Shown: in pieces, positions 1 to 64,000 of the stretch | Position numbering within the stretch: position 1 is the stretch's first letter | Layout of the letters: every line of letters begins with the position of its first letter | Origin: Owenia fusiformis | Taxonomy: Eukaryota; Annelida; Polychaeta; Sabellida; Oweniidae | Assembly: GCA_903813345.2 (NCBI GenBank) | Contig: CAIIXF020000007.1 | Coordinates: forward strand, 15,048,714-15,112,713 | Reading direction: 5' to 3' | DNA: 64,000 bases | Made by a program: the position numbers and the translations under genes | The notes under the pieces: generated by a model | What the model saw: only the letters and a program-made list of their open reading frames with translations | Told to the model about the DNA's origin: nothing | Database searches by the model: none

Positions 1-175
1 CTCTTCGCTCAAGCAGTGGTGAAAATGAAGTTCGGAAAGACATTGGTGCCAGATCAGTACCTATGTACCCCTTATGGCTGAACCTAAGCAACGTCCGAAC
101 TGGCTGCATACTTTGAAAATATGATTACCAATAACATGTGTCAAATTGCGTTTCTTATTTTTCAGTTCATCGAAG

Positions 176-1294
176 ATGTCTGCAATATCTACGTCCATGG
201 TCCAGTTTAGTGTGAATCTGTTCCAGAACATTCCAAACAATTCAACTTCAAACGTATTTTTTTCTCCCCTGAGTGTATTCACTGCTCTGGCCTTGACATT
301 GGGCGGTGCAGCAGACGACACGGCTGATCAGATAGCTGCAGGTCTGGGTATTAACACCAACGATGAATGTGTACATGAATCCCTTGGAATGTTACAAAGT
401 GAAGTCATTGCAAGTGATGGAGTCATCGTAAATGTTGCAAATAAACTATTCACCAAAGAAGGAAAGCAGTTGAAACAGGCATTCTTGGATTTAGCGAAAA
501 CAGCATACAAAAGCAATGTTGAGGCTTTAGATTTTGCAGCCAAATCTGACGAATCGAGACAGATCATCAATAAATGGGTGGAAGCTGAGACAAATGATAA
601 AATCAAGGATTTAATCCCAGAAGGAACTATTGACAGGGATACAATAATGTGTCTTGTTAACGCCATATATTTTAAAGGAAGTTGGAAGGATATGTTTGAC
701 CAGAAAAATACTAGAAAGGAGAATTTCTTTGTTACCCCGGAAAAATCTGTTGAAGTCGACATGATGAATCGTAACGGGGAGTATGGATTTGGTTGGGATG
801 GTGATTTGGAAGTATCTATATTAGAACTACCGTACAATAAAGAAGAAATTAGTATGTTCCTAGTCCTGCCTAGTTACGCCGATGGCTTCCCAAAACTCAT
901 CTCTCAACTGACGGCAGACTTCTTTACCAAAGCAACACGTAATTTACATAAAACTGAAGTCAACGTTGCTATTCCAAAGTTCAAACTCGAAGAAACCATC
1001 AACCTTGACAAAATCCTCACAAAAGTAGGCATCAATGATTTATTTACACGGGGTAAGGCTAACCTCTCTGGAATAGTAGATACAGGTGATTTGTATGTGT
1101 CCAAATTCGTGCACAAAGCAGCTATTGAGGTCAACGAGGAGGGAAGCGAGGCCGCCGCTGCCAGTGCAGTTACATTTGCATCCTTCAGCATGCCTCCTCA
1201 GTTCACCGCCGACCATCCTTTCCTGTTCTTCATCAGACATAACAAATCTGGAGTTATTCTCTTCCAAGGTGCGGTTACCAACCCTCTTGAATAA
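176..1294 (+). CDS. Serpin, intracellular clade-B-like, predicted inhibitory
   Basis: Serine (or cysteine) protease inhibitor of 372 residues, the usual serpin core length. The start ATG at 176 is chosen because a good acceptor (pyrimidine tract ending in CAG at 165) lies just upstream, so the longer reading frame from 146 runs through intron; a non-coding 5' exon is therefore inferred. No signal peptide is visible (MSAISTSMVQFSVNLFQ start), which suits a cytosolic ov-serpin. Family marks seen: NAIYFKGSW near the middle, the hinge EEGSEAAAAS at residues 321-330, and the C-terminal FTADHPFLFFIRHN block. The hinge has only small residues from P12 to P9, as inhibitory serpins do. Counting from P17, the scissile bond would be Phe337-Ser338, which suggests a chymotrypsin- or cathepsin-like target; that assignment is inference. 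The visible coding region has no intron. It converges on KAT2. Confidence 0.93.
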   Translation: MSAISTSMVQFSVNLFQNIPNNSTSNVFFSPLSVFTALALTLGGAADDTADQIAAGLGINTNDECVHESLGMLQSEVIASDGVIVNVANKLFTKEGKQLKQAFLDLAKTAYKSNVEALDFAAKSDESRQIINKWVEAETNDKIKDLIPEGTIDRDTIMCLVNAIYFKGSWKDMFDQKNTRKENFFVTPEKSVEVDMMNRNGEYGFGWDGDLEVSILELPYNKEEISMFLVLPSYADGFPKLISQLTADFFTKATRNLHKTEVNVAIPKFKLEETINLDKILTKVGINDLFTRGKANLSGIVDTGDLYVSKFVHKAAIEVNEEGSEAAAASAVTFASFSMPPQFTADHPFLFFIRHNKSGVILFQGAVTNPLE

Positions 1295-2740
1295 TGACAT
1301 TGATGAAAGTGACAATGCTTACACTATTTGAGCTAGATATTTGAACATTGCAGTTTTTGTACACCCTTCTGCTCCTTATTAGGATATTTTTCATTGATCG
1401 AAAGCCATACTTGGTTTAGCCATATTTTGGTCCTACATGTGTCATACTTAAGGAAAATCTGGGGCAAATATAGAGTACACGGGTCTAATTGCGGATAAAA
1501 CGATCTAAAAAAAGTACATATAATGGATATTTGTGAAATTCCGGCATTTGTGAGGCCTCTGCATTTATAGAAGAAAACGCCAATGTACACAGATATAACA
1601 TACATGTATCATGAGCAAATTGACATTTACCAAACATAATAACAAATGAAAATATGTAGTTCTTGGTTCCAATATATTCAGGTTCAATAGTTATTTTGTT
1701 CATTTCATATAATTAAAACTCAAGATTGGTCCAAGTCAGAGTATCATTTACTTACTCTTTCAAGACGTGATATTTTTGTATTTCATGTCTCAGCATTCAC
1801 TGAATGTTAACATGATTGATTACAAAAAGATCGAGCTTAGGCTAAGTCATGTCATTTCATATCAAAATTCATAGGAATTGGCAATACTTCCAAAAGATTT
1901 TGTATCTGCAATTTGCACCAAAAATAGACCATCATATAAATGTTTTCCCTGGACAAAACAAGGCTTGGTCAAAATGTGCCCTACATAAGGGGCATTTCAT
2001 GTGCAAATCGTAACCATGTCCATGCACCTGTGTATAATTTCCAAGGCAATTATTTCTTTAGATCTGATATGTAAGCAATTTTTGTTTTCAAGGTCTACTA
2101 TTTACAGAGAATATTTTCAAATAATTCTATCCATGGTAAAAGTTACTTGCCATTCTTAACTTCTTTCAATATGGTATATTTCAGCATTAAAGATTGGCTC
2201 TAACTCCCTTTTAGTGAGCAGTCTAAACATAACAAGTTTGATTGTCTTTTCTATTGTATTGCACCATTTCGTACGCATTACATTGCATTTATGTGTGTGT
2301 TCAAGAAATAAACACCCTGTTAGATTATAAGTGTCTCAATGTTGCATAATCTTGAGTGAAGTAATGTGAAATTTAAGTGCATGCCTACCCCCACACTTCC
2401 CCCAACACCCGGTCTAACCATTTCATCTTGATTTAGTTGCTGTAATTTCCATGATTGTATCTATGGCAGCATGCCCATATGATAACTTCATTTACTGTGT
2501 GAACCTTTTTGTAAGCTGACTTATATGTAAGTCATCATAGCATAATTATTATCAATGATACCTTTGGAGCGTCATAATGTTATATGAACAAATATAATCA
2601 CATGGTATCCTACATCAAGGCTCAAATGAACACAGGCATTCCACTTTTCTCCAATACGAACGCTGTCAGTTACCCTCCTACTGCGAGGTTGCGTTTTATT
2701 TCAGAGTGAATAAATATCAACTCATATGCATGATATCTTC
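1295..2740. other. Convergent 3' regions of serpin and KAT2
   Basis: AT-rich non-coding DNA between two convergent genes. An AATAAA on the plus strand at 2307-2312 could end a serpin 3' UTR of about 1 kb. On the minus strand an AATAAA at 2700-2695 lies only about 40 nt past the KAT2 stop and would give a very short KAT2 3' UTR. Short open frames here do not resemble any family and are not called. Confidence 0.5.
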
Positions 2741-15432
<12,692 letters not shown>

Positions 15433-17237
15433 CTTGAATTTTACTGTGGCTCAAAAGTGCACATTTGCTTTGCTCAAATATCCAACCATTCAATTTTAAT
15501 AACAGAAATCTTGATTTCCGTGAAATTATTACTATTAAAGAGTCTCAAATTATTTTGTTTTCCTTGGTGAATGATCAGACATTTGGACAATTAGTGTTTG
15601 TAACTGGTAACGTTTCACAACTATCTGGCGTGTCATGACCCATATTTAAAGGAATGTACTAAAAACCCTTCGACCTATGACCCTTCGACCCTACGACTTA
15701 CTGGGTGTCAAGAATTTTTGGAACATATTTTTCTGAAAAACCCTTCGACCTCTGATTTCCCAGTCCAGTTTTCTAAATGATTATGTATAGTTCCAACTTG
15801 AGCTCCCCATAGGATTTAATCTACCTAATCGGAAACTGTTTTGTACGTACTCTTTCAATGGAAACATAGTTGGTAATTTTGAACATCACCCTTCTTCAGC
15901 CTTATAATTGATAATAATGTTGATCGGGCAGTCTTACCTGGGACCAATTGCTTTCACTTTTTGAACCTGATTTCAAGTCTAAAATGTAGGTTATCGACAC
16001 CATATTTCTCTCGGATACTGGTTATACAATAAGATTATGTTTGTAACTCAAAAATATAGCAATAAATTATCGCTACCTTGTCTAATTACAATTCAATTTG
16101 ACCAGGAAGTGCTCACTTCTGGATATGTTGATCGGGCAGGAAGACTTTCGTTTTCCTTCAACTCAAAACTGAAGCAAGCTGTCGCCGATTTTGGCTAAAC
16201 AGAGGAATAGAACATGATCTAGTATCTTCAAAAAGACATACCTTAATTCCCCGTCTCTAACGATTTCAAAGTTTTACCGATATATTGGATCAAAACAAAG
16301 ACAAATAATGTTTTTTTTTAAAGTTTTACCGGTAAAATTTATTGCAGTTTCATCTGTCAATCAACTTTGAAACAGACCCACCCACATATGACGTTTGACC
16401 AATCAGAAAGCATTTCAAAATAGACCAGTGCATGAAGTGTGACTCATGAGAGTTTAGCTTGTGCCAACAGCCAATCAAATCAAGCTGTCACTTTATACAA
16501 ATACAATGCTTGTGCTATGTTTTTTAATTTGTTATTGCGAGCGGAAGTATTGCTTATTTTAAAATTTAAATCAATTGGATTGCGGCTTACTTACATACAG
16601 ATACATGACATATGTTTGGATCAGCATCCACGGAAAAAAATCAAAACAAAATTAGTTTCAAACTTTTTATTCATGATATTGCCGCGACCAATATTGATGA
16701 ATACAGTCAACAGCTGACAGTCAATCAGGGTAAGCTTATAGGTCGTTTTTAATACGCCAGGGAGACTTGTATTTTGGAAGAAACACGCCAGCCGCTAAAA
16801 CAAGGCGCCGCAGGCGTCCTGGCGTGTGGGAATCTTAGGGTCTACATTGTAATATTTCCAGCAACTTCATACATGTATGGACTGAGAAATTGAAGGTCAC
16901 AGGGTTTTTATAAAAATATATTCCAAAAATTCTTGACACCCTGTAAGTCGTAGGTCGTAGGGTCGAAGGGTCGAAGGGTTTTTAGTACATTCCATATTTA
17001 AATTGAAAATGAAAGTGTTCAAATATTTTATGATTGGTGATTTTACGATGCCTATTTGAATTTTGATTTAAAAGAATTCTAACTGATACTTTAGACTATA
17101 ACCCAATTCTCTTTAGTATGAAATTTCGCGTTCCTAGTGTCACCTCAATTTGTGTAATCCACGGGAAAATGAGTGATTTCGTTCAGTGCACTATAGATGG
17201 CGTCATTGACCGGAAGTTAAAAACCGAATATATCAGA
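15433..17237. promoter_or_regulatory. Divergent KAT2/SEC11 promoter interval
   Basis: The start codons of KAT2 (minus) and SEC11 (plus) lie 1.8 kb apart and point away from each other, so both promoters and 5' UTRs must lie here unless unseen 5' exons exist. Most of the interval is the inverted-repeat element at 15651-16993. That leaves about 220 bp next to KAT2 and 245 bp next to SEC11. I see no convincing TATA box. Confidence 0.45.
15651..16993. mobile_element. 1.3 kb inverted-repeat element in shared promoter
   Basis: Both ends carry GGAATGTACTAAAAACCCTT in inverted orientation, followed by CTTCGACC repeats and GGTGTCAAGAATTTTTGGAA (left arm 15651-15735, right arm about 16918-16993). The interior has no transposase-like frame. 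It contains TTGATCGGGCAG twice and a GC-richer stretch at 16740-16830. It reads as a non-autonomous DNA transposon. Confidence 0.75.
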
Positions 17238-20200
17238 ATGGGGGTCTTCGAATCTCTCGATTTTTTGGATGATGTGCGGCGTATGAACCCAAGACAGGTA
17301 AATGATATATTTTATACGATATCTAGGGTTATTTTGAGACCAGCCAATCCTTTTTCTTGATCTCAGTTTGTTCACAGTTTTAGTTTATCTGAAGTCGATT
17401 TTCAATATGTTTTTTTCAATGCATCTGGAGCCTATCAAACAATGCAACGTGTTATTTAATGATATACCCTAGAAAACCTAATCATCCATTGCTTTGGTGT
17501 TTGATATGTTTGTAGTGTCTACACCTTCACAGTAAACTTGAGTCTTGCAATCCATGTCGAGATCTTTACCCCAAGCCTAGTATGTATCCAACAGACTGAC
17601 TTGAAGTCAGTCTGTTATGATGTACTACTTTCCTGTGGAAATTGCAGTGAAATTTTTTGCACAAAATTATCAATTAGAGGAACCATTTCTTCAATAAAAT
17701 AAACATTACAAAATCTAAATCAAATAGTAAGGTACAATTAAATGCAATAAAAAGTAAAACAGCATATTGTCAAGTGGAAATAAAGCTAGTTGAAGTAACA
17801 AATGTGCAAATTAATTTTACCAATCAGCCATTTTGAATAGCACTTCCTATGTAAACAAATATTTCATATTACCAAACTTTACTGGAAAGTAACATTTTGG
17901 TAAAAAATTGCTATACCTGCACATGTTATTTTCTGGTACAAAATAAAGTATGAAGGCATGTATCAATTTCCTTGCTTTTTTCAGGAAAGTATCATTACAT
18001 TGTCTTCTTTCAGAATATCTGGTAGGCGTTCAAAGGGAACTCCAGGGAATTCTGATATTTCACACTTCCTGTTTTTCCAAATTTTCTTTCAACGTTTCCA
18101 GACAACACAGGAGCTACCATTGACCTGTTTCCAGGTTTACTAAAAGTAGACAGTGTAATGCCACTTTCCTGAAAAAAGCAAGGAAATACACACATGCCTT
18201 CATACTAAATTATGTACCAGAAAATAACATGTGCAGGTATAGCAATTTTTTACCAAAATGTTACTTTCCAGCTGAACCTTAACATAGGTGCCTTATAGTC
18301 TGAATATAATTCAGACTAAATAGGATATAGTCTAACCCCAAGCCACTGTGATTACTGGACACAGCTGGCACAAGCTAGCTGAGGATTCGTTTTGGTAGAC
18401 CGCACATTGCAATGTATACCACTTCTTCTGGAAGAAGGAAAGTTCCTTTATTATGTAAGGTCTTAGTAAGTCGGGAAAGTGGGAGGGGGTTGTTTTCTAA
18501 ACACTCACTGGACATGAATAAAGGGGCTGTCATTTAGTTGTTGTGGTACTTTAGGTTGTGGAAGTGTTTGTCAATTTTGGCTTTGAACTGGTTGACATTG
18601 TCAGCATCTATTACAGTCTGTAGGAGATTGTTCCAGTCCTTCACAATTCTATTTCCGAAAGCCTTCTTCCTGACATTCATTTTTGCATTGAGCTTTTCAG
18701 TGTTTCCTCTGGTTCTACGTGCTTCAGATATTTCAGCAATGTATGTGATATTTATCCTATCAAGACCTTTCATGATTTTGTAGGTTTGGATGAGATTCCC
18801 TCGTCTTTTATACAGGAGTGATGGTAACTTCAGATTTCTTAGCCTATCCCCATAGTTCTTCATGTCCTTAATTTCTGGTACAAGACGTTTTAGAGAGTTT
18901 CACCATCTCATAGGGCTGATGGAACATTTAAACGAAAGATAAAAGACTTCCTCCTACCTATTTTGAAGTGATTTGTGCCGAAGTGCTATGTGTGACAAGT
19001 AATCTTTAGTTGGTTGAGAAAATTTCATACCAGTGATTGCTAAGCCACGATTTTGGCAGTATATATATAATTGTACATTGATACATCAAACTTGCACTTG
19101 TCAGACAAACTCAGACATCAAGGTAGTTATATAGTAAAAATGAAATATTTTCAGCAGTCAACCCCAGACACAACCTCATACATTTTTAGCGGACAAACCT
19201 GGACATTGTCCTATTTTTGTACATGTACTTCATGTTTAGATTTAGCACTCAAAAAGTCCAAAGTACAAGAAAACAAACACATTTAAATGTCTAGCCATCA
19301 GCTTGCAAAAAGAAATGGAACAATAGGGAAGATGTTCTGATTGATTCATGTATCTGAAACATATTTAATAAATACTGCACATCATCATTTCTTTCACATT
19401 GACAACCTCGTTTGAAAATTAATACACTTGTGTCTAGTATTGATCTGAAGTTTATTTCTTGGGTTACATTTCTTTAATTCCTACACAGTTAAATACATGT
19501 ATATTCAACTATGTAGCATAAGTTATAAATGTGGATCAATCTAAAACTTGCATTCTGGTCTCTGCAACTCATGTATTACCAAAGTATGTATGATGCTTAA
19601 TCTCAGTATATCTGTTTCAGTTGTACTACCAGGTGCTTAACTTTGCTATGATAGTGGCTTCAGCTCTGATGATATGGAAAGGTCTAATGGTAGTCACAGG
19701 AAGTGAGAGCCCAATTGTCGTTGTGCTTAGGTAGGTCCAATATACGTGGCGTTTCAGAGTGCTCCTATTGGTTTTCACAAATTCTACAAATAAGAAATCG
19801 AATTTTGTCTTTAGTTTTGATGAAGCAGAAAATTAAAGGATGTATATTACTATCTAGGTTTTAGAAAATGTAAAAAACTACTTTTTGAGGATAATCATCA
19901 ATTTGATTCCTTTTCATTAACTAAATCTACTAAATGCACTTTCAATTTCCAATTGAATGTCAAAGTGCTCTAATAATGAAAGTGAAAGTGTTCGGCCGTT
20001 GTCAGGAATTCCCAAAACAAATGTCACAATGAATATCTCCATATAATCCAACGTATAGTAAGAATGATATATTTGGAGAAATCTCCCAACACTTAGTGGA
20101 TTCCCAAATTATTTTACATTAGTATACAAAAATAATGAGCCCTAAATAGGGTATGATAAGTGTTCTATAATATTGCAATCGATTCGTCATATTAATATTA

Positions 20201-23200
20201 ATATATGATAATAAAAATGCATTATGCTTTCAAGTAATAAGCCCAAAAACCGCAATGTCTTCGTATTTGATTTAAGATGGGCCCTTCATTAAATACACTT
20301 AACGAAACGTTCTGAAAATTGCTAAAAGTGGAAGTGATGAAAAGTATTATACACACGGTAACATGCTGAATTCAGGCTTTGAAAAGGTGTCAAAAACACT
20401 TTAGTTATACATATACATATATACAACCTTTAAGAGTGCAAGAGATTAATGTGAAGCATACATTCGGTTTTCAAACTATGAAGCTCTAAAATTGTGCAAC
20501 AATAAGCCAGTTCTAAATTTTTATGTGTGAGGTCATTTTCTATATCCCTCATTTAATGCTCGGGAAACGTCTACAAGTGTAAATGCATTGATTGATTTTC
20601 ATTTTAGTGGAAGTATGGAGCCAGCATTCTTCAGAGGAGACTTGCTGTTGCTAACCAACCATGAAGAAGAACCAATCAGAGTTGGCGAAATTGTAGTCTT
20701 CAAAATAGAAGGAAGGGATATTCCTATAGTTCATAGAGTTTTAAAGGTTCATGAAAAGTGAGTAATGTTTGCATTATGAACTTAACTATCAGAGAATAGT
20801 GTTGTCGCAATTAATCGATACAATTGATTAACATCGCCATAGCTGATTCTGGCAATGCATCGATGTCTGAAACAAAACATCAATGTTTTAAAAAAATTAA
20901 TTTTGCTAAAAATCACCCTTATCTCATTTTGAAGCAAACGGCTTACCTTTCTCATGTCTTAATTGTTAATTCATTTTCCAATGTTCTCTGATATTCTTTT
21001 GCTTTTAAACTGTCGATTTGAACCATTGATCTCACATTTTTTACTTTTCTTTCACTTCACCATTAGGGGAAGTACCTGGATGTACCAGAATACTATTATT
21101 TATTTGTTTTGTTTGGTATTTTCGTGCTTTAGCGTTTCTCGGACTTTTTCTCGATATACATCGTGATGTGTATCAATGTTTACTCCTGAATTGCTGACGT
21201 ACGATTATGGCACATCGCCACAATACTATCAGAGATACATGTATGCTATGGAACTTCCAAATTATTGCTTTGACACTTTCCGTTCAACAAACAGTCACAT
21301 ATGTTATACATTGGAAACTTTAAGCTAGTGAACGCAAAGTCAATGAAGCAATACAGTAATGTGTATAGCGCATACAAAACAAATACTACTTAGTCTTCTT
21401 CAGATACCTGATTAGCTTCAGTTTCGTGTTTAGAACGGGAGATTTGCAGTTTTATGTTGGTGTCAATGGGAATCATACTCATGTCTATTGAATACCATAT
21501 AGAGTACTAAGGCCATAAGAAGCAGATTCTTTGTTTTGCATCCCCTTGCTTGCACAATTTTGAGTAAATCAGAAAAAACAAACACATCCAAATAGCAATC
21601 ACAAGGGTCTGAAAGTACCATTTTGTTCAATCAGAATCAGACAAAATGGCGGATAATTTGATGTGCATCAAAATTGACAGTGTTATTGATTACTTTGGCA
21701 TACATTGTGTATTTTCTTATGTTTAAACCTTGAAAATAGCTATGTTTAAATATAAATAGATATGTATGTGTTTATAATCACTGCAAATTGGTATGTCATC
21801 ACTTTTATTATGCCCATAAAATGTATACATTTCTCAGCAAACTAGTTTGTGTTTTTTCTTGAGTTTGTGTTTGTTTTCCTTGTACCCTTGCATGATTTGG
21901 ATTTTGCCAGGACGCAAAATAAAGAATCTACTTCTTATGGCTAGCAATTTTGATTTTGATGCACAGTATAATGCTTTCTGAAGAAAATGATGTATGTCAT
22001 ACATGTTTTAGCTCCAAATATCTCATGAAACAAGCTTGTTTAAAATATGTATCCGAGAAAACCAGCTATCTAACTATCATTGGTATATTACACGATGATG
22101 TGTAGTCTAAGTAACGGACTAAGTAAAAACTGTAACTGAACAAAATGATTATGTGAGAAACTACATGCATTTGTAAAGGGCGATTTATACGTACAGGTTG
22201 ACGTTTTGATTTTATATGCATAGCTTAAAGTCTCCATTGTGTATTCTTGTGAATATGGAACTGAATATTGTTGGGTCTTCCTAGCAAATTTTCACACATG
22301 TTATGTCTTTCTGATCACATTATCCTATTTTGATAAAATAGTTATTAAAAAAAGTTATTAACCAAAGAAGTGTTAATACAACAAGGTTTCTTAAAGTAAC
22401 TTTCTATGATTTCATCTAAAAATTAAAACTCTTGGAAATACTAAATATGGTTTAAGTGCCATATATAAAATATTATTTCAGAAATATTGTGGATCAAAAT
22501 GAAAAAAAAAAAAATAAAGAATAAAAACATGTTCCACCCGTGGGATTTGAACCCAGATCTTTTGGAATAAAAGTCTGATGTCTGAGTCCGAAGCTCTAAC
22601 CACTACACCACAGTGTCAAAGCTTTCTGAAGAAAGAAATTCTTTATGTATATAATCATGGACGAAAAAAGTCTTATTTACATGCTTAAATTTCTTGAAAA
22701 TGATCAGCATTACTACTAATAATAACATTTTGCATGTCTGAGTAAGTATTTTGATCTACATTTAGGATAAATATTGTTTTATTCAGTTTTCATTTTGGGT
22801 ATGACTTCCTGTCAAAACAGTGTTAAAAATGCAAGGCTCAACAAAAAAATTCAGTTAGAAAATGATATATATCCTTTGATCAGCTGTTTTTGGCACCTGA
22901 ACTCATCCTACTAGAAAGGTAAGAGCATTTTCTTGAGACATATGGCTCGAAATCTCAAATTTCTCCTTCTAAGTCTAAGAAAGACACTTTAACAAGCAGA
23001 GTCTACATAACATTTTATACTTTGAAATATTTTTAGAGAGAATGGAAAAGTGAAATTCCTTACCAAGGGGGACAATAACAGCGTAGATGATAGAGGACTT
23101 TATGCTCCAGGACAATTATGGCTAGAGAAAAAAGATGTAGTTGGTAGAGCTAAGGGGTAAGTACATTATATATATATGTATATTGCACCTGGACTGGTAT

Positions 23201-24060
23201 TTGTGTAAATGCATATAATATATGGGGTCATATTGTCATCTAGGCTCGTCTGTCTGTCATTCTGTCCAGTCCTTCATTGTACTACTTCTGAATAATTTCT
23301 CCCTAACTGCTGGTAGCTTCACTTTATAGGACAGATTTTTGATACATTGGGTTTTACTTCATGTCCACTACACTGTATTTTTAAGTAAAATGCTTGTCTT
23401 TGAGCTTTAAGAAAAAGGATACTTCTGAAATTTACTTGTGTAAATAGGCAGTTATGTTGAGAAATAAAAAGAAAAATTTTGTAGTAAAAATTTTTTATTA
23501 GGTTAGAAATAATAAGCACTGGATCAGTCAAAGTATATTCATCTCATAAAAATCGAATTGTGTGATTGCAGAGATTGACTAAAATACACCATTTGATATG
23601 CAATCCTTATATATTTTCAGATTTGTACCATATGTAGGCATAGTTACAATACTAATGAATGACTATCCTAAATTCAAGGTAAGCTTACAGCACAGAGTTT
23701 AGAGTTCAGAGTTCAGAGTCAGCTTGAAGAAAGGACCATGTTCTGTATTTGTATAATCATGTTATGAACATTGTCATTTTGACCCCCTCAATTACTTAAC
23801 AGTATACACAGCTGAGTATACAAGTGGTCAATTTCAATAAAATTGAACGAGGGGATATTGATTCAGATCGCTTCTATTTTTTCTAATAATTTTTGTTTAA
23901 TATAGTGTATTCATTGGTAATTAGCCCTATGAAAAAGGGGCAAACATAAAAATACATGCAACATCTGTATCAGTACATAATCATAAAACAAATGTTAATT
24001 ATTTTCCAGTATGCATTATTAGCTTGCCTTGGACTATTTGTGCTGATACATAGAGAATAA
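17238..24060 (+). CDS. SEC11: Signal peptidase complex catalytic subunit SEC11
   Basis: ER membrane serine protease (family S26B) that removes signal peptides from secretory proteins. Exons: 17238-17297, 19621-19730, 20608-20757, 23037-23156, 23621-23678, 24010-24060; total 549 nt, 182 aa (vertebrate SEC11A is 179). Residues 4-20 ([17 protein letters not shown]) are the conserved N-terminus. One membrane segment lies at about 26-46. The catalytic triad is in place: Ser59 in SGSMEP, His99 in IPIVHRVLK and Asp125 in VDDRGLY, after TKGDNN. The C-terminus FVLIHRE closely matches the family. The ATG at 17238 was chosen because it aligns with known starts; an in-frame ATG at 17118 would add 40 residues with no family match. 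Divergent from KAT2. Paralogue identity (A or C) cannot be assigned. Confidence 0.96.
17881..18271. mobile_element. Foldback MITE in SEC11 intron 1
   Basis: A 390 bp near-palindrome. It begins ACTGGAAAGTAACATTTTGG and ends with the reverse complement (CCAAAATGTTACTTTCCAG). The arms, about 125 bp each, also share ACCTGCACATGTTATTTTCT and a run near AAGGCATG. The two small opposing frames at 17958 and 18195 encode look-alike peptides only because the arms mirror each other. Confidence 0.85.
18534..18863 (-). pseudogene. LINE reverse transcriptase C-terminal fragment
   Basis: A 109-residue frame with the pattern [50 protein letters not shown] and FKAKIDKH. This is the C-terminal tail after the RT domain in CR1/jockey-type non-LTR elements. 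The rest of the element is missing and it has been left as a relic in SEC11 intron 1. Family assignment rests on motif memory, not on a search. Confidence 0.75.
22534..22617 (-). tRNA. Degenerate tRNA-like sequence (type II), likely relic or SINE head
   Basis: On the minus strand an A box (TGGTGTAGTGG) and a B box (GGGTTCAAATCC) are both intact. A 5 bp variable-arm hairpin (CTTTT-ATTCC-AAAAG) suggests a Leu/Ser-type tRNA, and a long T run follows as a pol III terminator. However, the acceptor ends pair poorly and the anticodon stem is broken; CAG sits where the anticodon might be. It is more likely a tRNA pseudogene or tRNA-derived SINE than a working tRNA. Located in SEC11 intron 3. Confidence 0.4.
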
Positions 24061-24429
24061 CACATGATCTCCAGGAATAGCCCACATACATATAGTACCA
24101 CCAAGATCTTCACTTAGAGCAGTTACAAATATCATTATAACACAAAGGAGACAGCTATAGATACTACAACTCACCACAAATAAATCCCTATAACTCGCTA
24201 GGAACAGTTAAAATGGATAGACATGTATTTACAAGCCACCAGAGCAGTTACAATAGCTCACAGGGAACAGTAACAAATATCTCCACAACTCATGTTCATA
24301 AGGTTTTGTAAAATTCTCTTTGTATCAATTTTGTCAAATCATCCCATCCAGAGATTCCATGGGGGTCTTCATATACTAACATTACCATTATCCTATCATT
24401 AAAAATTGCATCTTAAGCAACAATCTGGG

Positions 24430-24921
24430 GGTCATTAACAGAACTTTCGCAAAGTTACGAATTCGCAAGTCAATTGTTAATTTTACAAATTTGGTAAATG
24501 TGCATTAACAGAACTTTCGTAAAGTTACGAATGATTCGCAAAGTTACGAAAAAATGACGTCACATGTGCTTTCGTTTGTAACTTTAATAGCACCTCAGAC
24601 CCTTTCATAACTTTGCGAATGGCATATTTCTCATCCACTTCTTATGTAAGGTATACAGGTTGGCAAAAAGAAATTGTTTTTTATATGCATGCTGAGTTTC
24701 AAGCTAAAATATTCACCTATTCTTACATGATAAGCAAATATGTTCCTGAGCTGGGATTCTTTGAAATCGCGGAGACAGGTTTAATCACAGCGCGCAATGA
24801 TACCAAATGACATCATATTTTTATTTGTGCTAAATAATGATATAAGATGACGTCACAATTTGAAATTCGTTTACGAACGATAAAACTTATGAATGACTTA
24901 CGAAAGTGTTCTGTTAATGGC
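24430..24921. mobile_element. MITE with paired CRE (TGACGTCA) sites
   Basis: Ends share GGTCATTAACAGAACTTTCG-like and reverse-complement sequence. The left end is internally duplicated (CATTAACAGAACTTTCG at 24433 and 24504), and AAGTTACGAA motifs recur. Two exact TGACGTCA octamers lie symmetrically inside, at 24555-24562 and 24848-24855. Confidence 0.7.
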
Positions 24922-25175
24922 CGATTCGTAACTTTATGATATAATGAGAATGCTACAATGTGATGTCATTGAGAGGATGATCACCATGGGGATTTCATAT
25001 TAATTAAAGTAGACTTTAGCTCATATTCAAAGCATAGTTTGTTATTGGCTCATTTTTTATCATATTATGATTCAAACACAAACAAATTGTTATGTGGTAT
25101 ATGATATACAGTATGTTGCAATTTTCATCATAAAATACATGAAATAAGCACAATGTTTCTTATACAGTAATGGTA

Positions 25176-25848
25176 TACAGGGTGACCCAAAAAACAGAAC
25201 CCTCTAAATATGTAATAATTTCTTAAATACTATAATAATAATTTCAAGAGCATTGCATGAAATGTGATTTCAAAGTCAAATATTTAATATTGAGTTGGAA
25301 GAGGAAGAAAGGAGAACTTTTAAACACCTGAATGGAAAAGATGATCAGCTTTCCTCTGTATATGTGTACATATTATATATTAATGATCGCATCATTATCT
25401 TTGTGTTTATCAAAGTAGGATAGAAATGAAACACAAGACAGAAATAAAGAAGCATCTGTATGACGAAGCATATGTTTGTAAGGAATACCCATCTATGTAG
25501 AAATGTTGACAAATATGTTAGTTGTAATAATGAACCCCTCTGCAAGGAACACTTGTTTAAAAGGAACAATTTTGCTGTGTTTAGGGTATTCCATATACAC
25601 AAGTTTTATATTCAAAATTGATGTCTTGTATATGAGATGCCTCACATGTATATCAGTCCTTGTTTACTATAAATTGCATGTCTACTATTTATTGTAAGTT
25701 GCCTGGTTAAATCAATTATAAAGTCACAAAACATGTCCATCATCTATTTAGTTCTTATTGGTAACACTTTCTCTGATTTTTGTTGTTATTTTAATATACT
25801 GGTGTCTTGGGATAAAGGTTGCAACACTTCTTTTTTGCATACTCTGTA
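25176..25848. mobile_element. Possible degraded mariner-like element
   Basis: Left end TACAGGGTGACCCAAAAAAC is a typical Tc1/mariner-type terminus. A weaker inverted match (TTTTTTGCATACTCTGTATA) lies at 25831-25850, and both ends lie in TA context. No transposase frame is visible. The right boundary is uncertain. Confidence 0.4.
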
Positions 25849-26377
25849 TAGTGATATAATATTATGTACTTGTACAATGTATTTGATTATTGTGTTACAT
25901 GCATGATTTTAAGTAATATTTAATTGATTTCATGAATCTTAGTTATTTCCAATTTCTGGTTTCCAACTGAATTTGTTGAGATGGTTCAGAGGGATGACAA
26001 CATGATGAAATGTTCTATTCACCAAATTACTGATTTAAATCTGTCTACCTAAACTAGCTCAACTTTGTAGTTGTATAATGAAAGACCTGAAGTAAAACTT
26101 TTTTTATTATTAGTTATATCATGTTTTGAATAATCATTGATGAATAGTTTATATTGTAATAAAAAGTGAAAATATTGTAACCATGTTCGTCATTTATTTA
26201 TGTTCATGAATTAAGTCAGCGCAGTCTCAAGTCTGTGGACCCTGAAGAAAGATAACTAACATCACAATCAAATCAAGACAAAGAAAGAAGACAATGAAAG
26301 AAGAATCTAATGCAGCAACAACAAATGACATCCGTTCGTTTGTCTGTCCAGGCGAAAACCCATGTCCTGTTTAGATC

Positions 26378-26546
26378 AAAGGATCTAGTGCACTCTCCAT
26401 TATGATTTCCCCATGAACAAAATGAATCATTTTTAGGTGTAATATGAAGAATACAATGTCTAATAATACTGTAAAAAATATTTAGGAGATCTGATGAATT
26501 AATTTTTTCATGGGGAAATCATAATGGAGAGTGCTCTAGATCCTTT
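26378..26546. mobile_element. Short foldback MITE
   Basis: Arms of about 42 bp: AAAGGATCTAGTGCACTCTC at the left and its inverted counterpart ending GAGAGTGCTCTAGATCCTTT at the right. The spacer is about 85 bp. Confidence 0.8.
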
Positions 26547-27331
26547 TATAGGCTTATAGCTTATGGGTGTAGGACCTATGCTTGAGAAGGAATTTTCAAT
26601 ATATTTGGCTACTCAAATACCAGTGGATGGATTGAGTTCAAATTTTATATGCTAATGCCTAGGGACAAAGGAGCTTTGCTCAAGAAGAGATTTTCTAGAC
26701 AGCTGCTGAACATAAAAACATTATTTGAAGTTCAGAGATCCATAGAAGTGCATGCCCACTTTTCACAAAGTGTGTGTTTTAAATAACTCTTGATTTGAAT
26801 GATGGCAAATGGTTGATAATTCTATCAAAAATGAATGAATCATGCAAACTTTTATATCAAATTAATTATTTGCTCACATATTGTATTTCGATAACTTAAA
26901 TAGTTTTAAAAGAAATACAGTATCAATTTCCAAAACATAAACTAGTCCATAACATGGGTTACATGTTAACATGGGTTACATTCCATAACATGTTGTCCAC
27001 TGACAACAATTTTAACACCTTCATTGACAACAATCCAACTCTTTCCAATTGACCTGCATAGGCACATGGCTTGTTATTCCCTGTGGTACTATTTATCGAT
27101 TTTCACTCAACTCTTAAAATAACCCAGGTGCATTCAAGTTATCCTGTGGGTCCTGGCACGTGATATCATGTCAGCAAATAAATTTTTTTGCAGAGACAAT
27201 ATTGAAGATATTTATGGTAAAGTGTTATACTTCATAATTATCAGGGTCATATTTGAATTGCAATTAAGAATATACATGATACAAGCATGATAACCGGCAC
27301 GATGCAAAACAATAATAAATAAAATATTTCC

Positions 27332-27332
<1 letters not shown>

Positions 27333-27406
<74 letters not shown>
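27333..27406 (-). tRNA. tRNA-Asn (anticodon GUU)
   Basis: A 74 nt cloverleaf with all parts in place: acceptor GTCTCCG/CGGGGAC, A box TGGCGCAATCGG, anticodon loop CTGTTAA with GTT, and T arm GGTGGTTCAAGCCCACC carrying a good B box. There is no intron. A TTTT terminator follows within about 15 nt on the minus strand. It lies between SEC11 and MSL1. Confidence 0.95.
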
Positions 27407-27876
27407 ATCGGATGCACACCAAAGACAATTTTTATAGTATATAGTTCAAACATAATTCACTTAATCTTTTATTTGTATGAGATATTAAATTATTGATAGT
27501 CAAATTTAAAATATTTCCCAATATTCTTGTTATAGATTTATCATGTAACATAATCAACATTTGTTCCTCGACAAGTACATGTTAAAGACCTCTTCGATGA
27601 TCAATGAAACTTAAGCTTTTTCTATCTTAGTCAGCTCATTTTGATTATATACAGATATTAATTCATAGAAAATCATAATCATTCCGAAGAAAATGCTTAT
27701 TTTTTGTCATTTTTATCACAGAATTTTATTTTGAAAGACTTCAGCAAATGTTTGTTTTATTTTATTTCTCAACTCGATTTTATGGGGTCTTCAAATTTAA
27801 AAGGCGGCCATTTTTTCATGAAAAATTAGCAAAAAGTGCGATATTTCATGAAGAGTTATAGCGATGCTATCCATCC

Positions 27877-30800
27877 ATGACAGATAATACTATGAGCACA
27901 GCAACGAAAGAATCGTCAACATTTAAAATCGAAGGACGAGAATCAATACATAAACGGAGAACATCTAGAAACTCAATGTCGATTGAGAATGGTAACTCTC
28001 GACAAATTCTCGACCTCGGACACGACGCAGAAGACACGAATAATTCTCCAAGTTGTAGCACCATTTACAAACAACATGATGTGTTGATGATTGACCAGAC
28101 GAATGGTAACAATACAACAAACAATCCTCTTTGTGATGAGCCTACAAGTTCTGCAACACATGACCAAGAAACGAAACAATTAAAGGAACTCTTGATCCTT
28201 CATCTTGATCTCATTCAACAACAGCAAGAATTGATAATCGCAAAAGATCGACAAATTGGGACACTGACATCCGATAATAGCGCGGTAAGAATACATGTTT
28301 ATCACCCATAACCTTATTTTGTTCTAGACCTTTTGTTCCATAGTATGTGGAGCAAGATTTATAAGGAATATCTCCTAAAAAACAGGTTTGAATTCGGCCT
28401 TGTTATCTGATGAGGGAATTCAATATGGCAGCCCAGTATGCATTAGAACTTGGAAGGGTTGCAAGAGAGGGTGGCACAGGAAGTTGTATCAAGTCTTTTT
28501 AGCTTGGTTACATCCTGATCAGTCTTGATCGACAGCCTTAAATAATAAATATAGGGTTATTTTTGAAGTAGGCCTATTACACTACTGTGTATTCACAAAA
28601 CATCATGCCTTTCACCTTTGGTAAGCCCATAGCAATTCAAGGGATGTTTTTGATATTTTTCAAGTTCATGAGATTTTGTGTTGAAAAGTAAATGTTGAAG
28701 TTGACGAGAATTTCATAGTTTGATTCATTTATTTAGGTTAGCCAACAGAAGATTTTACTCTGCCTGACTTCAATCATTTAGTTGTGTGTCATCCCTGGAG
28801 CATTAATGATTTCTGCCATTACACATCTATGCATAATACATGTAATATTGCATTTAACCACTGCATGACCAGTCTGCCAATACACTGTATATTAAATCAT
28901 TTACTGTAGTTCAGTGTAGTACGGTAGCTATTTCCAATTTATATGCTCCTGTTCAGATGTCAGATCATTTACTATTGATATTCCTGGTGTTATTTCTGGT
29001 CATGTGACTTTATTAGTACCTCAAGTGATCACATGATCAATAATTGCCAACCAATCAGAGCCTAGGTTGATGTTGACATACAGGTCAGGTCACATTAGCA
29101 TTATAGGAAGCATGAGTTTAGAGTTAAAGGTTGTTAACGGTGAATCTCTTTCAAAACGGAGCTCTTTGTCTAGATATTTAGGATTTCTTTCGCAAAGGTT
29201 GAAGAACATGGCAACTGTTCTGATGCCCTCAAGTCTTCGATATGGGACTAGGAACATATGGGAAAATCAGGCAAGTAACTCAGAAATATACAAACTTCTT
29301 TGTTCATTTCATAGATATGTATTGATTGATAATCTGGCAGTCTAGAGTATGAATGATGTCTGATAATAATAGAGCTATGGCTCTTCCATCATTTGTGATA
29401 TTGATTCATATGAAACAAAGGAATTTTTTTAGAAAAATGGTTGAGAATGATTTACCAGCCTTATAAAGATATCTCTGAATTAGTTTGAACCATTATCTGA
29501 AATGTACATAAAACAAGTAATGTGTGTAAACCAAGGTTTGTTGATATTGAAAGGTTATTTTGACTGTTAACTTTGTTTGACACGTTTCAATATTCAAGTT
29601 TTAAGCTAACTGGCCAGAGCCCAGGTTTATTAAGGCGACGCTATATTAAATAAAAAGTACAAAAAATGACTGCCATATTTTTTTGATAAAGACACATGTT
29701 TTTAAAATCTGTTTACCTTGTATATGAATTGTGTACCTTGACTAATGAAACATGTCAAAGTTAACATCACACATAAACGCATTTTTCCAAACTATGAATT
29801 GGAGGTGCATGGATCCCCAAAGCTAGCATGAAGAGTGCGAAGTGAGGCTAATTTTTGAAAGTTTCAAGGTGTAGCCTTGCAACAGTCACACATTTGCAAG
29901 AGTCTAAAATTTCCACAAATCATCTTACCTTTCCCAGGAACAACGAAGGAGCATGAAAATGTGCACTTCTTGCATTGTTAGAGTATAATAAAGCTCAAAC
30001 CATTGTAAATTCTAAATATTTCATGTCCACATTTTGTTTGCCGGAACTACTTCTAGACTTCCTGATTAATCCTCATGCAAGTTTTGTGACTACACCAAGT
30101 GGCATGGATAATCACTTGTATGTTTTATCTATTACAGTGTAATTATAATGATAGATACATGATAGAGGCTTTATGAATGATAAACAATGGAAACATGAAT
30201 GAAGATAACTCTGGACTAAAAAATAGTTCCAGGAAACAAAATGGTGGACATGAAATATTTAGAATTCACAATGGTTTGAGCTTTATTATACTCTAACAAT
30301 GCAAGAAGTACACATTTTCGTGCTCCTTCGTTGTTCCTTGGTAAGGTAAGACTATATCTAGAAATTTTGAATTCTTGCAAATGTGTGACTGTTGCAAGGC
30401 TACTCCTTGAAACTTTCAAAAAATAGCCTCACTTCGCACTCTTCATGCTAGCTTTTGGGAGCCATACACCTCCAATTCATAGTTATGAAATATGCGTTTA
30501 AATGTGAGGTTTTCTTTTATGTGTCTCTTTAGTCAGGAAATGCATTCACATACAGGAAAACAGTATACAAAATCTTCTGACTTTATCAAAAAAATATGGC
30601 TTCCATGTTTTTGTACTTTTGATTAACTTAAATGTCACCTTAAGGTTACAGTTAGCAACGTGTACATATAAGGCCAGACCTGATGTTACCAGTTAACAAC
30701 TGATAAAGGATAGTTGTTTATGGGTGAGATTTGGGTCAGCTTGATAGACTCTCTTGCAAGCAATTCATCGTACTATTTTGTTTTATTTGCCCTTTTGAAA

Positions 30801-33800
30801 CCAAAGCAATAAAGTTTACTTATTTTTTCCCCTAAGTGAAGGTGGTATTATGTGTCATTCACTTTTTCAGATGAGATACATTTGATCATGTTTTTATCAT
30901 GTATTCATTCAGTTATTTTCTTTTCACTTTCTATTCTATTGAACATTAATTTAAAGGGTTTTATGTGCAATGGGTACAGTATGATCCTATTTAGATTTGT
31001 GCAGCTATTGAATCAAATACGGCCACCTCACTTAACTCAGTTAACTTTTATAACACAATTGAGCTAATTTCATGGTGTTTGATTGCAATTACTCAAACAA
31101 CTTATAAAAGGTCTGAGTAGGTCTTGATATTTATATTTCATGCATGTAGTTACTCTCCTGGTCTTACACACAAGCTGGATAAAACTTCTGGAAATTTTAC
31201 ATCTGTAAACTGCAAATGCCAGATAAAATTAATAATGGATACAATAGGAATCTCATTGGTATCAAAGACAGACAAGGTCCATATTGTTCACATCTACTTC
31301 TATTATTATACTAATTAAAGCTCTATTTTTGAGCAACACAATTAGTTTTTGTTAAATCCAGTGTATTTATTCAGTCATAGTATAGTAAAACTTGGAGGAT
31401 CAAGATGAACAAGTGTATATGTAGTTGAGCATATTCAAAGATCTAATAGCAAAGGTATCGCCAAAATGAATCAATGTAGTACAAAACAAATGTATGAATG
31501 CAAAATTGCATTTATGCAGTTAATGATGATAAAGTCCAGAGATTTCCAAAACATGTTATTGAAACCTGAAGTGTGCCTTGTATTAGTTTTGTAACTTTGT
31601 AATGAACTTTATACTTATATATAGATGGCAGTGGTATAGCTATTTATTACCAGAGACCAATTTGTGGACAAATTAATGAGAAAGATAAAATTGGGAAATC
31701 AGTTCAAAATTCAAATGATATAATGTAAATTATATTTTTTGTTTGCAGTTAAAATGTCGACTTGAGAGAATGGAGCGTAGAATGTCACTTTTAAAGCAAC
31801 AGAACGGGAGATCTGGTTCTAGAGACAGATATAGCCGCAAATTCATCCCTGATGAGGCGGATATTAAACCAGTGATTTCCCCTAAGGTGGATATAGAAGA
31901 TGAAGTACCAGAAACACCAGCTGAAGTTAAAGAGGCTGAAACTGAAAATAAACCATTAAAAAGGTACCTAGTAGACATATAAAGTAAAACCAGTATAAAG
32001 TATAATTCTATTAGATATAAAAAAGTGAAATTCTCACCTTATAAAATACGTTTTCTCGATGATAAAAAGCTTTTTCAGAGAATTCTAATGACTGAAGAAT
32101 GATGTCTTCCTAAGTCACAGGATTTAAAGGTTTATTTAGTGCTATTCGTGTTAAATTGGGTCCGGTACTTTTAATGTTTATTTTGATTTTCCAAGAATTA
32201 ACATCTTCATATTATATCAGGCCAAATCAGTAGGTAGATGTTTTTTTGGAGAATAATTAGTGTTCTATGCTATTGCATTCTTTATTTGAACCAAGAAAAT
32301 GAACAATTTTTGTCATTTATGCCAATTTGTAAAACTTTGGAGGTCATTGGGGATAGGTTTAAAAATTCAAAAAATCCACATGACAATTTACCTCTAACGG
32401 AATACCAATTCACCATGGGAGCATAGCTTTCTCTAAAAAAGTGTTATTATGTTAGGCTACCCTAAAGCGAAGTTTTTATGATTTACATTAATCAATTGTT
32501 TCAATTTCAGGAAGTGTTCCACAACTCCAGATCCACCTCCAAAGGTACTTAACAAAAAATTTGCAGCTGCCTCCAAGAAAAAAGCCATCAGCAGGCTCAG
32601 TCAGAACTTAAAGACAAATCTACAAAACAAAAGAGGGTCCACTAAATCTAGTAAATTAGTGAGCTCCTCACTAAAAAAGAGTCAGTCTGTAGCTGCTCCA
32701 TCACCTCAGAAATCCAGATCTCAAATGCCAGCCCGTCTCACTAGGGCTCAGACACAGGCGCCATCTAATGGCTTTATTCACCCAGTGAAAATCCAATCTG
32801 AAACACTTCCTCAGGCTCGCAATCATGACTCATTATTCCAAACAGTGACTGAGAAAATCAAAACTAAACTGAAGTGTAGGCCTATAAATGACTCAGATAA
32901 AATCCTCAGGACAGGGACAATGTATCATGTAACACAGGATATACAACCTCAATATGTATTGCTCAGCCCCAAGAAGTGCAACAGTAGAGTTGAAAGTAAG
33001 TGTAATGTGATCATTATAAATTGTCACAATTGGGTGAGGTGTACAGAAACGGTATTATAGCATCCAAAGTATAAAAGTTCATAATTGATGGAATATAATT
33101 TTGTAACTTTCCTGTCATTGTTGTAAATTTTGAATCAAGACTTGCAAAAATAAAGTATAAAAGGGTCTAGAGAAAGGTATAGTTAATACCAAATTTATTT
33201 TCTCTGGCCCTGCAGAAGTCAGTTAATTTTAGTACAAAGCTCCCCGATTGCTAAAATGGCCATTGCAATGGTAAAAATACAGAAATTTGATTAACATTGA
33301 AATTGAAAAAGTTGAGGGCCAAATACTTACTAAAAGATATGATGTGTTTTATATACATGTACTTCAATATTTGTTGATGTTTTTCAGTTCCCTCCTTCAG
33401 AATCAATCCAGTGGCAAACTGCTACACATTAGAAGGTACAGAGGTGAGTTGGAACTAAAACTGAAATCAAATTTAAAGATGGTTTGTAATAAAAAAAAGT
33501 TGTTGCTTCCCAGGGCATTGTGACGTGATAGGATCTTGTAGTTGCATTGAGTTAATGCAACAGGACCAAAAAAGAATGTATATTATTTTATAAAGGTAGA
33601 TCAGTTTTGGTGCATAATAGTACATTTAGAAATACAAGACCTCGGTTATTATGTCACCACCACAAGTGATGAGATATTGTTATTATAGTCTTTTTTATGG
33701 ATGTTGTTCGGGGTTTGGTGATTGGCGTCTATAGCGAATAACAGGTGGTGACATTTTGCATGTTAATACCTTGTATAAAATGTCATCATATGTACAACAT

Positions 33801-35596
33801 AAAGTATTTTGCCCAATATTTCAGAACCTTGAGGATGAAATCTTCCTTAAGCGCCATCAAAAGCCAGAAACTGATGAGAAACGAAGGAAAAGATGGGATA
33901 TGCAACGAATACGGGAACAGAAATTATATGAAAAATTGAAAGAAGGAAGATGTGGGTCTAAATATAGTTCATCAAACTTTGTGAAGGAACAAATAGAAAC
34001 CTTCCAACCAGAGCCTGAAGATGGTAAGAAAACAGTGACTAAATCTTAGTTTTAAATAAGTGTTAAACATGATCAATTGACCAGAAAAGAAGGGAATAAA
34101 TTCAAAGAGTAAACAATGCAAATTGTTTCTATAGAAAGTACAATCTTCCTGAGCATGCACTATATAGTATCATCCTCTGAACTTCTTGTGAAATACTGTC
34201 TCCGAAGGTCATCATTTTTACTGAAATAAAATTCCTTATTATGTAAATCATGCAGTCCTAACTTAGACCGTTAATTTGAATTTTTGACCTACCGGATGTT
34301 TGAAAATCAAGGATTACGAGTCTCATACTGCACCGTTTTTCTTCAAACTTGTTCCATTCAAAGCATAACACAAATCCCTTTCTGATGGTACATTATTATC
34401 TTCAACAGAGTCCCTACTTCCAGCGGCATTTTGGTCCCCAGCTGGAAGGCCTAACAGCTGGGGACCAAAACGCTGCTAGAACGAGGGACTCTTCACAATA
34501 AAGTAATGCACCGACAGAAAGGCAATTTTGTTCTGCTTTTAATGGTATAAGTTTGAAGAAAAACGGTGCAGTATAAGACTCGCAATCCTTGATTTTCAAG
34601 CACCTGGTAGGTCAAAAATTCAAATTAACGGTCGAAGTTAGGACCGTGTGGTAAATGTACAAATTACTATAGATGAGATAAAGTATGTGTTATAATATTG
34701 CTGTTTGAGCAAATAACCTCATGAACTGTTTTCCATTGTTTTATTTTACTTATCACACATACTCTCCAAACCAAATTTTTTCTGTTCTGACTCTGCCTTG
34801 TGTTACAGATTTACTTTCTATTCTTTCAGCTACTCACATTGAAATCACCAATAAGATTCCAGTTAATGCATTTGGCTATCCTATTCCAAGCCTCTCCCCA
34901 GGGTAAGTATGTCAAACCATGATTTTGTCAAGCTTGTGACAGACCTGCAAAGCTCACTTCTGAGTTCACATTTGAGTTAACTTTTCTCAGTTTGTATGCA
35001 GATCTATTTAGAACACATTTAGTTGTATATCATTGTAAATAATTCAGAAGATCAGTTTCAACTGCAGGTTGACCACACTTAATGTGAAAAACATGCAGAG
35101 TACTCCACATTGGTAACTTGGATTTACACTGTTTTCATTTCTAACAGAGGCCTAACTTTTGCAAAGCCATGGTAATTTGTCAGAGATGGTCATGACGTTT
35201 GTCTGGTCCCCCTGAAAGTGGGGTCGCATGATTTTATCCAACAATTATTGTGATTGTCTTCAGAAAAGTAGATTACAGGCTAGACCAAATGATCCTGAAT
35301 TGAAGGAGTGTACATTCAATAGAGCTCTCTTGAAGACTTTTCATATTTAACAAATATACCAACTTTTTTTCTAGGTTGCATAGAACAATGATCTCCAAAC
35401 AGTGTGGAGTGTTTTGCATGATTTAATGTTTTATAAAACAGTATATAAACAATGAATTCCTTGATATTGATTTACATATGACGTTTTTTATTATGTTTCC
35501 AGGGAGTTTTCACTACCATGGTACAAAGTAAGCACACAATCTCCTTCGACGAGCAGTTCAGCCAAGAAATCGAAGTTAAAACTGAAGAGAAGGTGA
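27877..35596 (+). CDS. MSL1: MSL1, scaffold of the MSL histone acetyltransferase complex
   Basis: Scaffold that joins MSL2, MSL3 and the acetyltransferase MOF/KAT8, the complex that acetylates H4K16. Exons: 27877-28284, 31749-31963, 32511-32995, 33388-33443, 33825-34023, 34809-34902, 35503-35596; total 1551 nt, 516 aa, all phases consistent. A coiled coil (KQLKELLILHLDLIQQQQEL, then LKCRLERMERRMSLLKQQ) at residues about 104-155 is the MSL1 dimer/MSL2-binding helix and is split by intron 1. A basic, Ser/Lys-rich middle follows. The PEHE domain (CYTLEGTENLEDEIFLKRHQ, DEKRRKRWDMQRIREQKL, then NAFGYPIPSLSPGEFSLPW) is the MSL3/MOF-binding part, and a basic tail (KKSKLKLKRR) ends the protein. It is shorter than human MSL1 (614 aa), mainly at the N-terminus; an upstream coding exon cannot be excluded. 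Confidence 0.94.
29634..30639. mobile_element. 1 kb foldback element flanked by TTAA
   Basis: Two arms of over 400 bp in inverted orientation around a spacer of about 150 bp (roughly 30060-30215). Outer ends are GGCGAC and GTCACC. TTAA sits on both sides (29630-29633, 30640-30643), as for piggyBac-type insertion. Matching arm blocks include GAGCTTTATTATACTCTAAC and AGCCTCACTTCGCACTCTTC with their complements. It lies in MSL1 intron 1. No protein is encoded. Confidence 0.85.
33647..33772 (-). mobile_element. Inverted short copy of TGTCACCACC MITE
   Basis: Same family as 10282-13192, in the opposite orientation, with both terminal TGTCACCACC/GGTGGTGACA blocks kept and a short core (GGCGTCTATAGCG). 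It ends about 50 bp before the acceptor of MSL1 exon 5. Confidence 0.75.
34256..34644. mobile_element. Foldback MITE in MSL1 intron 5
   Basis: A 390 bp imperfect palindrome. Ends are GTCCTAACTTAGACCGTTAA and its inverse. Inner arms share AAATCAAGGATT and TTTTTCTTCAAACTT, and the centre folds on TGGTCCCCAGCTG/CAGCTGGGGACCA. Confidence 0.85.
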
Positions 35597-36989
35597 AACT
35601 ATTACCTGGATAATTGGTTTCTCTTTTATCACATCAAACAGTAACAGGACATATGATGTCACACAGCTGGTTCGTGTGATGCCACACAACTGATTGTGTG
35701 ATGTCATACAGCTGACATGATGTCACAGTTAAATATAACTTACCACCATTATGACACCACCTGTTGTCATGAAATGATTAGCTCTATATATTATTAGTGA
35801 ATACACTGAATCATCTTAATTTAACATTAACATTGCTAAATTCAAGTTATCTGTTAAAGGTGCATTAATTTTACTGTTTATCTACAAAATACAGTTCATC
35901 GAGCGAGAGATGGTTAGCAAATCAACAATAGTGTAAAGCAACAAATGTCTCAAATACAAGTATGCCAATCCATCTTTCACTGATGTTATGTTGCATATGA
36001 ATATATGGTATCTACAACAGACTGCAGTTGACATTTGAAACTAGTTATTGAAGATGAAAATCTAAAATGCGTCAAATCATTGAGTGAGAGAATAGTTCTC
36101 ATTATTTGTTCGGTGCATGGGTATTGAGTACAAGATTGATATATGGGTAGTTTACGATTTATATGATTACTGCATACAAGTCTCAAACATGTGTTGAGAA
36201 AGACTCATACAATTGATGTGTGAACTCAATTCTGAATTTGCCAAATATACTATAATTATCCTTTATTAGTATTATACATTAAAGTAGACACACTTTTGAT
36301 ATATTTATGAAGTAACCTGCATTTAACATTTAAGCTAAACAATTGATTTGAGACAGTAGAACATGTTGTTTTGAAGTTCAATGTAGACTACTAGTATAGA
36401 ACATTGTCTCATGTTAACACTGCCATGAAACAAGTACATTGAAAAAGTTTTCTTTCTTTGCTCTTTTAAAAACAAGTTAAAATGTGGCAGTTTTATATTT
36501 TTTACTTTTATTAATACACATTGTGCCTTTTTCTTAAAAATCAATCAGTTATGACTTTATTTCAGGGCAATTCTTTGATTTTTTCATGTTACTCTATCTG
36601 GCAACACATTGGAAGATAATGTCTCTATTTTCTTAACCCTTCAAAAACTTCTATATTTGATTATCTATTTAAATTTTTTCAGAAAGTCAAACAGGAGAAT
36701 TGGCATGATGTGTAAGGACGATTAAGTTTTGCTATTTTATTTTGTTTATCAGTTGGGAAGCGCCATAAAATCTGTGAAGGATCTTATTAGGCATACTCCC
36801 TGATGAAAATGTTTAATGACAATAAGTTCAATGTCAAGTTTGAAAGAAGTAGGTTTAAGTTATTCACTTGTAAAACACTAAGAATAAATATTGTTTTGTA
36901 ATATAACACACTGTTATGTAATGTTTTCAAGTCACTAAGTAATTGATAGTCATGTATACATGCTTCAACTGCTCTCAGATGATCTTCAC
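35597..36989. other. MSL1 3' region
   Basis: AT-rich, no gene seen. Just after the stop, four GATGTCA/GATGCCA-type motifs repeat between 35650 and 35730. An AATAAA at about 36884 could serve MSL1. Short frames on either strand lack family features. Confidence 0.45.
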
Positions 36990-37155
36990 CTTTAAGCATT
37001 AGACCTTCCAACCCCGGAGAAAATGCACTTCTAAGCATTAGACAGTGCATATCTCACCTCTAAGCATTAGACAGTGCATATCTCACCTCTAAGCATTAGA
37101 CAGTGCATATCTCACCTCTAAGCATTAGACTCTCCAACCCCAGAGAAAGTTCAAG
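36990..37155. repeat. 29 bp tandem repeat sharing PLXDC last-exon sequence
   Basis: Units of 29 bp (CCTCTAAGCATTAGACAGTG + CATATCTCA), three exact or near-exact, flanked by units with the longer form CTAAGCATTAGACTCTCCAA + CCCCAGAGAAAG. The same longer unit is found in tandem at 41386-41516, where it forms the coding end of PLXDC. The 29 bp form equals the 46 bp unit minus about 17 bp. Confidence 0.85.
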
Positions 37156-37164
37156 CTTGACAAC

Positions 37165-37618
37165 TTGAAACCCGTCAATGACTCCAACCTTCTTTGCGAT
37201 AGATGTGGCAATTTCTATAAGGATGCTATAAATCACATGCTAATCGACTGTAATGAGTACAATCACATGAGGAATAAACTCATTATTGACATTGCGTTAC
37301 CCAACAACCATCCAGCGTTCGATCCAAGAGAAATTTGTGCTTCTGTATGCGGTCCTGCCTCGGAGTCATTTGAGATACATAATTTAGAGCTCATCCTGAG
37401 ATACATTCATACAGTGATATCAGACTCGGGGATTAGTCTCGTACCCTTATTTGCATAAACTTGCAGAAGATCTTGTAATCTGAAATTTTTATATTACTTT
37501 TAAAGATTGAAAATATGTTGTCACCTTGTTTATGTTTAATGTTTATTGTATTAATCTAACAATGTAATTAGTTTATATGAAATCCGATTTGAAATCGGGA
37601 ATAAAAGATACATACATA
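37165..37618 (+). pseudogene. LINE 3'-end fragment with (ACAT)n tail
   Basis: A 97-residue frame with CDRCGNFYKDAINHMLIDCNEY (CxxC...H...C), the zinc-knuckle-like C-terminus found after the RT domain of several non-LTR families. It is followed by a short untranslated part, a small hairpin (GAAATCCGATTTGAAATCGG), AATAAAA and the tail GATACATACATACA. 5'-truncated and not functional. Confidence 0.65.
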
Positions 37619-37650
37619 CAGTTCAAAAGTTTCAAAATTCATCCATTTTA

Positions 37651-37992
37651 ATGTCACCTCAAGAAATACTGACTTATTGTTCCTACATCACCTTGATAAA
37701 TCCGCCTGATTTAATCGATCACTGTGTAAATAAACTCCAGCTGAGTTCACTCTCAATATTGCTCCTGGCAGTTGCCCGCAGTTTTGTGAGACACCATAAG
37801 ACCAATCGGCCAATCAACGATGCAATATTTATTAAGACATTTTCAATATTTTGTCACCTGAAGAAGCGGAGCATTCTGATTGGGTCCGTGGACTTCCCTG
37901 AACCGCCACATATGAATGGGACAAATAAGTTTACCTTTTATGCCACAAGGTCTCTAGACCAAGTGGAAAGCGACGATGGTTTTAATCTCTAA
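37651..37992 (+). CDS. Unassigned ORF, 113 aa
   Basis: I do not recognise this protein. It starts MSPQEILTYCSYI and ends QVESDDGFNL, has a hydrophobic stretch (LSSLSILLLAVARSF) and then a basic, Ile-rich part. The frame is open upstream back into the LINE tail. It has slightly richer codon choice than neighbouring DNA. The DNA also carries CCAAT/ATTGG motifs (near 37800, 37810 and 37880), so it may instead be a promoter or transposon piece. No splice context or neighbour supports a gene. Confidence 0.2.
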   Translation: MSPQEILTYCSYITLINPPDLIDHCVNKLQLSSLSILLLAVARSFVRHHKTNRPINDAIFIKTFSIFCHLKKRSILIGSVDFPEPPHMNGTNKFTFYATRSLDQVESDDGFNL

Positions 37993-40900
37993 CTAAATTC
38001 ATCAGTTTACTGCACATTACGCCTGCTTTGGACAATTTTGACATTTTTACATATTGTAGATTCAAATGTCCTCTTTTGAATATCCATAATTTAATTTGAG
38101 TGATATTTCTATATTTTTCATAAAAAAATTATGAGCCCATGGGACTTTTCTCCAAACCGAGTTTTGACTAATAGAAACTGAATTGTGACATCTAAATATA
38201 GATGTCACCCTAATGAATATTTACCGTTTTAGTTGTGACTAACACTTGTCCATTCTTCTTGAACCAAATCAGTCCACTGGTATTTGAATTACCAGACACC
38301 TCCAGCAAAATATTTAGATATAACTTTCACCCATTACAGACAAGATGATTTCAATAATTGGTTGAAGAGAAAAACAATGTTGAATTTAGTTCACCATATT
38401 CTTGCTACCTATCCTTTGAATTAAATCCATCAACCAGTATTTGGGTTATCACCCAGAGACAGACGAATGAAAGGACAGACGGACAGCTTCTCTATATCCC
38501 CCTTAAACTTTGGTGGAATAATTACTGTGCAACATTGGAAATATAAGGGCGAGTTTTGTGTAAAAAAACAATAGAAAAACATGTTATTAGATAAGCTGTA
38601 CATAACAGTAATTTATTCTGGACTAATCAATGCACATTGAAACAAGTTTACAAATTGTGAGGAACAATTTTAGTCTTACAAAATTTACAAACAATCAAAT
38701 GATGTAAAACTATTCACAGATATTCTAATTAGTCTTGCATTTGTGTAAATCTACTATATCTGGTACATGCTTGTCATTACTGTGACCATTTATTCTTAAA
38801 AATATACATATAGCTTTGTACAATAAAATAAATCACATAATCACTTTTAACATTGGTGTAAGTCATGAACATTTAATTTTACTCTTAAACATATTCAGTT
38901 ATTGAGAAACTAAGGTGTTATAGACGAAATAACAACCTATCCTAAACAAAGAGTGAATATTTCATATTGACTCCATTTTGTGATAACAATGTTTACCAAG
39001 CACATTAACATATATATTTTTTATTATTTATTATTCAGGCAAATATTCGCTAATTTATTTGTAATGAATCTGATTATCATTAAAACAATTTTCTGAATAA
39101 AATGAGTTTCTACAATACATATCTCTAGAAAGTTGTAAAATATTCTGTAAGAAATTGAGCCTAAACTTCTGCATGACTGAGAAAATTGGTCCCTATTAGG
39201 CTATATGTATTTATTTACAGTCATATAATTTATAATACATAAAGTGCAGCATTCAATTCAAACATTGCAGATCTACAAGCAAATAAATATGAATAAATGT
39301 ATAGAAAGAGATGTCCATCTAAAAAGATTCCTCACACATTTTTGATCAGATAAATATTCGGAATAAAAAGAGCTGTAGGTGGAACATAATATCAATAAAT
39401 TAACTTAAAAACAGATCTTACTTGAAAAATAGAAATCAAAGTCATATTTATTCATTTCTCAAGCAAAAATCTGAAGCATCAATATCTTAAAGACTGACAG
39501 GTTTGTGTAAAACAAAAAACAATAAATTGTAACATAAATGTATAAAATAAAAGATCTAGTTTTCCAAATGACTATGTATTAACATAAATAAAGGAGTATG
39601 TGAAAATGATATTCCTTGGAACATATTCATATATTGAACAAGGCCATCAAGTGCCCTGAGGACAATAATAAATGTTATTAATAATAAATATTGAAGAAAA
39701 TCATCTTAAAAGTGTGACACACAAACTTCATAAATGTTTACAAAAAGGTATTGAGAGAGATGCATGCAGAAATTAGTCTTTAACAAGATTAATACAAATA
39801 CAAATCCTAGGACTAACAAGACTGAGAAAAACTAGTGAAAGGCTAATTGTTTCATCTATTTTTTACAATCAGTGAATTAACACTTTTAAATATACAAGAT
39901 GTGGTTATATAGCCTAGTATAGAAAAATATTACTTTGCTGATTTATACATATATCTGTTCAATAGTTCTATACTCTCTACACTTTCAATCTGAACTGATA
40001 TGTTCCTTAATGTCATAATGCCCCATACTACAGTAAAACAACATCTTTGTGTCATGGAATCAACAAATCTTCAACAATTTTGAATGATAAAGGTGTTATC
40101 TTGTGGGTAAAAAGTGTAAAATCAGTCAATTTATTAAATTCCAAAGTCTCAGTTATTTTGTGAAATGCAATTTAACATACTCATCAAGTCAGCCTGAGTT
40201 ATTCATAAGTTGTTTTCTTTGTAGCTCACATCACATTTTCGTAATAAATATAAATACTTGCTGATTAAACCTCCCATCTGTCAGGTAGAGCTCCGACTGA
40301 ACTACTGACTTTTGTTCACTCCAGAGTGGTTTTGAATTTTTATCCTCTTGGTTCAGTTTATGCATCCAGCTCAAACAATGCACTTATTATTGGCATGTAT
40401 AGTATCCAGAGGAGTATCACATTCTCATTTAATCTTTGCCAATAAGCAGAGCCAACAGCCGGGATATCATGAAAAAAGGCATATAATGTGAAAGCATAAA
40501 CTGAACCAATCAACTGAGAGGCAAATTCAGAAAGTACATTGTCAAAGCTTTAGTATTAAGTACATCTCAAACCTACTGCTTCATCAACTAAAACAAGATA
40601 GTATTTTTCCTAAGTTGGGTAGTCCTTTGCACTGCAATGCAATATGTGTGGTGTAATTTAGACTCTCTCTTCCATGTTTTAACGTTATTAGTTAATATTT
40701 CCATTTGTTTTGTGCCTATTACATGGTGTGTATGTGTAATGTGTATTACAATTCAATAACACTCTGCATGGGTTATTACTTATGTATGTATCCAATGTGT
40801 GTCTCTGAGAGCTTTATGTAGTTACTGTTTCGGGGTAAATACAAAACATCTTTGTTTCTGCAAAACAAAACAATCAATTAGACATTCAGCTTGTTAAAGA

Positions 40901-41385
40901 TAACTTCAATCAAGTTTATAATGCAGTCTACTCTGCAATGTTATACAAGGCATTAACATGACAAAATGTCACCACCTAGTTGCTCACAATATTATGAATC
41001 TTTTTTCTTTACCTTGAGAAGGTAATTAAAGGTTGAATCTCATCTATAGTCAGGTTTAAACTTTTGAAAACTTGTAAATGATTTTGAAAAATTGGTTATT
41101 TAAAGCAAGTTGAGAAAATACCTTTTTAACCTTTTTTGACCTTTAGAAAGTCATTATAGCTCAAATATTTAATCAAAAGTCAGATTTGACATTCTGAGAA
41201 CTTGTGGATGACTTTGAAAAACAATTTGAAGCAACTGCCAATCGCCGTCACAAAAAAGGAAACCGTAACAATATGTCAACACTTTTTGGGGGTGACATAA
41301 TAATGCACTTACTTAACAAGATCAAACATGTTCAAAAATACTAAGCCTATTGAGGTTCAAATCTCATTTATAATCTATAGTAAAT
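37993..41385. other. AT-rich DNA, probable PLXDC 3' flank
   Basis: No gene seen on either strand. It lies downstream of the PLXDC stop codon and could hold its 3' UTR. A repeat-like piece with GGACAGACGGACAG is at about 38455-38490, and one MITE copy is at 40945-41295. The remainder shows no structure I can support. Confidence 0.4.
40945..41295 (+). mobile_element. TGTCACCACC-family MITE, diverged
   Basis: Head ACAAGGCATTAACATGACAA then AATGTCACCACCTAG; body with two decayed 140 bp-type units (TTGACCTTTAGAAAGTCA); tail GCCAATCGCCGTCACAAAAA and GGGGGTGACATAATAA. Confidence 0.8.
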
Positions 41386-41516
41386 AGACTCTCCGACCCC
41401 AGAGAAAGTTCAACCCCAGAGAAAGTGTATATCTCATCTCTAAGCATTAGACTCTCCAAATCCAGAGAAAGTATAAATCTCACCTCTAAGCATTAGACTC
41501 TCCAACCCCAGAGACA
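41386..41516 (-). repeat. 46 bp tandem repeat seeded from PLXDC last exon
   Basis: Two to three units of about 46 bp. On the coding strand each contains CTCTGG.GTTGGAGAGTCTAA, then TGCTTAGAGGTGAGATTT. The right-most unit is in frame as the C-terminal residues and stop (GVGESNA, TAG) of PLXDC. Each complete unit also repeats a donor-like AGAG/GTGAGA just after the stop. Confidence 0.8.
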
Positions 41517-44500
41517 GCATATTTTTCGCCTGTTCCCTCGCCTCCTTTCCAGAACTTAATTTTTTGAGCTAGCTGACTTGGCCGGTTCTAGAAATTAGCA
41601 AAAAATATAACATGTAATCAGTTTATAATTTCAATATTAATATGTATGTACTCTAATCCTTGATGTATTGTATTGAAAAATAATTTTTACACTTAGATCA
41701 GAACATTCCTGCTGGATGAAGAGTTGTATCAATCATTTAAAAAAGGCAATTTGGAAACATTAAGTTATGTTGTGCCAAATGTTTCCACTATAGTTTTGCT
41801 TTCTAATGGAAATAGAAATATTAAGTGTACTTTACAATGAAAAGTACTAAAATCAACAATGGGATCTGTCTACAGATTAGTATACAGTTACACATACATA
41901 CCCTGTTCTGTTGCATTAAGTAAAAAAAATTATATTTAGTTTTTAAAACAAAGATCATGTCTAAACTACAATTTAAATTCCCTGAATACATATGCTTGTA
42001 CAAATACCTTAAAATGATAATGTGAGTTTTCCGCATTTGAACTCATTCTATCCACAGGCTACTACCTACACCCTCTATATGTCAATATAAATATTCAGAA
42101 CATTCAGCCAAAAGGAATATGTCGTAGCTTGTGATGCTATAGTGAATATGCGAACAATTAAATAAGCAATGCAGTTTTGAAGCAGAAAATATATGCTGAG
42201 AAAATGTTATTTTATCAAAACTGCAAACAAGTCCCTTACCAGACAGTTTTTCTATTGATGGCTCTTTGAATAACTGTGCAAATGATCCTCTACTCTTGCA
42301 AGCTTATATACTAACCTCAATGAGCCACATTCCAGCCCTGGAGTTTGGATTCTTGTAGGCGTAGACAATTCCCCCGACCAATGCTGCTACCAGAGCCACA
42401 AGCAGGACAACAATAGCTACTATGCCAAATGGACTCATCCCACCTGCAGGAAGATTTTTTTTTTTTTTATAAAATCAAACTTTATTAATAAACATATTTT
42501 ACATTACATGCATACAATTAGATAAAATACAAAAAATACAATTATAGAAATTTCAAGTTACATTACATCTTTCTGATCATTATCTCAGTATCAAAAATTG
42601 CTTTTACATTACAAGCTGTATTGACCCTTTTTTTAAAATCATGTATAGATTTTTTAATTACCAATGTTTTAAGTAAATCTTCTTTTTTAACAATTGCATT
42701 TCCAATTTTTTGATCATTTGTAACATTTACATCATTCCAAATTGATTTAATACAGTCACAATTGATAAAGAAGTGGTCAATGTCATCTTTTACATGTGCG
42801 TTACAAAAGTTACAGATGTCAGAGTTTTCTATGTTACATTTCTTCAAATAAATATTTTGAGGGTAAATACCATGTAAAATTTTCCATTGAATTACCAAAA
42901 GGGTAGTATCGGTTGTACATTCAAAAAACTGAGACCAGACTTTATCGTTTAGAACCTCACCATTAAATTTTATGTCACACTTTCTCTCTAAAACAATTTT
43001 TGTTCTCACAATTCTTGTGTTTAAAAGATGGCTCTCAATGCCTTTAAAAAATAATTTTGTACAAGGTGTTTTCATTTCATATTTGATAAGGAGATCTTGT
43101 GTTTAATACCACCTGCAGGAAGATATGTGTTAGAACAAGGCTGTTGAAGATGCCCCTCAAAGCTTTGCACTAAATTCTAAATGTTACATATTGATGTTTG
43201 GAAGCAATGAACATAAATCATATTGTTTAACAGATTTACAATGAATGTTTGTTCGCTTAATAATAAGCGACTAGTATTTCATTTCAAATATCTTTATTTT
43301 TACTATTACCAAAATAGACGGTATACATCTCAAGAACATACACAAACATGTATATACAGTGTGTAGATTTAATCAATGGGTCAGAATGCAATGTGGGAAA
43401 AGTGCAATGATTTTGATAAACTTCAGTGATATATTTCAGTTTAATTTTATTTCATTAAGCTTCATTTGGACACATATGAAAACTTATTGATGTCAATATC
43501 TTAATTAATGCCATATTGCATTCTGAATCTTTCAATTTAACTAAACCATGATGTTATAGAAACAAGACAATTTTAAAATGTACATGTTCCTTTATTTATA
43601 ACATTAACACATATTGAATGATCAATTAATATTTTAAGACATGTATCCAAGATATGAGAAACTTAAAATATCGAATTTCTAATTACAGTTTTTGATACGC
43701 TACATCTGTCTCCTTTATTTTCATAACAACTTATTCAATTTTTATAAATCATGAAAATTCTTTAATGAATCTAAATAACTTTTCATTGTTGTCATTTTTG
43801 GGTTGAGAATTTTTTGGGAATTTTGCATCAAGCATACATGCCTCAAAATACCTAGAAATCACAAAAATCATGAAGTTATAACTCCTACCAATGGGGTAGC
43901 TTAATAAATGGGTAGGGGTCATACATGCACATTTTGGCAGGGACATAATAATCAAATATAAACACAACACAAATACCACTCAATGATCTAAAAAACAAAA
44001 ACTTAAAGAATCAAATCTGACCATATTATATCGGAATCAAAAAGGAATAAAGAGGGTTTTTGAAATATCAAAATCAGAAATACAGAGTTTTTTCATCAAA
44101 CCACATTTTCAGATTACTTTTTGGTTAGCTGCAGCAAAATAAATTTGATCATATTAGTTGTAGGCTATATAATGAGGCTAATATCAATGACTGTGCAACA
44201 ATCAAGGAGCACTGTAGAAGCCTATAACATATCGTAAAATTATGGTTGAAAAATAGGATGGCGTAAAAATGGGGAAAATTCATTTGGTTCATTTCATAAT
44301 AGGAACTCATTGGAAGAATCTACTGAGCATGTTGTTAAGCATGCATGATGTCATAGTACCTTGACCTGGGGTACCATCTAGTTTATCCCCCTTTGGTTCA
44401 CTACCTGTTTGGATGCCAGTTCCCCCTGAACCTCCTGGACAAACCTTGAGATCCTAATAATGACATACACATAAACACTAAGAAAAAAAGTACACATCCT

Positions 44501-47500
44501 GTTTAGGGGAAGGGTGTACATTTAACATGCACACCCAATATGGAGAGGGTCTGTACATGTGACAAAAGTATCACACTGGTCTTGTGGAATCTCAAACATG
44601 TTATCAAATTAAAAGCATGAGGAGGTGATTTTCTTTTGCTTTTTTAAGAAGGTAACAATAATTTGGGGTGATAGAATAATATAATATATTCGCTATAAAG
44701 GTCAAGTATATTCATACTCAATAAAGTATGACCATTCATCTGAGATTTTTACATTTGTTTGGGATGTATGAATTCCAGGACCAGTGTGTTACCATCAGTA
44801 ACTGTAAGGCAGTATACAACACTGAAGCAGATCCGTCAGATAGAATGAGTAGAAACCTATAAAACAACATGAATTATAAATTAACACACTAACTTTGTCT
44901 CTTTTGCATACATGATACAATTCCTGATTAGCCAAGAGGACATGTATGCAGCCTCTCTGTGTGTCATAAGCAGTAGCATATGAAAAGAATGGACCATACA
45001 GGCTGAGTTAAAAAAGTAGAACAAGCATCTTTGAAATGTTACCAGAACTTTGCTCATGAAAATGATCAAATGATCTACCCCAAAATGGTGTTCATAAATC
45101 AGTCTTCTCCAATTTTGTTCAACTTGAGTGGTTGAAGAGTGCCTGTGCAAAATAATCTTAATTAAAATAAAAAAGCATGTGGCCTTAATGTAAAATGAGT
45201 GGTGCAACTTATAACAGAGTGGTTATATCACCACTCAATATTGTCTCATGGAGAAAACTGTGGTTGAATTGTATCATGTACTAAGCAAATTGAGAATTGT
45301 TTATATACAGCGTAGGCCAAAAAAACATCCAATTTTCATTTTTTATTTTTGAAAATGCATGAATTTTGATAATACTTTCGCAGCGGATGTAGGAATCACT
45401 TTTGCAATTGTTCCTGAAATGGGATAAATAAATCTTCAGGATTAAACAAATGGACATTTTTTGGCCCACCCTGTACATATGTGCATGCTCACCTGGTGGA
45501 GAGGCTTGTTTATCTGTATTGGGGGTATCAGGAAACCCTTCACAACTTGAAGCATGCTTAAAGCAACATAGCAACATAATTAAACCCAGATCCAAATACA
45601 TGTATACTAACCTTCTGAGCCATCACACTTTTCACCATGCTTTAAAACAGTATATTATAGTGATTACAACAAATAAAAAATGATATATCATAATTATGCA
45701 CTATAAAGCATTGCTTATGATTTCGGGGGTATATGACTTTTATGCATAAATGGATATTTTATTTGTTAGAAGTTAGATAAGAAAAGTAAGTTTCAGATAA
45801 AATACCCAAGAATGGAAAAGACATATGAGAAGGAAATCAGGGAACTGTTTTTTTATTGCAATTTGCTAAATCCCATGGATATGGTCCTTCCATGCATTTA
45901 AAAAGGTATGACCTATATCTTGTTGCAATATATATTTTATGTGACCATAACAATGGGTTAACAGGATATTCACATTTAGATATAATTAGAAATAATATAA
46001 AACGGAGGCAAAAAGAGGTTTTATGAAGAATGCCCCCTATAACATTCAATACAAACACATGTTATCTTTTAGTATCTAGTATGCCCCCTATAACATTCAA
46101 TACAAACACATATTATCTTTTCATTATCTCATTCTTATTCTTAATAGAGTTTGGCCTTTTCACCTAGGAATGTAAGATGATGCATAATATCCACACTGGG
46201 GGCATTTAATATATCAACTTGCTCCCTTAAGATACATGTAATGAACCTAATTAATCCTCAAAGCCTACAAGAACATTATTTATATGAACAGAGGCGTGTT
46301 GAATCCATAATTCCAGTAAAACTTATTAAGAATAGAAATGAACACCATCAACACAAACAAAAGCACGTGGAATCCAAAATTCCAGTGAAACTAAAATTGG
46401 TGTTACAATTCCTGCAAAAACAATTTTAGATTAAAAGAATGTGTAAAATCAAGAAGTGTTTGACATCTGATTATATTCTTTTGTGATACAGATCTACTAC
46501 ATGGCTATCAAAAAAGCAGTGCTAAATATCTTGAACTTTGCATGAAGGGAATGCATTTGATTACAAATTAATCGCTTCTCAAAATTTCACAGAATAAAAT
46601 GTAGAACAGCTTGAATTTAAATTGAAATAATAATTTGAAAAAGTTTCCACAAAATAATCTTTTCATAATAATTAGACACCAAGATTGCAAGTAATCTTAT
46701 GGAGGCCCGAAAATCCCTTTTAATAAGTAAATGAGTAATAAATAGGAAGTCGGAATCAAGAAAGTTTATATGAGTAAGTAAATAAGCAAGTAAGTAAATA
46801 GGCAAGTTACTAAGCAAGCAAGTAAGTTAGTTTGTTCCGAAGTTAGTTGCAAATTAGTTGTCATGTATTTTGCCAAGCAAACCCAAAACTTGATCAAATA
46901 TTGGCGCTTAAGTCCGCTCTTTTCGTGGAATTTTGATGCCAAAAATGTGACACCTGTAATACAGGCTCACACATGCGTGCTCACCAGCACAGGACAACAG
47001 CGATATTGGTGTTTTTCAAAATCAAGTCAATTTGAAGTTAAAAATTGCCTTTTTTGACTGTTTGTAATGTTTTCCAACATCTCAAAAATCTAGGAAAGAT
47101 TTCTTTAGGCGGCAAAAGGCTAACATAATAGAATACATTTGTTCTATCTAAATGCTTAATTTTAGGCAAAAGCTTGAAGTGTAGTGTCAGGCTTTGAGAA
47201 ACTTTGATTTGACCTAGAGTTTGAACTTGATCTTGATTGAAATCAATTTCTCCCAATTTCAGCCAAGCTTCCTAATTGAAGCATATAGTTGATCACTACT
47301 AGTATATAAAATACCTCAAAGTAGAATCAAATTGCTTCGATAGAATTATGATAAATAAAAAAGCTAAGAAAGCTATAGGAAGCCTCCTTTAGAGGGCCTC
47401 CTAATTACAAATTTATACACCTGAGAATTTTCACAGAATAATGTTAAGATGACCAAAATATAACCTAGCAAATTTAAACAAGATAATCTTTTCATCTTGG

Positions 47501-50500
47501 CTTACAAATCAATGAACCTTTCAGAAGCATCTTAACTAAGCATATGGCAATATGTTATTGCTGATGATAGGCTGCAATGTAACATAATTATTACCACCGG
47601 ATCACAATCTCCAACATTGTTATCAACTGCAGCTTGGCTATTCCCACCAGCAGCAGTATCAGCATTACCAACTGTTACTTGAGCAGGTTGACTATTTATG
47701 GTAGTCACATCAGGGTCACTACTAATAGCTTTTGTAGGGTTAGCAATAGAAGTGGAGCGGTCATCACATTGTGTGGTACTCTGCCATGCCTGATTTGAAT
47801 AATCTCAACTGTTTTATGTAGTTCAGAAAGGTCCTGATGGTGTTTAGTTAGTTTTAGCGTATAACATATCCATCTATTATCCAAGCAAACACAATGATTT
47901 CAAAAACTAAGCTAGTCACCATTGATCAAATATGATAATTTATTTCATGAAAGTACGTACCAATGAAATAAATGACACATCAGGTAGATAACCAGCCTTC
48001 AAATTGTTTGTACAACCATTTACTAACCACAACCTAACTTAACTAATATTACACCTGCATCAATAATCAAATTAAAATGTGAGGAATCAAATCTAAATGA
48101 ACACTGAAATCCAACATAGACAAGTTATATAAGTTATATGTCCTCTTTGTTATAATATGGCACAGTAAAATCTGTCCAAATACTCCTAATTCTAAATTTG
48201 CATTGAGAGCACTGGGTTACAATGGGACAGGTATATTACAAAATGTTGGAAAAATGAAATCATTTTAGTGTCTCGAGAACAGCTATGGTTACACAATTGG
48301 CGTCCAGGAGGGGTGCGTTTGGTGCGGCCGCACCCCCTTTTTGAGCCAATCCAGAGGACATTGTTCATGGTGCTGAGAAGGAGACTCAGAGGAAAGAAGA
48401 AAATTTTGCTCTTGTGAAAGAGATGGAGAAGGAATGCTTCAAAGGCATCACATGCAAGTTATGATGAAGGAGACTTTTAGTTATAGATGCACCCCTCTTG
48501 GAAAAACCATGGGGACACCCCTGAACACTGAACAAATATTTCATCCTATTGAGGTGAAGACCTGTGCATTTTTCACAAGTAATATTCCACAAAGCCTATT
48601 GGGCTCTTGGAATATCAGGTATTCATGAAAAAATGAAATGAAATATTAGTTTTATGTTATATGACTATCAATATTACTATTCAATATTTTTAAATCATAT
48701 TATAAACACTGAGAAATACATTTGTATAGGTTCACACATTTGTTATGTACACCTACTCTAGACAAAATAAATTCCCAGGAATGATGAATAAATCTATTTA
48801 TTCACAGATTGCCTGCTATGACATAATAAAGATGGCCATTAGCCAATGAATATCTGATAACCTTTTTAACAAATAATATAATTGAACCCTTCACAGTGAC
48901 ACAGTAAAACTCATTATACAATATATTTACTATACAATGTATTCTGCTATACAAATCACAACTGTTATCATTTGTGGAGGCTACTAAAATAACTGAATTT
49001 CAATGACAACCAAATCATTCAGAATCAGTTAATCCAAAGGAAAACACATGAATGTAAACTGAAATATTATAATTTATAAATATCTCCAAAACCTTAATGC
49101 TAGTATACAAATAAGCAATAACATGATTTTGTAAAATCAGGGCTACACTAATCAAATTAAATGTTTAGCATTATTGAGTTTTAATTATGGAATAACATTA
49201 GCTAAAATACGGCTAACATTGTGAAACAAAACCAATAAATTAAGAGTCTACAATAAAATATGATGCACATATAATTATCACTATATTCTATACTTGTATT
49301 TTGAAATGAAACCAAGAGGATATGCTAAACATTTTATTTATTTACCATTGCCCTTAGAAATGTTGTATACATCAATAAATTGAAACACAACTGTTAAATT
49401 ACAGATTAAACATGTTCATCAAATTACATAAAAATAACATTCTGTAATAATTGAAATCAAGCAATAGTGCTTATGGTATACTCAAAATACATATATATTA
49501 TTTATATAGGCACAGGGCTGGGTATTTAAAGGTAATCTTAATTCTAGTTTTCATAAATATACAAGATTAGGGTCTAAATACTGAACATGTATTGACTAAT
49601 CACTTAAAAAATAAATGTTCAGCATACCTTAGCTGGGCAATTCTGTTGCAGCCATTCCTGTCTATTTCGATCCAGGCCATTGGAGCATCTCTTTAGAGAA
49701 CCACACCAACCACAGTCAAAGCCTATTTTTGCCTCAAGGCATTGTGTACATGACTTCAGTAAGTTGCATGCTGGAATTCAATTCATTTCTTATTGATTTG
49801 TTATACAAGACATGGGCAAATCTGGTACAATGACACATGCTACAAGTGTATGATGTTTCAACATTTAGTTATAGATAAATTTTCACTCAACAATAACTTT
49901 ACTTTTTCTGCACTCTACAGTTCTTTATTCTACAATAACTTGTTTTTATTGAGTTCTTTACTCCCACAATTAATTATCTACAAGATAATTAATTGTAATC
50001 TTGCAATATATTTTGCAGCATATTGTGCAAAGTACTTCAACATGAACAACACTGTTCTTTTCTCAACATGCCGTTTCTCAAATAAATTTGGACATGCTCC
50101 ATGTACATAAATATTTTTCATGCATCTATCAGTTTCACCTACATATAGTTTCAAAAACAGGTGGAAATTTTAAAAAAAACTATGCAAAGTGATAACAATA
50201 TGCAGTACAACCTGTGTATATGCACACCTTACCAATCTGAACACCTTTTAATGTGAATGCTTTTTAGGCCAACTTTATCTGCTATAGACTTCCAGTATTA
50301 ATAATCATAGAAATGTGAACTATGGAAGGCATGGCATTTGGTTTAGATATATTTTCCTGTATCTATATAGACATAAACATCACTGACTGCAAAACTATAA
50401 TAAATATTCCAGTACTAATGAGAATGAAAGTATGTATCGACTCAAATCTGCTACATTAACTGATTGACAAATGAATAATGAAGATATCTACAATTATGTG

Positions 50501-53500
50501 TGGATTCAAAACTGAAAATACTTTTGTGTTTGCTACTTTCAGGGTTGGACTACATTATTTTTGATGTTTTTCCATTATTGCCTTGTGTGCTTTCTCTTTG
50601 CATATATACAGAGGTAACAATAACATGCCTACATGGTTAACAACAAACTTATTAGCATTAAGCATATTCAACATAGTATAGAATAGAACATTGTCATAAG
50701 AAATAGAAAAACTGTCAAGCTTTGGCTGTAAAACGTTTAAAAATGAACATATATAATCAAAAATTAACACATGTACTAATAATAGGAAGGTTTCATGCTT
50801 TTAGCTTTGCAACTGTTATAACATGTAACATATTATCAAGTTCAAGTCATGTTTTTAAAAGCATGCCTATTCTGTTTGAAAGAAGAAAATTATAGAGATG
50901 AATAATACAGCATCAATTGTGTAAATGGAGAAAATTTGTTTTAATAAAAGGCATTCATGCATTGCAGACTGTCTTGTTATAAACAACTAGTAAGTTATTC
51001 TGGATGTAAAACATGGGGTTATATTGACCACAGTTGATGTGTCTTAATGCCAAACTAAGGGAAGGGTAGCAATGGAAGCCATCGTACTGTCGTCATTCTA
51101 GAGGCAATGTATTGGTTTAGTATGTGTAGAAATCCTCAACTATGGAAATGTTGAAACTTTCATAACCTTGTTACCAAAAGCTTGTCAAATAATTTACAGC
51201 ATGGCCTGAAAGTTTTAACGTTTCACCAATCAAAGACAACCTCATCATTAGGTATATGGTTGTCTAGCATTCCACTTTTAATGCATTCAAACGCAGCAGC
51301 TTATATGCAAAATGCATTCAGCAAAATTTGGGAGCATTCCTTACTCACTTTTCTTTGGAGTCATTTGAATGGCAACATTGTTATGAATATATTTCAGTTT
51401 ATCTTTTCGTAAGTCCAGTCTGTGGTATTCATATATGGTGCGACCGATTATATCTGGAAAATTTCAATGAGGCTTGTTGGAGCGGATATAAGAGAATTTT
51501 CAAATCCTTGAGTTTTGGTAGTCATAACTTACATTTCAGTGGTGGGAATCTAAAAATTCCACTGAAGAAGTTTTACTTAATGTCAAAAGTTATGACTGTA
51601 CCAAAACTAGAAAGGACTCAGATATGCTGGTACAGTGTAATGACACTGTCCAGCAAATGGTCAGGCATATCCTCAATACTTACTTGGCAAAGGGGCAAAT
51701 AGTACAGAAGACCCAGCAGTTATGAATCTGTATTTATCAGTGGCAATGTCCACCCTGTGGTATTCATATATAGTCCTGCGCTTGATGTCTGAAAACAAAT
51801 AGAATCAATCAAACCATGCTATCATGCCATGCAAGAGAATAACAAATAACATTAAATCAATCGAAACGACAAACAGGCAGCCAGTTTAGAATCATGTATG
51901 TTATATCTCTCTGCTCAAGCTTTTCAAAACATGTTCAGTTGGGCAGAACCTTATTCGAAAGATACATGTCCATTTGAGCCCAAACACTAAACACTCCCAT
52001 TGTGTTTTACATTCAGTGTCATATACGTTGAGATACATCAAAATGAACAGATTTGCACGTGAGATAACTACATGATATAACATGATTCTCAAGTAGCTGT
52101 ATGATTGAAAAAGAAGACCAAGGAAAACCTTCATAGGTGAGAATATATGGTACCGAACATAAACAGCTACTTAAAGAACAAAACGAGAACATTACATCTA
52201 GACAACAGAGGCCTGGTGTATCCCATCATCCATGCAACTTCACAATACCTAATATGGAAATAATATCCCAGGATGCAACATCCAAAATGGCCACTAACTT
52301 ACTAGGTTCTGGATGGAATATAATGCTGTAGTTTTCACTGATACTTATTTCTTCTGTTGAAATCACAATCCTGTGATATTCGTAAATCACCCTGCGTCTA
52401 ATATCTATTGCAATTGTGTTATGATTAGTATGTTTGTTGTATCATGTCAAATATGCCTGATTATAAAACATGTGTTTATGGAGTACCCTCTATAATGACG
52501 AAAATTGAAAGGTGTTCTCTACATATTAGTAAGTTGATGAAATTTGGTTCTTTTGAACACTGTTCCAAGTGGAGAGGATTTACTTAAAGTTGTTCTATCA
52601 GACGGGTATAACTATGCTTGCCAATATAGGCTGAACATGAGGGAACTTTTTTCCAAGTAAGAAGGCAATGCATTTGAGATGATACATAATATATAACATA
52701 GATTTGATATCATGGCAACTTAATATTGATAACGTCATTCATACATGAGTAATTAGAATTTAAGTGGAAATGAAACATGATGATAATAGGCCTGTTATGG
52801 TTAACCTCTTGAATCCCAGAAAAATTGGTTGAAACCAGATAATATTTCATTTTTGCCACCTTTTGACATTTTACTTCATACCTTTACAACTTAAGACGCT
52901 CAACTTAGTACTATTTTTGTGTAAATTGGCAGTTGAAAATTGTTCAAATAAGAGCTATTATAGTGAAAAATTTTATGACGGATTTTCTCGTCACTCTGGG
53001 TTTCAAGGTCATCTCTGAGGTGAAGAGAAATCTCTTCACTCCAGGTAGTCAAGAGGTTTAAGTCCTGCCACTTTTTAATTGAATCCAATGCTACTGTATA
53101 AGAGTTATTGTGGTTAGTAAGCAAGATTTTTACAAATAACCAATGCAATATATTGTCATGCTGAACTTATTCAAACTATTCACATTTAAGGAATAATCAC
53201 AACCTGACATTAAAAAGTAATACACAGTTGATATAAGCAGTACATTATGATATGCCAAAAGGCCAGGTCAGATAGCGATGTGTCATTATTAAGTAAATTA
53301 GAATTGAGAGGTATTAACATGTTTATAATAACAATATTACACACAAATACCATTTCATGGTCTACAAGCTTAAAAAGGGGATATATGATATAGAATATTT
53401 TGAGCTGGCCCCTCTGATAATAACATTTATTTATTTGTTATTAATTTGGTTCTAAATCTACATCTATTTCTCAATTATGCATTTTCTATTTTTAAAGATT

Positions 53501-56500
53501 TTGTGACCTCCTACATTAGTATGGCAACTGGAATTGTGTGTTAATTCCTGTTTACATTTGGTGTTTTATGTTGTAATAAAGGAACAACATTTAGATTAAC
53601 AGGTTTTAACACACTGTCAAATGAACATTTCCAGTTGTCAAACTTATTAGGAAGGTTGTATTGTTAATTATATATTATACCTGCTGCATACAATTTACAT
53701 GATCAGATCCACATTGAAGCATTTATACTAGCAGAAAAGCTATACTTATATTAACATAGAATCTCAACAAAAGATGTGAGAAACCAACACTTTTGCACAA
53801 AATAAAACAGGATAATCTTAATGCTGAATAAATCGAACCAATAACCAAATAAGCTTAAGAACCATATTTCAATGAAAATAGAACAAAGTGACCTTATTAT
53901 TTTGGCGAGTTAAGTTTTTCCATACAAATCTCATCACCAATTTTGTCTGTCATACAGCTGTTTTAATGTAATGAATATGAAATGAAAAACATCACAACCA
54001 ATAATTCCACAATCATAAATATCCAACAAAATCGTTCAACCACCCTCATCTTCCCTCATGTTACTCACTGAATGCTGGAAGATATCGATCTAAGTAATAA
54101 GCATCCGAAATGCCTACTTTTACTGGATGATTTTGTGTGGACAATTTCGAAACATCGCAAGGTACCTATAACATGAAGATATAAGAGATCTGAGATATCA
54201 GGAGGTTATATGTATGTACTTACTGTATTCTGGGATATATTTGTCATAATAATAAGCATCTGAGAGTCCAATCTTTACTGGGTGGTTGTCTGTGGAAATC
54301 TCATTCACATCAAATGGGACCTAGAAAGCAACAGCATATACACTAAACAGGATAGAAAGCCTTATCTATTTCCTTATACTAGAATATATGGGGTATAAGG
54401 CATTGAGCTCTGATGGTAACTGAACATAAGTAATTGACATCAACACCTTGCTGGAGAACTCTTTCACATATTTTGGTTTATCCCACAAACCATCTTTATT
54501 CCAGTTCAAAAGGACCAATATGATATGGGGAATGATTCTCAAAGACAGCCCTTTTTCTAGGGACAAACAAATATTCTCATTGAACAACAAATATGAGGAG
54601 TGTCACAGTAAGCCTTATTTGTTACACGAAAAAGCTTTTGAAGCAATACATAGGATAAACAAGGTAGCAATTGATCCAGCCACAGGGATGAATGGCCAAA
54701 CTTACTATTCTCCAGTAAAGTATCAATATAAAATGCATCAGACAATCCAACAGTAACCTTGTGGAACTCAGTAGATATCTGAGGTACAGGAATTGGCACC
54801 TTGAAAAAACATGGCTTTTAAGTGAGAAATCAAAGTGCAACTTTGAGGAATTCAATGAATATCTAAGGTATAGGACTTGGTACTTGAATAAATCATGGCA
54901 ATAGAATTAAAACAAGTGAAAAATCAAACAGTTACTTAGGGAGAATATCTGAGGTATAAGAATCGGTACTTTGAATACAACATGGTTTCAAAATTATTGA
55001 CTCTTAACAGGCATCTGGCACAAACAAGCCTCAGAATCATCCTGAAAGGCTCATTTCAACAGTAACAATTAATCACAAGGCATTAATGTGACAAAATGTC
55101 ACCACCTAGTTGCTCACAATATTATTAGTTAAATTTTAAGTCAGATTTACATTTTTGAGAACTTGTAGATGATTTTGAAAAAAAATTGGTCAATTTGAAA
55201 CAAGTTGAAAAAGACCTTTTTTGAACCTGAGAAAGTCATTGAAGGTGAAATCTCCAATCTAAAGTCAGATTTAAACTTCTGAGAAGGTGAAGACAATTTT
55301 GAAGAAAAAAATTGGTCAATTTGGAGCAAGTTGAAAAAAAGACCTTTTTGACATTTTTTGACCTTGAGAAGGTCAAATCTAAAATCTTAAGTCAGATTTG
55401 AACTTCTGATAACTTGTAGGTTTTCTTTTAAAAATTTGGTCAATTTGAAGCAGGTTGAAAACAAAGACCCTTATGACCTTGAGAGGGTCAATGAAGGTCA
55501 AATCTAACATCCAGGTCAGATTTGAACTTCTGAAAACTTGTAGATGACTTTGAAAAAATCTGAAGTCGGTCTAAACAGTATTTGTTAAGTTATTGCAAGT
55601 TGTAAGAATTTTTTACAGACACCAACCAGCGATCGCTACCACAAAAACGGAGACCATAACAATATGTCACCACTTTTTGGTAATAAAAGCCATTATCATA
55701 TCACTCGACTTGTCTCCTCTATAATAAACTAAATATTTTTACACCCAAGATAATTGTCCCCATGCTGATATGAATTTAGGGGTTTGAATTTGGAATGGTA
55801 TATACATGTATACATGTACACTGTACTTCCATAAATGTACAGAATTCAAAAATATTTTAGATACAACATGTAACAATTATCTTTAACTCAACAGGCAAAT
55901 AAAGATTTTTTTGGTGACATACCTTTTTGTAAGAGAACATAATAACATTGTTGGACATGAGTGTTGCCTGGAAATGGAATGCACCATCTGAAATACATAA
56001 TATAACTTCAATCATTAATAGGAATACAGAATTGATATTATACAAATATTTAACTCTATTAAGGAGAACAACTGAGCATCCATGAGGGGTTTTCCAATAG
56101 AGCCCGAAAATGAATGTAAAAAGGTAATTAAATCGCTCAGAATGTTGGAAAGTCGAAGTACAGTATATGACATCATATCCTTTTGACATTTCTACAGCAA
56201 CATAAAAACATCAACATGACAGAATGCAACAAACTGATTGCAATTACAAGACTGATCAGTTGGTGTTTTCTAATTAATAATCCTCATATAACCTCATATA
56301 ATCCTCATATAAGACATTGACTTATAGAGTTCACAGTGAATACATAAAATTGCACTTACCATCAGGATGATCTTGGACAAAGACATCCTTCCACTCCACC
56401 ACAAAATGGGTGCCTAAAATATAATAAAAATGTTTCAGTAATACTATACTAGTATATGTCCATTAAAGGGAGTAGAAGGAATGAAATTAATTATTACAAT

Positions 56501-59500
56501 TTACAGTATTTTTGCTCTCATCACTCCATGTCATGTTTGGTTTTTAAAAAGTCAAGCAGTTCTAACTTCAGGATAATCTCCAATATCTGATACCCCTTTT
56601 TCAATTAAAATGAATTTGCATTTTAAATCTTCAATATCTTCTATATTTGACCAAATATCTGAACTCCTTTATCAAAAAATAAAAAATTTGATTGTTATGT
56701 ATACATGTGCATGCTTTTTGAAAATATTGCTCCCAACACTTTACACTCTCTATCCCCTCTAATTCCTTTAAGCAAGTGGTTATATAAGTGGTAAGCCACA
56801 ACCATTACCCTTGTCTTCCTCTTAGTGATATATTGAGCTGATCTGGTCAACCAGGAGAAATATATAGCATAATAGATGAGTAGGAATTCAGAAATAAATG
56901 GGAGTTTAATATTTTTTTTGACCCCACCAAAATTTTGGACTCATTGGAAAGCCCCAATACCATACTTTAGGAAATAATAAATAAAAAAAAAACATAAAGC
57001 AATGAGACCTTCCAACAGATATTTTAAAACACTATAGTGTAACTGGCTACAGACAACCAAAAGGTTGCGGAATTTATTTTGAAAGAGATGTGCTTTTAAT
57101 AGTGTATGTTCAATTAGCTTTTTTAGAATATTAGAAAAATCCACTCTGTCATTCTTCTACAAAAGCAGAATGGGATATTAACTTTATTACTCTAGCCTCT
57201 AGAAATAGATTCAGATGAGAGCTTCAATTAAAAGGCGAGGGCTGAACAAAAAGTTTAAGGCTGAAAAATAAGTTCAGGTATTACAGTTCAATGTTCTCAG
57301 CAGCTATTTGTTCAGTTGTAGTAAGTAGGTGCAAAATTCTTCTTTTCACAATTTTGATTAAAGTTGAGGCCAATTTTTCATGATTTTTCAAATTTTTTGA
57401 ACAGACTGCAAATTGGTGGTTTTAATATTGTAGGTGTAAACTTATTTTCAAATGTCAAGTATGTGCACCCCTTGCTTCAATACTGGGAGATCACCACATG
57501 CAAATTGTAATGAAAGGGAAATGAAAACAAGACTTCTCAACTCACAGTGAAAAGTATTCAATTGCATAAGGCAGACATTTATTATGACACCACTGTGATA
57601 AATCTCTCCCAAGTGACATGTACAAGCTATTGTACTAGGCTACTACTCGACATGCCAATAAAGAGCCAGGCTGTGCAAGTTGCTTTGTAGATATAGCTTA
57701 TGTTTATGTGCATTCTCATAAAAGATCATAACAAAGGTAAGGAGAAAGCAGCAACTCCAAAGAGGAGCAAATCTCAATGAGGGATTTGTAAATTATATAT
57801 ATACAAAAATAATAATGCGCCTCCACTTACTATTTTTAGCATAATAAATATGAGATGTGTTGCCTCCAAGTCTTGTGTCAAAGTTTGCCATGAGTGGAGC
57901 AATGTACTGAGTAGCTGTGAGCCACTGGTGCAGGAACGGACTCATGTAAATGAAACCTGAAAATGCAATTAAATTTTCTCAAATTTCATTCAATATCAAA
58001 GCTAAATGTGGGGTGGGAGTAGATAACATTACAAGAAAAAGAAACGTCTAAGATGAAGCCAGTCATAAAGAAAACAAGGCATTATCATGCAAAACGAACA
58101 CAAACTGCCAAACAAAGTCTGCAATAATGTTTGAATCTATAACAGTATGTCACCACTTCTGGTATTGACATAATAGTTATAATAGTAACAAGGCATTAAC
58201 ATGACAAAATGTCACCACCTAGTTGCTCATAATATTATTAGTTCAATCTTAAGTCAGATTTGAACTTCTGAGAACTTGTAGATGATTTTGAAAAGAAAAA
58301 TTGGACAATTTGAAAAAAGACCTTTTCGACATTGAGAGGGTCATTGAAGGTCAAATTATTTATTTGACCTTAAGAATGTCATTGAAGGTCAAATCTATAG
58401 TCAGATTTGAACTTTTAAGAACTTCTAAATGATTTTGAAAAAATGGTCAATTTGAAGTAAGTTGAAAAAAGACCTTTTTTGACCTTGAGATGGTAAATGA
58501 AGGTAAAATCTGAAATATAAAGTCAGATTTGAACTTCTGATAACTTGTAGATGATTTTTTTTTAAAAATTGTCAATTTGAAGCAAGTTGAAAAAAAGACA
58601 TCACTGAAGGTCAAATCTTAAATATAAAGTCAGATTTGAACTTCGGAAAAAAAGTAGATGATTTTTAAAAAACTGGAGTCAGTCTAAACAGTATTTGTTA
58701 AGTTATTGGAAGTTTAAAGAATTTGTTACAGACGCCAACCACCGATCGCCAACCACCAACCACCGATCGCCAACTGCCATCACAAAAAAACGGAGATCAT
58801 AACAATATGTCACCATTTTTTGGTGGTGACAAATAATAACAATGACATTAATTTTACACAATACAGTGAATCTACATTGTAATATACCTGGGAGTGCTTA
58901 GCAGCAATATACCTGTAATGAAACCTTCATAAATCAGATGAAAACTGTATGCAGAATCTGATTTATGACATTAATGGTATTGGAAAAATTTAATCAAGAA
59001 ATAACATGGTGACATATAGCCTAATATACATTATATGGTACACTCTCTGAATAGTGGTAATGAAGACTATATAATAATAATGACATTACTCTGCATTAAG
59101 CAAGTTAAATAAAATTAAATAAAATATCATACTGGCTTAAAATTTGTCAATGTTACATCCCTATTATCGATTTTTACTCCTAGAACACACTTTACAATGT
59201 CAAGACTAAGAAATCAGAAAAAATCTACAAAAATGTTACTTTCATGATAAATCTGTAACTGTACCATTGAGGAGTGTAATATATAAAAGGCATTAATATG
59301 ACAAAATGTCACCACCTAGTTGCTCACAATATTATGGGTTCAATCTCAAGGCAGATTTAAACTTTTGAGAACTTTTGAATGAGTTTGGAAAGAAAAATTG
59401 GTCAATTTGAGGCTAGTTGAAAAAATACCATTTTGGGCTTTTTTACCTTGAGAAGGTCATTGAAGGTCAAATCTTAAATCTAAAGTTAGTTTTGAACTGT

Positions 59501-60583
59501 AGATGATTTAAAAAAAAAATTTGGTCAATTTGAAGTAAGCCCCTTTTTGACTTTTTTTTTTACATTGAGAAGGTCATTGAAGGTCAAATTTCAAATGTAG
59601 TCAGATTTGAACTTCTGAGAACTTGTTGATGGTTTTGTTAAGCTATATGAAGTTTGTTAAAATATAGGAAGTTGTAAGAATTTGTTACAGACACTGATTG
59701 CCAACTGCCACCTGCCAACCGCTGTCACAAAAAAAGTCAAAAACAAGTCACCACTTTTGGTCATGACATGATAATGCAAACAGAATCTGTAATAGGATCT
59801 AACCTAATGTTGCCTTGCATCAAGCAACTGCTTTGAACACATACCTGTACCCCTGCACCAATTTTTAAAAAATTAAATCACCTACAAGTTCTCAAAAGTT
59901 CAAACCAAACCCAAATCATGCAGTTTTTCACTATTCTGAGCACTTTCCCAGGAATTTTTAAAATAGTGACCCCCCTCCTTGGCAAAGGGCTGGCTTCAGG
60001 CCTGGATCACAATCCCCCCAACAAGTATTTTCTGAACCTGATAGATTGATTGCAGTTATAATGAGTTCAGTGGCATCTCAACTTATCTCAGTCATGACTA
60101 ACAGGTTATTACTTTCACATTTATTGCTGCAAATTGAGGAGCAGAAATAATAATCAAACGTAGATTCTTCAGTTCTCATTTTCGTTGTGGTACTCAAGCA
60201 TCTTTTTAACAGGCCATTCTTGAGTGCCTCTCAAAGGTTAATTTCTAGAGAATAAATCTGAAGTTCTACTTTTCAACGATTCCATACATTAGGTCATATA
60301 TCTCATTGATTTAGAAATTAAAGAGATCAGTAGTCTAAGTATATTTTTATGTTAATCTAATGTAGAAAATATCACACGATGGGTTAAAAGCAACCCTAAT
60401 ACATCTTTTCAAATTGTTACTTATGTGTAATTGCCACTGTCATCAAAAAGCTGATTTACAGTGAAACTGCTTCTCCAAGATTATACTGCTCTATCAATGT
60501 ACATGGAACTTACCTCCTGTTGCTATGACGACCTTTTTCTGTACATGGCCATAAAAGTTGAAGTCAAATGGGAGGTCCACAAC
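41486..60583 (-). CDS. PLXDC: Plexin domain-containing receptor (PLXDC/TEM7 family), 5' end outside window
   Basis: Single-pass cell-surface receptor; vertebrate members bind PEDF and nidogen. Exons: 60583-60514, 57956-57831, 56413-56360, 55987-55923, one of cluster A (54799-54706, 54320-54224, 54165-54069), one or more of cluster B (52404-52303, 51788-51684, 51453-51349), 49770-49628, 47789-47595, 44453-44360, 42443-42316, 41587-41486. With A2 and B2 this gives 1179 nt (392 aa), all phases matching. The order is a nidogen-like region (VVDLPFDFNFYGHVQKKVVI, MSPFLHQWLTATQYIAPLM, THFVVEWKDV, FHFQATLMSNNVIMFSYKK), NHPVK..GLSDAYYY and RRTIYEYHR segments, a PSI domain (CNLLKSCTQC, FDCGWCG, RCSNGLDRNRQEW), a Thr/Ser/Ala/Asn-rich stalk, a membrane helix (FGIVAIVVLLVALVAALV) and a short tail with NRPSQLAQKIKFWKG. 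The signal-peptide exon must lie beyond 64000. The donor at 47595 has a second GT 3 nt upstream. Confidence 0.94.
42456..43108 (-). mobile_element. 5'-truncated LINE inserted at PLXDC transmembrane exon acceptor
   Basis: A 653 bp insert bounded by the 16 bp direct repeat CCACCTGCAGGAAGAT (42440-42455 and 43109-43124). On the minus strand it ends in a poly-A run, with AATAAA (complement at 42481-42486) about 15 nt before it. It encodes 170 residues of an L1-like ORF2 C-terminus (43075-42563): TTLLVIQWKILHGIYP and the zinc-knuckle CNFCNAHVKDDIDHFFINC. The target duplication is perfect, so the insertion looks fairly recent. Confidence 0.93.
43072..43112 (-). other. Predicted LINE-derived alternative last coding exon of PLXDC
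   Basis: The target duplication left a second acceptor (CTTCCTGCAG ending at 43113) upstream of the LINE, with the native branch-like TTCTAAC before it. Splicing exon 44453-44360 to it adds GIKHKISLSNMK in place of the second Gly, and then TGA. The receptor would then end before the membrane helix. The LINE AATAAA at 42486-42481 could polyadenylate it. Predicted from sequence only. Confidence 0.5.
45306..45475. mobile_element. Mariner-type MITE, 170 bp
   Basis: Termini TACAGCGTAGGCCAAAAAAA and its inverse TTTTTTGGCCCACCCTGTA, in TA-rich context. These match the TACAGGGTG..CCAAAAA consensus of Tc1/mariner-like elements. No coding capacity. Located in PLXDC intron between 44453 and 47595. Confidence 0.8.
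46030..46121. repeat. Tandem duplication, 51 bp unit
   Basis: ATGCCCCCTATAACATTCAA followed by TACAAACACAT(G/A)TTATC occurs at 46030 and again at 46081. Two copies, nearly identical. Confidence 0.85.
46720..46832. repeat. AAGT-type microsatellite
   Basis: An imperfect tetranucleotide array (AAGTAAATGAGTAATAAATA ... AAGCAAGTAAGTAAATAGGC) in PLXDC intron DNA. Confidence 0.75.
51349..52404 (-). other. PLXDC: PLXDC alternative exon cluster B (three homologous exons)
   Basis: Three tandem exons for the segment that follows the A segment. B1 is 52404-52303 (102 nt: IRRRVIYEYHRIVISTEE...IIFHPEP), B2 is 51788-51684 (105 nt: IKRRTIYEYHRVDIATDK...VLFAPLP), B3 is 51453-51349 (105 nt: IIGRTIYEYHRLDLRKDK...IQMTPKK). 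Each begins with two bases that complete an Asn codon from the A exon and ends with a single A before GTAAGT or GTGAGT. Acceptors are AATAG, TTTTCAG and TTTCCAG. All lengths are multiples of three, so skipping or joint inclusion would also stay in frame. B2 looks closest to the vertebrate segment. Confidence 0.88.
51511..51608. repeat. Nested hairpin between PLXDC exons B2 and B3
   Basis: Outer arms AGTTTTGGTAGTCATAACTT (51511-51530) and its near-inverse AAGTTATGACTGTACCAAAACT (51587-51608). An inner pair TTCAGTGG/CCACTGAA lies at about 51535-51566. It could be a tiny MITE or an RNA structure in the intron separating two alternative exons. Confidence 0.75.
54069..54799 (-). other. PLXDC: PLXDC alternative exon cluster A (three homologous exons)
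   Basis: Three tandem exons for one ectodomain segment. A1 is 54799-54706 (94 nt: VPIPVPQISTEFHKVTVGLS, DAFYIDTLLEN), A2 is 54320-54224 (97 nt: VPFDVNEISTDNHPVKIGLS, DAYYYDKYIPEY), A3 is 54165-54069 (97 nt: VPCDVSKLSTQNHPVKVGIS, DAYYLDRYLPAF). Each starts in phase 0 after a good acceptor and ends one base into a codon before GTAAGT or GTGAGT. Every length is 1 modulo 3, so including two or skipping all would shift the frame; only one per transcript works. A2 and A3 are closest to each other and are separated by only 58 bp. Confidence 0.9.
54829..54985 (-). repeat. Two decayed copies of PLXDC exon A1 5' half
   Basis: Two tandem relics (about 54829-54898 and 54930-54985) upstream of A1, spaced about 85 bp apart and in the same orientation. 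Both repeat the A1 acceptor region and first 30-45 coding bases. On the coding strand they keep CCATG..TATTCAA then TACC...ATACCT.AGATATTC. The first has lost a base and reads into TAG; the second keeps VPILIPQI-like coding but lacks the rest of the exon. Confidence 0.7.
55075..55680 (+). mobile_element. TGTCACCACC-family MITE
   Basis: Head CACAAGGCATTAATGTGACA, four diverged internal units (TTGACCTTGAGAAGGTCA type), tail ACGGAGACCATAACAATATG with TCACCACTTTTTGG; the final GGTGACA is lost. Located in PLXDC between exon 55987-55923 and cluster A. Confidence 0.85.
58073..58173 (+). mobile_element. Very short TGTCACCACC-family copy
   Basis: Only about 100 bp: head AACAAGGCATTATCATGCAA and tail TAACAGTATGTCACCACTTC with TGACATAATA. 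It lies directly before a longer copy at 58190. Confidence 0.65.
58190..58828 (+). mobile_element. TGTCACCACC-family MITE
   Basis: Complete ends (AACAAGGCATTAACATGACA ... TTTTTTGGTGGTGACA). Four to five internal units with GACCTTGAGA and GAAGGTCAAATC, then a GCCAACCACCGATCGCC tandem near the 3' end. In the PLXDC intron between the 60583-60514 and 57956-57831 exons. Confidence 0.87.
59289..59770 (+). mobile_element. TGTCACCACC-family MITE
   Basis: Head AAAGGCATTAATATGACAAA then ATGTCACCACC; about three internal units; tail GCCACCTGCCAACCGCTGTC and a decayed GTCATGACATGATAA. Same PLXDC intron as 58190-58828. Confidence 0.83.
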
Positions 60584-60741
60584 CTGAAGTCAAACAAAAG
60601 AACAAATATATAGCATTATTACACGCCAGAGAGTGCAATATATGAAAATATAACCTCAAGGAAAACATCACACAAGGCACTCAGGGTACTTTCACATTAT
60701 CATATAGTACATCTGGGAACTTCACCAATATTACATAGGAT

Positions 60742-61020
60742 ACACTGGCGGATTAGGGGGGGGGGGCCTGGGGGCCCAGGCCCCTCCCCCCCTTGGGTGG
60801 GCCCAAACAAGGCCTTCAGGCCCCAAAAAGTGGGCCTTTTTGGTCATGACTGGGCCTTTTAAGGCCTTATTTTTTAATTTCAGGCCAAATTTTGAAAAAA
60901 TGGGCCTCAAATTTTCAAAATTTGGGCCCACTTTTGGATTTTAGGGGCCCAAATTTTTTTTCTCTGACCTGATTTTTTGCCCCCCCCCCCCCCCTTGTTG
61001 GTTCCTAGATCTGCCCCTGG
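60742..61020. mobile_element. GC-homopolymer inverted-repeat element
   Basis: Left end ACTGGCGGATTAGGGGGGGG and right end CCCCCCCCTTGTTGGTTCCT with AGATCTGCCCCTGG form imperfect inverted termini around GGGCCTTTT/AGGCCC repeats. It is sharply GC-rich against AT-rich surroundings. The frame on the minus strand (GPNFENLRPIF...PPPPNP) is low complexity and is not called as a gene. Confidence 0.6.
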
Positions 61021-62379
61021 GATATCCAGGTCTTTCAATGTGATTGAATTATTGAATGGTCATGTGACGTGATCTGAACAATCACAGTCTATCATTATAG
61101 TTTGAGATGAGATAATACAATTACTATGCCAACACTGGTCTTTTATAATACTATTCACCTTCTCTCCAGATTTCCTAATTTTTATAAACAAGGTTGGGTA
61201 ACAAATAGAACGGATACATATGAACATTAAATACAATCTTTCATTCCAGGTTAATCTCAAATTAATTAATATAATCTTGAAAATACATCTCTAGAAAGCC
61301 CATTCAAATCTATTATTATATTAAATTATATTATATAAAACATGCACTGTGTTATTTACTTTATCCAAAAAAGATGTATTTATCATTCAGACACGCCTCA
61401 AAAGAATAAACATACTGGGTCAGTATGTTTGCTTTTACAAGTAAAGAAAACCTACATTTCTAACTTTGAAGTACAGAATGATTTATTGAGCAAAGCTTTT
61501 GAGCTGGTGATACCTTTACCTGAAAGGTACAATCATATGAAGTCCAATAAATCATTGAATTTCAACAAGTTCAATCATGACATTCAAAGTTGAAAATCCC
61601 TTTATGCCTCCGTTAATCTTCTCCCTCCATAGAAATGTAATGAATTTTCTGCAAGGGTAATGAGAAAACACAATTTAACAAAGGACATCATTTACATCTT
61701 GACTTATCTCAGTCGAACTGGATGAATCTAAAGTGTCTTTTCCATGTACCTAACTAGATTGATTCTTTTCATCCTAACCAATATCGAGCCCAAATATCCT
61801 TCAGAAAAGCAGATTTAAATTGTCATTCTGTAGAACTGCGTAACATAATTATTAAGCTACTGAGTATTGCTTCAGTGTAGCCTACAGCTCTATTCAAAAC
61901 ACAACCTTCTCAAACTAACTCAATTTCTGAATAATTCGTTGTACATTGAATTTCATGTTCAATATTCATCCAAGATGAAGACAAAAAACTATTGGGACAA
62001 TATACTCTGATTGCCATAAATTGAATCTACTTCTAAGGTGGCCCGGGTACTTGCATGTACAGCATTGAATGATTAAGTGACAGGCTTCAAATTGCCTTTA
62101 ACTACAAAGATTGAGATCATGAGAATCTCATTCTATACATGACACCTTCAATTCCTGTCATAAAGGTGAAATGAATGATAAATCATAACTAATGAAGTGA
62201 GATGTAAACACCCATTATGACAGTGTCATCAAGACTCTTATTGTGTTAAAAATAGGACAAAAAGTTAACTTGATTATGATACATATCAGCCAAACCTACC
62301 CTGCGTGCAGAGTCTAGTTAAACTACACTCTGCCTAATAGAGACCATATTACAGTTTAGTAACCCTGCCCCCACGATGG

Positions 62380-62600
62380 GTACCGGTGACAGTTTGGGTG
62401 ATAAATCACTTCTGACCTACGCGCTGACCTTTCTTCCACCAATAGCGAGCTTGGAGAAAACGCCAAATGCGCTCTAATTAATATCCGCATGTCATTGGTC
62501 AATTCCGGGCTCAACGATGACGTCAGAAGGAATGACCATAATATAGAACGTCGGTCAAATTTGGCCAACGAACACTGATTGGTGCGGTGAGTTCACAGGT
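62380..62600. promoter_or_regulatory. Candidate promoter-like patch (CRE plus CCAAT boxes)
   Basis: A GC-richer island containing an exact TGACGTCA at 62518-62525, CCAAT or ATTGG at about 62440, 62494 and 62577, and GCGGTGAGT at about 62584. It could be an alternative promoter for PLXDC or an unrelated transcript, or transposon DNA. Motif evidence only. Confidence 0.25.
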
Positions 62601-64000
62601 TTATTTTAGTTTGAAAGAGTGAAGACGAAGCTCTCTTTTAAGAAGTGAAGTCAAACAAATGCAAAGGGTAAACCAAACCAGAACAAGGGACGAATTCAAC
62701 TACTTAAGATATAAAGTATAATCTTAAGTAACCAAATACAGTATGCTTCTTATAATCGTTAAACAGTCTGTTTCAACCTGATCCTTCACTAGAAATGAAA
62801 TATGAAAACCATTAAGCTTCCAAATTGATAGAACTGGTACACTGTAACACAACAAAATTGTTAGAATACTCATGAGAAAGCTAAAATTATTGATTATCAC
62901 TATGTCATTATTAGGATCGTCTGTTACGCATCTAAGGAAGCTCATGATATAATGGAAGATGACATTGAATGTTGTAAGAAGAGTGAAAAGATTACGTACT
63001 TAACCTTCTGACACATCTTCAAATGCAAATATAACTCCTTCACTCATCAGGTGAATATGACATTAAAACACCCAATCTTTTATACACCGAAAAGGTTAAA
63101 AACTTGTTCAAATTGACAGAATATAGTTTGATCAAATAAAATGTGATGATTCAATGTTTTAACATCTCTCTCAGTGGTTCAATATCTCTCTGAATATCTG
63201 AACATCTACCTGAATTTTGAACACCTCCATCAATGTTTGAACATCTCCATCATTTTTTGAACAATACCTTGAATGTTTGAACACCTTGAATGATCAAATA
63301 TTTTTTAACACCTCACTCAGTGTCTGAACAACTTCCCCAAAGTTTGACAATCTCCCTCATATTCGTATGAACAGCTTCATAAAGAAAAGAAATAAGTAAA
63401 ATTACATCACAGTTACTGACCAAACCTCATGATAATACTGTGAGTTTCCTCAGCAGTATGTAATGATATGATAGCTCAAGCAGATCCTAAAGTGGTCATG
63501 TATCTGAATAATTGGTTTCACTATTGCAAAGTGAAGTGGAAGTAAAGGAATGGCTAATTTTCAGATGAAATCTAAGAAGATACGTCATGGATAAGTATCT
63601 CTGACTTCACAAATTACTTTTGCATAAAAAATTTAAATGAATGTTTTTCATTTCATATTATATACTGTTTTATATATTGAAAAAGAATACGGGTCTCTTA
63701 ATCTGTTGAAGATGTTCTGGATCTGGATAGGATGTTGATTTTACTATGATGATGTGATAAACCAGAGTGGAAATTCAACAGTTTAACATTCCAAACGATA
63801 TTTATTGATATATTGACCAAGATAAGTTGAATCCAATTGCAAGTAGGCATTAGTTTAGAAATTTGCTTATATTATAATGTGTATTTATCAGCATTAAAAC
63901 AAATGAAGTGCCATTAGGCTAAGACAACTTGAAGAAGTTAAAGTGCCCATTTATGTATTAAAGAACAACCCTAGGTAGGATAATATCAGGAAACAGGTTT

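Follow-up and report, generated by a model that had tools for sequence, protein, structure and literature searches.

Does a PLXDC-type receptor gene of the annelid Owenia fusiformis choose among alternative exons at two neighboring positions of its ectodomain, and how many receptor forms could such a choice produce? The window analyzed here, a 64,000-nucleotide stretch of contig CAIIXF020000007.1, contains on its minus strand three homologous exons (A1–A3) followed by three further homologous exons (B1–B3), which led the initial annotation to predict nine ectodomain forms. With a probability of roughly 75%, based on sequence features, we read the gene as carrying two neighboring clusters, each of three mutually exclusive exons, derived from old, separate single-exon tandem duplications.

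Identity and structure of the gene

The assignment to the PLXDC family made in the initial annotation was supported by exons that matched, in order, the N-terminal YY motif, the PSI domain (PF01437, E 8.6e-9), and a single membrane helix. The nidogen-like ectodomain contains FYGH, TATQYIAPLMANF, GLSDA, and IYEYHR, which we take to be the typical motifs of this part of PLXDC proteins, as judged by comparison with human PLXDC1. The human sequence used throughout is provisional; it agrees with Y481 and C500 of PMC4303762. NIDO gave no Pfam match, and an exon for the cytoplasmic tail (terminal Cys, conserved Tyr) was not found in the window by tblastn or regular-expression searches. One tRNA was identified with Rfam at the gathering thresholds. 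The features are as follows, all on the minus strand and in the order of transcription.

60512–60580, minus strand: constant PLXDC exon; the coordinates cover only the stretch that matches FDFPFYGH...IATGG (61% to provisional human PLXDC1 135–157)
57832–57960 (edges approximate), minus strand: constant PLXDC exon LTATQYIAPLMANF, with a single match in the genome
56360–56413, minus strand: constant exon U2 GTHFVVEWKDVFVQDHPDG, 54 nt
55923–55987, minus strand: constant exon U GAFHFQATLMSNNVIMFSYKK, 65 nt, phase 0 at its end
54706–54799, minus strand: variable exon A1, 94 nt
54224–54320, minus strand: variable exon A2, 97 nt
54166–54223, minus strand: A2–A3 intron, 58 nt, possibly too short for efficient A2–A3 joining (criterion of PMC5740500)
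54069–54165, minus strand: variable exon A3, 97 nt
52303–52404, minus strand: variable exon B1, 102 nt; its acceptor is weak, with 6 of 15 pyrimidines
52231–52236, minus strand: TGCATG, a motif of the Rbfox type that begins 67 nt downstream of B1, in the following intron
51815–51833, minus strand: a group of three GCATG, one of which is TGCATG, 26–39 nt upstream of B2
51684–51788, minus strand: variable exon B2, 105 nt; its acceptor is stronger, with 11 of 15 pyrimidines
51349–51453, minus strand: variable exon B3, 105 nt
49628–49770, minus strand: constant exon with the PSI (plexin repeat) domain, 143 nt, entered in phase 1 (PF01437, E 8.6e-9)
42316–42441 (edges approximate), minus strand: exon for the transmembrane segment (38% to provisional human PLXDC1 425–461)

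Splice sites and reading frame

The six variable exons, which span 51349–54799 in the order AAABBB, were recovered with the splice sites and matching phases that had been described for them. An acceptor AG precedes each of the six, and the donors are GTAAGT in A1, A2, B1, and B2 and GTGAGT in A3 and B3; all six donors are thus of the U2 type, with no mixture of U2 and U12 sites. The A exons run from phase 0 to phase 1 and the B exons from phase 1 to phase 1. In the available text of PMC3228551, mutually exclusive exons are recognized as neighboring, homologous internal exons of similar length and equal phase, with conserved splice sites, and the A and B copies, which are flanked by constant exons, share these features, with a weak acceptor in B1. 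The acceptor of the constant PSI exon is as poor as that of B1 (6 of 15 pyrimidines).

When exon U was joined through one A and one B exon to the PSI exon, all nine A × B combinations formed one open frame, with Asn as the junction residue in every case. Omitting A or using two A exons broke the frame of exon U, as shown in three examples with B3 (10 stops for A1+A2, seven for A2+A3, and six with no A). The proposal that an A exon is used exactly once is therefore supported, because any other number of A exons shifts the frame. Since the lengths of all three B exons are divisible by three, the frame is silent on their number, and the nine forms are a prediction that assumes a rule of one B per transcript. 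By arithmetic, one A exon with any of the eight B subsets keeps the frame and gives 24 forms.

These lengths leave room for an alternative in which only cluster A is strictly exclusive and the B exons behave as cassettes, skipped or included in multiples, to give more than nine and up to 24 frame-preserving forms. Every subset of the 102- and 105-nt, phase 1-to-1 B exons is in frame, and the introns between them (514 and 230 nt) impose no steric block; the introns between the A exons measure 385 nt (A1–A2) and 58 nt (A2–A3). Against the cassette arrangement, the IYEYHR core and the identical ends retained in all three B copies suit a single structural segment that is replaced rather than added, and such features were reported for only 90 of 16,180 exons on the Drosophila X (0.56%) that are not spliced exclusively (PMC3228551, in the portion available). 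We consider cassette use of B unlikely.

Under two mutually exclusive clusters, every mature mRNA would receive one A and one B exon. Exclusivity in A would be enforced by the frame, with none, two, or three A exons causing a frameshift and mRNA decay, and the 58-nt intron may assist by hindering A2–A3 joining. Both a donor-to-branch-point distance of <50 and frameshift with decay are recognized exclusivity mechanisms in the available text of PMC5740500 and PMC6071210. In B, where the frame does not enforce the choice, it would presumably be made by a splicing regulator.

Age and constraint of the exon copies

Pairwise protein identity was 48–62% among the A exons and 38–50% among the B exons, the closest pairs being A2–A3 (62%) and B1–B2 (50%). 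Because the exons are ordered AAABBB and the closest pairs differ between the clusters, the copies point to separate single-exon duplications. The same observations bear on a possible coupling between the choice of A and that of B, which would leave the gene with about three forms of the receptor instead of nine. The presence of three copies in each cluster would suit coupling, but the order is not ABABAB, the closest pairs are unlike, and nine of nine joins are open with the same junction Asn, which makes coupling improbable.

The copies are old yet constrained at the protein level. The pN/pS between copies was 0.29–0.61, with synonymous sites near saturation, and in a neutral-decay simulation (4000 runs for each of the six pairs) the frame stayed open with protein identity kept at the observed level in ≤0.0008 of the runs for each pair. 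The highest pN/pS values, 0.57 and 0.61, were obtained in the pairs with B3, which could be under less constraint. That observation, the weak acceptor of B1, and the form of A1, which falls one codon short of the other A exons and is without the HPVK stretch, are what could be cited for a gene that uses one A and one B exon while the remaining copies are relics or are very rarely spliced. Frame breaks in the extra copies were looked for and none was found: all six exons remain open, with intact GT–AG sites and phases, despite the near-saturated synonymous change. Together with the simulation, this renders the relic explanation improbable. An assembly duplicate was also rejected, as the copies are unlike at 34–53% of bases.

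In searches of the 498-Mb genome at E values up to 10, the matches of A2 other than itself were confined to A3 (E 5.7e-9) and A1 (E 0.033), and those of B2 to B3 (0.029) and B1 (0.0295), although gaps or excluded stretches of that genome may hide others. Profiles built from the six copies themselves revealed no convincing fourth A or B copy in the window (next-best E values among the matches listed, 5.1 for A and 0.92 for B). A scan of viral contigs for relatives yielded none that was confirmed. Two other exons of the PLXDC gene are single in the genome, and no second copy of six constant PLXDC exons was detected in the window (best second match, E 0.07). Leftovers of tandem gene duplication and exon groups for trans-splicing can mimic exclusive exons (type C in the available text of PMC3228551), but given these single constant exons and the lack of a repeated-group arrangement, such an origin merits hardly any weight.

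Position of the variable segment in the receptor

Deletion mapping of human PLXDC1 assigned PEDF binding to residues 128–242 (domain B) and oligomerization, or self-association, to residues 293–359 (domain D) (PMC4303762). When these published boundaries were transferred to the provisional human PLXDC1 sequence, A and B together corresponded to about residues 238–303. They would thus fill mainly domain C and its edges, between domains B and D, and the PEDF-binding domain appears to be encoded almost wholly by upstream constant exons. Domain C is assigned no function in the available sections of PMC4303762. The earlier suggestion that exon choice tunes the ligand-binding face is not supported by this placement. 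No solved structure of the nidogen-like part of a PLXDC protein was retrieved by a sequence search of the PDB, which returned plexins, MET, and MST1R with matches in their PSI/pre-PSI region; one further match looks like chance and was discarded.

The proteins produced by two exclusive clusters would vary in a segment of ~66 residues that links the nidogen-like, ligand-binding part to the PSI part. Among the B forms, only B1 carries an N-glycosylation sequon (NYS). The most likely targets of the variation would be self-association, the coupling of ligand to self-association, or a glycosylation specific to B1, and not the main ligand contact.

Candidate control of the B exons

The leading candidate for a regulator of the B choice is a protein of the Rbfox type that would act on the GCATG sites. 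In the reported position rule, a downstream site promotes an exon and an upstream site blocks it (PMC5840707, in the part available); such a protein could promote the weak-acceptor B1, which has a site downstream, and block B2, which has three GCATG within a 20-nt stretch upstream. Between 49771 and 55922, GCATG occurred 15 times in the sense and three times in the antisense direction, where its frequency in the remainder of the window predicts 5.3; it was chosen after inspection of eight motifs, of which only GCATG stood out. Elsewhere in the window, up to 12 GCATG occur in a stretch of equal length on either strand (183 such sliding stretches for each strand, none overlapping the region). 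The TGCATG hexamer alone was not enriched, with four occurrences against 2.6 expected and a count at least as high in 78 of 300 simulations. An Rbfox-like RRM exon was recovered as a partial match (72% over 36 of 78 amino acids) with one TAG inside, and the Fox-1_C model matched neither here nor in any control. Rbfox-type control of the B1/B2 choice is an exploratory lead suggested by motif positions.

RNA pairing of the docking/selector kind did not exceed that of shuffled sequences in any of four layouts, 26, 16, 34, and 12 of 40 shuffles reaching the observed energy, in a test of low power that covered parts of the introns in one species.

Significance and relation to known systems

If the exons are used in this way, one gene could yield about nine receptor forms. 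PLXDC receptors are poorly understood, and the variants, if used, would mark human domain C as a segment worth varying for an animal. The locus would also offer a clean test case of how exclusivity is maintained in a pair of neighboring triple clusters when the reading frame polices only one. A long shot is that the nine A × B ectodomains form a combinatorial code of homo-oligomer preference, by which cells that carry matching forms associate or respond differently, with Rbfox setting the B digit; it is equally speculative that this code would amount to a miniature Dscam-like recognition system built into the self-association switch of PLXDC.

The kind of system is known, but we found no description of the PLXDC instance: in agreement with the initial annotation, a choice between tandem or mutually exclusive exons in PLXDC was nowhere described in the literature searched, and PLXDC is absent by name from the main text of PMC5740500 and PMC9741552. 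Human PLXDC2 is listed among the candidate alternative-junction peptides of platelets in the accessible part of PMC2654914. As in Dscam1 and in the muscle myosin heavy chain of insects and lophotrochozoans, homologous internal exons in matching phase lie in tandem, in several clusters from each of which one copy is presumably chosen; in the same genome, one myosin exon is present as a tandem series of 14 copies, each preceded by AG. The PLXDC gene differs from these in belonging to another family, in having three copies per cluster, and in showing no detected docking/selector pairing; the use of its copies is predicted. Human genes with several exclusive clusters, such as CUX1 (PMC5740500, in the part available), likewise combine more than one cluster per gene with frame and short-intron constraints. 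Rbfox-regulated exons such as Mef2d alpha2 (PMC5840707, in the part available) have in common with this locus a UGCAUG-type site downstream of the promoted exon and upstream of the blocked one, whereas the PLXDC locus is characterized by motif positions. The closest relatives in protein architecture are the PEDF receptors PLXDC1 and PLXDC2 (TEM7 and TEM7R), which, as judged from the provisional human sequence, share the ordered YY motif, nidogen-like part, PSI domain, and membrane helix; what sets the Owenia gene apart from them is the triplication of the exons for the segment between the ligand-binding and PSI parts.

Structure of the PLXDC-type gene and its variable exons

A PLXDC-type gene crosses the window on the minus strand, with its N-terminal exon lying further along the same contig (C7), one of 525 contigs in the 498 Mb genome searched. 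Its exons, in the order of the gene, include constant exons (U2 and U) upstream of two triplets of homologous exons (A1–A3 and B1–B3) and a constant PSI exon downstream. A tail exon was sought in the window and not found.

Exons of the PLXDC-type gene, in transcript order (window coordinates unless prefixed)
C7:15116425-15116565, outside the window: N-terminal exon, HSYY...RYWVDI...SESHRVAS (sequence match)
60512-60580, minus: exon matching FDF.FYGH...IATGG (sequence match)
57832-57960, minus: TATQYIAPLMANF exon (sequence match)
56360-56413, minus: exon U2
55923-55987, minus: exon U
54706-54799, minus: exon A1
54224-54320, minus: exon A2
54069-54165, minus: exon A3
52303-52404, minus: exon B1
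51684-51788, minus: exon B2
51349-51453, minus: exon B3
49628-49770, minus: PSI exon (Pfam PF01437, E 8.6e-9)
42316-42441, minus: membrane-helix exon (sequence match)

Beyond the PSI domain, the family assignment is a lead that presumes a human PLXDC1 sequence that we take to have 500 residues, with Tyr at 481 and Cys at the terminus. The Y481F and C500S constructs of PMC4303762 agree with this sequence.

The two triplets were proposed in the initial annotation, and the exon lengths, splice sites, and phases described there all matched on re-examination; the observation itself is borne out by the coordinates, the splice sites, and the open joins. The introns measure 1123 nt (U–A1), 385 nt (A1–A2), 58 nt (A2–A3), 1664 nt (A3–B1), 514 nt (B1–B2), 230 nt (B2–B3), and 1578 nt (B3–PSI), and the splice sites of the six exons are all U2-type. 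From U to PSI, every one of the nine A × B combinations kept an open frame, with Asn at the A–B junction in each.

Several other elements lie in the introns of this gene or elsewhere in the window. Related tandem repeats of 124–125 bases, of the GGTCAATTTGAAGCAAGTTGAAAAA type, occur in two PLXDC introns (55131-55558 and 58391-58623), one tract being located just upstream of the A cluster. An intronic open frame of 179 codons (42566-43102, minus), upstream of the membrane-helix exon, has a zinc-finger-like pattern and, judged by eye, resembles the terminal part of a LINE reverse transcriptase. The window also holds a tRNA gene (27333-27406, minus; Rfam RF00005, 67.7 bits).

Copy number, age, and constraint of the triplets

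When the whole genome was searched at E values up to 10, the A2 query matched only A1–A3 and the B2 query only B1–B3. The TATQYIAPLMANF and N-terminal exons each had one match genome-wide, and second copies of U, U2, PSI, the helix, and two early exons were sought in the window with no match better than E 0.07; "single" here means single within the sequence searched, as the genome may contain gaps. The copies differ at 34–53% of bases and are neither chance resemblances nor an assembly artefact. Between copies, pS was 0.70–1.08, indicating that synonymous sites are near saturation, and pN was 0.22–0.44, with pN/pS ratios of 0.46 (1–2), 0.33 (1–3), and 0.29 (2–3) for the A pairs and 0.37, 0.61, and 0.57, respectively, for the B pairs. 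In simulations of neutral decay (4000 runs for each of the six pairs), openness by itself was not rare (0.12–0.21 of runs), but the fractions that combined an open frame with a protein similarity no lower than that of the real pair were 0, 0, 0, 0, 0.0003, and 0.0008. The simplest reading is that the duplications are old and were retained under protein constraint.

The exon order is AAABBB, and the closest pair is A2–A3 (62%) in one cluster and B1–B2 (50%) in the other, which together indicate single-exon duplications that occurred separately for A and B and disfavour duplication of an A+B block. The tripling of each of two neighbouring exons, with no such multiplication among the other exons tested, suggests that selection favoured variety in this part of the receptor.

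The alignments confirmed that a fixed core is accompanied by a strongly altered remainder. The A copies have V1, P2, V5, S9, T10, H13, V15, G18, S20, D21, A22, Y24, and D26 in common, and the B copies NI..R.IYEYHR; past column 12, each B pair agrees at just 4–7 of 22–23 positions. Net charge (K and R vs D and E) is −3, −4, and 0 for A1–A3 and −1, +3, and +5 for B1–B3. B1 alone has an N-glycosylation sequon (NYS), and A3 alone a cysteine.

Position of the variable segment in the receptor

In the human PLXDC1 numbering that we assume, exon A would start at about residue 238 and exon B end at about 303. The human domains are A (19–127), B (128–242), C (243–292), and D (293–359); PEDF binding is mostly lost on deletion of domain B, copurification with the receptor is lost without domain D, and PEDF acts via the dissociation of receptor oligomers (PMC4303762). 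On the assumed numbering, the variable segment therefore comprises domain C with about 5 residues of B and 11 of D, and the binding domain would be encoded almost wholly by constant exons. The suggestion that exon choice tunes the ligand-binding face was consequently not upheld, since the variable exons would map mainly to domain C, not to the PEDF-binding domain B. Exon choice would instead be expected to alter self-association, or the coupling of ligand to self-association.

Possible control of exon choice

Inclusion of zero, two, or three A exons would shift the frame. Consistent with the initial claim that two or no A exons break it, stops appeared in the U coding frame in all three examples joined with B3 (A1+A2, 10; A2+A3, 7; no A, 6). 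If its branch point has the usual spacing from the acceptor, the 58-nt A2–A3 intron would have a donor-to-branch-point distance below the 50 nt taken as the steric limit in PMC5740500; the 385-nt A1–A2 intron is not constrained in this way. Each B exon is a multiple of three nucleotides long, and decay is therefore unable to enforce the choice of B, a point about frame-neutral lengths also made in PMC6071210. Docking–selector RNA pairing was not seen in four layouts covering parts of the introns of one species, a weak test (26, 16, 34, and 12 of 40 shuffles reached the observed pairing value).

Eight motifs were compared with a Markov background across the introns and six variable exons (49771-55922), and only GCATG exceeded it (14 seen vs 5.3 expected; 1/300 simulations); TGCATG by itself did not (4 vs 2.6; 78/300). 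Against the rest of the window, there were 15 sense and 3 antisense GCATG (expected 5.3; sense Poisson P 3.8e-4, uncorrected for the choice among eight motifs), one of the 15 overlapping the PSI acceptor. Sliding control stretches of equal length that did not overlap the region (183 per strand) had means of 5.0 and 5.7 on the two strands and a maximum of 12 on each, so the excess is not far beyond local clustering. A TGCATG starts 67 nt downstream of B1, and three GCATG lie 26–39 nt upstream of B2. Such triples within 20 nt were found twice when both strands of 93,901 bp were scanned (the window, the myosin locus L008 described below, and the further stretches L009 and L010), against 0.03 expected for independent sites; the other is at 44327 on the plus strand, opposite the PLXDC gene.

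Pyrimidines occupy 6/15 acceptor positions at B1 (weak) and 11/15 at B2 (stronger); the constant PSI acceptor also has 6/15. Binding of Rbfox downstream of an exon favours its inclusion, and binding upstream of it represses inclusion (PMC5840707). As an exploratory scheme, B1 might be used in Rbfox-rich cells, with B2 as the default elsewhere; this scheme leaves the control of B3 unexplained. A partial Rbfox-like RRM match was found on another contig (C9:4004839-4004946; 72% over 36/78 residues, with one TAG inside); the Fox-1_C model had no match, and controls likewise gave none.

Tandem myosin exons in the same genome

A myosin-head search of the genome led to an array at C9:37985600-37995500 (L008), where a myosin heavy chain exon (..TYSGLFCVVINPY..MPPHLFSI.., minus; Myosin_head positions ~27–81) gave 14 matches at E <1e-8, including the seed copy, 13 of them across the whole exon core and one partial. 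On the acceptor side, an AG lies immediately 5' of the same Thr codon in all 14. The copies at 37990730 and 37989941 differ at one of 56 residues, and such near-identity indicates that the array is still growing or being homogenised. Within it, a minisatellite-like repeat of ~103 bases (C9:37990234-37990490) gave three identical short matches at 103-base spacing. Judged by its sequence, the array resembles a mutually exclusive cluster of very large size, and the myosin genes of bilaterians that include molluscs and annelids have been predicted to contain clusters of this kind (PMC3912159). The presence of at least one other tandem-exon array in this genome makes functional exclusive exons in PLXDC more plausible.

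Comparison with known systems

In the open-licence literature, as far as its texts were accessible, no description of tandem or mutually exclusive exon choice in PLXDC was found among the papers listed, nor were papers on invertebrate PLXDC exons, and a term search found no PLXDC in the main text of PMC9741552 or PMC5740500. PMC2654914 tabulates human PLXDC2 among candidate alternative-junction peptides from platelets, so that some alternative splicing of PLXDC2 has already been proposed; "mutually exclusive" is absent from its main text. Nine predicted forms in a linker-like segment are interesting and testable, not startling. The kind of system is already known; the gene and the place are new within the literature searched.
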